Shown: positions 1 to 64,000 of the stretch, piece after piece
How positions within the stretch are numbered: position 1 is the stretch's first letter
How the letters are laid out: each line of letters begins with the position of its first letter
Assembly: GCF_901827155.1 (NCBI RefSeq)
Contig: NZ_LR594659.1
Span: forward strand, 62,001 to 126,000
Direction: 5' to 3'
Source: Variovorax sp. PBL-H6
GTDB lineage: Bacteria > Pseudomonadota > Gammaproteobacteria > Burkholderiales > Burkholderiaceae_C
DNA length: 64,000 nt
Program-made: the position numbers and the translations under genes
The notes under the pieces: generated by a model
The model's input: only the letters and a program-made list of their open reading frames with translations
Told to the model about the DNA's origin: nothing
Database searches by the model: none

Positions 1-741
1 GAAGGTGTGCTGGCCCAGGTGCTGCGTCTGCGCGCCGTCGGCGATGGTCTTGGGCGTGTCGATGTGGACGATGCTGCCGCTGCGAAAAGACTGCTGCCCA
101 TCGTTGCCCGCCTCGGGCTCCACGCCGTAGAGCTTGCATTGCGGCGCGAGCGCCCGCGTGGCCAATGCCGTGCCGGAGAGCAGCCCGCCGCCGCCCAGCG
201 GCACGAACAGTGCATCGAGCGGGCCGGCTTCCTCGAACAGCTCCTTCGCCGCCGTGCCCTGGCCGGCGATCACGTCGGGGTGGTCGTACGGCGGAATCAG
301 CGTCATGCCGTGCTTCTGCGCCAGATCGCGCCCGATCTGTTCGCGATCGTCCTTGTAGCGATCGTAGATCACCACCTGCCCGCCGTAGCCCTGGGTGGCC
401 GCCACCTTCGCGGCCGGGGCGTCGTGCGGCATCACGATCGTGGCTGGCATGCCGAGGATGCGCGCCGCCAGTGCGATCGCCTGCGCATGGTTGCCCGAGG
501 AGAAGGCGACCACGCCGCCGCGCCGCTGCGCTTCGTCGAACTTCGCGAGCGCGTTGAAGGCGCCACGGAACTTGAAGGCGCCCATGCGCTGCAGGTTCTC
601 GCACTTGAAGAAGAGCTGTGCCCCCAGTTCCTCATCGGCGGTGCGCGAGCGCAGCACGGGCGTGCGATGGGCGTGGCCTTCGATGCGCCGCGCGGCAGCG
701 GCCACATCGTCGTACGTGGGGAGCTTCAGGGTGTCTGGCAT
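1..741 (-). CDS. Threonine dehydratase-like PLP enzyme (3' end outside window)
   Basis: Fold-type II PLP enzyme of the threonine/serine dehydratase (IlvA/TdcB/serine racemase) group, which deaminates L-threonine or L-serine to the 2-keto acid, or racemises serine. 247 residues are visible and the reading frame is still open at base 1, so the C-terminus is missing. Seen: the PLP-lysine motif KFRGA with Lys57, the substrate loop SSGNHAQA at 81-88, and the phosphate-binding glycine loop GGGG at 183-186. The start is the ATG at 739-741. A C-terminal ACT domain, which would separate biosynthetic IlvA from catabolic forms, lies outside the window if present. The gene lies downstream of, and co-directional with, the HxlR regulator gene. 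Confidence 0.88.
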   Translation of the reverse strand, partial: MPDTLKLPTYDDVAAAARRIEGHAHRTPVLRSRTADEELGAQLFFKCENLQRMGAFKFRGAFNALAKFDEAQRRGGVVAFSSGNHAQAIALAARILGMPATIVMPHDAPAAKVAATQGYGGQVVIYDRYKDDREQIGRDLAQKHGMTLIPPYDHPDVIAGQGTAAKELFEEAGPLDALFVPLGGGGLLSGTALATRALAPQCKLYGVEPEAGNDGQQSFRSGSIVHIDTPKTIADGAQTQHLGQHTF

Positions 742-790
742 GGCGTTGTTTCCTGTGTCTGCGACGGATTGTTGATGTCTGGACGTATCG

Positions 791-1180
791 TCAAAGCGCA
801 TCGAACCAGCGGTCCGCCCATTGGTTGAGCGGCTTCAGCCGCTTGACGAGTTCCACGCCCGATTCGGTGAGCCCGTAGCCCAGCTCGGCCAGTTCGACGA
901 CCCGCAGCGCGCGCAGCTCCTTGAGCCGATCGTTCAGCACCGAGGGCGACATCTCGCCCGCATTCGCCTGCAGCACACGAAAGCTTTGCGGCGCGCCGTC
1001 GCGCAGCGCCCACAAGATGCGCAGCGTGCCCTTGCGGCCCAGCTGCTCGAGCAGGGCCATGATGGGACGACGGACGGCGAGATGGGCGTTGTCGGTGGCG
1101 GCAGAGGGCATGGCGGCTGGTGAACGTCGCGAGGCGGCTTGCGCTACGGATTCCGTAGCAAATCCCGAATCGCCGGCCAT
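791..1180 (-). CDS. HxlR-family winged-helix transcriptional regulator
   Basis: Small DNA-binding regulator of the HxlR/MarR-like winged-helix group. The recognisable family segment starts around RRPIMALLEQLGRKGTLRIL and continues through SPSVLNDRLKELRAL (recognition helix) to the wing before LTESG. Up to 129 residues. An internal ATG at 1109-1111 would give 106 residues, closer to the usual family length, and neither start has a clear ribosome binding site. It lies just upstream of the threonine-dehydratase-like gene on the same strand, 49 bases away, so the two may be co-transcribed. HxlR proteins often respond to electrophiles or redox signals; the ligand here is unknown. Confidence 0.8.
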   Translation of the reverse strand: MAGDSGFATESVAQAASRRSPAAMPSAATDNAHLAVRRPIMALLEQLGRKGTLRILWALRDGAPQSFRVLQANAGEMSPSVLNDRLKELRALRVVELAELGYGLTESGVELVKRLKPLNQWADRWFDAL

Positions 1181-1411
1181 TCTAGTCAGAGGAGTCGCAG
1201 GCCGCAGCTCCTAGAGCTGCTTGATGCCGGCGGGCTGGTATCACGCGATCAGCTATGTGTGCAATGGGGCGCGCGTGCCGCTGGAATCGTGGGCGGCGCG
1301 TTGGTGAGCCTGTCCGGGATGAAGCTGGAGTAAGCGTCGCCCAGGCCGCGCACGCCGTGTTTTTTCCTCTGTTGCCCTGTTGGCCGGCCACTGGCCTGCC
1401 GATAGACGGGC

Positions 1412-2158
1412 ATGAGCACGTGGAAACCGCCGGCCGAGGGCGCGCCGACCTACCGAATCCTGCAGCGCGAAGGCTGCACGATCGTGTACGGCCACATGCC
1501 TCTGGGTGCCTGGCTGCGCCTGCTGCGCCAGGCCAGCGATCTGCATGTGCTGCATGCCGGTGTGGCGCGCATGCTGGGTGCCGCCGCGGTCATCGGCCCG
1601 ACCGAGGGTCTCGCACGCATCCGCGAGCAGGAGGCCGCGGCCGCCACCGGGCGTGTGCGCGCCCAACTGGGCCGCGCGGCGCGCCGGCTGGACGCGCAGG
1701 CCGTGCGCTGGCTGGCGGCCGGCGAGCAGGGCCCGTCGAGCCTGGCGCTCTTCACCTTGCTGACCGGCGTGCGCCCGCCTCACTACGGCGGCACCGCGCT
1801 CGACCTGCCGCGCGACGCCCAGGATTTCCGTCGCTGCCGCCTGCTGGTGGAACAGGTGCCTTCGCTGCAGCGGTCGCTGCATCGGCTCGCGCGCCGCGTG
1901 GCCGACCCCGAACTGGTGTCCTGGGCCGCCCTCGCCGAGACCTGGAGGGACCTCTGCGCCCAGATGGACCATGAGTGGCCGTCCTGGCGCACGCAGGCCG
2001 GCCGGGCGCCGGGCGTGAAGGCAATGCTGGCCTGCTTCCACGAGGTCGAGACCGACCGCGCCGTGCTGCAGGCCAGCCGCACGACCGCATCGCTGCCGCT
2101 GCCCTACCGCTTCGCGAGCGTGGGGCCGGGGCGCGGCGATGCGCGCTGGGGGATGTAG
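1412..2158 (+). CDS. Conserved hypothetical protein (248 aa)
   Basis: I do not recognise this protein. It is soluble-looking, 248 residues, rich in Ala, Arg and Leu, with no signal peptide, membrane segment or metal motif that I can see. The central part is alternating amphipathic helix (for example LARIREQEAAAATGRVRAQ). The frame has strong GC bias at third positions like its neighbours, and the stop lies only 10 bases from the end of the convergent ligase gene, so it is probably a real gene rather than a chance frame. It has no same-strand neighbour, and nothing in the context suggests a function. Confidence 0.55.
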   Translation: MSTWKPPAEGAPTYRILQREGCTIVYGHMPLGAWLRLLRQASDLHVLHAGVARMLGAAAVIGPTEGLARIREQEAAAATGRVRAQLGRAARRLDAQAVRWLAAGEQGPSSLALFTLLTGVRPPHYGGTALDLPRDAQDFRRCRLLVEQVPSLQRSLHRLARRVADPELVSWAALAETWRDLCAQMDHEWPSWRTQAGRAPGVKAMLACFHEVETDRAVLQASRTTASLPLPYRFASVGPGRGDARWGM

Positions 2159-2167
2159 GGCGACGCT

Positions 2168-3979
2168 TCAGGCCAGGTGCACGACCTCGGGATCGTCCCC
2201 GTCCGCGTGCAGCCGCTCGACCTCCGCCGCGCGCCGCACAAGCACCGCCCGCTGGTTGATGTACCCCTTGTCCGTGATCTCGCCGGCGTCGATGTCCGGC
2301 GGCGAGGCCAGCACCAGCGCGCGCACCGGGCATCGCGAGGAGCCCGCGCCCTCGTCGCGCAGCGCGCACATCGTGCGAAGCAACGCCGCCGCCAGCTCCT
2401 CGCGCGGGCGCTGCGCGGCCTGCGCGCTCGGGAAGACCAACATGCCGACCGCATCGCGGTCATGGCCGGTGATCACCACGTCCTGCACCAGCGGCGCCAG
2501 CCGCGACACCAGCGCCACGCGCAGCGTGCCGACCGACACCCAGGTGCCGCTGGTGAGCTTGAAGTCCTCGGCCACGCGGCCGTTGAACATCACGCCGCAT
2601 TCGGGCCGCTGCGCATCGACCAGGTAGCCCGCATCGCCGATGCGGTAGTAGCCCTCTTCGTCAAAGGCCTGGGCGGTTTCGCGCGGCGCGTTGCGGTAGC
2701 CGGGGAACACCGAGACGCCCTTGACCCGCATCTCCAGCTTGTCGCCGCTGGGCACGAACTTGAGCTCCAGTCCCGGCAACGGCGCGCCGATGCAGCCCGC
2801 GCCGTCGAGCTTCCAGTGCGCCGAGGTGATGGCCGGCGAGGTCTCGGTTGCGCCCCATGAAGTGGTGAGCCACAGCGGCGCAGCCGGCCGCGCGCGCTTC
2901 GCCACCGCCTCGAGCCGCTGCCAGGTCGAGGGCGCCAGCGCCGCCGCGGCGTAGAAGCACAGGCGCAGGCGCGACAGCACATCGGCCGCGAGGGCCTCGT
3001 CGGCTTCGAGCGCGGGCAGCAGCATGTCGTAGCCGCGCGGCACGTTGAACAGCAGCGTGGGCCGCACTTCGCGCAGGTTGCGCACCGTCTTGTCGATCAG
3101 GCCCGGCGCCGGCCGGCCTTCGTCGATGTAGAGCGCGCCACCATGGCAGAGCACGATGTTGAAGTTGTGGTTCGCGCCGAAGGTGTGGCTCCACGGCAGC
3201 CAGTCCACCAGCACCGGCGGTTCCTGGTCCAGGAAGCGCCAGGTCTGCGCGATCATCTGCTGGTTGGCGCACAGCATGCGGTGCGTGTTGATCACCACCT
3301 TGGGCCGGCCGGTGGAACCCGAGGTCAGCAGGTACTTGGCATGGGTGTCGGGCAGGATGGCCTCGAAGGCCCGCATCACGCCCGGCGTCTCTTCGGTGGC
3401 CAGCAGCCCATCGAAAGAGCGCGCGCCGGGGTGCGCGTCGCCGTTGCGGCTGAAGACCGTGATTGCATCGACGCCGCAGCCGTCCAGCACGCCGCCGTAG
3501 AGCTTGGCATCCGAGGCATAGATCAGCGCGGGGTCCAGCGCCTGCAGGATGCCGTGCAGCCGCGATGGGTCCTTGGCCATGCGCGAGTAGGCGCTGGAGA
3601 GCGAGCAGGCCGTGCGGCCGATGTGCAGGGTGGCCAGCATCAGCACCGCATGGTCGATGGCGTTGTCGGAGAGGATCACCACCGGCCTGTCCTGCGGCAC
3701 GCCCAGGTCGAGCAGGCCTTGCGCCACCGCGCCGACGGCATGGCGCAGCGCGCGGTAGTCGAGCTTGCGCCAGCCCTCGCCGCTTTCGTCGCGCTCGGCC
3801 AGCGCCAGCGCTTCGGGCGTGTCACGCGCCCAGCGCTCCAGCCATTCGCCGATGCAGCGGGCATACGGCCGGAGCGCGATGGGCGAGCGCAGCGCGAAGG
3901 AGCCGTCGTCGAAATCGATTCGGATCGTGCGCGGCGGTGCGAGCTGGGTCTCGTCGTCGAGGAAGCCAGTGGCTTTCAT
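2168..3979 (-). CDS. Feruloyl-CoA synthase-like acyl-CoA ligase
   Basis: ATP-dependent acyl-CoA ligase of the ANL superfamily, 603 residues, most like the long feruloyl-CoA synthases of Burkholderiales. These adenylate a carboxylic acid and form the CoA thioester. Seen: the P-loop LLTSGSTGRPKVV (about 212-224), the aromatic/acid signature TSWGATETSP, and the C-terminal GEITDKGYINQ stretch typical of this subfamily in place of the common PxTxxGK lysine motif. It is the last gene of a three-gene operon after the BKACE and 3-hydroxyacid dehydrogenase genes (31-base gap). That context suggests activation of a hydroxy or phenylpropanoid acid rather than lignin-derived ferulate alone; no hydratase-lyase for ferulate is present nearby. 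Confidence 0.85.
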   Translation of the reverse strand: MKATGFLDDETQLAPPRTIRIDFDDGSFALRSPIALRPYARCIGEWLERWARDTPEALALAERDESGEGWRKLDYRALRHAVGAVAQGLLDLGVPQDRPVVILSDNAIDHAVLMLATLHIGRTACSLSSAYSRMAKDPSRLHGILQALDPALIYASDAKLYGGVLDGCGVDAITVFSRNGDAHPGARSFDGLLATEETPGVMRAFEAILPDTHAKYLLTSGSTGRPKVVINTHRMLCANQQMIAQTWRFLDQEPPVLVDWLPWSHTFGANHNFNIVLCHGGALYIDEGRPAPGLIDKTVRNLREVRPTLLFNVPRGYDMLLPALEADEALAADVLSRLRLCFYAAAALAPSTWQRLEAVAKRARPAAPLWLTTSWGATETSPAITSAHWKLDGAGCIGAPLPGLELKFVPSGDKLEMRVKGVSVFPGYRNAPRETAQAFDEEGYYRIGDAGYLVDAQRPECGVMFNGRVAEDFKLTSGTWVSVGTLRVALVSRLAPLVQDVVITGHDRDAVGMLVFPSAQAAQRPREELAAALLRTMCALRDEGAGSSRCPVRALVLASPPDIDAGEITDKGYINQRAVLVRRAAEVERLHADGDDPEVVHLA

Positions 3980-4010
3980 CGCTTGTCTCCTGGCGGCCGA
4001 GGGCGCCTCG

Positions 4011-4955
4011 TTATTCGAGTGTGCCGGAGGCCGCCTTGGCGCGAATCAGGTTCAACAGCAGGGTGTCGCGCGTGCGTTCAAGCTCGCTTCGATGACGCTC
4101 CCCCAGCTCCGCTGCAACGCCTTCGATGACCTGCTGCTTGAGCGCCTGCGTCATCAGCGGCGAGCCGAGGTCCTTCCACCACTCTTCGATCGGCCCGCCG
4201 AGATGCGCCAGCACATGCGCGATGCCGCCGGCGCCGCCCGAGAGGTGCAGGTTCATGAAGGGGCCCATCACGGCCCAGCGCAGCCCCGGGCCCTGCGAGA
4301 TCGCGGTGTCGATGTCGGCCACCGATGCGACGCCCTGCTCGACGAGGTGGAAGGCTTCGCGCCAGAGTGCCGCCTGCAGCCGGTTGGCGATGTGCCCCTT
4401 GACCTCGCGCTTCACGTGGATCGGCCGCTTGCCGATGGCGGCGTAGAAGGCCATCGCGCGCTCGACGGCGTCGGCCGAGGTGCGCTCGCCGCCGATCACT
4501 TCCACCAGCGGGATCAGGTGCGGTGGATTGAAGGGATGGCCCAGCACCACCCGCTCCGGATGCGCGCAGCCCGCCTGCATGCCGCTGACCGTCAGCCCCG
4601 AGGAGCTGGAGGCCAGGATCGCATGCGGCGGCGCCGCGGCGTCCATGCGGCGGAAGAGATCGATCTTGAAGTCCAGGCGCTCGGGGCCGTTCTCCTGCAC
4701 GAAGTCCGCTTCGCGCACTGCGTCTTCCAGCGACGCATGAAAGCGCAGCCGTTCCATCGAGGCACCTTCAGCCAGCCCGAAGCGCTCGAGCGTGGGCCAA
4801 TGCTGCGCCACCGCCTCGCGCAGCCGCGCCTCGGCGCCCGGCGAAGGGTCGGTGGCGTCGACATCCAGCCCCCGCGCGAGGAACCAGGCCGCCCAGCTGG
4901 CGCCGATCACGCCGGTGCCGACCACGGCAGCGCGTGCGATGGTCGTGCTGCTCAC
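4011..4955 (-). CDS. 3-hydroxyacyl-CoA / L-carnitine dehydrogenase-like NAD enzyme
   Basis: NAD-dependent dehydrogenase of the 3-hydroxyacyl-CoA dehydrogenase fold, 314 residues, closest in appearance to L-carnitine dehydrogenase. It would oxidise a 3-hydroxy acid or thioester to the 3-keto form. Seen: the N-terminal Rossmann motif [17 protein letters not shown], then [19 protein letters not shown] and [15 protein letters not shown] (catalytic His region). The GTG start overlaps the stop of the upstream BKACE gene by four bases (GTGA at 4952-4955), which implies translational coupling. A longer frame reading through from upstream exists but overlaps the BKACE gene. The pairing with a BKACE recalls the carnitine pathway, in which 3-dehydrocarnitine is the cleaved product. 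Substrate unproven. Confidence 0.85.
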
Positions 4956-5869
4956 GGCGCGAACTCGGGCTTCGGCAGCCCCATGCGCGGCAGCCCCATC
5001 ATGTCGCGCGCCTCGGCCGGGGTGGCGGGCTCCAGGTCCATCTCGTGCAGGACGCGGACGATGCGTTCGGTCAACTGCAGGTTGGTGGCGAGCTCGCCAT
5101 GCCGGTAGTACAGGTTGTCCTCCAGCCCCACGCGCGCATGGCCGCCCAGCAGCAGCGCGCTGATGTTGGCCTCCAGCTGCGAGGGCCCGATGCCGCTGAC
5201 GCCGAAGATCGCGCCCTTGGGCAGCGTGTCCACCATCATCTGCAGATGGCGCGGCGAGAAGGGCATCGCGTTCTGGAAGTTGCGGTGCACGTTCATCACC
5301 AGGTTGATGAAGTAGGGCTGTTCGTCCAACCCCTCGTTGATCAGCGTGGTCGTGTCCTGCAGGATGTGGGTGGGGCTGAACACTTCCCACTCGGGCTTGA
5401 TGCCGCGCGCCTTCATGCCGGCGGCGAGCTCGCGGCCCTTGCCGAGCGGCGTGTCCATCAGGATCTCGCGGCCCTCGAAGCTCAGGTTGAGCGTGGTCGC
5501 GTCCAGCGTGCACATCTCGGCGCCGGCATCCATGCCCTTCACGCGCTCCTCGAAGGCGATCTCCCAGCGCCCGCCGGGCAGCGGCTTGACCATGTCGCCG
5601 TGCACGCCACCGCCCGTGGAGTTGTTGATCACGATGTCGCAGCCCGCATCGCGGATGCGCTGGTTGATCTCGCGGTACACCGCCGCGTCGCAGGTCGCCC
5701 CATCGTCGGGCCGCCGCGCATGGATCGCGGCCACGCTGGCGCCGGCCTTCCAGCAGCGCACCACGTCGGCGGCAATCTCCGCGGGCTGGGTGGGAAGATG
5801 GGGGTTCTGCGATTTGTGCGCCATGCCGCCGGTAGGGGCGATGGTCACGATCACCTTGCGCTTGGACAT
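4952..5869 (-). CDS. Beta-keto acid cleavage enzyme (BKACE) family protein
   Basis: BKACE (DUF849) TIM-barrel enzyme, 305 residues. The family condenses a beta-keto acid with acetyl-CoA to give acetoacetate and a new acyl-CoA. Seen: [10 protein letters not shown] at the N-terminus, INNSTGGG, and VGLEDNLYY near the C-terminus. The start is the ATG at 5867-5869, preceded by AAGGAGAC; a longer frame upstream lacks a ribosome binding site. Odd point: the family zinc site is normally a His-x-His pair, but here the segment reads [10 protein letters not shown], with Ala48 where the first His is expected and only His50 kept. First gene of the operon with the dehydrogenase and ligase, divergent from the Crp/Fnr gene. 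Confidence 0.87.
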
Positions 5870-5904
5870 CGGTCGGTCTCCTTGGATGAGCCCGCTATTA
5901 TTTT

Positions 5905-5928
5905 TGACTGCCGCGGGCCCCACAGTCA
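5905..5928. promoter_or_regulatory. Palindrome TGACTG-N12-CAGTCA between divergent genes
   Basis: Perfect six-base inverted repeat arms separated by 12 bases in the 105-base gap between the BKACE operon and the Crp/Fnr-type gene. Its position fits an operator for the adjacent regulator, but the half-site differs from the classic Crp (TGTGA) and Fnr (TTGAT) half-sites, so the link is inference. Confidence 0.4.
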
Positions 5929-5974
5929 TTGCGACGACATTTGGAGTCAGGGTTTACGCGGCGCAGGAGCGTCG

Positions 5975-6682
5975 ATGCACAACAAGCCGAGCCGGAGACA
6001 GGCGGCCTCCCTTTCCCTCCCCGACCTGCTGGAGCGCTCGGGCTGGTTCCCGGCGCTGGACGCCGAGGCCCAGGCGCGGGTCCTGGACGAGATGCGCGAG
6101 CAGCCGGTGGCCGCCGGCAGCGCGCTGTGCCGGCGCGGCGATACGCCGCTGCACTGGTACGGCACCCTGGAAGGGCTGCTCAAGTGGTCCGTGACCGCCG
6201 AGGATGGGCGCTCCGTGACGCTCGGCGGCCTCTCCGTCGGCAGCTGGTTCGGCGAAGGCACGCTGCTGCGGGCGCTGCCGCGCTCGGCCGACATCATCGC
6301 GCTGCGCGACAGCCGGGTGGCGCGTCTTCCGGTGGAGACTTTCGAGTGGCTGCACCAGACGCAGCTGAGCTTCAACCACTTCCTGCTGCGCCAGCTCAAC
6401 GAGCGCCTGCACTGGTTCATGGGCAACTACGCGGCGCACCGGTTGCTCGATGCCGATGGTCAGGTGGCGCGGGCCTTGGCGGGGCTGTTCCATCCGTGGC
6501 TGCATCCGGGCAGCGATGTGCACCTGCAGACCTCGCAGGAGGAGATCGCCAATTTGTCCGGGCTGTCGCGCCAGCGCTGCAATGCGGCGCTCAACCGGCT
6601 GCGCGAGGCGGGGCTGCTGCACATCGAGTACGGCGGGATCACCGTGGTCGACCTGGAAGGCCTGCGGCGCTTCGTCGAATAG
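5975..6682 (+). CDS. Crp/Fnr-family transcriptional regulator
   Basis: Regulator with an N-terminal cyclic-nucleotide-binding-type beta-barrel (about residues 20-130) and a C-terminal winged helix (TSQEEIANLSGLSRQRCNAA, about 190-210), 235 residues. The ATG at 5975 follows GGAG at a good distance. No Fnr-type N-terminal cysteine cluster is visible, so an iron-sulfur oxygen sensor is unlikely. It is divergent from the BKACE/dehydrogenase/ligase operon and probably controls it, possibly through the TGACTG palindrome between them. The ligand is unknown; the barrel residues do not obviously match a cAMP site. Confidence 0.88.
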   Translation: MHNKPSRRQAASLSLPDLLERSGWFPALDAEAQARVLDEMREQPVAAGSALCRRGDTPLHWYGTLEGLLKWSVTAEDGRSVTLGGLSVGSWFGEGTLLRALPRSADIIALRDSRVARLPVETFEWLHQTQLSFNHFLLRQLNERLHWFMGNYAAHRLLDADGQVARALAGLFHPWLHPGSDVHLQTSQEEIANLSGLSRQRCNAALNRLREAGLLHIEYGGITVVDLEGLRRFVE

Positions 6683-7004
6683 CGCTGCAGCAGCGGGGCC
6701 GGCTTCAATGCTGCTGTTGCTGCGTCCGGTGCAGGGGCTTGGCGCCGGGGCTCTGGAGCTGTTCACCTCCCCCGTCCGGGCCCGCATGCGGGCGGACCCG
6801 TTGCACATCGTCTTCGTCGCGCCATCGCTCGTAGTCCGCCTCGCGCCGCGCCGGGCGCATCTCCGCACGGCGGAGGACATCATGTCTTGGCATCGCAAGT
6901 TCCTTGAAAGCTACTGCCTTCAAGTTATCGAACGCGCGATCCGCCGATGTCAGGGTGCCGCGTCATCGACCGTGGGAGAACTCGCACGCGCCGCTTGCGC
7001 GCGC
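6683..7004. other. Mostly non-coding gap with inverted repeats
   Basis: Apart from the doubtful 62-residue frame, this stretch holds two GC-rich inverted repeats: one around 6688-6726 (GCAGCAGC facing GCTGCTG) just after the Crp/Fnr stop, and one around 6773-6797 (GTCCG..CCCGC facing GCGGGCGGAC). The first could act as a transcription end for the regulator gene, but no T-run follows, so I do not call a terminator. Confidence 0.3.
6705..6893 (-). CDS. Small hypothetical protein (62 aa), uncertain
   Basis: Short charged frame beginning MPRHDVLRRAEMRPARR and ending with a Gln run and His. The ATG at 6891-6893 is preceded by AAGGA with a seven-base spacer, which is the main reason to list it. 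No recognised domain, no membrane segment. It lies alone in a gap between the Crp/Fnr gene and another small unknown. It could equally be a chance frame in GC-rich DNA. Confidence 0.3.
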   Translation of the reverse strand: MPRHDVLRRAEMRPARREADYERWRDEDDVQRVRPHAGPDGGGEQLQSPGAKPLHRTQQQQH

Positions 7005-7286
7005 TCAGAACTTGTGCGTGAGATGGGGCGGTCCGTTCTCGTCGCCCGTGCTCTCGTCGTCCACCGAGGCGAGCTTGAGGCGGGCCGCCTCATGCCGCAC
7101 CTTCAGTTCCGCGTAGCGATCGCGTTGCGCGCGCTGCGCAGGCGTCTTCTGCATGCAGGCGACGAAGAAGTGCGACTCTTCGGCATTCATGCCGAGCAGC
7201 ACTTCCTGGCCGTGCCCATCGATGGCCAGGGCGCTGCGGTTTTGCAACTCGGCGCGTTGCGCTTCGGGCATTTCGAGCATGTTCAT
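7005..7286 (-). CDS. Small hypothetical protein (93 aa)
   Basis: Unrecognised soluble protein of 93 residues starting MNMLEMPEAQRAELQNR and containing GHGQEVLLGMNAEESHFF. The ATG at 7284-7286 follows GAGGAGCC, a good ribosome binding site, and was preferred over a start 28 codons upstream with none. The middle part has alternating hydrophobic residues, while the C-terminus is charged and probably disordered. It ends about 100 bases upstream of the start of nothing obvious on its strand, so it looks monocistronic. Confidence 0.55.
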   Translation of the reverse strand: MNMLEMPEAQRAELQNRSALAIDGHGQEVLLGMNAEESHFFVACMQKTPAQRAQRDRYAELKVRHEAARLKLASVDDESTGDENGPPHLTHKF

Positions 7287-7386
7287 CGTCGGCTCCTCGA
7301 TTGCATGCCGCAGTCTGCCACTGAGCGCACGGCAATGCAGCGGCAGTCGCCGCACTGCCGGCGGGGTCACCGATTGCGGGGCAGCT

Positions 7387-9189
7387 TCAGCGCCGGTGGT
7401 GGCTGGGCGCCAGCTCGTACACCGGCGTCGCCAACCCCTCCATCCGCGCCTTGAGCTGCAGCGCCAGGAACTGCGAGTAATGGCGCGACTGGTGCAGGTT
7501 GCCGCCGTGGATCCACAGGTTGGGGACCTGCGTGGGCTTCCACATGTTGCGCAGTTCGCCTTCCCACGGGCCGGGGTCCTTGGGCGTGTCGGAGCCGAGG
7601 CCCCAGCATTTGCCGACCTGGTCGGCGATCTCCGGCGAGATCAGGTCGGCCAGCCAGCCGTTCATCGAGCCGTAGCCGGTCGCGTAGACCAGCAGGTCGG
7701 CCGGGAGCTCGCTGCCGTCGCTCAGGGTCACCGACCGCGCGTTGACGCGCTCGATGTCCACGCCGCTCCTCAGCTTGATGCTGCCGTTGGCCACCAGCTC
7801 CGAGGCGCCGACGTCGATGTAGTAGCCCGAGCCCCGGCGCAGGTACTTCATGAACAGGCCCGAGCCGTCGGTGCCGAAGTCGAGCATGAAGCCGGCCTTC
7901 TCGAGCCGGCTGTAGAGATCCGCATCGCGGCGCTTCATCTCCTCGTACACCGGGATCTGGAAGCCATGCATGATCTTGTAGGGCACCGAGGCGAAGATCA
8001 GGTCGGCCTTGTGGTGGTCGATGCCGTTCTTCACCGCCTGTTCCGAATAGAGACCCCCGAGCGCCAATTCCATCAGCGAATCAGAGGGCGCGATGTGGGT
8101 GGACGAGCGCTGGACCATCGTGACATCGGCGCCGTGCTCCCACAGTGCCGCGCAGATGTCGTGCGCCGAATTGTTGGAGCCCAGCACCACGCACTTCTTG
8201 CCCTGGTACGCCTCGGGGCCGGGGTGCTGGCTCGAGTGGTGCTGCTCGCCCTCGAAGTTCTCGGCCCCGGCGATCTGCGGCACGTTCGGGTAGCCCGAGA
8301 CGCCGAGCGCGAATACCAGCTGCCGGGGGCGCAGGACGATCTCCTCGCCCTCACGCTCGACGGTCACCTCCCATTGCTGCTTCTCCTCGTCGAAGCGCGC
8401 CTTCTTCGCGGTGGTCGAGCTCCAGTAGTTGAGCTCCATCACCCGCGTGTACATCTCCAGCCAGTCGCCGATCTTGTCCTTGGGCGAGAACACCGGCCAG
8501 TCGTTCGGGAAGGGCAGGTAGGGCAGGTGGTCGTACCACACCGGGTCGTGCAGGCACAGCGACTTGTAGCGCCGGCGCCAGGAGTCGCCGGCGCGCGCGT
8601 TGCGCTCGACGACGATGGTGGGCACGCCCAGCCGGCGCAGCCGCGCGCCAAGCGCGATGCCGCCCTGCCCGCCGCCGATGATCACCACCTCGGGCTGCAC
8701 CGTCCGGCCCAGCGCCTGCTCTTCCTCCTGCCGCTGTTCGAGCCAGCTCTTGCGGCCTGGGTGCACGCCGTGCTCGGCGCCCTTGGCACGGCGTTCGCCG
8801 GTCTTCTCCTCGAAGCCCTTGAGCTCGGTCATGGTGGTGAGCAGGGTCCAGCATCGCCCGTTGCGCAGCCGCAGGTGGCCGCGGCCGCGCGCGACGCGAG
8901 TCTCGAACACGAACCAGGCGTCGACCACGCCATCGGCCTCGGTGGCCTCCCCCTCGATGGCGAAGCTCGAGGGCTGCGTGTCGGCCAGCCGTGCCTCCAG
9001 CATCGCGCGGATGGCCTCCGGCCCTTCCTGCGTGCGGATGTTCCAGGTGAAGGCGACCAGGTCGCGCCAGTAGCTCTCGGGCTCGAAGAGGGCGAGGGCG
9101 GCATCGACGTCCTGGCGCGCGAGCGCGGCAGCGAAGTCGGCCAGCCAGGCGGCGGCGGCGCGGGTCGGATCGGGGGTCGGGTCTGTCAT
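7387..9189 (-). CDS. Flavin-containing monooxygenase with N-terminal SnoaL-like domain
   Basis: FAD/NADPH-dependent monooxygenase of the FMO/Baeyer-Villiger-like group, 600 residues. Residues about 5-135 form a SnoaL/NTF2-like domain (WLADFAAALARQDVDAALAL...). The FAD Rossmann motif VVIIGGGQGGIALGARL starts near residue 168, the NADPH motif VVLGSNNSAHDI lies near 350, and the family ATGYG motif is near the C-terminus. Likely an oxygenating enzyme for a small hydrophobic or carbonyl substrate; the substrate is not predictable. The ATG at 9187-9189 begins the conserved protein. Upstream, the same frame stays open through a hipA relic without a stop, which would invite an over-long 846-residue call. 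Confidence 0.87.
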   Translation of the reverse strand: MTDPTPDPTRAAAAWLADFAAALARQDVDAALALFEPESYWRDLVAFTWNIRTQEGPEAIRAMLEARLADTQPSSFAIEGEATEADGVVDAWFVFETRVARGRGHLRLRNGRCWTLLTTMTELKGFEEKTGERRAKGAEHGVHPGRKSWLEQRQEEEQALGRTVQPEVVIIGGGQGGIALGARLRRLGVPTIVVERNARAGDSWRRRYKSLCLHDPVWYDHLPYLPFPNDWPVFSPKDKIGDWLEMYTRVMELNYWSSTTAKKARFDEEKQQWEVTVEREGEEIVLRPRQLVFALGVSGYPNVPQIAGAENFEGEQHHSSQHPGPEAYQGKKCVVLGSNNSAHDICAALWEHGADVTMVQRSSTHIAPSDSLMELALGGLYSEQAVKNGIDHHKADLIFASVPYKIMHGFQIPVYEEMKRRDADLYSRLEKAGFMLDFGTDGSGLFMKYLRRGSGYYIDVGASELVANGSIKLRSGVDIERVNARSVTLSDGSELPADLLVYATGYGSMNGWLADLISPEIADQVGKCWGLGSDTPKDPGPWEGELRNMWKPTQVPNLWIHGGNLHQSRHYSQFLALQLKARMEGLATPVYELAPSHHRR

Positions 9190-9339
9190 GCAAGGCCTCC
9201 GTGGGCGTTGTCGCTGGGGCGCGAATGCGGGAATGTCATCCCGGCGTGGCGCAGGCGCCTGGCCGCGGCACGAAGCGAGCAGGACCAGGGCGCATGATTC
9301 GCCGATCCGTCGGTGCTGGGGCAGAGGTAAAACCCGATG

Positions 9340-9800
9340 CATGCCGGCGAAGAGCTTGAGTGCCAGCGTGCGGTCCTCGAGCTCGGGACCTCCCGGGTAC
9401 TGCGTGTACCTGTAGACCGAGGTCGTCACCACGTCGAACATCGGGGCGAGCCACACATCCGCGGAGGAGCGATACAGCACGCCGAAGTTCTTCAGGTGCG
9501 CATCGCCGTTGCGGACCATCACGGAAAAGGCCACCTGCTGGAAGAAGCGGTGCAGGTTCTCGCTGTGCAGCCGCAGCTGCCGCAGCAACTCGGCGATTCG
9601 CTGATAGCTGCCCTGGTACTTCCGGTCCGACAGGATCTCGCGCACCCGCAGGCCTGCCAAGGCTGCGACGTCCTCGAAGCCGAGCCGCTCGATGCTGCCA
9701 TCGTCGTGCTGCACCAGATCGAAGCGGTCCAGGATCAGCATCTGCCCGTCGTCGGAAAGGGCGAAGCGCCGCTCCCGCTGCCGGACATCCGCTGCACCCT
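9340..9800 (-). pseudogene. hipA-like kinase gene relic (both ends missing)
   Basis: About 150 codons match the C-terminal catalytic part of HipA-type serine/threonine kinases, the toxins of HipBA systems. Seen: MLILDRFD, GFEDVAALAGL, then the catalytic loop RNGDAHLKNFGVLY and the metal-binding region APMFDVV, ending at LALKLF. The N-terminal half of HipA and the C-terminal end are absent, and no hipB antitoxin gene lies nearby. The relic has no stop and runs in frame toward the monooxygenase start. It also overlaps the upstream region of the cyclase gene on the other strand. I call it a decayed fragment left by recombination. Confidence 0.7.
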
Positions 9801-9842
9801 TGTCAACTGTGCGCCGGCGTGGCGCAGTACCATGGCCGCGCC

Positions 9843-12800
9843 ATGGCCTGCCCCTCGTGCGGATACGACGTCGATCGCGAATTCGCCTTCTGCCCGAAGT
9901 GCGGGACGCGGCTCGTGGCGGCACCACCGCCCCCTGCGCCCGACTCCGACCGCCGCATGGTCACCGTGATGTTCGCGGACCTGTCGGGCTTCACCGAACT
10001 GGCGGTGGCGATGGACGCCGAGGACCTGCGCTCGCTGCAGACCGAGCTCTTCGACCAGATGGCCTCCACCATCCGCCGGTTCGATGGCTTCGTCGAGAAG
10101 TTCGTCGGCGATGCGGTCATGGCGGTCTTCGGTGCGCCGGTGGCGCACGAGGAAGACCCCGAGCGCGCCCTGCGCGCCGCCCTGCTGCTGCACCGACGAG
10201 CCGCCGCGCTCGGTGAGCGCTGGCGGGCGCGGACCGGCCGGGCGCTGGCCCTGCACATCGGCGTCCACACCGGCGCGGTGGTCGCGGGGCAACTGGGCTC
10301 GGAGGGCGATGCCGCATACGCGGTCACCGGCGACACGGTGAACGCCGCCTCGCGCCTCCAGAGTGCCGCCGGCCCCGGGCAGACCGTGGTCAGCCACGCG
10401 ACCTGGCAACTCACCCGGCATGCCTTCGGCTTCGAACCGTTGGGCGAGCTGGCGCTCAAGGGCATCGCGCAGCCGATGGCCGCCTATCGGCTGGAGGATG
10501 CGCTGCATGCCCCACAGCCGACGCGCGGCCTGCAGGTGCACGGGCTCACCAGCGAACTGGTCGGCCGTCAATCGGAAATGGAGGCCCTGCTCCAGGCTTT
10601 CGAGCACATGGGCGCCGGGCAGGGGCGGCTGGTGCGCATCGTCGCCGAGGCCGGCAGCGGCAAGACCCGCCTGCTCTCGGAGTTCCTGGAACGTCTCAAG
10701 AGGGAGGGGCGGCTGGGGAACGTGGCCTTGCGCCGCGCCGCCTGCTCCCCGCTCGGCGAGCGCGCGTACGGCGTGCCGGCGGCGCTGCTGCGCGATGCCT
10801 GGGGCCTGGACACGCGCGACGCAGACGCGACCGCGCGGCAGAAGATCGACGCGGAGCTCGCCGCCCTCGGCCTGCCCGAATCGGAGATGCAGGCGCTCGC
10901 CGCCTGCCTGGGCCATGTGCTGGGTCTCGAGGGCGAGGACGCGCACACCCGCTACCTCGACCCGGAGCAGCTCAAGCAGCAGATCTTCTTCGCCGTGCAC
11001 GCCGTGCTCGAGCGACAGCTGCAGCAGGTCCCCGTGATCATGATCGCGGAAGACCTGCACTGGACCGATGCCGGCTCCCTGGAACTGCTGCGCTTCTTGC
11101 TGGAGCGGCTGCGCGACCGGCCCTTCATGCTCTTGGTGACGCAACGTCCGGCGCCCGCCCTGGAGGCCTGGGCCGCGGGCGCGACGGCGCAGACCGTGCT
11201 GCGGCTCGAGCCGCTCTCGGCGCGCCACAGCGACGCCATGCTCGATTCGCTCTTCGGTGCGCGAACCCTGCCCGGCGCGCTGCGGCAGCGCATCGTCGAG
11301 CATGCCGGCGGCAATCCGCTCTTCCTCGAAGAGATGGCGCGCGCGCTCATCGCCGATGGCCTGCTGTCGCGCCTGCAGGGCCGATGGGTGTACAGCTCCG
11401 GCACTGCCACGGTCCAGGTGCCGCAGACCATCAACGGCTTGCTGCTCGGCCGCATCGACCGCCTGGCAGCGCCCGTGCGCGCCGTGCTGCGCGAAGCCGC
11501 GGTCATCGGCCCCGAGTTCGACGAGGCCCTGCTGCGCGGCGTGGCGAGCGCGCCCGAATCCGTGCCGCGCGCCCTCGACGACCTGGTCGAGTCCGGCCTG
11601 CTGGCCGCCCTGCCGGCGGAGGATGGCCGCGAGTTCCGTTTCCGGCAGGGCCTGGTCCAGGAGGTCGCCTACCAGAGCCTCCTGCTGCGCCGCCGCAGCG
11701 AGCTGCACACCCGCATCGCCGAGGCGCTGGAGCTGCAGTGCGGCGGCGCGCCGCGGCGGCTGGAGGAACTGCAGGCCCTGGCCCACCATTTCCGGTTGGG
11801 CGCCGACAAGGCGCGCGGCGCGCACTACCTGAACGCCGCCGGCGACTGGGCGCGCGGCACCTACGCCAATGCCGACGCCATCCGCGACTACACGCTCGCA
11901 CTCGAGACCCTGGCCCCCGGCGAGGGCGCCGACGAGCAGCACCTGGTCGTGCGCGAGCGCCTGGCCGACGTGCTGGCGCCGGCCGGCCGCATCGCCGAGG
12001 CCACCCAGCACCTGGAGACCGCCCGCGAAGGCCGGGCGCAACGCGGCGACCGCATGGCCGAAGCCCGCCTTCTCGGCAAGATCGCCGCTCTGCGCTGGGA
12101 AGCCGGCGAGCGCGCAGAGGCGCGGCAGTGCCTGGCCACCGGCCTCGCGCTCGTCGAAGGCGAAGCACCGCACATCGAGCGCGCCTGGCTCTACCAGCGC
12201 ATGGGTGAGCTGCTCTTTCGCGACGCCGACAACCACGGTGCCCTCGAATGGACCCAGCGCGCGCTCGCCCACCTGGAGACACTCGAATCGGCCCAGGCTG
12301 TCGACAAGGATGAGCGCCGCAACGCGCGCACCGCCGCCGCGCTCGCGCTCAACACCCAGGGCGTGGCCCTGGCGCGGCTCGACCGGCTCGACGAGGCCGT
12401 CACCCGGCTGGAGCAGAGCGTGGCAGTCGCCCGCGAGGCCGACCTGCCGCAGGCCGAATGCCGTGCCCTGTGCAACCTGGGCGTGCTCTACAGCTCCAGC
12501 CACCCGCAGCGCGCCATCGAGGCCTGCGAGCGCGGCCTCGAGACCGCGCGGCGCATCGGCGACCTCGGGCTTCAGTCGCGCCTCTCGGCCAATCTTGCGG
12601 TCGCCTACTGCACGCTGACCAGCCGCTGCGACGAGCGCGGCGTGGGTGCCGCCCATGCCGCCATCGAGATCGACCGCAGCACCGGCCAGCTCGACCACCT
12701 GGCCGTCTCGCTCGTCGTGCTGGCCCAGATCTACCAATGCCACGGCGAATCGGCCCGCGCGCTGCGGCACTACCAGGAGGCTTTGGCCCTGGCCGAGAAA

Positions 12801-12968
12801 AGCGCCGAGCCACAGTTACTCTTTCCTTGCTATGAAGGGCTTGCAACCCTCTACCTCGATGCCGATGATGGTGTGCAGGCCGAGCGCTACATGGCGCTTG
12901 CCCGGGACATCTGCGATCGCGCGGGCCTCGATCCCGATGCGCTCGTCGTGCTTCCGTTCCTTTGCTGA
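9843..12968 (+). CDS. Adenylate/guanylate cyclase domain, AAA ATPase and TPR protein
   Basis: 1041-residue multidomain signalling protein. Order: a zinc ribbon (CPSC at 3-6 and CPKC at 17-20), a class III nucleotide cyclase domain (about 38-200) with metal Asp46 in FADLSGFT, a second metal Asp in KFVGDAVMA and the GDTVNAASRL transition-state segment, an AAA/STAND-type ATPase (Walker A AEAGSGKTRLL, Walker B VPVIMIAEDLHWTD), then tetratricopeptide-like helical repeats to the end. The cyclase metal residues are intact, so it is likely active and may make cAMP, with ATPase and repeats regulating or scaffolding. The ATG at 9843 begins at the zinc ribbon. Downstream gap to the peroxiredoxin-like gene is 26 bases, so the two may be co-transcribed. 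Confidence 0.9.
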   Translation: MACPSCGYDVDREFAFCPKCGTRLVAAPPPPAPDSDRRMVTVMFADLSGFTELAVAMDAEDLRSLQTELFDQMASTIRRFDGFVEKFVGDAVMAVFGAPVAHEEDPERALRAALLLHRRAAALGERWRARTGRALALHIGVHTGAVVAGQLGSEGDAAYAVTGDTVNAASRLQSAAGPGQTVVSHATWQLTRHAFGFEPLGELALKGIAQPMAAYRLEDALHAPQPTRGLQVHGLTSELVGRQSEMEALLQAFEHMGAGQGRLVRIVAEAGSGKTRLLSEFLERLKREGRLGNVALRRAACSPLGERAYGVPAALLRDAWGLDTRDADATARQKIDAELAALGLPESEMQALAACLGHVLGLEGEDAHTRYLDPEQLKQQIFFAVHAVLERQLQQVPVIMIAEDLHWTDAGSLELLRFLLERLRDRPFMLLVTQRPAPALEAWAAGATAQTVLRLEPLSARHSDAMLDSLFGARTLPGALRQRIVEHAGGNPLFLEEMARALIADGLLSRLQGRWVYSSGTATVQVPQTINGLLLGRIDRLAAPVRAVLREAAVIGPEFDEALLRGVASAPESVPRALDDLVESGLLAALPAEDGREFRFRQGLVQEVAYQSLLLRRRSELHTRIAEALELQCGGAPRRLEELQALAHHFRLGADKARGAHYLNAAGDWARGTYANADAIRDYTLALETLAPGEGADEQHLVVRERLADVLAPAGRIAEATQHLETAREGRAQRGDRMAEARLLGKIAALRWEAGERAEARQCLATGLALVEGEAPHIERAWLYQRMGELLFRDADNHGALEWTQRALAHLETLESAQAVDKDERRNARTAAALALNTQGVALARLDRLDEAVTRLEQSVAVAREADLPQAECRALCNLGVLYSSSHPQRAIEACERGLETARRIGDLGLQSRLSANLAVAYCTLTSRCDERGVGAAHAAIEIDRSTGQLDHLAVSLVVLAQIYQCHGESARALRHYQEALALAEKSAEPQLLFPCYEGLATLYLDADDGVQAERYMALARDICDRAGLDPDALVVLPFLC

Positions 12969-12994
12969 TCCCTCTGCGGGAAGGAGTCCTTCAT

Positions 12995-13645
12995 ATGGCC
13001 TCGACGATGCACCCCGTGGCGCCCGGCGAACAGGCGCCGAACTTCGCCCTCCCGGCTGTCGCTGGCTCGGGCCTCATCTCGCTCGATGACTACCGCGGCC
13101 GCAGTCCGCTTTTCCTGTCCCTGATGCTGGGCTTGTGGTGCCCCTTCTGCCGCCGGCAGCTGGCGCAACTCGGTACCTTCGAGGACAGGCTCAAGGGCAT
13201 GGGTGTCGAGAGCCTGGCGGTGGTTGCCACGGCGCCGGAGAACGCTCGGCTCTACTTCAGGTTCAGGCCCATCCGCATGCCGCTGGCCGCCGACCCCGAT
13301 CTTTCCACCCATCGCGCCTACGGCCTGCCGAAACCGGAGCCCACGCCGGCCATGATGGAAGCCATGGAGACGGTGCGCATCAACCCCTTCGGCGACCTGC
13401 CCGAGCCGCTGCCGATTGCGCAAGCGGGGAAGGTGCTGCACGAGCGGGATGGCTACCAGTACACACCGGCCGACCAGGGCGACGTCGAAAGGCAGTGGCC
13501 GCAGCTGAAGGGCCTGTTCATGATCGACCGCACGGGAGTCGTCCGGTGGGCTTACGTGGAGTGCGCGACGGAAGGGCTGGCGGGCATCGGGAAGATGCCG
13601 TCGGAGGAGGAAATACTGCAGGCGGCGCGGGAGTGCTCTGGGTGA
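12995..13645 (+). CDS. Peroxiredoxin-like (AhpC/TSA) redoxin protein
   Basis: Thioredoxin-fold protein of the AhpC/TSA group, 216 residues, predicted to reduce peroxides or act as a thiol oxidoreductase in the cytoplasm. Seen: PNFALPAVAG near the N-terminus, then LGLWCPFCRRQLAQL with a CxxC pair (about 49-52) in the place of the peroxidatic site, and the late strand GLFMIDRTGVVRW. The ATG at 12995 follows AAGGAG at 12981-12986. The CxxC pair rather than a lone peroxidatic Cys makes a thioredoxin-like reaction plausible. No signal peptide is visible. It follows the cyclase gene closely. Confidence 0.82.
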   Translation: MASTMHPVAPGEQAPNFALPAVAGSGLISLDDYRGRSPLFLSLMLGLWCPFCRRQLAQLGTFEDRLKGMGVESLAVVATAPENARLYFRFRPIRMPLAADPDLSTHRAYGLPKPEPTPAMMEAMETVRINPFGDLPEPLPIAQAGKVLHERDGYQYTPADQGDVERQWPQLKGLFMIDRTGVVRWAYVECATEGLAGIGKMPSEEEILQAARECSG

Positions 13646-13652
13646 TGAGGGA

Positions 13653-13793
13653 GTGAGGCGATCCCGGGCGCCGTCGATTGGACTGCGCAGAAAGAACGGC
13701 GAGAGCTACGTCGCGCTGATCGACGCCGATCGCCTCGGGACCGAAGCGAGTGTGGCGCAAGCCTGCGACAAGCTGCTCGACGGCATGCCCTGA
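13653..13793 (+). CDS. Possible short ORF (46 aa), uncertain
   Basis: GTG-initiated frame whose product reads IGLRRKNGESYVALIDADR followed by a short helix and ends GMP. The composition looks protein-like rather than random, with a beta-strand then helix pattern. There is no clear ribosome binding site and no family I can name. It may be a small gene or the tail of a lost one. Confidence 0.22.
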   Translation: MRRSRAPSIGLRRKNGESYVALIDADRLGTEASVAQACDKLLDGMP

Positions 13794-13823
13794 CCCCCAC
13801 CCGCGGCTGCAGGCCGCCCGACA

Positions 13824-15053
13824 TCAGAAGGCGTGCCTGATCCCGAAGTCGTAGCCGATGGACCTGCGCGGCTCCATTCCATTGGCGCTGACATAGGCAG
13901 GCTGGGGCAGGATGGCCGGCAGGCTCAGCACCAGCGGGGTGACGCCCATCACCGTCGGGTTGTTGTGGCCGTTCCGGATGCTGATGCGCGCCACCGACGC
14001 ATACAACGCCGTGCGCTTCGACAGGTTGTGCACATAGCCGAGTGCCAGCTTGTTGACCGAGGCATCGCTGTCCGGCAGGCCATTGCCGTTCTTGAAATCT
14101 ACCCGCGCAATCGATGCGCGGATCACGCCCGGCCCCACCGGCACATTCACGCCGGCGACGAGCCCGTCATAGCGGTCCGTCAGCCGCCCGGGAAGGGCCG
14201 GGGTGCCATCGCGCGCATCGCGCACGCGCGACCACTCGCCAAGCACCTTCGCCACTCCGAAATCGTAGGAGCCGCCGATGTTCAAGCTCTTGATCTTCTC
14301 GCCACCGGGCGTGGTGCTGACCAGGGTGCTTTCACCATAGCCCAGTGCCACGTCGGCCTTGCCGTCGGTCCATCCCACGCGCCCGCCCGCGTAGCGTCCC
14401 CGCTTCGAAGGGCTGCCGGGCGTTGAACTGGCATCCACGTTCTCGTGAAGCGCGTATTGCGCCTGCCCATAGAAGCCCGCCAGCCCCGCCGGCAGGAAGT
14501 AGCTGATGGCGTTGCTCGTGCGCAGATAGCTGTCGGTACCGGCGGAGAGCCCCCCGTTCAAGAGCCCGCCGGTGGCAAGCGCCCGCGAAGCCGCCAGGTT
14601 GCTGTTGACCACCGCGATGAGGTTGGTGCCGACGCCGTTGACGCCGAAGGGATCGAACACCGCGTCGTTCCAGAACGAGGCCGTGTAGTCGCGCCCCAGT
14701 CGAACTTCACCGAACGGGCCGGACAGGCTCACCGTGGAGCGACGGCCGAAGTTCGCAATGCCGGAGGCGCCCGAGTCGTTGGCCACCGGCGCTTCCAGCC
14801 AGAAGCTCGCCGCCAGCCCGCCGCCCAGGTCTTCGGTCCCTCGAAAGCCGATCCTGCTCGAGTTGTAGCCCGAGTTCGACAACACCTTCTGGCTCTGCGT
14901 CACCTCCCGCGGCAGCGTCGCGCCCCAGGAACGGCTCTTGACGCTGTAGTAGCTGATGCCCGCATCCACCACGCCGAACAGCGTGAGGGACGATTGCGCC
15001 GAGGCGGTCCCGGCAGCGGCGAGCGCGCACAGTGGCAACACGAGTTTCTTCAT
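13824..15053 (-). CDS. Outer-membrane porin, Burkholderiales general type
   Basis: Gram-negative trimeric porin of the betaproteobacterial type, 409 residues. Seen: a signal peptide MKKLVLPLCALAAAGTASAQ, the mature start SSLTLFGVVDAGISYY, the loop SNSGYNSSRIGFRGTEDLGG, repeating amphipathic strands, and a terminal aromatic residue (ending IRHAF) as needed for outer-membrane assembly. It is the last gene of the TauD/BKACE/Bug/quinone-reductase operon, 51 bases after the reductase gene, which suggests that it admits the pathway's substrate through the outer membrane. Confidence 0.92.
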   Translation of the reverse strand: MKKLVLPLCALAAAGTASAQSSLTLFGVVDAGISYYSVKSRSWGATLPREVTQSQKVLSNSGYNSSRIGFRGTEDLGGGLAASFWLEAPVANDSGASGIANFGRRSTVSLSGPFGEVRLGRDYTASFWNDAVFDPFGVNGVGTNLIAVVNSNLAASRALATGGLLNGGLSAGTDSYLRTSNAISYFLPAGLAGFYGQAQYALHENVDASSTPGSPSKRGRYAGGRVGWTDGKADVALGYGESTLVSTTPGGEKIKSLNIGGSYDFGVAKVLGEWSRVRDARDGTPALPGRLTDRYDGLVAGVNVPVGPGVIRASIARVDFKNGNGLPDSDASVNKLALGYVHNLSKRTALYASVARISIRNGHNNPTVMGVTPLVLSLPAILPQPAYVSANGMEPRRSIGYDFGIRHAF

Positions 15054-15104
15054 GCTGGGTTCTCCTCACATCGATCATTTGAATTGGGTGAATTGCGCGG
15101 CGGA

Positions 15105-16076
15105 TCAGGGCACCAGGACGGTGGACCCGGTGGTCTTGCGCGACTCCAGCGCGCGATGGGCTTCGGCCGCTTCCGCAAGCTGGAACACCTGCTGGGGCTC
15201 GCTGACGATGCGCCCGGCCAGCACATGGCCGAACAGCTCCCGGGCCATCTCCAGCATGTGCGCGCGCGGCTGGATGTAGTGCACCATCGCCGGCCGCGTC
15301 ACCCAGAGTGAGCCCTTGGCCGCAAGCGTTTGCGAGTCGATCACCACCGGGCCCGACGACGTGCCGTTGCTCACCAGCGTGCCCCGCGGCTGCAGGCAAT
15401 CCAGCGACGCCTCGAGCGTGTCCTTGCCCACCGAGTCGTAGACCACCGGCACGCCCTTGCCGCCGGTGATCTCCTTCACCCGCTGCACGATGTCTTCGCG
15501 CGAGGTCACGATGGTGTGGGCGCAGCCGTTGGCCTTGGCGAGCGCCGCCTTCTCGTCGGTGCTGACCGTGCCGATCAGGGTCACGCCCATCGCGCGGGCC
15601 CACTGGCAGGCGATCAGGCCCACCCCGCCGGCTGCCGCGTGATAGAGGATGGTCTCGCCGCCCTGCAGCGGAAACACCTGGCGGAACAGGTACTGTGCCG
15701 TCATGCCCTTCATCATCAAGGTGGCCGCCGTGCGGTCCGACACGCCGTCGGGCAGCGGGATCAGCACATCGGCCGGCATCACCCGCACCTGCGAATACGC
15801 GCCCTGCGGTCCGATGAGATAGCCGACGCGGTCGCCGACCTGGATGTCCGTCACGCCGGGACCCACCGCTTCGACCACGCCCACCGCATCGGAGCCCAGG
15901 CCGTTGGGTAGCGCAAGCGGATAGCGCCCGCTCCGAAAATAGATGTCGATGAAGTTCAGCGCAACATAGCTGTGGCGCACGCGAGCCTGGCCGGGGCCGG
16001 GATCGCCCACCTCCACGTCCTCCAGCTTCAAGACCTCCGGGGCGCCGGTCTCGTAAAAGCGAATCGCCTTGACCAT
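15105..16076 (-). CDS. NADPH:quinone oxidoreductase (zinc-independent MDR family)
   Basis: Medium-chain dehydrogenase/reductase of the quinone oxidoreductase (QOR) group, 323 residues. It reduces quinones or enones with NADPH. Seen: an N-terminal GroES-like domain (NFIDIYFRSGRY, GSDAVGVVEAVGPGV) and the nucleotide fold AAAGGVGLIACQWARAMG near 145. The zinc-binding Cys and His residues of alcohol dehydrogenases are absent, as usual for QOR. The ATG at 16074-16076 follows AGGAGACG; a longer open frame upstream overlaps the Bug protein gene and was rejected. In the operon it may remove a reactive alpha,beta-unsaturated intermediate. Confidence 0.88.
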   Translation of the reverse strand: MVKAIRFYETGAPEVLKLEDVEVGDPGPGQARVRHSYVALNFIDIYFRSGRYPLALPNGLGSDAVGVVEAVGPGVTDIQVGDRVGYLIGPQGAYSQVRVMPADVLIPLPDGVSDRTAATLMMKGMTAQYLFRQVFPLQGGETILYHAAAGGVGLIACQWARAMGVTLIGTVSTDEKAALAKANGCAHTIVTSREDIVQRVKEITGGKGVPVVYDSVGKDTLEASLDCLQPRGTLVSNGTSSGPVVIDSQTLAAKGSLWVTRPAMVHYIQPRAHMLEMARELFGHVLAGRIVSEPQQVFQLAEAAEAHRALESRKTTGSTVLVP

Positions 16077-16114
16077 GTCTCGTCTCCTCTTTCTCTGTCT
16101 TGGGGGGGCGGCGC

Positions 16115-17086
16115 TCAGTCGAGCTTGATGTTGAAGGTCTTCACGATCTCGGCGTTGCGGTCGTATTCCTCCCGCAGTTCGCTCTGAGCCTGCGCCAGCG
16201 AGCGCTCCGGCATCGGCTCGAAGCCTGCGCCGATCAGCCGCTCGCGCACCGTTGCGTTGGCCGCGACCTTCTGCAACGCCGCGTGGATCTTCTCGGCCAC
16301 CGGCGCCGGCATCTGCGATGAGGCAATCACGCCCGTCCAGTTGCTGAAGTTCAGCCCCGAGTAGCCCAGCTCCGCCAACGTGGGCGTGTTGGGAAACTCC
16401 GGCATGCGGGCCTTGGTCGCGACCGCCAGCAGCCGCACCTTTCCGCCGGCGATCAGGTTCTTGGAGGTGACGGCCCCGTCGAACATGAGCGGAACCTGCC
16501 CGCCCATCAAGTGAGCCAGCGCCGGCGCCGAGCCCGGGTAGGGCACATGCTGCATGTCCAGCCCCGCCGCCTTGTTCAGGATGGCACCGGCGTACTGCGA
16601 CGCCGTCCCCGCGCTGTACGAGGCATAGGACACCTGGCCCGGATGCGCCTTCACGTAGGCGATCGCCTCCTTCGCGTCCTTCGCAGGGAACTGCGGCGAC
16701 GAGATGAAGAGCATGGACGAGAGCGCCATGAGCGAGAGCGGCTTGACGTCCTTGAGCGGATCGAAGCCGCCCTTCAGCACGTGCGGCACCTCGGTGAGCA
16801 CGTTGCTGGCCGTCACCATCAGCGTCTGGCCGTCGGCCGGCTGCGAGAGCAGGTACTTGACCGCGATGGAGCCGCCCGCGCCGGGCTTGTTCTCCACCAC
16901 CACGGGCTGGCCGATGTCGCGCGAGAGCTGGTCGCTCACGATGCGCGCCATCACGTCGATGGTGCCCCCTGGCGGCGCAGGAACGATCATCTTGATCGGC
17001 TTGTCGGCAAAGGCGAATGCCGAGACGGGCGCCAGCGCCGAGGTGGCGAACGCGGCACACAGGGCCAGGTGCAAAGAGTGCTTCAT
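16115..17086 (-). CDS. Bug-family periplasmic tricarboxylate-type solute-binding protein
   Basis: Extracytoplasmic solute receptor of the Bug (TctC) family, 323 residues, abundant in Bordetella, Cupriavidus and Variovorax. Seen: a signal peptide ending near SAFA, then DKPIKMIVPAPPGGTIDVMAR, the ligand-pocket motif KPGAGGSIA, and AGLDMQHVPYPGSAPAL. The family binds organic acids for the TctAB transporter or for sensing; no TctAB genes lie here, so it must use membrane partners encoded elsewhere. It is the third gene of the operon, 19 bases after the BKACE gene, and probably captures the substrate or a related carboxylate. Confidence 0.92.
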   Translation of the reverse strand: MKHSLHLALCAAFATSALAPVSAFAFADKPIKMIVPAPPGGTIDVMARIVSDQLSRDIGQPVVVENKPGAGGSIAVKYLLSQPADGQTLMVTASNVLTEVPHVLKGGFDPLKDVKPLSLMALSSMLFISSPQFPAKDAKEAIAYVKAHPGQVSYASYSAGTASQYAGAILNKAAGLDMQHVPYPGSAPALAHLMGGQVPLMFDGAVTSKNLIAGGKVRLLAVATKARMPEFPNTPTLAELGYSGLNFSNWTGVIASSQMPAPVAEKIHAALQKVAANATVRERLIGAGFEPMPERSLAQAQSELREEYDRNAEIVKTFNIKLD

Positions 17087-17105
17087 GGGACCTCCGATGC
17101 CGCGC

Positions 17106-18164
17106 TCAGGCGGCCTTGCGCAGGAAGCCTTGCTGGCCGCCATTGCGATTGGGTGCGAAGCCGTTGGCCAGCAGCGTCTCTTCGATCGTGTCGTAGAACA
17201 CGCCGATCTTGCAGATCTCGCGCGCCTGCTGCGCAGTTGCAATCGGCCGGCCGAATTCGCGGGCGATGCGCACCAGCTGCTCGATCTGCCCCACCGTGCC
17301 GATCTTTGCGGTGCGCGACTGGTTCCAGAGGTTGTCCTCGGTGCCGCAGCGCACGTGCAGCCCCAGCGCAATGCCCATCATGTTGATCGGCAGCACATTC
17401 AACACCGAACTCTCCACCGTCAACATCGCCCCATCAGGCACCGCACGCACGAAGTTGGCGAGGTTGTAGATGTTCGGCGCGTCCATGCCGCCGCCGATCG
17501 CGACCCAGTTCAACGCCAGCGGACCCTTGTAGATGCCGCGGCGCATCAGGCGCTCGACCGATTCGAAGCTGTTGATGTTGTAGCACTGGAAGGCGCTCTG
17601 GATGCCCGCGGCCGAGAGGCGGCGGATGTGTTCCTCGGCCCAGCCGGGTTGCGCCGGCACCGTCATCTCCTTGTAGGCGTTGAAGACCGCCGGGTCTTCC
17701 ATCGAAGTGCCCTGGATGTCCCGCGCGTCGAACTGCTCCAGGATGTTCATCTGCGAGGTGTTGATCGTCACCGTCACCTGGTCGGGCTTGGGGTCGAGCT
17801 CCGCCAGCATGTGGCGCGTGTCGTCGCTCAGCCACTTGGCGGCGGCGCCATCGCTCTCGGGCGCGAAGCTGATGGAGCCGCCCACCTGGATGATCATCTC
17901 CGGCACACGCTCGCGCACCCCGGCGATCAACTCGTTGAACTTCGAAAGCCGCTTCGAGCCCCTGCCGTCCAGTTCGCGCACATGCAGGTGCAGCACCGTG
18001 GCGCCGGCCTCGTAGCAGTCCACCGCCTTCTGGATCTGCTCTTCCATCGTCACGGCGATCTCGCCGGGAAAGTCCGAGGGCACCCACGACGGCGCGTAGG
18101 GTGCGGCCGTGATGACCAAGGGCTGCTGGTTTTCGGGGAACAGGTGTCCGTCGAGGAAGTTCAT
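17106..18164 (-). CDS. BKACE-family beta-keto acid cleavage enzyme (second copy)
   Basis: BKACE (DUF849) protein, 352 residues, which would use acetyl-CoA to cleave a beta-keto acid to acetoacetate plus an acyl-CoA. Seen: TVLHLHVRELDG with the zinc pair His59-x-His61, the strand TVESSVLN, and HVRCGTEDNLW near the end. Unlike the BKACE at 4952-5869, both histidines are present, and the protein is about 45 residues longer. Second gene in the operon after the TauD dioxygenase (51-base gap). The family covers many substrates, so the keto acid cannot be named from sequence. Confidence 0.9.
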   Translation of the reverse strand: MNFLDGHLFPENQQPLVITAAPYAPSWVPSDFPGEIAVTMEEQIQKAVDCYEAGATVLHLHVRELDGRGSKRLSKFNELIAGVRERVPEMIIQVGGSISFAPESDGAAAKWLSDDTRHMLAELDPKPDQVTVTINTSQMNILEQFDARDIQGTSMEDPAVFNAYKEMTVPAQPGWAEEHIRRLSAAGIQSAFQCYNINSFESVERLMRRGIYKGPLALNWVAIGGGMDAPNIYNLANFVRAVPDGAMLTVESSVLNVLPINMMGIALGLHVRCGTEDNLWNQSRTAKIGTVGQIEQLVRIAREFGRPIATAQQAREICKIGVFYDTIEETLLANGFAPNRNGGQQGFLRKAA

Positions 18165-18215
18165 TGAATGCTCCGTGAAAGTCGAGGGGGATGTCGAAGG
18201 GGATGAGGGGGCAGG

Positions 18216-19064
18216 TCAGAACGTCGGCGTGCCGACGATCCCCGCGCGTTCCATCTTTCGGTGGCAGGGCGGGTAGTCCATCACCGCGTAGTGCTGCGTG
18301 GCGCGGTTGTCCCAGATCGCCACGCTGTTGGGCTGCCAGCGCCAGCGCACCTGGTATTCGGGGATCGCGGCCTGGCTGATCAGGTACTGCAGCAGGGACG
18401 ACGAGCCCTGCACGAAGTCCTGCCCATAGCGCACGTTGGCCGGCGTGTGGAAGTTGGTGAAGTGCGTGGCGAAGCTGTTGACGAACAGCACCTTCTCGCC
18501 CGTTTCGGGATGCGTGCGAACCACCGGATGCTCGGCATCCGGGAACTGTGCCTTGAGCATCAGCCGCTTCTCGGCCGGCATCGCCGCGCCGAAGGTCGCC
18601 TCGATGCTGTGGCGCGCCCGCAGTGGAGCGATCAGCGTCTTGATGTGCTCGGGCAGCTTCGCATACGCCAGCGCCATGTTCGCCCACATCGTGTCGCCGC
18701 CCACCGGCGGGCACTCGACGCAGCGCAGCACGCAGCCCATCGGCGGCACTTCGCGCCAGGTCGCGTCCGTGTGCCAGCTGTTCTCATAGCGATCGTTCGG
18801 CGCATCGGGCGTCTTGTAGATGCGCACCAGCCCGGGGTATTCGGGATCGCTGCCCGCAACCGGATGGTCTTCCAGTTCGCCGAAGCGGCGAGCGAAGGCA
18901 ACGTGGTCCTCGCGACTGAATGCCTGATTGCGCAGGAACAGCACCTTGTGCCGCAACAGCGCAGCCTTGATCTCGAGAAACAAGTCGTCGCCGTGAATCG
19001 CCTCGGCAAGGTTCACCCCATGGAGCTGTGCTCCGATGGCGCATGTCAGCGCTTCGATCTGCAT
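18216..19064 (-). CDS. TauD/TfdA-family Fe(II)/2-oxoglutarate dioxygenase
   Basis: Alpha-ketoglutarate-dependent dioxygenase, 282 residues. Members hydroxylate an unactivated carbon and often release sulfite, a phenol or an amine from their substrate. Seen: the metal motif SWHTDATW with His98 and Asp100, and the distal His258 in NRATQHYAVMDY, so the 2-His-1-carboxylate site is complete. The C-terminal Arg for 2-oxoglutarate follows in CHRKMERAG. It is the first gene of the five-gene operon, and the gap to the divergent AraC gene is 143 bases. The substrate is probably delivered by the porin and the Bug protein and passed on as a keto acid to the BKACE. Confidence 0.92.
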   Translation of the reverse strand: MQIEALTCAIGAQLHGVNLAEAIHGDDLFLEIKAALLRHKVLFLRNQAFSREDHVAFARRFGELEDHPVAGSDPEYPGLVRIYKTPDAPNDRYENSWHTDATWREVPPMGCVLRCVECPPVGGDTMWANMALAYAKLPEHIKTLIAPLRARHSIEATFGAAMPAEKRLMLKAQFPDAEHPVVRTHPETGEKVLFVNSFATHFTNFHTPANVRYGQDFVQGSSSLLQYLISQAAIPEYQVRWRWQPNSVAIWDNRATQHYAVMDYPPCHRKMERAGIVGTPTF

Positions 19065-19148
19065 GTTTTGTCTCCTTCTTTGCCCTGAGTCTCAAGGGCT
19101 CGGGCAGTGATCGAACTGTAGGAGTCGCACCATGCCGGCGCTTTGCAC

Positions 19149-19178
19149 TTGATGTCATTCGCTTGACATTTGATGCCA
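19149..19178. promoter_or_regulatory. Direct repeats TTGATGtCA / TTGATGcCA, likely AraC-type operator
   Basis: Two near-identical nine-base repeats start at 19149 and 19170, exactly 21 bases apart, so they fall on the same face of the helix. Their spacing and direct orientation are what AraC-family dimers usually contact. They lie between the tauD-like and araC-like genes, with a TTGACA hexamer (19163-19168) between them. Confidence 0.5.
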
Positions 19179-19207
19179 GAATCAACGCACGACTGAAAGG
19201 CTTCACG

Positions 19208-20260
19208 ATGGCCGCCCTCGTGCGCGCAGCGGCGCTGACGAACTTCCTTGAAGTGGCACAGGAGCTCGGGCTCGATCCCGGCGCAGCGTTGCGCAAGGCA
19301 GGACTGCGCACCACGCTCATTCGCCAGCCCGACCAGCTGGTCGAAGCCGATCGGGTCGCACGCCTGTTCGAGGATGCCGCCCGCATAACAGGTTGCGGGT
19401 CCTTCGGCCTTCGCATGGCAGCGCGGCGCCAGCTGTCGAACTTCGGCGTGGTCAGCCTGCTGCTCATGCACCAACCCACGCTGCGCCAGGTGCTGCTCAC
19501 GCTCATCGGGCACCTGCACCTGCTCAACGAGAGATTGGCGATCGAGCTCGAGGACGTCGGCAACATGGTCGTCCTGCGCGAGGAGCTGGCGCTGTCGGTG
19601 GCTGCCCCTCAGTCGATCGAATTGGCGATCGGCGTTCTCTACCGGATGGGCGAGGTCCTTCTCCAGGAGCGCTGGCGACCGACCAGCGTGAGCTTCACGC
19701 ACGGAGCGCCTGCGGACCCGGCATTTCATCGTCGCTTCTTCAAATGCCGGATCGAGTTCAATGGTGCGTTCAACGGGCTCGTGTGCCGCGCTGCCGATCT
19801 GGACGTGGCCAATCCGGCCGCCGACCCTGTGCTGGCCGAGTACGCCAGGAAGATGATTGCCGATCTCCCGGATGACCGGCAGCGCTCCATGGACCAGGAG
19901 GTTCGCAAGGCGATCTACCTGATGCTTCCGACCGGCCGTGCGACCTGCAAATCCGTCGCGTCAGGCTTGGGCATCAGCATGCGCACCTTGCAACGGGAGC
20001 TCGATGGGCGCGAAGTCACCTTCAAGGCGCTGATCAACGAAGTGAGGCAGGAACTCGCGCGCCGCTACGTTGCCAATACCCACCACAGCCTGGGTGAAGT
20101 GGCGGCGATGCTGGGCTACACCACGCACAGCGCGTTCACCCGATGGTTCGGCACGCAGTTCGGGTGCTCTCCGGAAGCGTGGCGCACTCGTTCGGCGCCA
20201 CCGACGACGAGCCGTGCCGGCCGCCAACGGCGTACGCATGCGAGGCGAGGCGTCGGATAG
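19208..20260 (+). CDS. AraC-family transcriptional regulator (ArgR/OruR type)
   Basis: Regulator of 350 residues with an N-terminal ligand domain of the AraC 'arabinose-binding' PF12625 type (about 20-200) and a C-terminal double helix-turn-helix (ATCKSVASGLGISMRTLQRE and LGEVAAMLGYTTHSAFTRWF). The ATG at 19208 starts at MAALVRAAALTNFLEV. A longer frame upstream would cross the operator region and was not used. It is divergent from the TauD/BKACE/Bug/reductase/porin operon and is the obvious candidate for its activator. The ligand is unknown, probably the operon's substrate. Confidence 0.9.
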   Translation: MAALVRAAALTNFLEVAQELGLDPGAALRKAGLRTTLIRQPDQLVEADRVARLFEDAARITGCGSFGLRMAARRQLSNFGVVSLLLMHQPTLRQVLLTLIGHLHLLNERLAIELEDVGNMVVLREELALSVAAPQSIELAIGVLYRMGEVLLQERWRPTSVSFTHGAPADPAFHRRFFKCRIEFNGAFNGLVCRAADLDVANPAADPVLAEYARKMIADLPDDRQRSMDQEVRKAIYLMLPTGRATCKSVASGLGISMRTLQRELDGREVTFKALINEVRQELARRYVANTHHSLGEVAAMLGYTTHSAFTRWFGTQFGCSPEAWRTRSAPPTTSRAGRQRRTHARRGVG

Positions 20261-20469
20261 GGTCGTTTCCGGACAACCAGAGGTAGATGTGCGTGGTCGG
20301 CGTCGCGCCATGGGGCCGGCACCGAGGCGAGGCTTCCGCCTTCGTTTCCCGTCGAGACCTGGGAGCGCATCGCCGGGGGGATGCGGTCACAGGTTGGGCA
20401 GTTTGAAAGCGGGCTGCGCGCGCTCGAGGGCGGCTAAGTGGCCCATTCGGTCGGCCCTCCGCCGCCTAC

Positions 20470-21009
20470 CTACTTGCCCTTCTCGCGGATCGCCTTCCAC
20501 TTTTCATCGTAGTCGTCGATCAGCTGCTGGTATTCCTTGAAACCCAGATCGGCGATCTCGTCCCGTCGTTCCTCGAACGTGGGGCTGCGCTCCTCGAACT
20601 CCAGGCGTGCCTTGAGGTTCTCCAGGTCACCACAGTGACCCATGATCACCACCCACAGCTCGCGTGGCGTGTAGAAGCCGCCGGCCAGCGTGATCAGCGT
20701 GATGATTGCGCTCAGGACCAGCACCACATTGCTCGCAGCGATGCTTCGTTCGGGTCCCAAGGTCTGGAAGCCCGTGATCACCGTCACCAGCGCCGAGAGC
20801 GCAGCCGCCGACATCTGGTAGCCGAAGTTCAGCCGGCGATACCACTTCGCCAGGCCGAGGCGCCGCTTGCAGGTGGCGTCGATCTGGCGGTAGAGGTAGT
20901 CGAGCTGGGTTTCGGCGTGGGGGCGTCGCTCGGCGCCAGGCGTGGAACCGGAATCGGACGCGAAGCCCGGCTCGCGTTGCTGGACGATGGCGGTGGGCTC
21001 GGCTGACAT
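20470..21009 (-). CDS. DUF4231/SLATT-like two-helix membrane protein
   Basis: 179-residue protein with a charged N-terminus, the segment LDYLYRQIDATCKRRLGLAKW, then two hydrophobic helices (about 67-87 and 95-115), and a long charged helical tail. This matches the layout of the SLATT/DUF4231 family, predicted pore-like or sensor proteins sometimes found beside nucleotide-signalling defence genes. No such partner gene is next to it here. It appears monocistronic. Family assignment is by layout and motif, not by search. Confidence 0.65.
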   Translation of the reverse strand: MSAEPTAIVQQREPGFASDSGSTPGAERRPHAETQLDYLYRQIDATCKRRLGLAKWYRRLNFGYQMSAAALSALVTVITGFQTLGPERSIAASNVVLVLSAIITLITLAGGFYTPRELWVVIMGHCGDLENLKARLEFEERSPTFEERRDEIADLGFKEYQQLIDDYDEKWKAIREKGK

Positions 21010-21228
21010 GGCACGGTCATTTCATGGGGCTCTCGGCTTCGAGAGACCCGGGGGATGATGCAGCAGCCTTGGTGCGGGTTCTATATGCTGAAAGTTCTAG
21101 TTTGTGGCGAGGTACCGCCGCGGTGCTGGGTTCGTTTCCCGATAGCTACAAACGCGCTCCTCAAAAACGTCAACTTAAGTTAGCCTTTCTGGCCTCGACG
21201 ACCGAAAAACTCAAGAAGAGAGCGTCCG

Positions 21229-21894
21229 ATGAGCTTGCCGAGTTCTGCATTGCCGATGGCCGATGCGCCGCGCGCGAACCCAACGACGACCGTTGAATCC
21301 GCGATGGTCAGCCGGCGGCTGGCCCCCCTCTTCTTCGTCTCCGGCGTGTCCGCGCTGGTCTACCAGGTCTGCTGGCAACGCCTGCTCTTCGCGAGCTTCG
21401 GCGTGGACATCGAATCCGTCACCATCATCGTCTCGGTCTTCATGCTGGGGCTGGGGCTGGGCGCGCTCGTTGGCGGCAATCTGGCGGACCGGTTTCCCGC
21501 CCTGGCGCTGCGCTTCTTCGCGCTGGCCGAAATGGGCATCGGCCTTTTCGGGCTCGCAAGCCCCGCGCTGATCCGCGGCACGGGCGATCTCTTCGTTGCC
21601 GCGCCGCAGTGGCAGATCGTCCTCGCCAACTTCCTGCTGCTGCTGATCCCGACCTGCCTGATGGGGGCGACGCTGCCCATCCTCGTCGCCTACGTGACGA
21701 GGCTGTGGGGCAACGTCGGCAAATCGATTGGCCTCCTTTACCAGGTCAACACCTTCGGAGCGGCCTTCGGCGTGGCAGTGGTGGGATTCTTCTGGTTCCT
21801 GCTGTTCGAGATCGACATGGCGATCCGCATGGCCGCGCTGCTGAACATCCTGGTCAGCCTGCTGGCCATCACCTGGATCAAGCGTCATGGCTAG
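21229..21894 (+). CDS. Polytopic membrane protein, N-terminal half of spermidine-synthase-like pair
   Basis: 221 residues with about six hydrophobic segments and motifs (SALVYQVCWQRLLFASFG, FMLGLGLGALVGG, LMGATLPILV, LLYQVNTFGAAFG) of the transmembrane part of the fused MFS/spermidine synthase family. In most relatives this part and the second half are a single polypeptide. Here the frame ends at 21894 and the second gene starts at 21887, an eight-base overlap, so the two are probably translated together and form one complex. The ATG at 21229 follows GAGAG. The biological reaction of this membrane family is poorly known. Confidence 0.78.
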   Translation: MSLPSSALPMADAPRANPTTTVESAMVSRRLAPLFFVSGVSALVYQVCWQRLLFASFGVDIESVTIIVSVFMLGLGLGALVGGNLADRFPALALRFFALAEMGIGLFGLASPALIRGTGDLFVAAPQWQIVLANFLLLLIPTCLMGATLPILVAYVTRLWGNVGKSIGLLYQVNTFGAAFGVAVVGFFWFLLFEIDMAIRMAALLNILVSLLAITWIKRHG

Positions 21895-23464
21895 CTTCGC
21901 GTGGATTCTTTCGCTGGGGGTGGGCTTCTTGAGCTTGAGCCAGGAAATTCTCTGGGTGCGCCTGGTCTCGTTCACGACACGGGGCCTGAGCCAGTCCTTT
22001 GCACTGGTGCTCTTCCTGTTCCTCATCGGCATCGCGGTCGGGTCGGCCATCGGCAAGCGCCTGTGCGAACGGCAGCACGACCTGCTTCGCACTTCGGCGA
22101 TCGTGCTCGGACTGGCGGCGGTGGTCGACCTCAGCCTGCTGGGCCTGCTGCCCGTCATCGTGCAGTGGCAATCGGGCGCCAGCGTCTTTGCGCTGATCGT
22201 CGTGACGGCGCTGCTCAAGAGCATCATGTTCCCGATCGCCCATCATCTCGGGTCGCAGCAATCAGGCGCCCGCATCGGCCGTTCGGTGTCCAAGGTGTAC
22301 TTCGGCAACATCGTCGGCTCGACGCTGGGTCCGATCGTGACGGGCTACATCCTCCTGGACCGGCTGACGATGGACCAGTGCCTGTTGTTGATCGGACTGG
22401 CTACCGGCCTGCTGTCCCTGTCGTGCGCGATGCGCGCACGCGCCTTGCGCATCGGACTGGCGGCAGCGCTGGTGATCGTTCCGGCCGCCGTGCTGGCGTG
22501 GCCGGGACCCTTGAGCCTCGCAGGTGCCATCGCGGCCGCCGACAAGACCCTCAAGCCGGGCGCGCGCATCTCGCACGTGGTCGAGAATCGCAGCGGCATC
22601 ATCCACACCATTGCGGAGCCGAACGGCAGCTCCGAGGCTGTCATGGGGGGCAACGTGTACGACGGCCGCATTGCCGTCGACATGGATGCAAACCAGAACG
22701 CACTCGATCGCGCGTTGGTGCTGCTGGCGCTCCATCCGAATCCTGAAAACGTCGTGGTGGTCGGGCTGAGCACCGGCGCATGGGCGCGCATCCTCAGCGC
22801 ATCGCCGCGCATCAAGCACATGACCGTCGTCGAGATCAACCCAGGCTATCTGCAGCTGATTGCCCAGTATCCGCAGGTGGCGCCCGTCCTGTCGGACCCG
22901 CGCATCGAGATCGTCGTCGATGACGGACGGCGCTGGCTGCGCCGCCATCCGCAGGCGCGCTTTGATCTGTTCGTGCAGAACACGACCTTTTCCTGGCGCG
23001 CGTATTCCACCAATCTGCTGTCGCGCGAATACATGCAGCTCGCGGGCGCGCACCTGAAGCCCGGCGGCATCGTCGCCTTGAACAGCACGGATTCAAGCGA
23101 CGTGCTCAAGACGGCGACCGAGGTCTTTCCCTTCGTCGAGCGACGTTCCAATTTCATCTACGGCAGCTTCTCGGACATTTCGCGGCCCCTTCCAAACGCA
23201 GAGGCGGCCTACCACGAGCTGCGCCTGGACGACAAACTGGTCTTCGGCGATGCGGCATTCCGAGAGGGCGGGCTGGTGAGGAACATGATCGGCGCCCCAT
23301 TCGTGCCGCACGCGCATCAATACGACGGCATGTCCGAAGCCCCGACGGCGGTCTCCGACCAGAATCTCGTCGTCGAGCATGCACATGCACGCATGCGCGG
23401 CAGCTTTCCGGCTTTCTACCGCCAGGTGGACGCGGTGCGCTCGCTGCTTCATCGAGACCATTGA
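21887..23464 (+). CDS. Spermidine synthase-like aminopropyltransferase with membrane segments
   Basis: 525 residues: about seven hydrophobic segments (1-205), then a soluble SpeE-like Rossmann domain. Seen: the SAM-fold motif VVVVGLSTGAWARILSA, MTVVEINPGY (acidic residue binding the nucleoside) and DPRIEIVVDDGRRWLRR (Asp-Asp pair). The standard GGGxG is replaced by GLSTG. SpeE transfers an aminopropyl group from decarboxylated SAM to putrescine; for this membrane-fused branch the substrate is uncertain. It overlaps the upstream membrane gene by eight bases. The late segment DLFVQNTTFSWRAYSTNLLS corresponds to the family's gate-keeping loop. Confidence 0.82.
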   Translation: MASFAWILSLGVGFLSLSQEILWVRLVSFTTRGLSQSFALVLFLFLIGIAVGSAIGKRLCERQHDLLRTSAIVLGLAAVVDLSLLGLLPVIVQWQSGASVFALIVVTALLKSIMFPIAHHLGSQQSGARIGRSVSKVYFGNIVGSTLGPIVTGYILLDRLTMDQCLLLIGLATGLLSLSCAMRARALRIGLAAALVIVPAAVLAWPGPLSLAGAIAAADKTLKPGARISHVVENRSGIIHTIAEPNGSSEAVMGGNVYDGRIAVDMDANQNALDRALVLLALHPNPENVVVVGLSTGAWARILSASPRIKHMTVVEINPGYLQLIAQYPQVAPVLSDPRIEIVVDDGRRWLRRHPQARFDLFVQNTTFSWRAYSTNLLSREYMQLAGAHLKPGGIVALNSTDSSDVLKTATEVFPFVERRSNFIYGSFSDISRPLPNAEAAYHELRLDDKLVFGDAAFREGGLVRNMIGAPFVPHAHQYDGMSEAPTAVSDQNLVVEHAHARMRGSFPAFYRQVDAVRSLLHRDH

Positions 23465-23506
23465 AGCGGCGGTGCAGTCGTAGCTTGGCACCGCGACGTC
23501 AAGCGC

Positions 23507-24049
23507 CTACTGCCCTACTGCGTACAGGGCGGCACATCCCATGACCAGCGACGCGAGAAAGAAGCCGAGGGCGGCCGGAGTACGCGATGCGGGGCGCATG
23601 GCCAGCACGAAGACGCATCCCGCGAAGAGGAAGGGAAGGGGCATGAGTACCGGAAGCGCGAACACCAGAGCGTCTGCGAAGACACCCCACGTTGCCAAGC
23701 CCTCCGGGGTGGTCCAGCGAAGGCCCAGCAAGGGCAATGCGGCAACCGACATGCACAAGAAGAAGCTCGGAAAAAGCCAGTCCCCAGGCACCGGCTGCTG
23801 CGTCTTTGACGTCAGCGGCGGCGCCGCGTCGAGCTTCGCATCCAGATCGTCTGCCACCGCTGCTTTGCTGAGCAAGGGCCAGTGTTCAAGGCCGTCCAGA
23901 GCCGCTTGAGAGAGCAAGCGGAGCCTGAGCGTCAGTGACTCGAGCCAGGCGGCCAGCGGCCTCTGACTCCGGGGGGCACGGACGTAACCCGCGTCGTCAG
24001 CGCGGGAGAAGACACGGGAAGCGGGAGTGGGGGAGGTGTGCGAGGTCAT
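23507..24049 (-). CDS. Hypothetical membrane protein (180 aa)
   Basis: Unrecognised protein with a charged, proline-rich N-terminal 95 residues and then four hydrophobic stretches (about 97-115, 122-137, 141-155, 161-178). The ATG at 24047-24049 was chosen because the 75 residues encoded upstream are Arg-rich and look non-coding. It lies convergent to the spermidine-synthase-like gene, 42 bases from its stop, with no same-strand partner close by. Confidence 0.6.
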   Translation of the reverse strand: MTSHTSPTPASRVFSRADDAGYVRAPRSQRPLAAWLESLTLRLRLLSQAALDGLEHWPLLSKAAVADDLDAKLDAAPPLTSKTQQPVPGDWLFPSFFLCMSVAALPLLGLRWTTPEGLATWGVFADALVFALPVLMPLPFLFAGCVFVLAMRPASRTPAALGFFLASLVMGCAALYAVGQ

Positions 24050-24173
24050 GTCGCGCAATGTAGGGACGAGTTTCTGGTGTGTGATCGTTTGCGCCGGGGA
24101 GTATCGAGTTTCGCTACCCGGCGTGGCGATGCATGCGCCCGCCAGGTCGGAATCCCCGCGCCGCGGTACGTGG

Positions 24174-24479
24174 CTACGATCGAGAGCGTCGGAGCAGCGA
24201 CCAACCCGAGGGGGTGATCTTGCTGACCACCACCCCGACCTGTGGACCACCGCCCAGCGGATCGACGACGGCACTCACCACTGCATCCACGTGACCCGCT
24301 TGAAACAGGGCACTCACGGCAAGCAGGTCTTCGTCACCCGTCAGAACGCGAGGGAGAGGTTCGCTGGCAATCCGCCGGAGCAAGTGCTCGTTGCTCTCTC
24401 CGCGGACGCGCGATCGAGGTATTTCCAAGGGGTCATTCTTCACCGGGTGATCGTCATCAAGTGATGACGATAAGTCCAC
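24174..24479 (-). CDS. Hypothetical protein (101 aa)
   Basis: Unrecognised soluble protein starting MDLSSSLDDDHPVKNDPLEI and ending with a basic GWSLLRRSRS. The middle (LFQAGHVDAVVSAVVDPLGG) is hydrophobic but short for a membrane helix. The amino-acid pattern looks protein-like, while the competing frame on the other strand is Arg/His-rich. No ribosome binding site stands out. Confidence 0.45.
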   Translation of the reverse strand: MDLSSSLDDDHPVKNDPLEIPRSRVRGESNEHLLRRIASEPLPRVLTGDEDLLAVSALFQAGHVDAVVSAVVDPLGGGPQVGVVVSKITPSGWSLLRRSRS

Positions 24480-24847
24480 GGACTAGAGTGCTCATTCGCT
24501 CATTCTCCGCGGGCGTTGACGCTCATGTCAGCGGCCCCGTCCGTTGTGCAGCGCCGGGTTCACGGTGGCGGCTGCATTGCGATCCTTGAGACGCACGGCG
24601 AACTGCCGTGCAGCTGACCTCTTCCAGTCGTGCTGCTGACGCTAACGAGGTGGCTGAGCATCACCTGGTTCCTCGCTCCGATCGAGCGGCTGCTGCTCCG
24701 CTCGCCAACTTGCGCTCCGACGCTCCGCGGCTACGGTGGTGAGCGTCGACCTCAGCGCCCGTAAGCAGACGCTCATGGTCGGGGTTCATCCGCCTGCGTG
24801 AAGCCCCGGGCGAAGCACGCTGTAGCAGGTCGGGTGCAACGAGGGCT
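24480..24847. other. 368-base gap without a recognisable gene
   Basis: No frame here looks coding on either strand. GC skew and composition change relative to the flanks, and several short GC-rich repeats occur, but I find no attachment-site core, promoter or RNA structure that I can defend. It lies at the left edge of the restriction-modification island. Confidence 0.4.
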
Positions 24848-25195
24848 TTAGGCGGCACTTGGGTTGAAGGCGCCGACAACGTGGTACGCCTTCAATTGAC
24901 AGATCACCTGTTCTGGCGGAGGTATAGAAGCCCAAAATGCCCCGCGATTGAACTGTCCGTTGGCATCGAACATGTGCTCGATCTTGTGATTCCATTCCGA
25001 CGCGTGTAGATGCTTCATCCCTTGATGTTCGTAGACATTGCTCAGATGACCACGTTGAACTTCTTTGAGATCCAGAACCAGCAGCCAGAATAGGTCGCCG
25101 TCTGAGCCAAGGACCGTTGCATCGTATGTCTTTTCGTTCCTGGAGACGGTGACTTTGTCGTTCTCTTTGAGCATGTGCATCGATCGATTTCTCAT
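24848..25195 (-). CDS. Hypothetical protein (115 aa)
   Basis: Unrecognised small protein. The N-terminal half (ENDKVTVSRNEKTYDATVLG, then DGDLFWLLVLDLKEVQRGH) looks like a small beta-barrel resembling an SH3/KOW-like fold; the C-terminal half is helical with FNRGAFWASIPPPEQV. Starts at codons 1, 6 and 8 (25195, 25180, 25174) are all possible. Lower GC than its neighbours, in keeping with an acquired island. Confidence 0.5.
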   Translation of the reverse strand: MRNRSMHMLKENDKVTVSRNEKTYDATVLGSDGDLFWLLVLDLKEVQRGHLSNVYEHQGMKHLHASEWNHKIEHMFDANGQFNRGAFWASIPPPEQVICQLKAYHVVGAFNPSAA

Positions 25196-25218
25196 GAATA
25201 TAGGGGTCGACTGCCGTC

Positions 25219-25500
25219 TTGCATTTTGCGGATGAAGCGTGTTCCCGGCGATGCTCGTTGTGGCACCAAGATTTTGGGGTACAGCGGCTCGGTCACGCCA
25301 GGAAAACCGGCATTCGAGCGAACGTCGAGCATCAGTTGCTGGTGTTCAAGCAGCAGTTCGGGTTCACGAAGCTGCGCTATCGCGGCTTGGCGAAGAACAC
25401 ATGGCCACGCTGTTTGCGTTGTCGAACTTATGACGGCAAAACGGAAATTGACGGAGGTCAGGGGATGAGTGCGTCTGTGAGGCGGATTGGGCTTGCCTGG
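25219..25500 (+). pseudogene. IS5-family transposase C-terminal relic
   Basis: Decayed 3' part of a DDE transposase. One frame reads NVEHQLLVFKQQFGFTKLRY followed by RGLAKNT, matching the catalytic-Glu region of IS5-type transposases. The next segment HMATLFALSNL sits in a second frame and MTAKRKLTEVRG in a third, so at least two frameshifts have occurred. The N-terminal catalytic domain is missing and I see no terminal inverted repeats. It marks past insertion activity at the left border of the restriction-modification island. Confidence 0.72.
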
Positions 25501-25740
25501 CCGGCGCAGGTTAAATAGTTGCCAAACTTGCTCGATCAAGTCGCCTGGTTGCGTCGGCACCACGTTGTTCAATCAGCCGTGATTGCCGATCGTGTTCTGT
25601 AGAGCATCCTCGAGCGGCGCATGCCGCCGCGCGACGATCCACTCCGACGTTAGCCATGAAAGGATGCTCGTAACCCACACCCTTCGCACAGCCGCTTCGC
25701 CCAGGTGGTCACCGAAAGCGACTTTGCATTTCTAGATCGT

Positions 25741-27117
25741 TCAAGCCGGGCATACGCCTGCATCTCCGTTTGGAGCAACGAGTGCCCGTCGCCGCTGAAG
25801 ATATCCTAGCTGCGGCGCCTCATTCGTTGGCGCACTCACTTTCTGCCCGTCGTATGGCTCAAGGTGTCGACTGAGCGCCCAATCATCTCCTACCCTGTCC
25901 CAGTCGACACGAATCGTAAGATCGTCCTCGATTACTAACTGGCCTTTCTCGAACGCGCGGTCGACGAGGAGTGATAAGCAGATGCCGTTTGACGGGTCAA
26001 GTCGAATGGTTTGATCTTCGCTCCACGGAACGATATGGGACGCCACGAGGAAATCCTTGGTTTCAATTCCCGTGATCGCGCACCGATATCCATAGTTGGC
26101 CTTTACTGCTGCAGCGAACGCCTTTTGCGCGCTCCCCCTTGTCTTGACCGTCGCGGTTGAATCGGCGACCTCGTAGCTCATCCGTTGGATTTTTTTGCGG
26201 AAAGTCTCGACCTCTTCCGGGTCGGATTCAAGCGCTTCGGCCGCTGCGTCCCGTTGCACGGCCACGGGGAAACGTGCCTCCAGCACCTCCAAGAAATCAT
26301 CAATTGATGCGGCAATATCCGCCCCGAGGGGTGCAGGTTGAACCCACGCGTCGTGATTCCGAACGGGATCAAAAAACAGCCCATGACCAGGTGCACGAAG
26401 ATAGCCAATGAGGGCGCGGCCCACATCAGGTTCAAGCGCTTCTATCACTGCCGTTCGATTTCCCGATTCAGTGAGCCGTGACATCGTGTCGTCAATCGTT
26501 GCGGTCGGAGTTGTTCCAGCACTATGCAGAAGCGACCAGGCCAGCGCTGATCGCTGGGACGTTTTCGCAGCCAGAACCTGGATTTCGTGCGGCACCAGTC
26601 CTAGATCGGCCCATGCGAAGCCTTCGTCCGGGTCCTTGAGGTAGGCGCGGAGATGCAACGTCCTGGACTCGTCGCGAAGCTTGATTGCCACCAAGTACGG
26701 CTGGCCCGCTCCACGATCCGCAAGCAGCGCAAGCTCGTTCTCGGCAGCGGCGAAATCAAGATGGGCAGGATTTCCCGGGATCGTCTCAGCCGTCGCATCG
26801 TTGGGCTCGAGCGACATCCTCCATGCTTGCGGAGCGCCGAGGCCGGTTTCCCATTTGAGGTGTGGACGATCTGCGGAATTGAAGACAAGCGCGCCCGGTG
26901 TCGTTCCCGTTGGCCACTTGTAAGTAAGCGGCACCGACCCAGTGTCACTGACATCCACGGGAAAGAGGCGGGTTACTGCGTCGAGAAACTCGGCCCTCTT
27001 GGACAGTTGAATGTAGTCCTTCGTGTATTTCGTGTCGTTCAGACGCCCATACGTAGCGCGGTGCGCCGACGGGCCGTAGTAGACCACGAGCACCCACTCC
27101 ACCGGCTGTGCAGCCAT
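25741..27117 (-). CDS. HNH-type restriction endonuclease
   Basis: 458-residue protein with a C-terminal HNH nuclease domain (about 340-400): CAITGIETKDFLVASHIVPW supplies His361, then RLDPSNGICLS and the helix LVDRAFEKGQL. The N-terminal 340 residues have no motif I know and probably recognise DNA. The ATG (27115-27117) directly abuts the TGA of the adenine methylase gene (27118-27120), so the two are translationally linked, a typical type II restriction-modification layout. Lower GC than neighbours. The recognition site cannot be read from sequence, though the adenine methylases imply an A-containing site. Confidence 0.85.
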   Translation of the reverse strand: MAAQPVEWVLVVYYGPSAHRATYGRLNDTKYTKDYIQLSKRAEFLDAVTRLFPVDVSDTGSVPLTYKWPTGTTPGALVFNSADRPHLKWETGLGAPQAWRMSLEPNDATAETIPGNPAHLDFAAAENELALLADRGAGQPYLVAIKLRDESRTLHLRAYLKDPDEGFAWADLGLVPHEIQVLAAKTSQRSALAWSLLHSAGTTPTATIDDTMSRLTESGNRTAVIEALEPDVGRALIGYLRAPGHGLFFDPVRNHDAWVQPAPLGADIAASIDDFLEVLEARFPVAVQRDAAAEALESDPEEVETFRKKIQRMSYEVADSTATVKTRGSAQKAFAAAVKANYGYRCAITGIETKDFLVASHIVPWSEDQTIRLDPSNGICLSLLVDRAFEKGQLVIEDDLTIRVDWDRVGDDWALSRHLEPYDGQKVSAPTNEAPQLGYLQRRRALVAPNGDAGVCPA

Positions 27118-28068
27118 TCAGATCCTCCCGATAATGATGGCCTCGGGCGACAGGTGCGCCTCGACCTCTCGCCGACTCTGTGCGGCGAGCGAGCGATGAG
27201 TCGTAAACCGGATGATTTCAGCACGTGGGAACAAATCATGAACCGTCTCGGAGTCGCGATTGGACATCACCCATCGCACGCCTCGCTCGGACAGACCAGC
27301 GCAGATCTTCGCGAGTTCGACGAGGTCGGCCATCTCGAATGTCTTCGCCGTGTACTTGTTGAATTTCGCGGTGGGCTCTTTCTCCACGTCCGGCCGTGTG
27401 AATACAGGCAGGTAGGGTGGATCGAGATACACGAAGTCTCCTGGGGCGGCGGTATTGAGCATCTGGCGGAAGTCGGCGGCAACGATGTCTGCACAGCTCA
27501 AGACATCGCCGATGGTTCTCATGGTGCCTTCGCTCATGCCCCTGAAACTGCGGTCTCCCCAAGGCACATTCATGGCTCCGGTTCGAGAGTTTTCCCGCCA
27601 CAGGTGATTCCATGAAACTGCGTTCAGATAGAGGAACCGTGCTGCCTTTTCGACAAGCCCTTTAGGAGCCGCCGAACGAACCTCGTAGTAGAACTCCTTG
27701 GAGTCGTTCGCCGCGTACCAGTCGAGTAACGGACGAAGTTCCGATGAGTGATCCCTCATCGCGACCCAAGCTGCAACAAGATGCTCATTGAGGTCTGCAA
27801 GCTGCGCCCGGCCAGATACGCGCGTCGCACATGCAAGGAAGACGGCGCCACCACCTAGAAAGGGCTCGTAATAGTTCTTGATGCTGGCAGGTATGTGCGG
27901 AAGGATGCGAGGAAGGAGCCGTGACTTTCCGCCGACCCATCTGATGAAGGGCTTGATCGGCATCTGGTCAACCTGAACAGCGCTCGAAGTTTCGGGTGAC
28001 ATGTCCAGAGCTGGCAACGTCATTTGTTCCTGTGTCTCCATCATTCCATCTGCGTTTTGATGGCGCAT
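27118..28068 (-). CDS. D12-class DNA adenine-N6 methyltransferase
   Basis: Alpha-class (Dam/DpnM, D12) adenine methyltransferase, 316 residues. Seen: [15 protein letters not shown] at the N-terminus, the SAM-binding motif [14 protein letters not shown] (67-80) and the catalytic DPPY at 216-219. The start at 28066-28068 has AGGA about five bases upstream. It would protect host DNA from the HNH nuclease encoded immediately downstream. Opposite it, 61 bases away, starts a second adenine methylase. An N-terminal extension of about 36 residues precedes the conserved domain. Confidence 0.9.
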
Positions 28069-28129
28069 GATATCCTGTAAAAATCCCCAGTACAGCGGCC
28101 AATTGCCTTCCCCAGTTTCGATGTCCCCT

Positions 28130-29470
28130 ATGTCCGACGTTCAACTCATTTGGCCAAATAAAGAGCTGCAACTACGGGCATCAGGTGAAGAGGGCTGTGA
28201 GTGGGTTCAGCCTACCGATCGTCGATTGCTCGTGCCGCTCAAGTTTGAAGCACTCACAGCAGGTCCACTAAATGTTCGCGCGAATGTGCTGGCCGTCGGG
28301 GATGGCCTGGACGCTCTAGAAGCGCTGGCATCGCGAACGACGGTCCTGGAAGGCGGCATCCGGCTCGTGTATATCGACCCGCCTTTCAACACGCAGGTCA
28401 ATTTTCGTCAGTACAACGACACCATGCATCGACCAATGTGGCTGAGCATGATGCGCGACCGCCTTACGGCGCTGCGACCACTGCTCGCAGAGGACGCGAG
28501 CGTTTGGGTGCATCTGGATGACTCGGAAGTGCACAGGGCCCGCGCGGTGATGGATGAAGTTTTTGGCGAAAGCGCGTTCGTCGCCTCCGTTGTGTGGCAA
28601 AAGAAAACTACTCGCGACTCCCGCGCCGCTTTTTCGTCGAACCATGACACGATTTTGGTGTACGCCCCCAGTGGGCCAAAAAGGTGGAAGACTTCGCGGA
28701 ATCTATTGGCCAAGGATGAAGCGCACTTGCAGAACCGTGATGACGACCCACGCGGACCTTGGGCCGACGCTCCGTTCACGGCGCCGGGCTTTCGCAAGGC
28801 ACAGCAGTACGACATCGTCACGCCGACCGGGCAAGTGCTACGTCCTCCGCGAGGTCGTTCTTGGTATGCCACTGAGCAGACCTATCGTGACTTGCTCGAG
28901 GATGATCGGCTTTGGTTTCCCAAGGGTGGCGACGGTTCGCCGCGATTGAAACTTTTCGCGCATCAGCTCAGGGGCCTCGTTCCGTTCACCGTGTGGGGTC
29001 CGCCAGACACTGGAACGAACGACGACGCGAAGCGACACTTGATGTCGATGTTCCCGGATATCGAGGTGTTCGACACCCCAAAGCCTGAGGCGCTTCTGGA
29101 ACGCATCATTCACATTGCGACCAACCCGGGCGAGGTCGTGGTCGATATATTTGGTGGTAGTGGAACGACTGCCGCTGTCGCGCACAAAATGCGTCGTCGA
29201 TGGGTGATCGCCGAACGCAATACTCAGACAGTCCTGGACTTTCTGCTGCCGAGATTGCAGAGTGTCATCGACGGCACCGATCCAGGAGGCATTACCGAGG
29301 CTACCTCCTGGACCGGAGGCGGTGGCTTTGAGGTCATCCATGTATCGCCGCGGTTCGGAAGACTTCCCAGTCGGAGCCAAGCTGGAGCCGTCAAGCGACA
29401 TCTAGCGGCTCAAGCTCAGTCGCCCGACAGCCCGTTTGCCAACGAAAGGGCATGCTCCGCCACGGCCTGA
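28130..29470 (+). CDS. Type III Mod-like DNA adenine methyltransferase
   Basis: Beta-class N6-adenine (or N4-cytosine) methyltransferase, 446 residues. Seen: the catalytic motif [13 protein letters not shown] (DPPF at 83-86) in the first third, the middle recognition region, and the SAM motif [14 protein letters not shown] near residue 345, the order expected for the beta class. The C-terminal GGGFEVIHV resembles Mod proteins of type III systems, but no Res helicase gene is present. The start may be 28130 or 28121; both lack a good ribosome binding site. It is divergent from the D12 methylase/HNH nuclease pair, which recalls DpnII, where an alpha and a beta methylase share one nuclease. Confidence 0.87.
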
Positions 29471-29473
29471 CAT

Positions 29474-30256
29474 TCAGTCTTCTTGGCTTGCAGGAAGCGC
29501 TGCTTGGCCCAATGCCCGTGCGTGTTGGCCGTTGCGCTGGCGTGCGTGCCGCCATAGCTCTGAGACATGGCGAAACCACACAAGCCGGCTCATGCCCGGC
29601 CCGCGTCCTGCGTTTTTTGTTGCTTTGGTGCGAGCGTTGCCCTGCCGAGCCCAGCCTTGACGCCGTACCAATCGAGGAGCCCACAGGGTTTCGATACAGG
29701 GCATTTCACAGACCCTGCTACGACTGTGGAGGCGTTCATTCATCACTGAGTTGTCTATACGAGCCCTCGACACAGCGACGGTCTCCTGCAGCTTGCTGAT
29801 CTTGTCGCGCAGCATGCGTACGCTCCAGCGTTGCGATCGGCACAGCTCAGCGTAGAACTCGCGTTGCAAAGTCTCCTTGAGTGGCAGCAACGCAAGGAAG
29901 TGCGACCAGCTCAATTCTCGTATCAGCGATACGACAATCTTCTCTTCGGGGAAAACCTCGGCGATCTGGATCATGCGGCGCAGGTTCTTCTCGCTGAAGC
30001 TGCCGCCGTGCTCGGCGCTCAATTGTCGTGACAGCGTTACGACAATCTGCTCGCCGTACCCCGCACGATCTCCGCCAAGCACCTCCGTGCGAATGCGTTG
30101 CCCGATGCGCCAGTACAGCAACGTCAGCGTTGCATTGGCCGTCGTGGCAACATGGGTACGAGCGTCCGCGATCAGGCTTCGTATGTCGTCAACAAGCGCA
30201 TGCGCGGCATTTGGCCTTTGCGACTTTCGCGAGACAGGCGACTTGCGGGTTGCCAT
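29474..30256 (-). pseudogene. Truncated YhcG/DUF1016-type gene
   Basis: Residues about 20-140 match the N-terminal DUF1016 domain of YhcG-like proteins (LYWRIGQRIRTEVL, YGEQIVVTLSRQLSAEHGGS, SEKNLRRMIQIAEVFP, RELSWSHFLALLPL, SVRMLRDKI). The homology stops at RDKI, and the remaining 120 residues are basic and unlike the PDDEXK nuclease domain expected there. So the nuclease half is lost by truncation or frameshift. The ATG at 30254-30256 is the likely old start. Such genes are common in defence and mobile islands, consistent with the neighbouring restriction-modification genes. Confidence 0.65.
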
Positions 30257-30410
30257 CGGGTCAGCTCGGCAAAGTGAACAGAGCGTCTTGATGGATGCCT
30301 TGCGTCTTCCCGTGTTTCGCAACCAACTCTGGATTTCTCATGCTTCGGCTCGATTCCCTCGCTATCGGCCGGGGAGGGTAGCGCATTTTTCCTGTTGCGC
30401 CCCCGCTTCG

Positions 30411-31112
30411 TCACACCCCCAACAACTCCTCCAACACCTTCGGCTCAGCCAACAACCCCGCCGAAGGCCCTTGCCGCACGATCTTCCCCTTCTCCATCAC
30501 CACAGCCTGCTCGGTGTGCCCCAGCACCTTCCGCCAGTCCCGATCCACGATCAGTGTCGCGATCCCGGTCGCGCGAATGTCCGCAATCACCCGCCAGATC
30601 TCCGCCACGATCAGCGGCGCGAGTCCTTCGGTCGCCTCATCCAGAATCAACAACCGCGGATTCGTCATCAACGCCCGCCCGATCGACAGCATCTGCTGCT
30701 CCCCACCTGACAGCTGCTGCCCGCCATGCGACAGCCGCTCCGTCAGCCGGGGAAACGTCGTCATCACCCGATCGAAGGTCCACTCCCGCTTCCCATCGAT
30801 CCCTGCCCGTGCGCTCATGACGAGGTTCTCCCGCACTGAGAGATTGGGAAAGATCCCGCGCCCTTCAGGCACGTAGCCGATGCCGCGCCGCGCCATCTTC
30901 TCCGGCGCCCAGCCGGTGACGTCATTGCCATCCAGCTTCACCCGCCCCGAGGCGGGCCGCACGTAGCCCATCAGCGAGCGGATCAGCGTGGTCTTCCCCA
31001 TCCCATTGCGCCCCAGCAGGCCTATGGATGTCGCCGCAGGCAGCGACACATCGACGCCGCGCAGGATGTGGCTGTCCCCGTAGTAGGTGTTGAGCCCTTC
31101 GATCTGCAGCAT
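30411..31112 (-). CDS. livF: Branched-chain-type ABC transporter ATPase LivF
   Basis: ATP-binding subunit, 233 residues, of a HAAT-type ABC importer. Seen: Walker A GLLGRNGMGKTT, Q-loop region, signature LSGGEQQMLS, Walker B PRLLILDEA with TEGLAP. The usual H-loop segment reads IVDRDWRKVLGHTEQ, slightly different from the common VEQN form. It is the final gene of the operon that begins at the box genes, one base after livG. The transporter probably imports benzoate or a related aromatic acid rather than leucine, given its co-transcription with benzoate-CoA ligase. Confidence 0.92.
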   Translation of the reverse strand: MLQIEGLNTYYGDSHILRGVDVSLPAATSIGLLGRNGMGKTTLIRSLMGYVRPASGRVKLDGNDVTGWAPEKMARRGIGYVPEGRGIFPNLSVRENLVMSARAGIDGKREWTFDRVMTTFPRLTERLSHGGQQLSGGEQQMLSIGRALMTNPRLLILDEATEGLAPLIVAEIWRVIADIRATGIATLIVDRDWRKVLGHTEQAVVMEKGKIVRQGPSAGLLAEPKVLEELLGV

Positions 31113-31113
31113 C

Positions 31114-31923
31114 TCAATGGTCCTCGCCCAAATAGGCCGTGCGCACTTCCGGATTCACGCGAATCGAAGCCGGGTCGCCAGTCGCAATCACCGTCCCGTT
31201 GACCATCACCGTGATGCGGTCCGCAATGCGAAACACCGCATCCATGTCGTGCTCCACCAGCAGGATCGCGTGCGTGGCCTTGAGCTTGCTCAGAAGACCC
31301 AGCATCCGCTCCGTCTCTTCCGCACCCATGCCCGCCAGCGGCTCGTCGAGCAGCAGCACGCGTGGCTTGGTGGCCAGGCACATCGCGACTTCCAGCTGCC
31401 GCTTCGCGCCATGACTGAGCGTGCCGGCGATGCGGCCGGCGACGGTGCCCAGGCCCGCGGCCTCCAGGGCCTCGTGCGCCGCGCCATTGCTGTATGCGCA
31501 ACTCTCCGAAGACTCCCAGATCGCCCACGGCTTCGGCGCTGCGGCCTGCGCCGCGAGCCGGCAGTTCTCCAGCACGGTGAACTCCGGAAAGATCGTGGTG
31601 CGCTGGTAGCTGCGGCCCACGCCCGCCAGCGCGCGGCGGAATTGCGCGCGCCTGGTGATGTCCTCGCCGTCGAGCGTGATGCGTCCGTCGGAAGCATCGA
31701 TCTCGCCGGAGAGCATGTTGATCAACGTGGACTTGCCCGCGCCGTTGGTGCCGATCACCGCATGTACCTCGCCGCGGTTCAGGTCCAGCGTCACCTTGTT
31801 GACCGCGACGAGGCCGCCAAAGCGGCGCGTCAGGGTCTCGACCGCAAGAAGCCTGCTGCGCACGGGAGTACCTTGGCCTTCGGCTGCGGTGCCATTCGCC
31901 TTCGGAGTGGCCGTGCTGCTCAT
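31114..31923 (-). CDS. livG: Branched-chain-type ABC transporter ATPase LivG
   Basis: ATP-binding subunit, 269 residues. Seen: Walker A GTNGAGKSTLINMLSG, signature LSHGAKRQLEVA, Walker B PRVLLLDEP followed by LAGM, and the H-loop HDMDAVF. The C-terminal NPEVRTAYLGE is typical of LivG. Its start overlaps the livM stop by four bases (31920-31923). The first 25 residues are Ala/Thr/Gly-rich and lie before the conserved domain, so initiation could be somewhat later. Confidence 0.92.
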   Translation of the reverse strand: MSSTATPKANGTAAEGQGTPVRSRLLAVETLTRRFGGLVAVNKVTLDLNRGEVHAVIGTNGAGKSTLINMLSGEIDASDGRITLDGEDITRRAQFRRALAGVGRSYQRTTIFPEFTVLENCRLAAQAAAPKPWAIWESSESCAYSNGAAHEALEAAGLGTVAGRIAGTLSHGAKRQLEVAMCLATKPRVLLLDEPLAGMGAEETERMLGLLSKLKATHAILLVEHDMDAVFRIADRITVMVNGTVIATGDPASIRVNPEVRTAYLGEDH

Positions 31924-32876
31924 GCCGCAGCCTCCTTCTTCGGCATCACACGCACCCGCAGGCCGACGATGCCCTTGGGCAGCAGCGCGACGAAGGCGAT
32001 GATGGCCAGGCCCAACGTCAACTGCCAGTGATCAGCCATCGGGCCGACGATGGCGTGGGTGGACAGCAGCTCCTTCAACAGCGTGAAGGCCACCGCGCCG
32101 ATCACCGCACCGCGCAGGTGGCCGAGGCCGCCGAGGATGATCATCAGCAACACCTCGCCGGAGTTGTGCCAGGCCAGCAGTTCGGGGTTGACCACGCCGT
32201 CGCGCGAGGCGACGAGAAAGCCCGCAAGCCCGGCCAGCGCGCCCGCAATCACGAAGGCCGCCAGCTTGTACCCATACACCGGAAAGCCCGCCGCGCGCAT
32301 GCGCTGCTCGTTGACCCGGATGCCCGCCAGCGCGGCACCGAAGCGCGAGCGGCGGATCAGCGCCAGCAGCCCGTAGGTGAAGACCAGCGAGCCCAGCACG
32401 AAGTAGAACTGCACCTTGCTGTTCTCCATGTCGAGCGCGCCCAGCGCGGGGCGGATGTACATGTAGATGCCGTCGCTGCCGCCGCCCAGCGCGGTGTCGT
32501 GGAAAACGAAGAAGGCCATCTGCGCGAAGGCAAGCGTGACCATGATGAAGTACACGCCTCGCGTGCGCAGGCTGAGCGCACCGGTCACCAGCGCATAGCC
32601 CGCCGCACAGCCCATGGCCAGCGGCAGCAGCATGGCGATCGAGCCGCCTTCCTTGCCTGAACCGAGCACGGTGGCATACGCCCCGATGCCGTAGAAGGCG
32701 GCATGGCCCAGGCTCACCAGCCCGGTCATGCCGACGAGCAGTTCCAGGCTCAGCGCGAAGATCGCAAGGATCATCACCTTGACGACCAGGTCGCCAAGAT
32801 ACGGGCCGAGGAAGGGTCCGAGGGCCGCGAGCGCGATGGCGCACAGGAGCGGCAGGTAGTGGGAGAAACTTTTCAT
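31920..32876 (-). CDS. livM: Branched-chain-type ABC transporter permease LivM
   Basis: Inner-membrane permease, 318 residues, with about eight to ten hydrophobic helices and the family segment ELLVGMTGLVSLGHAAFYGIG near residue 45. The C-terminus GIVGLRVRVMPKK is cytoplasmic and charged. It lies one base after livH. Together with LivH it forms the translocation channel of the ABC importer in this operon. Confidence 0.93.
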   Translation of the reverse strand: MKSFSHYLPLLCAIALAALGPFLGPYLGDLVVKVMILAIFALSLELLVGMTGLVSLGHAAFYGIGAYATVLGSGKEGGSIAMLLPLAMGCAAGYALVTGALSLRTRGVYFIMVTLAFAQMAFFVFHDTALGGGSDGIYMYIRPALGALDMENSKVQFYFVLGSLVFTYGLLALIRRSRFGAALAGIRVNEQRMRAAGFPVYGYKLAAFVIAGALAGLAGFLVASRDGVVNPELLAWHNSGEVLLMIILGGLGHLRGAVIGAVAFTLLKELLSTHAIVGPMADHWQLTLGLAIIAFVALLPKGIVGLRVRVMPKKEAAA

Positions 32877-32877
32877 G

Positions 32878-33750
32878 TCAGGTCTTGCGCCCCATCAGTC
32901 CTTCGGGACGCCAGATCAGGATCATCGCCATGAGCACGTACACGCCGATGCCGCTCAGCTCGGCGAAGAACACCTTGCCGAAGGTATCGACAAAGCCCAC
33001 CAGCAGCGACGCGACGAGCGCGCCGGTGATGGAGCCGATGCCGCCGATCACCACCACCACGAAGCAGATGATCAGCACGCTCGCGCCCATGTTCGGATAG
33101 ACCGAGGACATCGGCGCCGCGATCATCCCCGCCAGCGCAGCAAGCGCCACGCCGGCCGCGAAGACGATGCGATAGAGCCGGCGAATGTCGATGCCCAGCC
33201 CCCGCACCATGTCGCGGTTGCTTGCGCCGGCGCGGATCATCATGCCCAGCCGCGTGCGGTTGACCACGTAGTAGAGCCCGACCGCGAGCACGATGCACGC
33301 AGCCGAGGCGAAGAGCCGGTACCACGGGTAGCTCATCAGGTCGCCGAGCGCGAAGCTGCCGCTCAGCCACGGCGGCACGGGCACGCCGTGCACGTCGTTG
33401 CCGATGAGGATCGAGCGCAGCTCCTCGAAGACGAGGATCAGGCCGTAGGTCATCAGCACCTGCTGCAAGTGATCGCGCTGGTAGAGGTAGCTGAAGAAGG
33501 CCCACTCCAGCAGGTAGCCGAAGAGCGCAGTCAGCACCACGCCCGCCACGAGCATCAGGATGAACTGGTCACCGAAGAGCGGCGAGAGCGCGAAGGCCAT
33601 GTACGCGCCGACCATGTAGAAGCTGCCGTGGGCCAGGTTGATCACGCCCATGATGCCGAAGATCAGCGTCAGTCCGGAGGCCACCAGAAACAACAGAAGC
33701 CCGTACTGAACCGAATTCAGGCATTGGACGAGAAAGGTACCGAAGTCCAC
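32878..33750 (-). CDS. livH: Branched-chain-type ABC transporter permease LivH
   Basis: Inner-membrane permease, 290 residues, with about eight hydrophobic segments and the conserved ASGLTLIFGIMGVINLAHGS near the N-terminus. It starts at a GTG (33748-33750). The EAA-like loop RNRDMVRGLGID lies in the second half. It follows the substrate-binding protein gene by 32 bases. Confidence 0.93.
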   Translation of the reverse strand: MDFGTFLVQCLNSVQYGLLLFLVASGLTLIFGIMGVINLAHGSFYMVGAYMAFALSPLFGDQFILMLVAGVVLTALFGYLLEWAFFSYLYQRDHLQQVLMTYGLILVFEELRSILIGNDVHGVPVPPWLSGSFALGDLMSYPWYRLFASAACIVLAVGLYYVVNRTRLGMMIRAGASNRDMVRGLGIDIRRLYRIVFAAGVALAALAGMIAAPMSSVYPNMGASVLIICFVVVVIGGIGSITGALVASLLVGFVDTFGKVFFAELSGIGVYVLMAMILIWRPEGLMGRKT

Positions 33751-33782
33751 GACAGGTCATCGCTTTCAGGGTTGGAGGCCGA

Positions 33783-34952
33783 TCACATCTTGCAGCCGCG
33801 GGCGGGGTCGGCGAGACCCTTCACGGCGATGCTGACGACCTTGTTCTCCTTGCCGTCGACCTTGCGCAGATAGACGTCCTGCACCGGGTTGTGCGACTTG
33901 CCCACGGTGAAGGTGCCGCGCGGGCTGTCGATCTTCGCCTTCTCGATGGCGGCGGCGAAGTCGGCCTTCTTGGTGATGTCGCCCTTGGTCGCGTTCAAGC
34001 CGATGGCCAGCATCTGCGCGGCGTCGTAGCCCTGCACCGCGTACACGTCCGGCTGCAGCTTGAACATCTTGGCGTATTCGGTGCGGAACTTGTTGTCGCG
34101 CGGGGTGTTGAGGCCGTCGGCATAGTGCAGCGTGGTGAGCATGCCTTGCGCCGCATCGCCCTGCGCGTCCAGCGTGCCGTCGGTCAGGAAGCCGGGGCCG
34201 TAGAGCGGGATGTTCTTGTTCAGGCCCGCAGCCGCGTAGTCCTTGACGAACTTCACCGCGCCGCCGCCTGCGAAGAAGGAATACACCGCATCGGGTTTGG
34301 CCGCCGCGATCTCGGTCAGCAGCGCCTGGAACTCGACATTGGGGAAGGGCACGGTCAGCTGCTTCAGCACCTTGCCGCCGCCCTTCTCGAAGCCTTCCTT
34401 GAAGCCGGCCACCGACTCATCGCCCGCCGCGTATTTCCAGGTGATGGTCATCGCGGTCTTCTTGCCCTGCTTGGCCGCGACCTCGCCCATGGCGTAGGCC
34501 GGCTGCCAGTTCGAGAAGGAGCTGCGGAAGATGTTCTGCGCGCACATCGGACCGGTCACCGCATCGGCGCCGGCGTTGGGCACGATCAGCACGGTGCCGC
34601 TTTCCTTGGCGGCCTTGGCCATCGCCATGGCCACGCCGGAGTGCACGGTGCCGACGATGACATCGACGTTGTCGCGCTTGATCAGCTTGTTGACGTTGTC
34701 GGTGGCCTTGGCCGGGTCGGACTCGTCGTCGACCTTGATGTATTCGATCTCGCGGCCGCCGAGCTTGCCACCGTGCTCCTCGACGTTGAGCTTGAAGCCG
34801 TTCTCGATGGCCGTGCCGAGTGCGGCATAGGTGCCGCTGAAGGGCAGCATCAGGCCGACCTTGAGCTTGCCCTGCTGGGCATGGCCCAGCGTGGCGATGC
34901 AGGCCAGCGCAAGGGCGGTGAGCGTGCTGCGTGCTGTGGTGCGGGTGGTCAT
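33783..34952 (-). CDS. Periplasmic binding protein of HAAT ABC importer (LivK-like)
   Basis: Leucine/aromatic-acid-type binding protein, 389 residues. Seen: a signal peptide ending near LGHAQ, then LKVGLMLPFSGTYAALGTA, the ligand-site segments DVIVGTVHSGVA and NAGADAVTG, and YDAAQMLAIGL. The ATG (34950-34952) follows AGGAGATC and overlaps the stop of the alpha/beta hydrolase gene by four bases. Close ties to the benzoate-CoA ligase gene suggest an aromatic acid ligand; relatives near hydroxybenzoate genes in Rhodopseudomonas bind aromatics. Confidence 0.92.
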   Translation of the reverse strand: MTTRTTARSTLTALALACIATLGHAQQGKLKVGLMLPFSGTYAALGTAIENGFKLNVEEHGGKLGGREIEYIKVDDESDPAKATDNVNKLIKRDNVDVIVGTVHSGVAMAMAKAAKESGTVLIVPNAGADAVTGPMCAQNIFRSSFSNWQPAYAMGEVAAKQGKKTAMTITWKYAAGDESVAGFKEGFEKGGGKVLKQLTVPFPNVEFQALLTEIAAAKPDAVYSFFAGGGAVKFVKDYAAAGLNKNIPLYGPGFLTDGTLDAQGDAAQGMLTTLHYADGLNTPRDNKFRTEYAKMFKLQPDVYAVQGYDAAQMLAIGLNATKGDITKKADFAAAIEKAKIDSPRGTFTVGKSHNPVQDVYLRKVDGKENKVVSIAVKGLADPARGCKM

Positions 34953-35752
34953 GGAGATCTCCTGTCTTCGTTGATGAATGAAACGGTCGCAACTATCGCC
35001 TTTTCAGGCTGGTCGCGATGCGGGGAATGCCCGCAGTCGGGGAGTTCCACCAGTGCGGTGCCGGGCACGCGCTCCGCGATGCCGCGGATCTGCGCCAGTG
35101 TGCCGTACTCGTCGTCGATGCCCTGGATGGCGAGAACGGGGCAGCGAATGGCATCGAGCTCGGACTCGATGTTCCATTGCTTGAAGGGCGGGTGCAGCCA
35201 GATGCGGTTCCAGCCCCAGAAGGCCGAATCGACGTCGTCGTGATAGCGGCCGAGCTTCTTCGGCAGGTCGGTCTCGAGGTAGGCCTGGCGTGCGAGCTCG
35301 ATGTTGGCGACGGTCACGTCCTCCACGAAGATGTGCGGCGCCAGCACCACCAGGCCGGCCACGCGCTCGGGGAAGCGCGCCGCGTACAGCAAGGAGATCG
35401 AAGCGCCGTCGCTGTGGCCGAAGAGCCAGGGTTTTTCCTGCAGGCCGATGGCTTCGAAGAAGGACGGCAGCACCTCGTGCGCCTGGCGGTGCATGAAGTC
35501 GACGTCCCACGTTTCGTCGGGTGCGCGCGGCGTGGAGCGCCCGTAGCCGGGGCGCGAGAACACCAGGCCACGAAAGCCGCCGGCGTCGCACAGGCGCTGG
35601 GGGAAGTCCTTCCACATCGCGATCGAGCCCAGGCCTTCGTGGAGGAAGACGAGGAGCGGGGCAGTCGTGCGCTCCGGTGCGATGCGCAGGTACTCGACAC
35701 GCACATCCTTCCCCCGCCAACGGATGGCGGCAAACTCTGACAAGGCGCTCAC
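34949..35752 (-). CDS. Alpha/beta hydrolase in the benzoate operon
   Basis: Serine hydrolase of the alpha/beta fold, 267 residues. Seen: the oxyanion region LVFLHEGLGSIAMW, the nucleophile elbow FGHSDGAS (Ser about 117), the acid in GIDDEYGT and the His in DCGHSPHRDQP. It starts at GTG (35750-35752), which overlaps the stop of the benzoate-CoA ligase gene by four bases, and its own stop overlaps the binding-protein gene by four. Such hydrolases recur in box clusters and might open a lactone or hydrolyse dead-end CoA esters, but the exact reaction is not established. Confidence 0.87.
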   Translation of the reverse strand: MSALSEFAAIRWRGKDVRVEYLRIAPERTTAPLLVFLHEGLGSIAMWKDFPQRLCDAGGFRGLVFSRPGYGRSTPRAPDETWDVDFMHRQAHEVLPSFFEAIGLQEKPWLFGHSDGASISLLYAARFPERVAGLVVLAPHIFVEDVTVANIELARQAYLETDLPKKLGRYHDDVDSAFWGWNRIWLHPPFKQWNIESELDAIRCPVLAIQGIDDEYGTLAQIRGIAERVPGTALVELPDCGHSPHRDQPEKAIVATVSFINEDRRSP

Positions 35753-37326
35753 CCCTGCTGCTCCCGCTCGCGCAGCCGAAAGCGCTGGATCTTGCCGGTG
35801 GCCGTCTTCGGCAGTTCTTCCACGAACTCGATGAAGCGCGGGTACTTGTAGGGCGCGAGGCGCTCCTTCACGAAGGCCTTGAGTTCCTCATCCGTCACGC
35901 TTTGGCCTGCCTTGCACACCACGTAGGCCTTTGTCTTGGTCAACCCGTCGCCGTCTTCCTTGCCGATCACCGCGGCCTCGAGCACGGCGGGGTGCTGCAT
36001 CAGCGTGGCCTCGACTTCGAAGGGCGAGACGTAGATGCCGCTGACCTTCAGCATGTCGTCGCTGCGGCCCGCGTAGGTGTAGTAGCCCTCGGCGTCGCGT
36101 GAGTACTTGTCGCCGCTCTTGGTCCAGCCTTCGCGGAAGGTCTCGGCGCTCTTCTCGGGGTTGTCCCAGTACATCAGCGCCGTGCTCGGCCCCTTGATGT
36201 AGAGGTCGCCTACTTCGCCCACGCCGACGGGCTTGCCGTCTTCGCCGCGCAGCTCGATCACATAGCCTTCGACCGGTCGGCCGGTGGTGCCGTAGCGGAT
36301 GTCGCCGGGCCGGTTGGAGATGAAGATGTGCAGCATCTCCGTGGAGCCGATGCCGTCGATGATCTCGCAGCCGAAGTGCTGCTTGAAGCGCTGCGCCAGC
36401 TCGCCCGGCAGCGCCTCGCCGGCCGAGGAGCACATCCGCAGCGACACCTGCTCGCGCGCGGGCAGGTTGGGCGAGGCGAGCATGCCGGCGAAGCCGGTGG
36501 GAGCGCCGAAGAAGACGGTGGGCTTCATCGGCGCCGCGGCGCCCGAAGCCGAAGACGCGCAGGTCCAGCGCTTGAAGGTGGCATCGGGCGTCGGCCGCTC
36601 GGCCATCAGCAGCACGGTCGCGCCCACCGACAGCGGGAAGGTCAGCCCATTGCCCAGGCCGTAGGCGAAGTAGAGCTTGGCGGCCGAGAAGCACACGTCG
36701 TTCTCCGTCAGGCCAAGCACCGGCTTGCCGTAGAGCTCGGCCGTCCACCAAGGGTTGCCGTGCGTGTGCACCGTGCCCTTGGGCTTGCCGGTGGAGCCTG
36801 AGGAATAGAGCCAGAAGGCGTGGTCCTGCGGCGTGGTCGCGGCGGGTTCCGCCAACGGCTCTTGCGCGGCGAGCGCCGCCTCGAATTCCTGCGCGCCTTC
36901 GGGCAGCGATCCGGTGGGTTGCGAAACGAACAGCGCCTTCAGCGCATGCGAGCCTTTGCGTTGTGCATCCTGCAACACGGACAGCAGCGCGCCGGAAACC
37001 AGCGCCGCCTGGGCGCCGCTGTTGGCCAGCATGTAGGCGTAGTCGTCGGAGGTGAGCAGCGTGTTGACGGCCACCGGCACGATGCCCGCATAGAGGCTGC
37101 CGAGAAAGCTCACCGGCCAGTCGCTGCTGTCGTGCATCAGCAGCAGCACGCGGTCTCCGGGCTTCACGCCGGCGGCGAGCAGCGCGGCGGCGAGCCGGCG
37201 GGCGCGCTCCTCGAGCTGGCCGTAGGGCAGGGTGCCACGGTCGTCGATGTACGCGATCTTCTGCGCGCGGCTGCGGTTGAGGGCGAACAGGTGTTCGGCG
37301 AAATTGAATCGGGCGGGCAGGCTCAT
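35749..37326 (-). CDS. bclA: Benzoate-CoA ligase
   Basis: ANL-family aryl-CoA ligase, 525 residues, that forms benzoyl-CoA from benzoate, ATP and CoA, the entry step of the box pathway. Seen: the P-loop YSSGSTGKPKGTVHTH, the acceptor segments FSAAKLYFAYGLGNGLTFPL and DGIGSTEMLHIFISN typical of benzoate-CoA ligases, and the C-terminal lysine motif KTATGKIQRF. The ATG at 37324-37326 is used. It lies 32 bases after boxD in the operon divergent from boxR. Confidence 0.94.
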   Translation of the reverse strand: MSLPARFNFAEHLFALNRSRAQKIAYIDDRGTLPYGQLEERARRLAAALLAAGVKPGDRVLLLMHDSSDWPVSFLGSLYAGIVPVAVNTLLTSDDYAYMLANSGAQAALVSGALLSVLQDAQRKGSHALKALFVSQPTGSLPEGAQEFEAALAAQEPLAEPAATTPQDHAFWLYSSGSTGKPKGTVHTHGNPWWTAELYGKPVLGLTENDVCFSAAKLYFAYGLGNGLTFPLSVGATVLLMAERPTPDATFKRWTCASSASGAAAPMKPTVFFGAPTGFAGMLASPNLPAREQVSLRMCSSAGEALPGELAQRFKQHFGCEIIDGIGSTEMLHIFISNRPGDIRYGTTGRPVEGYVIELRGEDGKPVGVGEVGDLYIKGPSTALMYWDNPEKSAETFREGWTKSGDKYSRDAEGYYTYAGRSDDMLKVSGIYVSPFEVEATLMQHPAVLEAAVIGKEDGDGLTKTKAYVVCKAGQSVTDEELKAFVKERLAPYKYPRFIEFVEELPKTATGKIQRFRLREREQQG

Positions 37327-37358
37327 CGTGTTTCTCTCCTCAAGTCCTGTGTTCTGGA

Positions 37359-38921
37359 TCAGGCCTGGGGTTGCAAGCCCAGCTGCGCAAGCACGCCGGG
37401 GCTGGCCTGCACCGCGGCACGGCGGTGGTAGAAGTCCAGCGCGCGCAGTCCGCCCAGCTCGGCGCCGCCGCCGGCGCGGCCAGGGCCGCCGTGCAGCGAG
37501 TGGGGCATGACGTTGCCGTGGCCGGTGTGGGCCTGCGCAACGTCGGGCGTGATCACATGCACGCGGCCATGGCTGGCGGCCAGCTGCACCCCGGCCTGGC
37601 CCAGAGCGGCTTCGTCGGCGCCGTAGAGCGAAGTGACAAGCGAACCCTGGCCACGATGCGCGAGGGCGACCGCATGGTCGAGGTCGCGGTAAGGCAGCAG
37701 GGTGGCGACCGGGCCGAAGACTTCCACGTCGTGCACGCGCTGCGCTGCGTCGGCATCGCGCGCGCCCAGCAGCACCGGGCCGATACAGGCCGCGACGGCC
37801 GGGTCGGCATCGATCAGTTGTGCCTGGCTGCCGTCGTACAGCACGCCGGCCTGCGCCTTGAGTGCTTCCAGGCCCTCGCGAACCGCGTTCAGCTGCGCGC
37901 GGCTCACCAGCGAGCCCATGCGCACGCCCTCGTTGCGCGGATTGCCGACGGTGATGCCCGCGAGCTTGGCGCCGATCGCCTCGGCCGCCGAGTCGTACAA
38001 GGCAGCCGGCACGAGGATGCGGCGGATCGCGGTGCACTTCTGGCCCGACTTGACCGTCATCTCCCGCACCACCTCGCGCACCAGCAGCTTGAAGCTCTCG
38101 CTGTCCGGCGCGGCGTCGGGCAGCAGGAGGGCGGAGTTGAGGCTGTCGGCCTCGATGTTCACGCGCACCGAGCGCTGCGCCACCGCGGCATGCGAGCGGA
38201 TCACGGCGCCGGTGTCGGCCGAGCCGGTGAAGGAGACCACGTCGAATCCCTGCAGTTGATCCATCAGCCCGTTCGAGCTGCCGCAGACGACCGACAGCGC
38301 GCCGGCCGGCAGCACGCCGGCATCGACCACGTCGCGCACCATGCGCTGCGTGAGCCACGCCGTGGCGGTGCCGGGCTTCACGATCACCGGCACGCCAGAG
38401 AGAAGGGCCGGTGCCGCCTTCTCCCACAGCCCCCACGACGGAAAGTTGAAGGCGTTGATGAGGAGCGCCACGCCGCGCGTCGGCACCTGCAGGTGCTGCG
38501 ACTGGAACACGGGCTCCTTGCCCAGCTTGACTGCAGCGCCGTCGCGCAGTGCATGCACGTCGCCCAGTGCATCGCCCCATTTGGCGTACTGGCCCAGCGT
38601 GAAGATCGCGCCATCGATGTCCACGGCCGAGTCGTTCTTCACCGTGCCGGAGTTGGCGGTGGCGATCTCGTAGTAGGCATCGCGGTTGGCCTGCAGCACT
38701 TTCACGACCGCGGCCAGCAGCCCGGCACGCTGCTTGTACGTGAGCGCGCGCAGCGCCGCGCCGCCTGTTTCACGCGCAAAGCCGAAGGCCTCGGCCAGGT
38801 CCAGCCCGCCCGCATCGACGCGAACCAGCTCGGTGCCCAGCACCGGATCGAAGAGCGGCGTGCCGGCGCCGTTGCCGGCCTGCCAGCGGCCGGCGACGTA
38901 GTTGGAAAGAAGTTCTGTCAT
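37359..38921 (-). CDS. boxD: 3,4-dehydroadipyl-CoA semialdehyde dehydrogenase BoxD
   Basis: Aldehyde dehydrogenase, 520 residues, that oxidises 3,4-dehydroadipyl-CoA semialdehyde, the product of BoxC, to the corresponding acid with NADP. Seen: LINAFNFPSWGLWEKAAPAL, the catalytic Glu in VNIEADSLN and the catalytic Cys in SGQKCTAIRR. It resembles the dehydrogenase half of PaaZ but has no hydratase domain. The ATG at 38919-38921 starts at MTELLSNYVAGRW. It follows the DUF4863 gene by seven bases and precedes bclA. Confidence 0.93.
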   Translation of the reverse strand: MTELLSNYVAGRWQAGNGAGTPLFDPVLGTELVRVDAGGLDLAEAFGFARETGGAALRALTYKQRAGLLAAVVKVLQANRDAYYEIATANSGTVKNDSAVDIDGAIFTLGQYAKWGDALGDVHALRDGAAVKLGKEPVFQSQHLQVPTRGVALLINAFNFPSWGLWEKAAPALLSGVPVIVKPGTATAWLTQRMVRDVVDAGVLPAGALSVVCGSSNGLMDQLQGFDVVSFTGSADTGAVIRSHAAVAQRSVRVNIEADSLNSALLLPDAAPDSESFKLLVREVVREMTVKSGQKCTAIRRILVPAALYDSAAEAIGAKLAGITVGNPRNEGVRMGSLVSRAQLNAVREGLEALKAQAGVLYDGSQAQLIDADPAVAACIGPVLLGARDADAAQRVHDVEVFGPVATLLPYRDLDHAVALAHRGQGSLVTSLYGADEAALGQAGVQLAASHGRVHVITPDVAQAHTGHGNVMPHSLHGGPGRAGGGAELGGLRALDFYHRRAAVQASPGVLAQLGLQPQA

Positions 38922-38928
38922 GGGTGTC

Positions 38929-39414
38929 TCAGCTCCGGGAAAATTGAATCTGGCCTTCGGGCAGGAGATAGAGCACCAGCGCGCGGCCTTGCGCGACTGT
39001 GGGGTGGTGCGCCGATCCGGGCGGATAGACGCACCAGCCGGCAGGCCGGCCATCGAAGGTCGCGTCGCCTTCCAGCGGCATGATCAGGTCGACCTCGCCG
39101 TTCGGATGCGTGTGGTGCGGCCCCTCGATGTCCCGCATGTCCACCACGTCGACCGAAAAGCGGTGCAGCGCGTCGTCGGCCTTGAACACGCGGCCGTACT
39201 TGATGCCGCCGCCCTCGCGCTCGCACAGCCAGCCTTCGGCCACGCCGTCGATGCAGGCCTGCTTCAGCCGCTCGTAGCTCTCGCTGCCGACACCGTGCAC
39301 AGTGTTGAGCCAGCGATCGAGCTCGGCATCGAGCGGACGGCCGGCGATCTGCGAGGTCACGTCGGCGACGATCTGGTGGAAGGATTCCTTGGACATCGTG
39401 GTGCGCTGGCTCAT
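38929..39414 (-). CDS. DUF4863-family protein of the box cluster
   Basis: 161-residue cupin-like protein of DUF4863. Seen: GGGIKYGRVFKADDALHRFS, the metal-like segment GPHHTHPNGEVDLIMP and GWCVYPPGSAHHPTVA, giving several His residues for a possible metal. The family includes 4-hydroxylaminobenzoate lyase, and members occur beside box genes, but the role in benzoate breakdown is not clear. An alternative start lies at 39396 (MSKESFHQ). First gene of the left-hand box operon, divergent from boxR. Confidence 0.82.
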   Translation of the reverse strand: MSQRTTMSKESFHQIVADVTSQIAGRPLDAELDRWLNTVHGVGSESYERLKQACIDGVAEGWLCEREGGGIKYGRVFKADDALHRFSVDVVDMRDIEGPHHTHPNGEVDLIMPLEGDATFDGRPAGWCVYPPGSAHHPTVAQGRALVLYLLPEGQIQFSRS

Positions 39415-39456
39415 GAATGGGGAAAAAAGAAACGAAACTTGCGGCAAAAGGCCGCG

Positions 39457-39520
39457 TGCAGTATCTTGCCTGTGCATGAACCATAGCACCGACACAAGAG
39501 GTGTCAAGCAATATAGTGCA
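39457..39520. promoter_or_regulatory. Candidate BoxR operator region of the left-hand box operon
   Basis: Three TGCA motifs (39457, 39473, 39517) and an inverted repeat GACAC-aagag-GTGTC (39491-39505) fill the 156-base gap between the DUF4863 gene and boxR. TGCA repeats are the core of the operators I recall for BoxR/BzdR regulators. The region would control both divergent transcripts. Confidence 0.45.
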
Positions 39521-39570
39521 TATATGGTGTTTACCCGAATACGACAGGACCGCGCAGCGGAATCACAGAC

Positions 39571-40497
39571 ATGAATGACCGAGCCGAGGCGGTGCTGAGC
39601 ACAAGGGCCGATGCGGCCCCTGCTGCCGACGAAGCGAAAAACCCGCTGCTGGTGGCGCTGGGCGAGCGGGTGCGCAACCTGCGCGCGCGCCGGGGCCTCA
39701 CGCGCAAGGCGGTGGCGCAGGCGGCCGAGGTGTCGGAGCGGCACCTGGCCAATCTCGAATACGGCATCGGCAACGCATCCATCCTGGTGCTGCAGCAGGT
39801 GGCGACCGCGCTGCACTGCTCGCTGGCCGAGCTGGTGGGCGACGTGACGACCAGTTCGCCCGAGTGGCTGCTGATCCGCGAGCTGCTGGAGCGCCGCGGC
39901 GAAGCCGATTTGCGGCGTGCCCGCATCGCTCTGGGCGAATTGCTGGGCACCGCGGCGGGTGACCCGGCGCGTCATCGCCGAATCGCCCTGGTCGGCCTGC
40001 GAGGCGCCGGCAAGTCCACGCTGGGCCAGATGTTGGCGGACGATCTCGACGTGCCCTTCATCGAGCTCAGCCGCGAGATCGAGAAACTTGCCGGCTGCAG
40101 CGTGCGCGAGATCCACGACCTCTACGGCACCAATGCCTACCGCCGCTATGAGCGCCGTGCGCTCGAAGAGGCGATCCAGATCTATGGCGAGGTGGTGATC
40201 GCCACGCCGGGCGGCATCGTCTCCGACCCTGCCACCTTCAACGAGCTGCTCTCGCACTGCACCACCGTCTGGCTCCAGGCCGCGCCCGAGGAGCACATGG
40301 GCCGCGTGGCCGCCCAGGGCGACACGCGACCGATGGCCGCCAGCAAGGAGGCGATGGACGACCTGCGCCGCATCCTTGCGGGCCGCGCGGCCTTCTATTC
40401 CAAAGCCGATCTGAGCGTCGACACCAGCGGGCAGGACCTGGCGCAAAGCTTCCAGGCGCTGCGAACCACGGTGCGGGAGGCGATGAGCCGCGGGTGA
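39571..40497 (+). CDS. boxR: BoxR benzoyl-CoA-responsive repressor
   Basis: Regulator of 308 residues made of an N-terminal XRE-type helix-turn-helix (about 28-90, LTRKAVAQAAEVSERHLANL) joined to a shikimate-kinase-like domain (about 136-300) with the P-loop GLRGAGKST at 142-150. This two-part design is diagnostic of BoxR/BzdR, in which the kinase-like domain senses benzoyl-CoA and releases the DNA. It sits between the two box operons, with TGCA repeats on both sides, and probably represses both until benzoyl-CoA is formed. Confidence 0.94.
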   Translation: MNDRAEAVLSTRADAAPAADEAKNPLLVALGERVRNLRARRGLTRKAVAQAAEVSERHLANLEYGIGNASILVLQQVATALHCSLAELVGDVTTSSPEWLLIRELLERRGEADLRRARIALGELLGTAAGDPARHRRIALVGLRGAGKSTLGQMLADDLDVPFIELSREIEKLAGCSVREIHDLYGTNAYRRYERRALEEAIQIYGEVVIATPGGIVSDPATFNELLSHCTTVWLQAAPEEHMGRVAAQGDTRPMAASKEAMDDLRRILAGRAAFYSKADLSVDTSGQDLAQSFQALRTTVREAMSRG

Positions 40498-40549
40498 CGA
40501 CAGGCGCTGCACCGTTCATCGCGCATTTGTAAAAAAGTAGCCGGTTACC

Positions 40550-40604
40550 TTGACTCGCTCCGGAACATGCACCATGATGCATGTCATTGCAGCAGAAAAC
40601 TGCA
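40550..40604 (+). promoter_or_regulatory. Predicted boxC promoter with four TGCA operator repeats
   Basis: A -35 box TTGACT (40550-40555) and a -10 box CATGAT (40573-40578) stand 17 bases apart. TGCA motifs start at 40568, 40578, 40588 and 40601; the first three are exactly 10 bases apart, one helical turn, and they overlap the -10 box and the expected start point. This arrangement fits repression by BoxR blocking RNA polymerase. Confidence 0.6.
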
Positions 40605-40643
40605 CTATTATTCATTGACCCCCGGCACCCAGGAGACCGCGAC

Positions 40644-42314
40644 ATGACCGAGACCGCTGCCCATCCCGCCCGCGTCGACTACCGCACCGACCCGAGCCAA
40701 TACCGCCACTGGAAGCTCAGCGTCGAGGGCTCCGTGGCCCGGCTGTCGCTGGACATCGCCGAGGACGGCGGCATCCGCCCCGGCTACAAGCTCAAGCTCA
40801 ACAGCTACGACCTGGGCGTGGACATCGAGCTCCACGACGCGCTCAACCGCGTGCGCTTCGAGCATCCGCAAGTGCGCTCGGTGATCGTCACCAGCGCCAA
40901 GGACCGCATCTTCTGCTCCGGGGCCAACATCTTCATGCTGGGTGTCTCCGGCCACGCCTGGAAGGTGAACTTCTGCAAGTTCACCAACGAGACGCGCAAC
41001 GGCATCGAGGACTCGTCGAAGCATTCGGGCCTCAAGTTCCTGGCGGCCGTCAACGGCGCCTGCGCTGGCGGCGGCTACGAGCTGGCGCTGGCCTGCGACG
41101 AGATCCTGCTGGTCGACGACCGCTCCTCTTCCGTGTCGCTGCCCGAAGTTCCGCTGCTGGGTGTGTTGCCTGGCACGGGCGGCCTGACCCGCGTGACCGA
41201 CAAGCGCCATGTGCGCCATGACCTGGCCGACATCTTCTGCACCAGCGTCGAGGGCGTGCGCGGACAGCGTGCCGTCGAATGGCGCCTGGTCGATGCGATC
41301 GCCAAGCCTGCGCAGTTCGGCGCCGCCGTGCAGGAACGTGCCGCCAAGCTGGCTGAGGGCAGCCATCGCCCGGCCGCCGGCAAGGGCGTGACCCTGACGC
41401 GTGTCGAGCGCGAGGACGGCCCGGACAGCATCCGCTATGAATTCGTCACGGTCGAGATCGACCGTGCCCGCCGCACCGCCACGCTGACCGTCAAGGCCCC
41501 GAGCGGCGCGCAGCCCGCCGACATCGCCGGCATCGAGGCCGCGGGCGCCGCCTGGTGGCCGCTCGCGATGGTGCGCCAGCTCGACGACGCCATCCTCAAC
41601 CTGCGCACCAATGAGCTCGACATCGGCACCTGGCTGCTCAAGACCGAGGGCGATGCGCAAGCCGTGCTCGCCAGCGACCAGACCCTGCTCGCGAACAAGG
41701 ACCACTGGCTGGTGCGCGAAACCATCGGCGCGCTGCGCCGCACGCTGGCCCGCCTCGACGTCTCCTCGCGCAGCCTGTTCGCGCTCGTCGAGCCCGGCTC
41801 ATGCTTTGCCGGCACCCTGGCCGAGCTGGCCTTCGCGGCAGACCGAACCTACATGCTGGCGCTGCCCGACGAACCCGAGCGCGCGCCCAAGCTCACGCTC
41901 GACGAGTTCAACTTCGGCTTCTTCCCGATGGTCAACGACCAGAGCCGCCTGCAGCGCCGCTTCTATGAAGAGACCGCGCCGCTGGAAGGCGCCCGCGCCG
42001 CCGCGGGCAAGCCGCTCGATGCCGACGAGGCACTCAAGCTCGGCCTGGTCACCGCCGCGCCCGACGACATCGACTGGAACGACGAGATCCGCATCGCCAT
42101 CGAGGAGCGCGCGGCCATGTCGCCCGATGCGCTCACCGGTCTCGAGGCCAACCTGCGCTTCGCCAGCCAGGAGAACATGCTGACCCGCATCTTCGGCCGG
42201 CTCACCGCCTGGCAGAACTGGATCTTCAACCGCCCGAACGCCGTCGGCGAGAAGGGCGCCCTGAAGGTCTACGGCACCGGCGAGAAAGCCGGCTTCGACC
42301 TCAACCGCGTATGA
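40644..42314 (+). CDS. boxC: 2,3-epoxybenzoyl-CoA dihydrolase BoxC
   Basis: 556-residue crotonase-superfamily enzyme that hydrolyses 2,3-epoxybenzoyl-CoA to 3,4-dehydroadipyl-CoA semialdehyde and formate. Seen: two crotonase-like halves, with FCSGANIFMLG and the oxyanion motif NGACAGGGYELALACDE in the first, and FNFGFFPMVNDQSRL in the second. The ATG at 40644 follows AGGAGA at 40631; an earlier in-frame start lies inside the operator and was rejected. First structural gene after boxR. Confidence 0.95.
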   Translation: MTETAAHPARVDYRTDPSQYRHWKLSVEGSVARLSLDIAEDGGIRPGYKLKLNSYDLGVDIELHDALNRVRFEHPQVRSVIVTSAKDRIFCSGANIFMLGVSGHAWKVNFCKFTNETRNGIEDSSKHSGLKFLAAVNGACAGGGYELALACDEILLVDDRSSSVSLPEVPLLGVLPGTGGLTRVTDKRHVRHDLADIFCTSVEGVRGQRAVEWRLVDAIAKPAQFGAAVQERAAKLAEGSHRPAAGKGVTLTRVEREDGPDSIRYEFVTVEIDRARRTATLTVKAPSGAQPADIAGIEAAGAAWWPLAMVRQLDDAILNLRTNELDIGTWLLKTEGDAQAVLASDQTLLANKDHWLVRETIGALRRTLARLDVSSRSLFALVEPGSCFAGTLAELAFAADRTYMLALPDEPERAPKLTLDEFNFGFFPMVNDQSRLQRRFYEETAPLEGARAAAGKPLDADEALKLGLVTAAPDDIDWNDEIRIAIEERAAMSPDALTGLEANLRFASQENMLTRIFGRLTAWQNWIFNRPNAVGEKGALKVYGTGEKAGFDLNRV

Positions 42315-42360
42315 CCAAGACCACCCCCAGGTTCCCGACCCCATCCGACAAAGGACTGTC

Positions 42361-43788
42361 ATGAGCACGATCAACTACAGCGAGAAGATCCCTAACAACG
42401 TCAACCTGGGCGAAGACCGCACGCTGCAGCGCGCGCTCGAAGGCTGGCAGCCCAACTTCATCCACTGGTGGGATGACGTCGGCCCGGACGAGTCCACGAA
42501 CTACGAGGTCTACCTCCGCACGGCCGTGAGCGTGGATCCGAACGGCTGGGCCCAGTTCGGCCACGTGAAGATGCGCGACTACCGCTGGGGCATCTTCCTG
42601 AACCCGGGCGATGCCAACCGCGAGGTCCACTTCGGCGACCACAAGGGCGAGAAGGCGTGGCAGGACGTGCCCGGCGAGCACCGGGCCAATCTGCGCCGCA
42701 TCATCGTCACGCAGGGCGACACCGAGCCGGCATCCGTCGAGCAGCAGCGCCACCTCGGCCTGACCTGCCCGAGCCAGTACGACCTGCGCAACCTGTTCCA
42801 GGTCAACGTCGAGGAAGGCCGCCACCTGTGGGCCATGGTCTACCTGCTGCACAAGTATTTCGGCCGCGACGGGCGTGAAGAGGCCGACGCGCTGCTGCAA
42901 CGCGAGTCCGGCGACCAGGACAACCCGCGCATCCTCGGCGCCTTCAACGAGAAGACGCCGGACTGGCTGGCCTTCTTCATGTTCACCTACTTCACCGACC
43001 GCGACGGCAAGTTCCAGCTGTCGGCGCTGGCCGAGAGCGCCTTCGACCCGCTGGCGCGCACGACGAAGTTCATGCTGACCGAGGAAGCGCACCACATGTT
43101 CGTGGGCGAGAGCGGCGTTTCGCGCGTGCTCGCGCGCACCGCACAGGTCATGAACGAGCTCAAGACGGACGACCCGCAGAAGGTGCGCGCGGCCGGCGCC
43201 ATCGACCTCGGCACCATCCAGCGCTACCTGAACTTCCACTACAGCGTGACCATCGACCTGTTCGGCGCCGACCAGTCGAGCAATGCCGCCATCTTCTACA
43301 GCTCCGGTCTCAAGGGCCGCTACGAAGAAGGCAAGCGCACCGACGACCACGTGCTCAAGGGCCAGACCTACAAGGTGCTCGAAGTCCAGAACGGCCAGCT
43401 GGTCGAGAAGGACGTGCCCATGCTGAACGCGCTGAACGAAGTGCTGCGCGACGACTTCATCAAGGACTCGGTCGCCGGCGTGAGCCGCTGGAACAAGGTG
43501 CTGGAAAAGGCCGGCATTCCGACCCGCCTGACGGTGCCGCACAAGGCCTTCAACCGCCAGATCGGCGCGCTGGCCGGCATCAAGATGTCGCCTGAAGGCC
43601 GCGTGGTGAACGAGGCCGAGTGGGCCGCGAAGAAGAGCGAGTGGCTGCCCACGCCCGAGGACTTCGCTTTCGTGGCATCGTTGATGGGCCGCGTGGTCGA
43701 CCCCGGCAAGTTCGCCGGCTGGATCGCACCGCCCGTCATGGGCATCAACCGCCAGCCGGTCGATTTCGAGTACGTCCGCTTCGGGTGA
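42361..43788 (+). CDS. boxB: Benzoyl-CoA 2,3-epoxidase oxygenase subunit BoxB
   Basis: 475-residue diiron monooxygenase that epoxidises benzoyl-CoA at C2-C3 with electrons from BoxA. Seen: iron-ligand helices with FQVNVEEGRHLWAMVY (Glu and His ligands) and MLTEEAHHMFVGESGV (Glu, His ligands), matching the four-helix diiron core. It lies 46 bases after boxC. Length and motifs agree with the known BoxB of Azoarcus and Burkholderia. Cytoplasmic. Confidence 0.96.
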   Translation: MSTINYSEKIPNNVNLGEDRTLQRALEGWQPNFIHWWDDVGPDESTNYEVYLRTAVSVDPNGWAQFGHVKMRDYRWGIFLNPGDANREVHFGDHKGEKAWQDVPGEHRANLRRIIVTQGDTEPASVEQQRHLGLTCPSQYDLRNLFQVNVEEGRHLWAMVYLLHKYFGRDGREEADALLQRESGDQDNPRILGAFNEKTPDWLAFFMFTYFTDRDGKFQLSALAESAFDPLARTTKFMLTEEAHHMFVGESGVSRVLARTAQVMNELKTDDPQKVRAAGAIDLGTIQRYLNFHYSVTIDLFGADQSSNAAIFYSSGLKGRYEEGKRTDDHVLKGQTYKVLEVQNGQLVEKDVPMLNALNEVLRDDFIKDSVAGVSRWNKVLEKAGIPTRLTVPHKAFNRQIGALAGIKMSPEGRVVNEAEWAAKKSEWLPTPEDFAFVASLMGRVVDPGKFAGWIAPPVMGINRQPVDFEYVRFG

Positions 43789-43794
43789 CTGTTG

Positions 43795-43940
43795 CTCGCC
43801 CCCAGGTTGCCCGGCACTTCGTGTCCGGGCGCCCACCCCCTGCCGGGGGCAACACCAGCGGCCCGGCGAAGCCGGTTCCGCGGTGTTTCACGAAGCGGCC
43901 GGCGCTTTGCGCGGCCGTGGGGTGGTACAAGCGCCCGAAC
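43795..43940. repeat. GC-rich intergenic hairpin element between boxB and boxA
   Basis: The 187-base gap carries three stem-forming segments: GCCCGG facing CCGGGC around 43809-43830, CCCCC facing GGGGG at 43836-43849, and CGGCC..GCGC facing GCGCGGCCG at 43896-43917 around a TTT loop. I recall the same kind of sequence scattered between genes in Comamonadaceae genomes. Inside an operon it may act as an mRNA processing or stability element, or be a mobile repeat. Confidence 0.55.
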
Positions 43941-43975
43941 GGTATTGGCCGTCAGGGCGGCAAAGGAGATAAGAC

Positions 43976-45259
43976 ATGGACACAGCCACCATCCAACTCG
44001 GCGTCATCAAGCAGCACCTGATCGACCCGGAGATCTGCATTCGCTGCAACACGTGCGAGGCCACCTGCCCGGTCAACGCCATCACGCACGACGACCGCAA
44101 CTACGTGGTGCGTGCCGATGTCTGCAACGGCTGCATGGCGTGCATCTCACCCTGCCCGACAGGCTCCATCGACAACTGGCGCACCATGCCGGTGGCGCGC
44201 GCCTATTCGATCGAAGAGCAGCTCACGTGGGACGAACTGCCCGCCGAGCTCACGCCCGAGCAGCTCGAGGCCGAGGGCATCGCCTCGTCCGACGAGGTCG
44301 TGATGCAGACGCAGCCGGCGGCCGCGCCGCAGCCGGCCTCCGAGCCCGGCGAAGTGCCTTTCAATTCCGCGCAGTACGGTGCCACCGTGCCGCCCTGGTC
44401 GGCCGCGCACGCCTACACCAACCTGTTCCCGCCGAAGAGCCCGACCACCGCCACCGTCGTCGGCAACTTCAACTGCACCGAGGCCGGCTACGAGAACCAG
44501 ACGCACCACATCGTGCTGGACTTCGGCACCATGCCCTTTCCGGTGCTGGAGGGCCAGTCGATCGCCATCATCCCGCCGGGCACCGACGGCAACGGCAAGC
44601 CGCACTTCGCGCGCCAGTACTCCATCGCCAGCCCGCGCAACGGCGAGCGGCCGGGCTACAACAACGTCTCGCTCACGGTGAAGCGCGTGCTGCAAGACCA
44701 CCAGGGCAACCCGGTGCGCGGTGTCTGCAGCAATCACGTATGTGACCTGAAGGTCGGCGACAAGGTCCAGGTCATCGGCCCTTTCGGCAGCTCCTTCCTG
44801 ATGCCCAACCATCCCAAGTCGCACATCGTGATGATCTGCACCGGCACCGGCAGCGCACCCATGCGCGCCATGACCGAATGGCGCCGGCGATTGCGCAAGA
44901 GCGGCAAGTTCGAGAGCGGCAAGCTGCTGCTCTTCTTCGGCGCGCGCACCCAGCAGGAGCTGCCGTACTTCGGCCCGCTGCAGACGCTTCCCAAGGACTT
45001 CATCGACATCAACTTCGCCTTCTCGCGCACGCCGGGGCAGCCCAAGCGCTACGTGCAGGACGCGATGCGCGAGCGTGCCGCCGACCTGGCGGCGCTGCTC
45101 AAGGACGGCCAGACCCACTTCTATGTCTGCGGGCTCAAGAGCATGGAAGAGGGAGTGGTGCTCGCGCTGCGCGACGTGGCGGCAGAGGCGGGCCTGGACT
45201 GGGACAGCGTCGGCGTCGCACTCAAGCGCGAAGGCCGCCTGCATCTCGAGACCTACTAA
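43976..45259 (+). CDS. boxA: Benzoyl-CoA 2,3-epoxidase reductase subunit BoxA
   Basis: 427-residue electron-transfer partner of BoxB. Seen: two 4Fe-4S ferredoxin motifs near the N-terminus ([16 protein letters not shown] and [15 protein letters not shown]), a flexible Ala/Pro-rich linker (about 75-135), and a C-terminal ferredoxin-NADP-reductase module with [11 protein letters not shown] (FAD), [10 protein letters not shown] (NADP) and [13 protein letters not shown]. It passes electrons from NADPH through FAD and iron-sulfur clusters to BoxB. The ATG at 43976 follows AAAGGAG. Confidence 0.95.
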
Positions 45260-45269
45260 GCTCGGCGCC

Positions 45270-45713
45270 ATGAAGTTCGCCGAATTCCATGTGGGTCAGG
45301 TCATCGAGGCCGGGCCCTATGTCGTCACCGAATCCGAGCTGCTGCAGTTCGCCAAGGCCTATGACCCGCAATGGTTCCACACCGACGGGGAGGCGGCCGT
45401 CGCCGGTCCGTTCGGCGGACTGATCGCCAGCGGCTGGCACACCGGCGGCATCGCGATGCGGCTGGTGACCGATGCGGCATTGGCCGGCTCCGAGTCGTTT
45501 GCCTCGCCGGGCCTGGCCTACATGAAATGGCCCAACCCGGTTCGCCCGGGCGATGCGCTGCGGCTCGTGGCTGATGTCATCGAGGTGAGGCGTTCGGAGA
45601 AGCGGCCCACGCTGGGCATCCTGCGGTGGCGATGGCGGCTGTTCAACCAGCGCGAGCAATTGGCGCTGGATCTGGAGGCAACGAGCTTGTTCAAGCTCGA
45701 GGTGGCGCCATGA
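45270..45713 (+). CDS. MaoC-like (R)-enoyl-CoA hydratase family protein
   Basis: 147-residue hot-dog-fold protein of the MaoC family. Seen: the hydratase-2 type segment FAKAYDPQWFHTDGEAA with Asp/His, and GPFGGLIASGWHTGGIAMRL. Members hydrate enoyl-CoAs; here it may hydrate 3,4-dehydroadipyl-CoA products on the way to beta-oxidation. It starts 10 bases after the boxA stop and is the last gene of the right-hand box operon. Confidence 0.85.
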   Translation: MKFAEFHVGQVIEAGPYVVTESELLQFAKAYDPQWFHTDGEAAVAGPFGGLIASGWHTGGIAMRLVTDAALAGSESFASPGLAYMKWPNPVRPGDALRLVADVIEVRRSEKRPTLGILRWRWRLFNQREQLALDLEATSLFKLEVAP

Positions 45714-45772
45714 TGACACCGTGCTCCGCTGGCGTTGGCGGCGCTTCTCCGAGCCGCTCCGACATGAAGCGT

Positions 45773-47161
45773 CTAGGCGGGCGCTAAGGTCACCAGGATC
45801 CCGTTCCTCGGGCGAAGCACGATGGCCGCCTGCAGCTCGACCTTGTGACCGGGGACGAGGCTCACCCGGTAACGCTGAAAGAGCATGGCCAGGAGCAGCT
45901 GCGCCTGCATGGTGGCGAAGCTTTTGCCAATGCACAGGTGGCCGCCCGCGCCAAAGGGAAGGTAAGCGCCGCGGTGGCGGCCTTTGGCGTTCGCCTCGGT
46001 AAAGCGCTCCGGCTCGAACGCCTCCGGCCTCTGCCAGATCGCCGGGTGGCGGTGGATCACATACGGCACGATCGCCACGAGCGACCCGGCAGGGATCCGG
46101 TAGCCCGCGATGTTGTCCTCCGCGACAGCCCTGCGGACCGTAAGCCAGAGAGGCCCCTTGAGGCGCATGGCCTCCTGGAAAGCCATCTTCGTGTACGCGA
46201 GCTTGCCGAGGTCCGCGAACTCTGGGGGGCGGTCGCCGGCGAGCGAGCTTGCCTCGGCGGCGACTCGCTGCGCCGCCTCCGGGTGCCCGCACAAGAAATG
46301 CACGGTCCAGGCGAGCGCTGTTGCGGTCGTCTCGTGGGCCGCGACGAGGAGCGTGACCAGCTCGTCCCGGACCTGCTGCTCGCTCATTCCCTCGCCGGTG
46401 TCCGCATCGCGCGCCACAAGCAGCAGGTCGAGCAGGTCGCCCCCCTCGCAAGGCTGCCGATACCGGCTCCGGATGATCGGATAGATGATTCGATCGATCG
46501 TCCGGCGCGCCTGTTGGAACCGGCGGCTCCCCGGGATCGGGAGCCACTGCGGCAGGGAGTTCGTCCACATGAGGACGTTGATGTGCCTGAATGCGACGTT
46601 CACCGCTTCCGTCAGCTCGCTCATCTCCTTCGCGTTGATCGAGGTGCTGAGCAAGGCGCGCAGGAAGGTGTGGGTCGAGATGCTCTTCAGCTCCTTGAGC
46701 AATTCGATGGGCTGACCGTTCTCCGCGGCCGGGCGCCACGCCTCGAGCCCCTCGGCTGCGGCCTCGGCCAGGAGCGACGTCATCACTGCGAGCTTCTGGC
46801 GGTGGAACTGAGGCTGCATCATTCGCCGCTGACGCAGCCAGGCGCTCCCCTCGGTCGTCCCGAGCCCGTTGCCCGCGAGCTGCTGGCCCGCGGCCCACAT
46901 GCTCCCGTCCTTGATGAAGTTGCCACTGTTGGCATGGAAGACATGCTCGACGTGGTCGGGGTGACTGAGCAGATAGATCTTCTCGAAGCCCACGTTGACG
47001 CAGGCCACGTCTCCATGCCGCTTCACGACGCCCAGCAAGGCCTGCAGGGGATCGAGGAGCACTTGGGGGAGCAGGCCAACAAGCGGGTAGCCGCTCGCAC
47101 CCGGAACCGCAAGGGCGCGCTTGGCACCGGTGTCGCATGTCTGTTCGCTACGGTTCACCAT
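45773..47161 (-). CDS. Cytochrome P450 of the terpenoid cluster
   Basis: 462-residue soluble bacterial P450 with no N-terminal anchor. Seen: the oxygen-activating I-helix AAHETT (274-279), the K-helix EAMR (Glu330, Arg333), and the heme-binding FGAGGHLCIG with Cys410. It would hydroxylate or otherwise oxidise a hydrophobic substrate, with electrons from a ferredoxin not encoded here. The start lies five bases after the stop of the cis-prenyltransferase gene, so it is the last gene of a three-gene operon and probably oxidises the terpene formed by its partners. Convergent to the MaoC gene. Confidence 0.93.
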   Translation of the reverse strand: MVNRSEQTCDTGAKRALAVPGASGYPLVGLLPQVLLDPLQALLGVVKRHGDVACVNVGFEKIYLLSHPDHVEHVFHANSGNFIKDGSMWAAGQQLAGNGLGTTEGSAWLRQRRMMQPQFHRQKLAVMTSLLAEAAAEGLEAWRPAAENGQPIELLKELKSISTHTFLRALLSTSINAKEMSELTEAVNVAFRHINVLMWTNSLPQWLPIPGSRRFQQARRTIDRIIYPIIRSRYRQPCEGGDLLDLLLVARDADTGEGMSEQQVRDELVTLLVAAHETTATALAWTVHFLCGHPEAAQRVAAEASSLAGDRPPEFADLGKLAYTKMAFQEAMRLKGPLWLTVRRAVAEDNIAGYRIPAGSLVAIVPYVIHRHPAIWQRPEAFEPERFTEANAKGRHRGAYLPFGAGGHLCIGKSFATMQAQLLLAMLFQRYRVSLVPGHKVELQAAIVLRPRNGILVTLAPA

Positions 47162-47166
47162 GGGGC

Positions 47167-47916
47167 CTACACACCAAAACGGCGTTGCCGCTGTTCAAAG
47201 GCCCGCAGCGCCTGGCGGAAATCGGCTTCCTCGAAATCGGGCCACAACGAATTGGAGAAATAGAGCTCCGCGTAGGCGACCTGCCACAGCAAGAAGCCAG
47301 ACAGTCGTTGTTCGCCGGATGTGCGGATCATCAGATCGAGGGGCGGCTGATCGTGAGTAAAGAGGCGTTTGTTGACGTTTTCCTGGGACAACAGGCGGGT
47401 GGCTATTTCTTCACCCGAGAAGCCCATGCGGGCGCCTTCCTCGATGAGCTCCCGAACGGCAGAGATGATCTCGTCGTGACCGTCGTAGGCGATGGCAATA
47501 TTGACCAGCATGCCGTCGACATCTTTGGTCGTTTCCGCGATGTCACGCAGCGCCATCACGATGCTTGGGGGCAGCAAACTGATCGCCCCGATGGGCTTGA
47601 GCCGCCAACGGCGAGCTTGCGCCAGCTTCTGGAGGCCGCCGACGATGATGTCTGCGAGTTCACACACATCGTGTGGGGAGCGTCGCATGTTGTCGATGGA
47701 CAATGCCCAGAGGGTGACGAACTCGATACGAGCCTTGTCGCACCAGGCGAGGAGTTGGCCTACTTTCTCGGCCCCACGGCGGTAACTGTCGCCGCTTGCC
47801 GCGCCGTTCTTTGCTGCCCAGCGTCGGTTGCCATCCAGAATCACGCCGACGTGGCGTGGAATCGGGGATGTCGTGAGCTGCTCCATTCGGGCGTTGTCGA
47901 TAGCGTTGCTACCCAT
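47167..47916 (-). CDS. cis-Prenyltransferase (UppS-like) of the terpenoid cluster
   Basis: 249-residue undecaprenyl/short-chain Z-prenyl diphosphate synthase family enzyme. Seen: HVGVILDGNRRWA with catalytic Asp28, LWALSIDNMRRSP, and IRTSGEQRLSGFLLWQ followed by YAELYF. The segment LSIDNMRR is nearer to short-chain Z-farnesyl diphosphate synthases than to cell-wall UppS (LSSENWNRP type). It overlaps the end of the terpene synthase gene by eight bases. Since an essential uppS is normally next to cdsA and dxr elsewhere, this copy is probably a dedicated enzyme supplying a cis-allylic diphosphate for cyclisation. The ATG at 47914-47916 is used. Moderate GC. Confidence 0.88.
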   Translation of the reverse strand: MGSNAIDNARMEQLTTSPIPRHVGVILDGNRRWAAKNGAASGDSYRRGAEKVGQLLAWCDKARIEFVTLWALSIDNMRRSPHDVCELADIIVGGLQKLAQARRWRLKPIGAISLLPPSIVMALRDIAETTKDVDGMLVNIAIAYDGHDEIISAVRELIEEGARMGFSGEEIATRLLSQENVNKRLFTHDQPPLDLMIRTSGEQRLSGFLLWQVAYAELYFSNSLWPDFEEADFRQALRAFEQRQRRFGV

Positions 47917-49006
47917 GGAGCTGCTCCCACCACCATGCAATATGGGGGATGTCGATGGGCTCGAGGGATGCATCTGATGGCGTATCGGAGAAGCGCATGG
48001 TGGACTGGGTTGCGTTCGGAGAGCGTCCGTCCGGATTGCGATAGCGCAGCGAGACATTCCCGTAGTCGATGTTGGCGCGGATGAAATGACCCAGCCCGAC
48101 GATGTAGCGGTTCAGGTCGGAACTCGCCCGGCGTGCGATCTGCTCGCGCAGGGTCAGGAACAGGCACATCAGCCGGTCGCGCATGCGCACAGCGCGGTCA
48201 AGCGCTTCCGGCACGGAACAGCCGAAGTGGGCGGCGAGAACACTGACGTAGTTCAGCAGGAGAACACCGTGGCGCTGCTGAAACCACAAATCCTTTGCGT
48301 AGGAGTAAAGGTCGTTGTCGACAGCGACGATGATTCCGGAGATCTCGGTGAGCGCCCGCACCGCCGGGGCATCCCACTCCTTGCCGGACACCTCGATGCC
48401 ATTGAGGAAGTCCAACCAGCCCGTGAAGGCCGTGCCGCCAACGGTATACAGGCGCTGAGCCGTGTAGTCGGCAAGTGAGGGGAGTTCCGTACGCGTCTGG
48501 GAGGCGACCTCCCAAGCGACTGCGGACAGCCAGTCCTGCTGGCCGTCGATGATCCGGTGCCTTTGGACGGGCGTGCTCATGCCGTGCAGGCGCTCCGCGA
48601 GATCGCGCAAGGCAACGGAGGAGGGGGAGCCTTCGGGCAGCAGAGCGGCGGCGGGTACCCTGAGCGTCCGGATGACCTTTACGGCGAGCTCGGCGAGTTG
48701 GGCGAGTCCGCCCCCGGCCTTGGCGGTAGGCAGCCGGTCATAGAACTCATCCCATACAAAGGCGAGGTGGAACCAGTCCGTGCAGATCTGGAGGTGCTCG
48801 GGGATTCCGTCGGGCGCCATTCTGGCGGCGAGTTCACCGCAATTGAACGCCTGCACCGTCTCGCGGCCGGTTGCGTCAGGCCAGAAGGCGAACTGCGCGA
48901 TCCAGTCTTCTGAGCGGCGCTGGATCTCCGACACCAGGGGGTGGACTGCGGATGGAATCGGGCAGTAAACCGGCGGCGGATCGACATGGATCGGTTCATG
49001 TGTCAT
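47909..49006 (-). CDS. Class I terpene synthase
   Basis: 365-residue bacterial type terpene cyclase. Seen: a metal motif DEFYD (86-90) in LAFVWDEFYDRL, the second metal motif NDLYSYAKD (231-239, Asn/Ser/Asp ligands) and the RY pair (321-322) near the C-terminus that senses diphosphate. The first motif is DExxD rather than the common DDxxD/E. It would ionise and cyclise a prenyl diphosphate; product unknown. First gene of the operon with the cis-prenyltransferase and P450. No trans-FPP synthase gene lies nearby, so the cis-enzyme may make its substrate. Confidence 0.88.
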   Translation of the reverse strand: MTHEPIHVDPPPVYCPIPSAVHPLVSEIQRRSEDWIAQFAFWPDATGRETVQAFNCGELAARMAPDGIPEHLQICTDWFHLAFVWDEFYDRLPTAKAGGGLAQLAELAVKVIRTLRVPAAALLPEGSPSSVALRDLAERLHGMSTPVQRHRIIDGQQDWLSAVAWEVASQTRTELPSLADYTAQRLYTVGGTAFTGWLDFLNGIEVSGKEWDAPAVRALTEISGIIVAVDNDLYSYAKDLWFQQRHGVLLLNYVSVLAAHFGCSVPEALDRAVRMRDRLMCLFLTLREQIARRASSDLNRYIVGLGHFIRANIDYGNVSLRYRNPDGRSPNATQSTMRFSDTPSDASLEPIDIPHIAWWWEQLHG

Positions 49007-49280
49007 CGGAACTTTCCGGTTGCGTCAGACACGACCTTAAGCAGCCCACTCGCCGGAGCGGCTTCGTTGCGACAAAAAGCCAGATTTCGTCCCCAGCGGC
49101 AGCCTGACCCCGTGGAGAAATATGCTAGATGGCCGGTGGCGTTCGGCTACGCCTCCCGTTCAAGCCTGGGCCTGTGCCCGGTGTGGAGTCAACAGACCTG
49201 GACGGTGGCGTACGAGTTCGCCACGCAACAACTCAACGACTGACTTCAGGCCGCCCTTCTCAAGCTCGCGGTAGCCCCGA
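49007..49280. other. Gap upstream of the terpenoid operon
   Basis: 274 bases between the terpene synthase start and the end of the EamA gene. It should hold the operon's promoter. I see no convincing -35/-10 pair or operator, only a small GGAA/TTCC repeat near the start codon. A short frame on the other strand ending at 49243 is probably not a gene. Confidence 0.3.
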
Positions 49281-50168
49281 CTAAGACGATGCCTGCGTCC
49301 TGGCCGCCCGCGCCTTCCCCGTCAACACGAGCGCGATGCCCCCAAGAATCACGATGGAGCAGAGCATCAAGCGCGGCGTGATCGCTTCCGACAGGAAGAT
49401 CACCCCACCGAAGGCGGCGATCGGCGGCACCGACAGCTGCACCGTCGCTGCCCGCATCGCCGAGAGCCCCGGCAGCGCCGCATACCAGATGACATAGCCG
49501 ATGCCCGAGGTCAGCGCGCCCGAGGCCACGGCCAGCGCAACGCCAGCCGCATCGGCGTGCGCGCTGCCGGCAAGCACCAGGCTCAGCGCCAATGCCATCG
49601 GCGCCGCCCGCAAGAAGTTGCGCGCTGTCGCGGCCAGCGGATCGGCCACGCCGCGCCCGCGCAGCGAATACACACCCCAGGCCACGCCCGCGACCCCCAT
49701 CAGCATCGCGCCGACCGGTGGCGGCGCCGCGACGCCCGGCGAGACCAGGTAGACCAGGCCCGCAACCGCCAGCACGAAGCCCGACCACGCCACCGGCCCG
49801 AACATCTCGCCCGCGCGCAGGCCGGCGCAGAGCATCGTCAGCTGCACCGCACCGAACAGGATCAGCGCCCCCGTGCCGGCCGGCAGGCTGAGGTAGGCGA
49901 AGGAGAAGAACGCGACATACACGAACAGCATCGCCGCCGCGAGCCAGTCCGCGCGGCCGGCCGCCTGCGGCCGGGAACGCAGGCGCACGACCAGCGCGAG
50001 CGTGAGCGCGCCCGCCACCAGCCGGATGCTGCCGAAGCTGGCGGCATCGATGCCCCCTTGTTGCAGCGCCATGCGGCACAGCAGCGAATTGGCCGCGAAG
50101 GCGAGCATCGCGGCCACGGTGAGCCCGACAATCCGAAGGCCGGGCGGGCCGTCAAGCGGCTCAGGCAT
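49281..50168 (-). CDS. EamA/DMT-family membrane transporter
   Basis: Drug/metabolite transporter superfamily protein, 295 residues, with ten predicted membrane helices in two EamA repeats. Seen: AANSLLCRMALQQGGIDAAS at the start of repeat one and TSGIGYVIWYAALPGLSAMR with PPIAAFGGVIFLSEA in repeat two. Such proteins export or import small metabolites; the substrate is unknown. The ATG at 50166-50168 overlaps the stop of the DUF2182 gene by eight bases, so the two are coupled. Confidence 0.88.
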   Translation of the reverse strand: MPEPLDGPPGLRIVGLTVAAMLAFAANSLLCRMALQQGGIDAASFGSIRLVAGALTLALVVRLRSRPQAAGRADWLAAAMLFVYVAFFSFAYLSLPAGTGALILFGAVQLTMLCAGLRAGEMFGPVAWSGFVLAVAGLVYLVSPGVAAPPPVGAMLMGVAGVAWGVYSLRGRGVADPLAATARNFLRAAPMALALSLVLAGSAHADAAGVALAVASGALTSGIGYVIWYAALPGLSAMRAATVQLSVPPIAAFGGVIFLSEAITPRLMLCSIVILGGIALVLTGKARAARTQASS

Positions 50169-50991
50169 GGACGACCACCACCAACGCCCCACCGGCGAGC
50201 AGCGCGATGCCGAGTGGCGCGCTGAGATGCCGGCCCCACGAGACGTTTTTCTCGACAGCCATCAGCGCAGCCAACAGCAGCATCCAGCCCAGGCTGCCGG
50301 TGCCCAGGGCGAACATCAACAGCATCAGCGCCCAGCAGCAGCCCACGCAGAACACGCCGTGGTACACGCCCAGCGCAAAGGCCTGCCGCGCCGGCGCCGG
50401 TCCGCGCCAGTGCGTGATGACGAAGCCCAGCGGTGTGCGGCATTTGTCCAGGCACTGGTGCTTGAGCCGGCTGAACTGGAAGGCGCCGGCCAGCCCGAGG
50501 GTCGCGGCGCCGATGAGCCAGCCGTGCCACGCCAGGGTCGGCGAGCGCGCCAGCAGCGCCAGGATCAGCTCGTGCAGCCCGTGCGCCAGCAGACCGAAGA
50601 CGCCCCACGCAGCCATGTAGCCGAGCCCGAGCAGCGCGAGCAGGCGTCCGTGGTCCGGCCGCCGCGCCGTCATCCGGTCGAAGACGTCGAACAGAGGCAG
50701 GGTGGTGGGCAGCATCATGGCCGCGGTCATGAGGACCCAGGCCAGGGCGTAGAGCAGCGCCGGCACCAGCAGCTCGCCCGCGGGCAGGGCGCGGCAGAGA
50801 AAGGCCGCGGGCCCGGAGGCCAGCCAGTCGCCATGCTCGAGGTAGCGCCCGTACGGGCTGCGCGCCCACGCCCACAACGCCAGCCAGGCGAGCGCGACGA
50901 GCGCCACGAGCAGCGGCACGAACACCCGCCGGTGACGCACGGCGCCGGAGCGCGGCCGACCCGGCCGCGCGATGCCCGCAGGGGCGTCCAT
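50161..50991 (-). CDS. DUF2182-family metal-binding-like membrane protein
   Basis: 276-residue integral membrane protein of DUF2182 with about seven to eight helices. Seen: TAAMMLPTTLPLF, FQFSRLKHQCLDKCRTPLGF with His/Cys residues, and FCVGCCWALMLLMF, the likely metal or redox site. The biochemical role is not known. It lies 12 bases after the DUF1326 gene, a pairing that recurs in proteobacteria and points to a joint function, and overlaps the EamA gene by eight bases. Confidence 0.88.
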   Translation of the reverse strand: MDAPAGIARPGRPRSGAVRHRRVFVPLLVALVALAWLALWAWARSPYGRYLEHGDWLASGPAAFLCRALPAGELLVPALLYALAWVLMTAAMMLPTTLPLFDVFDRMTARRPDHGRLLALLGLGYMAAWGVFGLLAHGLHELILALLARSPTLAWHGWLIGAATLGLAGAFQFSRLKHQCLDKCRTPLGFVITHWRGPAPARQAFALGVYHGVFCVGCCWALMLLMFALGTGSLGWMLLLAALMAVEKNVSWGRHLSAPLGIALLAGGALVVVVHA

Positions 50992-51003
50992 CGCTTCACC
51001 GCT

Positions 51004-51606
51004 TCAGGCGTCGAAGACGAAGGTGCTTTGCAGCGCGTTGTGGTTCTTGATGTCGAGGTCGATGCCCAGCGCGGCGTTCTTGGAGCGATAGTGCGGCGCC
51101 TTGCCAACGAAGACCGGCGCGCCCGGGACGGTGGAGAAGACGGTGTCCGACAACACGGTCTGCCCGCCGGTCGCCCCGCGGTAGGGCTCGAGTTCGGCGT
51201 AGTAGTCGCTGCCGATCGTGAGCTTCCCGCTGCCCTCGTTCACGTGGAAGCCGATGGGCGCGCGCTCCACCGACACCACCTTGCCGATCAGCTTGGCCAG
51301 GTCGGCGATCGGGCCGCCGGCCTCGCCGGTGTAGACCTTCAGCAGCGCGGCCTCCTGTTCCTTGGAGGCGTTGTCGTCGACGTAGATCGCGGCCGTCCAG
51401 TTGCCTTGCAGGATATTGCCGGGCACATGCGCCACGGCGGCGATGGTGTTGCCGCCGACGTCCAGCCCGTCGATGTTTCCCTTGTCGATGCGCCACGCGA
51501 CGATGGTGTCGCAGGTGCCGTTGTCCGGGTCCTCGCCGATCCAGCAGGGGCACAGCACGTTGCAGTTGCAGACCTCGAGCAGGCGGCCTTCCAGGTGATA
51601 GCTCAT
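51004..51606 (-). CDS. DUF1326-family protein
   Basis: 200-residue soluble protein of DUF1326. Seen: the cysteine-rich start LLEVCNCNVLCPCWIGEDPD (four Cys in the first 30 residues), AAIYVDDNASKEQEAAL and a late NHNALQSTFVFDA. The clustered Cys suggest metal or redox chemistry, which matches the Cys/His-bearing DUF2182 membrane partner encoded 12 bases downstream. Function unknown. Confidence 0.9.
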   Translation of the reverse strand: MSYHLEGRLLEVCNCNVLCPCWIGEDPDNGTCDTIVAWRIDKGNIDGLDVGGNTIAAVAHVPGNILQGNWTAAIYVDDNASKEQEAALLKVYTGEAGGPIADLAKLIGKVVSVERAPIGFHVNEGSGKLTIGSDYYAELEPYRGATGGQTVLSDTVFSTVPGAPVFVGKAPHYRSKNAALGIDLDIKNHNALQSTFVFDA

Positions 51607-51745
51607 TCCAACCTCCGTTGCGGCTTCACTGACAGGGACCTTGTCGCCGCGAAAGGCGGCAAGAGGGGACGGTGATGCTACGCCGCGCGCGCCGGCGCGT
51701 CCATGTGCCGAATGGCCGAGGGGCCGGTCGCCGGGGCGGGGTGCC

Positions 51746-53680
51746 TCAGCGCCTGTCGAGCAGGCGCCTGAGCAGGTCCTCCAGCTGGTCGGCGTCCACC
51801 GGCTTGGTCAGGTGCGCGAAGAAGCCGGCGTCGAAGCTCAGCTGCCGATCGCGCTCCTGCCCGTAGCCGGTAATGGCGATCAGCGGCGGCGGGTTGGCGA
51901 TCTCGGCGCGCACGCGCTCGGCCACCTGCAGGCCGCTCATCCCGGGCAAACCGATGTCGAGCAGCACCAGGTCGGGCGCCAGCTGCTTGATGGCGTGCAG
52001 CGCAGCCGGGCCGTCGTGACGTACCGAGGCGCGGCAACCCAGCACTTCCATCAGCTCGGCCATGGTGTGGGCCGCGTCGCGGTTGTCGTCCACCACCAGC
52101 ACCATCGGACGGCCGTCGAGCGGCGTGCCGTCGGCCCGCTCCCGCTCGGCGACGGCCGGCGGTGCCGACAGCGGCAGCCGCACCACGAATTCGCTGCCTT
52201 CGCCGGGCACCCCCTTGCTGTACGCGGCCACGTCCCCGCCGTGCAGGCTGATCAGCTGCTGGACCAGGCTGAGCCCGAGCCCGAGTCCGCCCTGCAGCCG
52301 CGCGATGTCCTGCTCGCCCTGCTCGAAGAGGTTGAAGATGCGTGCGATGTCCTTCGACGCGATACCTGGCCCGTCGTCGCGCACAGAGAGCACCGCGCGG
52401 TCGCCGTCGTGCCCGGCGCGGACCGTCACATGGCCGCGGGCCGGCGTGAACTTGACGGCGTTGCCCAGCAGGTTGCTCAACACCTGGATCAGGCGGGCGC
52501 GATCGCCGACAACCCACACCGCGGCCTCCTCGAGCTCGACCTGCAGCTGCTGCGACTTGTCCTGGGCCGCAGGCATCGTCGCCTCCATCGCCTCCGCCAC
52601 CACCTCGTTCAGATTGACCGGCTTCGCTTCCAGCCGGATCTTTCCGCTGGTGATGCGGCCGATGTCCAGCAGGTCGTCCACCAGCCGCACCATCTGCTTG
52701 AGCTGGCGCGCGATCGTCTCGTGCGCCAGGCGCAGCGTGCGGCTCTCCAGCTTTTCGCGGGCCATCAGCGCGAGCGCGTTCGAGATCGGCGCCAGCGGGT
52801 TGCGCAGCTCGTGGCCCAGCATGGCGAGGAAGGTGCTGATGCGCCGGCCTTCGTCTTCCAGCGAACTGACGCGGCGCTGCTCGGTGAGGTCGCGCGTCAG
52901 CTTGGCGAAGCCGCGCAGCGTGCCGGTCTCGTCGTGCACCGCCGTGATCACCACGCTGGCCCAGAAGCGGGTGCCGTCCTTGCGCACACGCCAGCCTTCG
53001 TCCTGGAAGCGCCCGTCGCGGCGTGCGATGCGCAGCTCCTCGTCGGGCCAGCCGGTGGCCTGCGCTTCGGGCGAGTAGAAGGTCGAAAAATGCCGGCCAA
53101 TGATCTCGTGCGCCTCGTAGCCCTTGAAGCGCCGTGCGCCGACGTTCCAGCTCACCACGTGGCCGCTGGTGTCGAGCATGAAGATCGCATAGTCCTTCAC
53201 CCCCTCCACCAGGAGGCGGAAGCGCTCCTCGCTCATCCGCAGCTGCTCTTCCTCGCGGCGGCGCTCGGTGAGATCGCGGGTGATCTTGGAGAAGCCACGG
53301 AATGTGCCATCGGCCTCGATCAGCCGCGTGATGACGACGTTGGCCCAGAAACGGGTGCCGTCCTTGCGCAGGCGCCAGCCCTCGTCCTCGAAGCGGCCGG
53401 TCTCGCGCGCCACCTTCAGTTCGTGGTCGGGCCAGCCGCGCTCGAGCTGCTCGGATGGATAGAACAGCGAGAAATGGCGCCCGATCACCTCGTGCGCCTC
53501 GTAGCCCTTGATCCTGCGAGCGCCGGTGTTCCAGCTGCGAATCACCCCGCCCGGGTCGAGGAGGAAGATCGCGTAGTCACCCACCGCGTCGACCATCAGC
53601 CGGAAGTCCGCGTCGCCGGGTTCGGTCAGTGCCGGTGGCGGGGCAACGGGCGCGGGTGGAACTTCACGGGCATCTGCCAT
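51746..53680 (-). CDS. Double-PAS hybrid sensor histidine kinase with receiver domain
   Basis: 644-residue cytoplasmic sensor. Order: PAS-PAC 1 (about 25-140), PAS-PAC 2 (about 150-268), HisKA with the phosphorylated His290 in LAMLGHELRNPLAP, HATPase (about 390-503, DDGPGIA and GLGLGLSLV), and a receiver domain (about 526-640) with Asp575 in VLLDIGLPG. The two PAS units are close copies (YDAIFxLD..GYEAHExIGRHFS pattern), an internal duplication. No transmembrane segment. It has no adjacent response-regulator gene, so its own receiver and distant partners relay the signal; PAS ligand unknown. The ATG at 53678-53680 is used. Confidence 0.93.
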   Translation of the reverse strand: MADAREVPPAPVAPPPALTEPGDADFRLMVDAVGDYAIFLLDPGGVIRSWNTGARRIKGYEAHEVIGRHFSLFYPSEQLERGWPDHELKVARETGRFEDEGWRLRKDGTRFWANVVITRLIEADGTFRGFSKITRDLTERRREEEQLRMSEERFRLLVEGVKDYAIFMLDTSGHVVSWNVGARRFKGYEAHEIIGRHFSTFYSPEAQATGWPDEELRIARRDGRFQDEGWRVRKDGTRFWASVVITAVHDETGTLRGFAKLTRDLTEQRRVSSLEDEGRRISTFLAMLGHELRNPLAPISNALALMAREKLESRTLRLAHETIARQLKQMVRLVDDLLDIGRITSGKIRLEAKPVNLNEVVAEAMEATMPAAQDKSQQLQVELEEAAVWVVGDRARLIQVLSNLLGNAVKFTPARGHVTVRAGHDGDRAVLSVRDDGPGIASKDIARIFNLFEQGEQDIARLQGGLGLGLSLVQQLISLHGGDVAAYSKGVPGEGSEFVVRLPLSAPPAVAERERADGTPLDGRPMVLVVDDNRDAAHTMAELMEVLGCRASVRHDGPAALHAIKQLAPDLVLLDIGLPGMSGLQVAERVRAEIANPPPLIAITGYGQERDRQLSFDAGFFAHLTKPVDADQLEDLLRRLLDRR

Positions 53681-53972
53681 GTTGTGGGTCGATCGGGGCC
53701 GGTGGCCGTCACCGTTGGGCGGCCGGAAACGGCTGGAAACGGCTGGATGGGGCCGGTGCGTCCTCTGCCAGATTCGGGATGCGCCGGGGCGGAATTCTCC
53801 TAGTCTACCGGCGCGTAGCTGCTCGCGCAGTCGGACAGATGCCCGGGTTTCTTGGCCCCGTGCGTGCCGCTTCGCGGGGTTGGCGCGTGGGCTCGGATAG
53901 CATTCGCGCAGGCGTTCCTGCCGCCTCCATGGACTTTCGTCCTGGACGGCAGGCCGCAACGAGGACCTGCGC

Positions 53973-55067
53973 TTGGGCACCGAAGACGCTTTCGCCGAAT
54001 TGGGATTGGCATCCAGCGCGAGCGAGCGCGAAGTCAAGGCGGCATGGCGCCGGCTGGCCTCGCAGTGGCACCCGGACCGCAACGGCAGCGCCGATGCCGT
54101 GGCCAGGATGCAGCGCATCAACCAGGCCTTCGAGGAAATCCGCCGCGCCGGATTCCAGGCCGCTGCCAAAGAGCGTGGCGCCGACTCCGGAGCCGCCGCG
54201 GCCGCTTCGGCAGCCGGCACGGGCTGCGCATCCGACGAGCACGATGGCGATCCGGCCGCGTTCCGCGATGACGCCGACACGGCCCGGCAGCGGCGGCCCA
54301 TCCATCGCAAGGTGAAGTTGACGCTCGAAGAAGCCGCAGCCGGCTGCATCAAGGTGCTGCGGGGCAAGGTCATCGAGACCTGCCGGACCTGCGCGGGCGC
54401 GGGCCACCAGGTGCTCGGCGGCCATTGCATCCAATGCGGCGGCTCGGGCGCCGTCCCCAAGCGTTCCTTCTTCGGCTGGCCCACCGGGCTGGTCGAATGC
54501 GAGGCCTGCCTGGGCGGCGGTATAGCGAGGCAGCCGTGCGCGGCCTGCAGGAGCACCGGGAAGGCAGCCCCGCGCAGCTACCAGATCAAGGTCCGCATAC
54601 CGCATGGCGTGCGCCATGGCGACCTGCTCCACGTCGATGGCCGGCGCCTGCGCCCCGAGCGGCTCCCGGGCGACCTCGAGATCCGCGTCGAGTTGCTGGA
54701 CCACGCCTTCTTCGAGCTCGACGACGATGGCACTCTTCGGTGCGAGATCCCGGTCGATGGCTTTGCCTGGATCGCCGGCAGGCAGCTCCAGGTGCCGACC
54801 CTCACCGGCCTGCAGTCGCTGCAGCTGAGCCGTGGCCGCCTTTCCTACTGCCTGAAAGGCGAGGGATTTCCGTCGGAGCGCGGCGGCGCGCGCGGGGACC
54901 AGTGGGTCACGGTGGCGCCCGTGTTCCCGGAGCAGCTCAGCACCGACCAGCAGATCCTGCTCGACCAGCTCTGCGCCACCACCTCCGGTGCCGGAGGCGC
55001 CACCGACGACCGCCTCCAGGCATGGCAGCGGGGCTTGCGCGCTTGGGAACGCGGCCTGCGCGGCTAG
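53973..55067 (+). CDS. DnaJ-like J-domain cochaperone with zinc-finger region
   Basis: 364-residue protein with an N-terminal J domain (about 5-60; HPD at 33-35 in QWHPDRNGS), an Ala-rich linker, a DnaJ-type cysteine-rich region (CRTCAGAG, CIQCGGSG, CEACLGGG, CAACRSTG: four CxxC pairs) and a C-terminal substrate-binding fold (KVRIPHGVRHGDLLHVDG). It would stimulate DnaK ATPase and bind client proteins. It is shorter than canonical DnaJ and lacks the Gly/Phe-rich region. The first codon fitting the J domain is TTG (53973), an uncommon start; no upstream ATG fits. Confidence 0.85.
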   Translation: MGTEDAFAELGLASSASEREVKAAWRRLASQWHPDRNGSADAVARMQRINQAFEEIRRAGFQAAAKERGADSGAAAAASAAGTGCASDEHDGDPAAFRDDADTARQRRPIHRKVKLTLEEAAAGCIKVLRGKVIETCRTCAGAGHQVLGGHCIQCGGSGAVPKRSFFGWPTGLVECEACLGGGIARQPCAACRSTGKAAPRSYQIKVRIPHGVRHGDLLHVDGRRLRPERLPGDLEIRVELLDHAFFELDDDGTLRCEIPVDGFAWIAGRQLQVPTLTGLQSLQLSRGRLSYCLKGEGFPSERGGARGDQWVTVAPVFPEQLSTDQQILLDQLCATTSGAGGATDDRLQAWQRGLRAWERGLRG

Positions 55068-55074
55068 GACAGGA

Positions 55075-56295
55075 CTACGAGCCCTTCCGCACGAGCGGGC
55101 AGGTCGATCTTTCGAGCGGCTGGAACGCCTCTGCCGCCGGGATGACCGCCAGGCGCTTGTAGTAATCCCACGGGTACTTCGACTCCGCGGGCGTCTTCAC
55201 CTGCATCAAGTACATGTCGTGCACCATCCGGCCGTCCTCTCGGATGCGGCCGTTCTTCGCGAAGAAGTCGTTGATGGGGGTGGCCTTCATCTTCGCCATC
55301 ACCGTGCCGGGCGCGTCGGTGCCGGCATCGCGCACGGCCCGCAGATAGTGCATCGTCGACGAGTAGTTCGCCGCGTGAATCGCGGTGGGCATCTTCTTCA
55401 TGCGCTCGAAGAAGCGGCGCGACCATTGGCGGGTCTCGTCGTTGCTGTCCCAGTAGAAGGCCGAGGTCAGCATCACGCCCTGTGAAGCCTTCAGGCCGAC
55501 GCCGTGGATGTCAGTGATGAACACCGCGAGGCCGGCCAGGTTCTGCTTCGCAGGATCGATGCCGAACTCCTGTGCCGACTTGATCGCGTTGATGGTGTCG
55601 CTGCCGCCGTTGGCCAGGCCGATGATCTTCGCGCCCGAGTCCTTGGCCGCCACCATGAAGGATGAGAAGTCGCTCGCGTTGAATGGGTGCCGCGAGGTCC
55701 CCACGACCTTGCCGCCGGCCGCCGTCACCACCTCCGTCACGTCGCGCTCGATCTGGTGGCCGAAGGCGTAGTCGGCCGTCAGGAAGTACCAGCTGTCGCC
55801 GCCCTTCTTGACGATCGCGCGCGCGGTGCCATTGGCCATCGCATACGTGTCCCACGCGTAGTGGATGCTGTTGGGCGTGCAGCTCTCGTTGGTGAGGCGC
55901 AGCGCGCCGGCGCCATTGACGATCGCGATGCGGTTCTTCTGCCTGGCCATGTCCACCGCGGCGAGCGCGACGGCCGAATTGGTGAGGTCGGTGATCATGT
56001 CCACCTTCTGCACGTCGAACCACTCGCGCGCCTTGTTGGCGGCGATGTCGGCCTTGTTCTGATGGTCGACCTCCAGCACCTCGATCGGCTTGCCGAGCAC
56101 CTGGGCGCCGAAGTCTTCGACCGCCATCCTCACCGCCATCGCCGAGCCGCGGCCCGAGAGCTCCGACAGCACGCCGCCCATGTCGGTGATGACGCCGATG
56201 CGCACCACGCCGTCGGAAATGGCGTCGCCCTGCGCCTGCGCAACCGAGGCGATGGCGAGGGCGGCCGCGCCGCAGGCCCCTGCAAGTCTGTTCAC
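55075..56295 (-). CDS. ABC transporter periplasmic binding protein (HAAT type)
   Basis: Branched-chain/aromatic-type solute-binding protein, 406 residues. Seen: a signal peptide ending near AQAQG, DGVVRIGVITDMGGVLSELSG, VDMITDLTNSAVALAAVD, and the family segment FLTADYAFGHQIERDV. Its cognate permease and ATPase genes are not in this operon, so it must use components encoded elsewhere. It is the last gene after the SDR (22-base gap), suggesting that it binds the compound degraded by the preceding enzymes. Confidence 0.9.
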   Translation of the reverse strand: MNRLAGACGAAALAIASVAQAQGDAISDGVVRIGVITDMGGVLSELSGRGSAMAVRMAVEDFGAQVLGKPIEVLEVDHQNKADIAANKAREWFDVQKVDMITDLTNSAVALAAVDMARQKNRIAIVNGAGALRLTNESCTPNSIHYAWDTYAMANGTARAIVKKGGDSWYFLTADYAFGHQIERDVTEVVTAAGGKVVGTSRHPFNASDFSSFMVAAKDSGAKIIGLANGGSDTINAIKSAQEFGIDPAKQNLAGLAVFITDIHGVGLKASQGVMLTSAFYWDSNDETRQWSRRFFERMKKMPTAIHAANYSSTMHYLRAVRDAGTDAPGTVMAKMKATPINDFFAKNGRIREDGRMVHDMYLMQVKTPAESKYPWDYYKRLAVIPAAEAFQPLERSTCPLVRKGS

Positions 56296-56317
56296 GATGA
56301 TGTCTCCTTCGTTGTAT

Positions 56318-57094
56318 TCAGATCACGTTGCGCGTCAGGCCGCCATCCACGCAGATGTTCTGGCCCGTGATGTAGCTCGCATGCACCGAGGCGAGGAAGG
56401 CGCAGAGCCCGCCGAAGTCCTCGGCCGTGCCCAGCCGCTGCATCGGAATGCTGCGGGCCATGTCGTCGCGCACGGCGGCTTCGTCCTGGCCGGTGCGGCG
56501 TTGGCGATCGGCAATCACGCGCTGCAGTGCGCCGGTGTCCATCAGCCCCGGCAGGAGGCCGTTGACCGTGATGCCGTGCGGCGCCACCTCGCGTGCGAGC
56601 GAGCCCATGGCGCCGGTCAGGCCCACGCGCAGGCTGTTGGAAAGGGCCATGTTCGGATAGAGCTCCTTCACCACGAACGACGTGATGTTGAGGATGCGGC
56701 CGAAGCGTGCGGTCCGCATCGCAGGCAGGAAGGCACGCACCACCTCGAGCGGGCCGATCACGTTGGTCTCGTGGCTGGCTCGCCAGGCGGCGAGCTGCGT
56801 TTCCTCGAAAGGCGCGGCCGGCGGGCCGCCGGCGTTGGTGACCACGATCGACGGCATGCCGATGCGCGAGACGGCCTCGATCAGCCGAGCCCGCTGGTGC
56901 TCGTCGCCGATGTCGCCGGGCACGAACTGCGCCTGTGCCGGCAGGCTGCGCGCGGTCGCCTCGCCGTGGGCGGCATCGCGCCCGTTGAGCAGTACGCGCA
57001 CGCCGGCCTCGGCGAGCGCACGGGCGCAGGCCAGGCCCAGCCCGCGCGTGCCGCCGAGTACCAACGCCGTTCTGCCCGCAATGCCGAGGTCCAT
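56318..57094 (-). CDS. SDR-family oxidoreductase with atypical active site
   Basis: Short-chain dehydrogenase/reductase, 258 residues. Seen: the dinucleotide motif GGTRGLG (14-20), VVTNAGG (85-90) and the C-terminal GQNICVDGGLTRN. The catalytic Ser139 is present in NITS, but the Tyr-x-x-x-Lys dyad is replaced by Ser152 and Arg156 (MALSNSLRVGL). Divergent SDRs with such a change exist and their chemistry is uncertain. The ATG at 57092-57094 is used. It lies 11 bases after the enoyl-CoA hydratase gene and may handle a hydroxyacyl-CoA or diol. Confidence 0.85.
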   Translation of the reverse strand: MDLGIAGRTALVLGGTRGLGLACARALAEAGVRVLLNGRDAAHGEATARSLPAQAQFVPGDIGDEHQRARLIEAVSRIGMPSIVVTNAGGPPAAPFEETQLAAWRASHETNVIGPLEVVRAFLPAMRTARFGRILNITSFVVKELYPNMALSNSLRVGLTGAMGSLAREVAPHGITVNGLLPGLMDTGALQRVIADRQRRTGQDEAAVRDDMARSIPMQRLGTAEDFGGLCAFLASVHASYITGQNICVDGGLTRNVI

Positions 57095-57105
57095 CGCGTG
57101 TCCTT

Positions 57106-57933
57106 CTAGAACGGGCAGGAAGGGTCGAATTTCGGATTGCGCTTCTCGCGCAGCGAGGCGATGCCTTCCTGCACGTCCGGGCCCGAGAAGCCCATGAATT
57201 CGAGCGCCAGCGAGCTGTCGAAGGTGGGCCCGGCCAGGCGCAGCCAGTTGTTGAGCGCGTACTTGGTCCAGCGAATGGCGGTCTGCGAGCCGGCGGCCAG
57301 CTTCTCGGCCACCTCGAAGGCTTTCGCCACCAGCTGGTCCTCGGGCACCGCCAGCGAGACCAGGCCGATGCGCTCGGCCTCTTCGCCGGAGACCGCCTCG
57401 CACAGCATCAGGTAGTACTTCGCCTTGGCCATGCCGCACAGCAGCGGCCACACGATGGCCGCATGGTCGCCGGCCGCCACGCCCAGGCGCGTGTGGCCGT
57501 CGATGATGCGCGCCGTGGTGCTGGCGATCGACACGTCGGCCAGCAGGCCCGCGACCAGCCCGGCGCCGACGGCCGGGCCGTGCATCGCCGAGACCACGGG
57601 CTTGGAACAGTTGATCACGTTGTAGACCAGGTCGCGCGCCTCGCGCCAGACGCGCGCGCGCACGTTGAAGTCGTTCGCCATGTCTTCCACGAGGCCCAGG
57701 TCGCCGCCGGCGGAGAAGCCCTTGCCCTCGCCGCGGATCAGCGCCACGCGCGTGGCCGGGTCCTTGTCGATGTCGCTCCAGATGGAGGCCAGCTCGCGGT
57801 GCAGGTTGTGGTCGGCGGTGGAGAGCTTCTTGTTGGCGCTTTGCGATGCGCCCATCACCACCTCGAGGATGCCGTTGGGGTGGGGCCTGAGCGTGAGCGC
57901 GCTGTAGTGCGCGTAGGGGGATTCGTTGGCCAT
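57106..57933 (-). CDS. Enoyl-CoA hydratase/isomerase family protein
   Basis: Crotonase-fold enzyme, 275 residues. Seen: the oxyanion segment [14 protein letters not shown] and the second oxyanion region [20 protein letters not shown], with the C-terminal trimer region. The usual catalytic Glu pair of ECH-1 is not obvious, so it may be an isomerase, dehydratase or hydrolase variant. The ATG at 57931-57933 is used. Second gene of the ligase/hydratase/SDR/binding-protein operon, 53 bases after the ligase. Confidence 0.88.
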
Positions 57934-57986
57934 GTTCAAAGTCCTTGTTCGATGGGAAGGGAGCCGGAGGAGAGCTCGAGGAAAGC

Positions 57987-59549
57987 TCAGATCTTCTTCC
58001 TTCCGGCCCAGTAGGGTTCCTTCAGCAGGTTCTTCTGGATCTTGCCGATCGGCGTCTTGGGGAAGCCCTCGACGAAGCGCACCAGCCGTGGCCGCTTGTG
58101 GCGGGCGAGCTTCTGTTCGCACTGCGCGACCACGCGCGCTTCGTCCAGCGTGCAGCCGGGCTTGAGCTGCAGGTAGGCGGCCGGCACTTCGCCCCACCTG
58201 GCATCGGGAATGCCGAAGACCGCGCACTCCGCCACCTCGGGCAATTCATAGAGCACCTGCTCGATCTCTTTCGGATAGACGTTCTCGCCCCCCGAGATCA
58301 GCATGTCCTTGGCGCGGTCGATCAGCGTGACGAAGCCCTCGTCGTCCATCACCCCGATATCGCCCGACAGGCCCCAGCCGTTGCCGAGGCGGAAGAACTC
58401 CGCCGTCTGCTGCGGCTCGCCGTAGTAGCCGATCATCAGGTTGTCGCCGCGCGACGCCACCTCGCCCAGCTCGCCCGCAGCGGCGGGCGTTCCGTCGGGG
58501 CGCAGCACCGCGACGTCGACGTTGTAGGGCTGGCAGCCCACGCTGCCCAGCTTGTCGTGTGCGCGCTGCCAGGGCAGGGCGGCGATCACGCCCATCTCGG
58601 ACTGGCCGTAGATCTGCGTCAGCCGCAACTGCGGCAGCTTGCGCATCAGTTCCACCTGCACCCAGTCGGGCATGGGCGCGCCCGCGAAGGACAGCTTGGT
58701 CCAGCTCTGCATCTTGCGTTGTTCCAGGTCGGGCAGCATGGCCAGGGCATTGGCCTGCGTCGGCACCATGAAGGTGGCGGTGATGCCCTCGGCCTCCACC
58801 GCATCGATGAAGGCCTGCGGGGACCACGGCGTGACGAAGACCGTCGTGGCGCCGACCAGGATGGCCGGCTGGAACATGATGTTGAGGGCGGCCACGTGGA
58901 ACAGCGGCGTGACGATTGCCACCACGTCGCTCGCCTCCAGGTGCTCTTCCACCACCACCGTGTGCGCGGTGATGGCGCGCGCGCGGTGGTTCATCAGCAC
59001 ACCCTTGGGATGGCCGGTGGTGCCGCCGGTGTAGGTCATGCAGAAAGGATCGCGCTCGTCGATGGCGACCTCGGGCGGCGTCGACGGCTGGCTCTCGATG
59101 AAGCGCTCGAAGGCAATCGCACCCGGCACCTCGGCGCTGCCGCTGCCGCTGCCGACGGCAATGAAGTGTTCGATCTCCGGGCAGGACGCGCGCACCGCCG
59201 CCACCTTGTCCGCGAACTGCGCGTCGTAGATCAGCACCCGGGTGTCGGACTTGGCCAGCACGTAGCCCAGCTCCTCCGGCGCATAGAGGATCGAGATGTT
59301 GTTGAGCACGCAGCCCGAGCGCGCCACGCCGAAGAACACGGCGCCATAGGCCGACAGGTTGCGGCACAGCATCGACACGGTCGCGCGGCGGGGCAGGCCC
59401 AGGCCCAGCACCGCGCGAGCGACCCGGTCGGCCAGGGCGTCGAGCTCGCGGTAGGCCACGCGCTCGCTGCCCTGCGGCCCGCGGAACACGATGGCCGGCT
59501 TGTCCGGGAATCGGTGCGCCGAGCGGCGCAGCATGTCTCCTGTCAGCAT
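57987..59549 (-). CDS. AMP-forming acyl-CoA ligase
   Basis: ANL-family acyl-CoA synthetase, 520 residues. Seen: the P-loop [18 protein letters not shown], the motif [12 protein letters not shown] and the C-terminal catalytic Lys in [10 protein letters not shown]. It activates a fatty or aromatic acid as the first step of its operon. No signal peptide. It is divergent from the IclR regulator, with a strong palindrome between them. The acid cannot be named, though the hydratase and SDR genes suggest a beta-oxidation-like route. Confidence 0.9.
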
Positions 59550-59557
59550 TCCAAGCC

Positions 59558-59594
59558 TTTACGAAAAGCGGAAAATGTTTTCGTTTAGCGTAAA
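59558..59594. promoter_or_regulatory. Nested palindrome, candidate IclR operator
   Basis: Inverted repeats TTTACG (59558-59563) and CGTAAA (59589-59594) enclose ACGAAAA (59561-59567) and TTTTCGT (59578-59584), the latter with perfect seven-base arms and a 10-base spacer. It lies nine bases upstream of the ligase start and 66 bases before the IclR gene, and is AT-rich in GC-rich surroundings. Confidence 0.5.
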
Positions 59595-59660
59595 TCCGCC
59601 CTGCCGCCGATGTCAATCCGAGGACAACCCGCACCCCGCCATCCCGTACAGTCGCCCCCG

Positions 59661-60473
59661 ATGAGCACCTCCGCATCCCCCGCCCCCCGGAAGCGACCGG
59701 GCGCCAGCACTGCCTCGAAGGCGGGCGTGCAGTCGGTGGAGAACGGCCTCGACCTCATGCTGATCGTGGCCCACCATCGCCGACCGATGAAGATCACCGA
59801 CATCGCCGAGCAGGCGGGTATCGCGCCCAGCAAGGCGCACCGCTATCTCGTGAGTTTTCTGCGCACCGGCTTCCTGGCGCAGGACCCGGAGACCGGCCTG
59901 TACGGCATGGGGCCGGTGGCACTGGAGTTCAGCCTTTCCTGCCTCGCGACCCTCGAGCCTGTTTCGCTTGCCACGCGCGCGGCCGAGCGGTTGTGCGCGT
60001 CGCTGGGCCACACGGTCGCGGTCTCCGTCTGGGGCAGTTTCGGCCCGACGGTGGTGCGCTGGGAACAGCCCGCGCGGCCGGTGATGGTCAATGTCGGCCT
60101 CGGCTCGGTGTTCCCGCTCTACCGCTCGGCCACGGGGCGCGTGTTCGCGGCCTTCCTGCAGCCCGAGCAGATGGAGGCCTACCTGGCCTCCGCCGCCAAC
60201 CGCGAAGAGCCGGCCGAGACCGACGAAACCGTCGATCAGGTGCGCGATCGCGGCATGGCACGCGCGATGGGCGACTTCATGGCCGGCATGAGCGCCTTCG
60301 CGGCGCCGGTGCTCGACGACCGCGGGCGCCTGGTGCTCGCCATGACCGTGCTCGGCTACAAGGCCGGCTTCGACCACCGCTGGAACGGCCCGGTCGCGCA
60401 GGCATTGCGCGAGGCGGCGCAGACCGTGTCGCGCACGCTGGGCCACGAGCACGAGCGGCTGGCGTTGGGCTAG
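59661..60473 (+). CDS. IclR-family transcriptional regulator
   Basis: 270-residue regulator with a winged helix (about 22-85, MKITDIAEQAGIAPSKAHRY) and a C-terminal effector domain (about 95-265) with VSVWGSFGPTVVRWE and VFPLYRSATGRVFAAF. The ATG at 59661 begins after a Pro/Ala-rich lead; an earlier in-frame start at 59610 is possible. It is divergent from the ligase/hydratase/SDR/binding-protein operon, which it probably controls via the palindrome at 59558-59594. Its effector domain closely resembles the C-terminal half of the flavin reductase fusion at 61282-62370. Confidence 0.92.
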   Translation: MSTSASPAPRKRPGASTASKAGVQSVENGLDLMLIVAHHRRPMKITDIAEQAGIAPSKAHRYLVSFLRTGFLAQDPETGLYGMGPVALEFSLSCLATLEPVSLATRAAERLCASLGHTVAVSVWGSFGPTVVRWEQPARPVMVNVGLGSVFPLYRSATGRVFAAFLQPEQMEAYLASAANREEPAETDETVDQVRDRGMARAMGDFMAGMSAFAAPVLDDRGRLVLAMTVLGYKAGFDHRWNGPVAQALREAAQTVSRTLGHEHERLALG

Positions 60474-60497
60474 AAGAAGGACTCTGATCCTCGTTCA

Positions 60498-61271
60498 CTA
60501 CACCGGTCTTTGGGCAAGGAAATCCGACACCGTTCGATTGAACTCTGCAGGGCACTCGACGTTCGCGAGGTGGGCGCAGTCGGCTAGACAGACAAACTCC
60601 GATCCTGCGAAGCGCGCAAACTCTTCAAGATGGGCTGCCGGGGCCGCCGTGTCTTGAGCCGCGGCGAGAAACAAGGTCCTTGCAGGCAACTTGTTCAAGT
60701 TCGATCTGCCATCGAAGCTGCGCACAATTTCTGCCGCAGCGCAGTATCCGGCTGCAGAAACGCCGCGCATCATGCTTCGCGTGCGTTCGATCGCGCTGGG
60801 CCTTCGTTCCAAGAATTGCGCCGTGAACCACCGGTCGATGGTTTCGTCGACGATCGACGCCACGCCATGGGCCCTGACCTTCGCGATCCGTTCTGCCCAC
60901 AGGGCTCGTCCCTGATCCGTCTGATGGATTCGGCCGTTCGCAACAACCATTCCCCGGAGCCGGCCCGCTGCGACGCCCGCTATTGCAAGGCCCAGCATCC
61001 CTCCCAGGGACAGGCCCACGAAGTCGAACTCGTGGACCTCGGCGTCGTCCAGCGCCTTCATCAAGAACTCTGCAAGCGGCGCCGCGTCTGTGTACGCAAC
61101 AGGAACGCCGTAGGGGCCGTGCCCAGCGTAGTTGAATCGCAAGATCCGGCGATGCTTGCTCCAGGCCTCGACCTGGGCATCCCACATCGAATCGTTGGCA
61201 CACAGCGAATTGGCGAGGAGAAGTACGGGGAGATGGCGATCGCCATGCTCGATGAATCTGAAGCCTGCCAT
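60498..61271 (-). CDS. Alpha/beta hydrolase, 3-oxoadipate enol-lactonase-like
   Basis: 257-residue alpha/beta hydrolase resembling PcaD/enol-lactonases and related meta-cleavage hydrolases. Seen: LANSLCANDSMWDAQV near the N-terminus, the nucleophile elbow FVGLSLGGMLGLA (Ser about 98), and the catalytic His in DCAHLANVECP. It lies 10 bases after the flavin reductase fusion gene and is the last gene of that operon. Likely hydrolyses a lactone or ester formed by an upstream monooxygenase reaction. Confidence 0.87.
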   Translation of the reverse strand: MAGFRFIEHGDRHLPVLLLANSLCANDSMWDAQVEAWSKHRRILRFNYAGHGPYGVPVAYTDAAPLAEFLMKALDDAEVHEFDFVGLSLGGMLGLAIAGVAAGRLRGMVVANGRIHQTDQGRALWAERIAKVRAHGVASIVDETIDRWFTAQFLERRPSAIERTRSMMRGVSAAGYCAAAEIVRSFDGRSNLNKLPARTLFLAAAQDTAAPAAHLEEFARFAGSEFVCLADCAHLANVECPAEFNRTVSDFLAQRPV

Positions 61272-61281
61272 CTGGAAGTCG

Positions 61282-62370
61282 TCAGCCTTTCGGCGCCGCG
61301 TGACCCAGGCGCTCGGACAGGTGCAGAGCCGCCTTCCTCAGCGCTGGAACTACTTTGCCATCCTCGTCCAGCGGCATTCGATCGACATCGCCGATTGCGG
61401 TCAGCACAAGCACAACGTCACCATTCGCTGCCCGCACGGGCGCGCTGACGGCATTGATTTCTCTCCCGTAGATCCCTGCGAAGTCCGAGGTGTTGGTCAG
61501 CTTTGCCATTCCCGCAATCCGGACCGACTCGAGCGTGGCGCGCATCTCACTCATCGTCGCGACCGCGGCTTCAGGCGGCAGCTGCTCGGCGGCGAACTCC
61601 TGCTCGATGGCCAGCATCGTCCGATCGGCGGGCAGATGCGCCGCGAAGCATAAGCCGGTAGAGGACTTGAAGACCGGCAGCACCAGGCCCGTCTGCAGGT
61701 TGTCGCTCACCGGCTGGCTCGACTCTTCCCAGCGCACGATGGTGGGTCCGTGGTTGCCCCACACACCCAGCCCGAACGTCTCGTCGAGACGCTCCGACAG
61801 CTCGGCAATCACCTGCATGCCAGCCCTCACGGCTTGCAGCTTCGCGATGTTCGAAGAAGCGGCTGCCGCTATTGCGCGCGATGCGTCATGCCGATGTGCC
61901 ACCAGATACTTGCCGCCGCCGAAAGCAAGCGGCCGCCGGTCCGAGCGTTCGATTGAACGCACGCGCCCTATGAAGACCGTGTGGTCGCCGCCGGGATACG
62001 AGGTGACCTTCGTGCACTCGAGGGTGGCCGCGCTGCCTTCGATGAGGGGAATCCCGGCGATGCCTTGGCGAGTGGGTACGCCGTCGAACTTGTTCCCCGG
62101 CCTTGCGAAACGGTTGGAAATGTCGACCTGGTCGTCGGCGAGGATGGAAACGCAAAAGTGCGCCGCCTCGGAGAAGATCGGATGACTTGGGGCTTTGAGC
62201 GATTGGCTCCACAGAACCAATGGAGGGTCGAGCGAGACCGAACTGAACGAGTTCGCGGTCAGGCCGTGAGGCTTTCCATCGGCGTCCACGGTCGTGACTA
62301 CCGTCACGCCGGTGACGAAGGCGCCCAGAGCGTCGCGAAACTGCCGGGCATCAAACGTTTCTGATTTCAT
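61282..62370 (-). CDS. Flavin reductase fused to an IclR-type effector domain
   Basis: 362-residue fusion. Residues 1 to about 157 are a DIM6/NTAB-type NAD(P)H:flavin reductase (FVTGVTVVTTVDADGKPHGL, TANSFSSVSLDPPLVLWS, FARPGNKFDG), which supplies reduced FMN/FAD to a two-component monooxygenase. Residues about 165-355 match the ligand-binding half of IclR regulators without its DNA-binding half (VWGNHGPTIVRWEESSQP, VLPVFKSSTGLCFAAHL). The start MKSETF (62368-62370) follows TGAGG at six bases. It overlaps the TetR gene by 20 bases. The extra domain may make the reductase respond to the monooxygenase substrate; the oxygenase gene is not in the window. Confidence 0.85.
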   Translation of the reverse strand: MKSETFDARQFRDALGAFVTGVTVVTTVDADGKPHGLTANSFSSVSLDPPLVLWSQSLKAPSHPIFSEAAHFCVSILADDQVDISNRFARPGNKFDGVPTRQGIAGIPLIEGSAATLECTKVTSYPGGDHTVFIGRVRSIERSDRRPLAFGGGKYLVAHRHDASRAIAAAASSNIAKLQAVRAGMQVIAELSERLDETFGLGVWGNHGPTIVRWEESSQPVSDNLQTGLVLPVFKSSTGLCFAAHLPADRTMLAIEQEFAAEQLPPEAAVATMSEMRATLESVRIAGMAKLTNTSDFAGIYGREINAVSAPVRAANGDVVLVLTAIGDVDRMPLDEDGKVVPALRKAALHLSERLGHAAPKG

Positions 62371-63064
62371 GTGCATCCTCAAGGGTTGCTGACCGACGCT
62401 CCCTGGGCGGCTTGACCTTGCTTCCGATGTGCTGCTTCATCCCGGCTAGAAAGGAGACGACCAGCGCGTCGATAGTCGCATCGACGTTCTTCGGCATCGT
62501 GGTGCCGTAGATCCACTTTCGCATCCCGATATAGAAGATGCTTGCATGCAGCGCCCATACGAGTTCGAGTTCCATTTCGATCTCTTCGACCGGCACGTTC
62601 GCATACTTCTCCCCCGCAAACTCTGCATAGCATTCGCGAACGACGGGAATGAAGATGCGGTTTCTCAGCAAGCCGAAGAGGCGGTTGTTGATTCCCGAGC
62701 TCTCAATGCCGGCAAAGATCAGGATGCGCACCCATTCGTTGCGAAGAACCAGCTTCGCGTAATCCAGGTAGTACTCGTGGAGACGATCGGCAAGAGGCTT
62801 CGACCTGTCTCGGATGAGGTCCTCCCACAGCGGGTTCCACCGCGAGAGCGTGACCTCTTCATAGACTCTTTCGATGAGGCTCTGCTTGCTGGGAAAGTAT
62901 CTGTAGAGCAGCGACTGCGTGATGCCCAGATGGTTCGCGAGGTCGCGGGTTCCCGCACCGAAACCCTCTTTCGCGAAGTAGTCGATTGCGTTGCGCAGGA
63001 TCATCTGCTCGCGCTCCTGCGAGCTCAGCTTCGGGGCGCGGCTGCGCTTCTGTGGGTCGGTCAT
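62351..63064 (-). CDS. TetR-family transcriptional regulator
   Basis: 237-residue repressor-type regulator. Seen: the N-terminal helix-turn-helix (ILRNAIDYFAKEGFGAGTRD then LGITQSLLYRYFPSKQSLIERVY) and a helical ligand/dimerisation domain with several aromatics (LVWALHASIFYIGMRKWIYG). The ATG at 63062-63064 starts at MTDPQKRSRAP; a GTG 33 bases upstream is possible. It overlaps the small upstream frame by four bases and the downstream reductase gene by 20, so it is transcribed with the operon it probably controls. Confidence 0.9.
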   Translation of the reverse strand: MTDPQKRSRAPKLSSQEREQMILRNAIDYFAKEGFGAGTRDLANHLGITQSLLYRYFPSKQSLIERVYEEVTLSRWNPLWEDLIRDRSKPLADRLHEYYLDYAKLVLRNEWVRILIFAGIESSGINNRLFGLLRNRIFIPVVRECYAEFAGEKYANVPVEEIEMELELVWALHASIFYIGMRKWIYGTTMPKNVDATIDALVVSFLAGMKQHIGSKVKPPRERRSATLEDAHEIRNV

Positions 63065-63261
63065 GGTGACGTCCGAGGGAGTAGAAGAATGGACCACTCC
63101 TTTCGCATATCGAACGCGTTCAGCGTCAAAGCCACGAAGGCGCAGTAGCCCGGGATTCCCACAGTTTCCATCAAGGTCGCCGCCTCGGGCAACCGCTCCG
63201 CTCGTTCGTGCAGCGATGGGCCGAACTCGATCTCGGCGGGCATTTGCAACCGGGACTTCAT
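63061..63261 (-). CDS. Small hypothetical protein (66 aa) inside the operon
   Basis: Short frame beginning MKSRLQMPAEIEFGPSLHER with a hydrophobic tail (GIPGYCAFVALTLNAFDM) and ending PRTSP. It fits tightly between the dehydrogenase stop (three bases away) and the TetR start (four-base overlap), which argues for a real gene. No family recognised. The hydrophobic segment is long enough for one membrane helix. Confidence 0.45.
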   Translation of the reverse strand: MKSRLQMPAEIEFGPSLHERAERLPEAATLMETVGIPGYCAFVALTLNAFDMRKEWSILLLPRTSP

Positions 63262-63264
63262 GGC

Positions 63265-64000
63265 TCAGGTGCGCACCCGAGCGAGCACGTCGCTCTTTCG
63301 AGGAACGACAAGGCTGCCGGTTCTGGCGGCTTCGAAGACCGATTCAAGGAGGGAGGTGGTGTTCAGCATTTCCTGCAGCGAAACCGGATAGTCCGACTGC
63401 TTGCCTCGGACCGCCCGCGCGAAGGCTTCGACGTTTTCGCGCACGGGGGTTGCCACCGGGATATCGATCGTCTCCGTCTCGTCGCCCGTCGTGGAGCGGG
63501 TGACGATCCACCCGGAAGGCGATTCCACATGCGACTTGTCACGCACCTCGATCCATCCCCGGGAGCCGAAGACGGCGAAGCGTGAATAGAAGGGCGTGCT
63601 GAGCATCGCGTTGATGGTTGCTGTCACGCCGTTGTCGAAGACGACATGCGCCGAGGCGCTGTCGCCGGACTCGAAGCCGGTCGCGAGGTTGTACGCCGTG
63701 GCTCTCACGGCACGCGCAGCACCGGCAATGCTTCCAGCCAGGTCGAGCAAGTGAATGCCGGTGGCCGTCATCGGTCCGCATCCGGCCTCCTGCACGGAGA
63801 GCCTCCAGTTGTCAGGTGCAAGTGCGAGGAATTTGTTCTGGCTGAAGTTGCCTTCGATCTGCAGCACTTGTCCCAGGGCGCCATCGGCCACCAGCTGGCG
63901 AACCATCTTCATCGGTGGTTCGAACCTGCGCTCGTGGCCGATCCCCAATCGCACGCCGCTGCGCAGGCACGCTTCGACTGCGCGCTCCGCCGAGGCCAGG
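63265..64000 (-). CDS. Gfo/Idh/MocA-family oxidoreductase (5' end outside window)
   Basis: C-terminal two-thirds of a Gfo/Idh/MocA NAD(P)-dependent oxidoreductase; the frame is open at base 64000, so the N-terminal Rossmann domain is mostly missing. Seen: GIGHERRFEPPM, GALGQVLQIEGNFSQ and GPMTATGIHLLDLAGSIAG, with the expected catalytic His in the last. Family members act on sugars, polyols, bile-pigment-like or aromatic-diol substrates. It is the first visible gene of the operon with the small frame, TetR regulator, reductase fusion and hydrolase. Confidence 0.88.
   Translation of the reverse strand, partial: LASAERAVEACLRSGVRLGIGHERRFEPPMKMVRQLVADGALGQVLQIEGNFSQNKFLALAPDNWRLSVQEAGCGPMTATGIHLLDLAGSIAGAARAVRATAYNLATGFESGDSASAHVVFDNGVTATINAMLSTPFYSRFAVFGSRGWIEVRDKSHVESPSGWIVTRSTTGDETETIDIPVATPVRENVEAFARAVRGKQSDYPVSLQEMLNTTSLLESVFEAARTGSLVVPRKSDVLARVRT

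Follow-up and report, generated by a model that had tools for sequence, protein, structure and literature searches.

In tomato, the cis-prenyltransferase NDPS1 feeds its clustered terpene synthases. These are TPS19 and TPS20, which are described as belonging with NDPS1 to one pathway (PMC4364678). The concept of pairing a cis-prenyltransferase (cPT) with a class I terpene synthase (TPS) already has bacterial precedent: on a plasmid of Streptomyces clavuligerus, the cPT of PDB entry 8WU7, a cis-geranylfarnesyl diphosphate synthase of that species according to the entry's title, is followed by a TPS annotated as hypothetical and by a cytochrome P450 (P450). Among the matches listed from the open-licence literature, we found no paper that deals with 8WU7 or with a cPT-TPS cluster of bacteria.

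We analyzed a window of 64,000 nucleotides from the genome of Variovorax sp. PBL-H6, in which genes for a TPS, a cPT and a P450 form an operon-like unit of three intact ORFs on the minus strand. The features of the locus are as follows.

49007..49274, minus strand, intergenic region upstream of TPS, presumed (from its position only) to hold the promoter
47909..49006, minus strand, class I terpene synthase, first gene, 365 aa
47167..47916, minus strand, cis-prenyltransferase, second gene, 249 aa; a longer ORF from 48057 is possible
45773..47161, minus strand, cytochrome P450, third gene, 462 aa, PF00067
45704..49274, no strand assigned, block missing from two close relatives (blastn against L132 and L133; boundaries approximate)

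The preliminary description of three overlapping or nearly touching genes is borne out in its coordinates, overlaps, families and catalytic motifs. The cPT start and the TPS stop overlap by 8 nt (ATGGGTAG), and 5 nt separate the cPT stop from the P450. A 296-aa cPT ORF starts 149 nt inside TPS, and the earlier statement that the cPT start is buried in the cyclase gene is right for that form, but not for the 249-aa form, whose start at 47916 appears more likely because GGGAG lies seven bases upstream of it and the overlap with TPS is then merely 8 nt. The 249-aa form is the one listed for the window genome (P0121); longer N-termini are found in five of six close relatives (P0123-P0127). A simple scan upstream of TPS found no sigma-70-like site.

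The S. clavuligerus locus shares with the window a cPT (46% identical) in which WALS, YDG and a gap of three residues recur. It differs in its TPS (28% identical over 178 residues), in its P450 (31% over about 428 residues), which is convergent, and in having a second TPS upstream. The preliminary description knew of no cluster of this type in Comamonadaceae; this may stand for the family, but in S. clavuligerus the cis-geranylfarnesyl synthase likewise adjoins a TPS and a P450. On plasmid CP075613 of Streptomyces sp. JCM17656, a TPS 68.6% identical to that of the window adjoins a cPT, but this cPT is 42% identical, the gene order is cPT-TPS, and a flavin amine oxidoreductase rather than a P450 lies downstream. 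A plasmid of Streptomyces sp. YIM 121038 carries the order P450-cPT-TPS, with a 4-nt overlap of P450 and cPT, but its TPS can barely be aligned with the window's (31% over 67 residues). The tomato cluster differs in consisting of plant genes that form no operon.

We consider it quite probable that the window carries an operon of three genes, acquired horizontally, for an oxidized cyclic terpenoid made from its own Z-configured precursor. The cPT would add isopentenyl diphosphate to a host trans allylic diphosphate (GPP, FPP or GGPP), condensing once or a few times with a new cis double bond and stopping at C15-C25. The TPS would then ionize and cyclize this Z-prenyl diphosphate, whose 2Z geometry would make prior isomerization of the allylic end unnecessary. 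The P450 would hydroxylate or further oxidize the resulting hydrocarbon, drawing on redox partners encoded elsewhere in the genome.

The TPS scores 114.6 bits against PF19086 (cut-off 23.7) and carries an Asp-rich DEFYD motif, an NSE-type NDLYSYAKD motif (an E to D variant) and a C-terminal RY. It has the fold and subfamily of the cattleyene and selinadiene synthases, the Kitasatospora viridis sesterterpene synthase and the SVS ancestral designs, at 32-37% identity. Its closest characterized relatives, cattleyene synthase (CyS) and selinadiene synthase, use all-trans substrates, FPP in the case of selinadiene synthase. The window enzyme matches neither. Its score of 236 bits for selina-4(15),7(11)-diene synthase (NF041565) is below the equivalog cut-off of 450; of the 12 residues that contour GGPP in CyS, six are conserved and six differ, among the latter F62, replaced by Leu, and W318, replaced by Tyr. 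The published work on CyS gives GGPP (C20) as its substrate and describes Ala variants of F62 and W318 that lose most or all product (PMC9543850). Streptomyces relatives at 47-50% (P0006-P0008) were not found in our genome samples, where the best match had 42% identity. For the TPS relatives at 69-95%, our proposal would lead one to expect a cPT next to the gene. The P450 scores 275.3 bits against PF00067, far above the cut-off, and has the heme-thiolate motif FGAGGHLCIG, an ExxR motif reading EAMR and the I-helix Thr in AHETT.

A gene-neighborhood search, which the preliminary description had proposed as a check, met cPT-TPS pairs in four further loci. Across 23 cPT regions taken from plasmid records, a TPS adjoins the cPT in four (Streptomyces JCM17656, S. 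clavuligerus, Rhizobium etli Mim1 and Streptomyces YIM 121038), and none lies within the fetched stretch of the other 19. Three of the four paired TPSs have merely 22-31% local identity to that of the window, and cPT pairing thus occurs with quite different TPS enzymes. This recurrence of the adjacency in unrelated loci makes a functional link between cPT and TPS likely. A cPT is not a general companion of the window's TPS subfamily: none turned up in the 46 regions that we looked at around TPS homologs, ten of which contain a trans-prenyl synthase. For cattleyene synthase, the 17-kb S. cattleyicolor region (L009) shows no cPT.

In a cPT tree, the TPS-linked enzymes did not form one clade (four changes, with as few in 113 of 500 shuffles), and forcing them together with the window clade came near rejection (p-AU 0.059). 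A single origin of TPS-linked cPTs therefore gains no support from the tree, this last value being borderline. Nor is it clear that the window and JCM17656 have exchanged cPTs: their TPSs are 69% and their cPTs 42% identical, but a joint cPT clade was not rejected (p-AU 0.346). All five TPS-linked loci have Asp or Ser after the Tyr of YGG. This variant is not diagnostic of TPS-linked cPTs, since it is also present in plasmid cPTs without a TPS (L144, L149, L153, L156, L157 and L159).

Compared by blastn with the two close relatives that lack the block, the stretch from 45703 to 49275 corresponds to about 310 bp and that from 45699 to 49319 to about 15 bp. We found the cPT in one of 101 genus genomes and the TPS in one of 399 family-sample genomes, in each case the window genome itself. 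Because the site is empty in two close relatives and the cPT is so rare in the genus, the three-gene unit was likely imported as a block. A phage collection held 25 records matching the cPT, all below 60% identity.

GC3 is 0.73 for the cPT, 0.79 for the TPS and 0.87 for the P450, compared with 0.84-0.94 for seven neighboring genes. The value for the P450 falls inside the range of its neighbors, an observation that counts against our proposal.

As the 296-aa ORF, the cPT scores 226.9 bits against PF01255 (cut-off 27), and its motifs ILDGNRRWA, LSIDNMRR and IRTSGEQRLS include the catalytic DGN(R/G)RW and IRTSGE(Q)R patterns. This Pfam family is shared with cell-wall UppS, and the enzyme could in principle be a resistant or duplicate UppS in a cluster of two unrelated things side by side. 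We regard this as very improbable. The preliminary description held that its proposal would fail if the cPT were the organism's sole UppS, but a canonical UppS with 37% identity to the cPT is encoded elsewhere in the genome (C1:3578594-3579265). That enzyme has FSSENWNRP where the cPT, as described earlier, has LSIDNMRR instead of a SENWNRP-type motif. Relative to E. coli UppS, the cPT has Met for the SENW-type Trp and is three residues shorter toward the end of putative helix 3, a helix whose length is described as influencing cPT chain length (PMC7573591). The cPT is, moreover, missing from the close relatives jointly with TPS and P450. Among solved enzymes, it lies closest in sequence to one C25-type and one C15-type Z-prenyl synthase, with UppS further off; the best PDB match by phmmer is 8WU7, and structural alignments give 46% identity to 8WU7 and 40% to Rv1086, a Z,E-farnesyl diphosphate synthase of the same fold. 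In our best reading, the cPT product would be a Z-prenyl diphosphate of C15-C25. Within that range, the cPT might be of the Rv1086 kind, a C15 Z,E-farnesyl diphosphate synthase, with a sesquiterpenoid as the product; we find this sub-case of our explanation possible but somewhat unlikely. At the A69 position, Rv1086 has Leu, as read from the alignment, and this residue reportedly limits its chain length. Across the whole alignment Leu predominates here (110 of 147), whereas all seven cPTs of the window clade have Ala in place of this bulky residue. The Ala is shared with C55 UppS, a point against our proposal, and with the cis-geranylfarnesyl synthase of S. clavuligerus, so C20-C25 would be as likely as C15. 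That the best PDB match carries a C25 title also speaks against C15. In the cPT tree, the 8WU7 enzyme is not sister to the window cPT, but a joint clade was not rejected (p-AU 0.224).

Alternatively, the TPS might cyclize host-made FPP or GGPP of the ordinary all-trans kind while the cPT, merely co-transcribed, makes a separate Z-polyprenyl as a spare lipid carrier or prenyl donor. The genome would allow this, as it encodes three trans-polyprenyl synthases elsewhere, one of which NCBIfam assigns as an FPP synthase (338.7 bits, cut-off 275); the earlier claim that a trans-FPP synthase is absent thus holds for the cluster but not for the genome. Its absence from the cluster is itself weak evidence, because 36 of the 46 regions round homologous TPS genes likewise have no trans-prenyl synthase. 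The GGPP use of the nearest characterized TPS homolog, in the work already cited (PMC9543850), also fits separate roles for the two enzymes, as does the finding that six plasmid cPTs examined adjoin a gene for ParA or an MpaB-family oxygenase instead of a TPS. We nonetheless judge separate roles unlikely, given that cPT-TPS adjacency recurs in unrelated loci of two phyla besides the window, that none of the 46 regions around TPS homologs has a cPT, and that we saw no further acceptor gene in the block. The reading we prefer remains that the TPS receives a Z-configured precursor from the cPT beside it.

More tentatively, and with rather less than even confidence, we suggest that bacteria may have repeatedly put a short-chain cPT, with different TPSs, in the slot that a trans-prenyl synthase occupies in some relatives. 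The window would then be a proteobacterial case that turns a (2Z)-C20 or (2Z)-C25 diphosphate into an oxidized di- or sesterterpenoid. Genes of this kind would be concealed by the annotations 'uppS' and 'hypothetical protein'. The cPT and TPS genes in the records we saw do carry the labels uppS or hypothetical, and a short-chain cPT adjoining a PF19086 gene could serve as a simple search rule for bacterial terpenoids. If our proposal is true, the unit would be a minimal clonable operon in which a dedicated enzyme fixes the geometry of the precursor, and the natural use of Z-prenyl diphosphates by bacterial class I cyclases could therefore be put to the test in E. coli with two genes.

Three intact genes with Pfam matches occupy the minus strand at 45773-49006:

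47909-49006, minus strand, class I terpene synthase (TPS), 365 aa, Pfam match
47167-47916, minus strand, cis-prenyltransferase (cPT), Pfam match
45773-47161, minus strand, P450, 462 aa, Pfam match

The end of the TPS gene and a cPT start have 8 bases in common (ATGGGTAG), with GGGAG seven bases upstream of that start, and the cPT stop is separated from the P450 start by 5 bases, a layout suggesting that TPS-cPT-P450 form an operon. The compact, overlapping three-gene set of the preliminary description held up, but the cPT start that it had placed far upstream, within the TPS gene, is doubtful. The block lies just behind an apparent benzoyl-CoA (box) degradation gene set (39571-45713), which ends in a MaoC-domain protein (PF01575).

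Searching the organism's own genome with the window cPT returned one other match, with canonical FSSENWNRP, YGG and GGEQRLSN motifs where the window cPT has LSIDNMRR, YDG and SGEQRLSG. In the order sample (399 genomes), the window cPT scored E 5e-167, and the remaining 28 matches with E under 1e-42 were all at E 8e-48 or worse with 36-40% identity to it; we read these as likely housekeeping UppS genes. We conclude that the window cPT is not the cell-wall enzyme, in agreement with the distinction from UppS drawn earlier. Compared with E. coli UppS, it is three residues shorter towards the end of presumed helix 3, a gap shared by the four other TPS-linked cPTs considered below and by the homologs P0128, P0132 and P0191, relatives of an actinobacterial 'short-chain Z-isoprenyl' group; a Tsukamurella cPT lacks two residues there. 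Helix 3 length influences product length, according to an excerpt of PMC7573591.

The best PDB sequence match of the cPT is 8wu7 ('Structure of a cis-Geranylfarnesyl Diphosphate Synthase from Streptomyces clavuligerus'), with Rv1086 a close second. At the alignment position that we take to be A69 in the usual numbering, the window clade has Ala, as do 8wu7 and UppS; Leu, the commonest residue (110 of 147 aligned cPTs), reportedly holds Rv1086 to C15. An excerpt of PMC7839719 gives the Rv1086 product as Z,E-FPP. Since 8wu7 and Rv1086 are both near and the A69 position is Ala, we keep the range at C15-C25, within which the cPT product may fall.

The closest named TPS, 68.5% identical, is on a plasmid of Streptomyces sp. 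JCM17656 and adjoins a cPT. We examined 22 further plasmid regions (L138-L159), hand-picked from cPT matches and including several near-identical copies, using a profile built from TPS sequences gathered in this analysis. A TPS adjoins the cPT in three of them (4/23 with JCM17656), and none was found in the fetched stretch of the remaining 19. The S. clavuligerus and Rhizobium etli Mim1 TPSs are annotated 'hypothetical' (the former passes PF19086 with 117 bits, the latter scores 92.3 bits), and Streptomyces YIM 121038 has the order P450-cPT-TPS. These three TPSs share just 22-31% local identity with the window TPS. Mapped on the cPT tree, TPS linkage (five genes) requires four changes, with clustering not beyond chance; a joint clade came near rejection but fell short of it (p-AU 0.059).

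We also inspected 46 regions around homologous TPS genes (L004-L007, L009, L010, L053-L092), comprising 39 of the 78 places of one search, mostly top-scoring, and four, two and one from three others; six were shorter than 15 kb. None contained a cPT; a trans-prenyl synthase was present in 10 and a P450 in 18. Therefore, proximity to a cPT is not a background feature of this kind of TPS, and the window cPT occupies the place where some TPS relatives have a trans-prenyl synthase.

Several other loci were seen. At L154:6040-8219, L155:6076-8246 and L142:6896-8810, the gene immediately after a plasmid cPT encodes an MpaB-family oxygenase, possibly forming a polyprenoid-modifying pair with it. In L153, L156 and L157 (near 5900-7750), a divergent cPT adjoins a ParA-family gene in a repeated plasmid module. 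A Streptomyces NBC_01456 plasmid (L140:5898-9305) has four consecutive genes: a trans-polyprenyl synthetase comes first, then two cPTs with a hypothetical protein between them. Hypothetical proteins flank the S. anulatus plasmid cPTs of L144 and L149 (near 6000); for two in L149, of 361 and 226 aa, which might be unusual cyclases, a Pfam search at E 0.001 gave no family. Outside the window in the organism's own genome, a third trans-polyprenyl synthase (G000:C1:3266284-3267024; L171:8102-9169) adjoins a large oxidoreductase-like ORF, a possible second isoprenoid cluster and GGPP source.

Two close relatives of the same genus lack the cluster and retain its flanks: one, with 92% identity upstream, has about 310 bp in place of window 45703 to 49275, and the other has about 15 bp in place of 45699 to 49319. 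For four further relatives, the fetched stretch gave a match to the upstream flank alone. The cPT has a GC3 of 0.73, the TPS one of 0.79 and the P450 one of 0.87, while seven neighbours span 0.84-0.94; the P450 falls inside that range and so, taken alone, is not clearly foreign. Loss of the cluster in all relatives would also leave it in this genome, but is less likely than import because presence is so rare. With the window's own genome included, the TPS was found in 1/61 relatives, 1/399 family-sample genomes and 2/399 order-sample genomes (the second just 31% identical), and the cPT (E 1e-45 or better) in 1/101 genus genomes. Relatives of all three genes occur in jgi/lgn/ena data (TPS 69-95%, cPT 78-86%, P450 73-89%). 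There, a cPT (P0125) and a P450 (P0244) are both assigned to a 5571-base contig, a hint that the two may be linked. P0125 (jgi/ena), of the window clade, has the first ~23 residues of TPS as its N-terminus; most of the TPS seems to have been lost in frame, or this is an assembly artefact.

Overall, the cPT probably supplies a Z-prenyl diphosphate to the TPS. For the general idea, S. clavuligerus offers a bacterial precedent, judged from the PDB title and locus, and the open-licence literature matches listed included no publication on a bacterial cPT-TPS cluster. What is new is the compact, operon-like cPT/TPS/P450 set in this proteobacterial host, together with evidence that cPT-TPS pairing is recurrent and involves TPS genes that differ widely.
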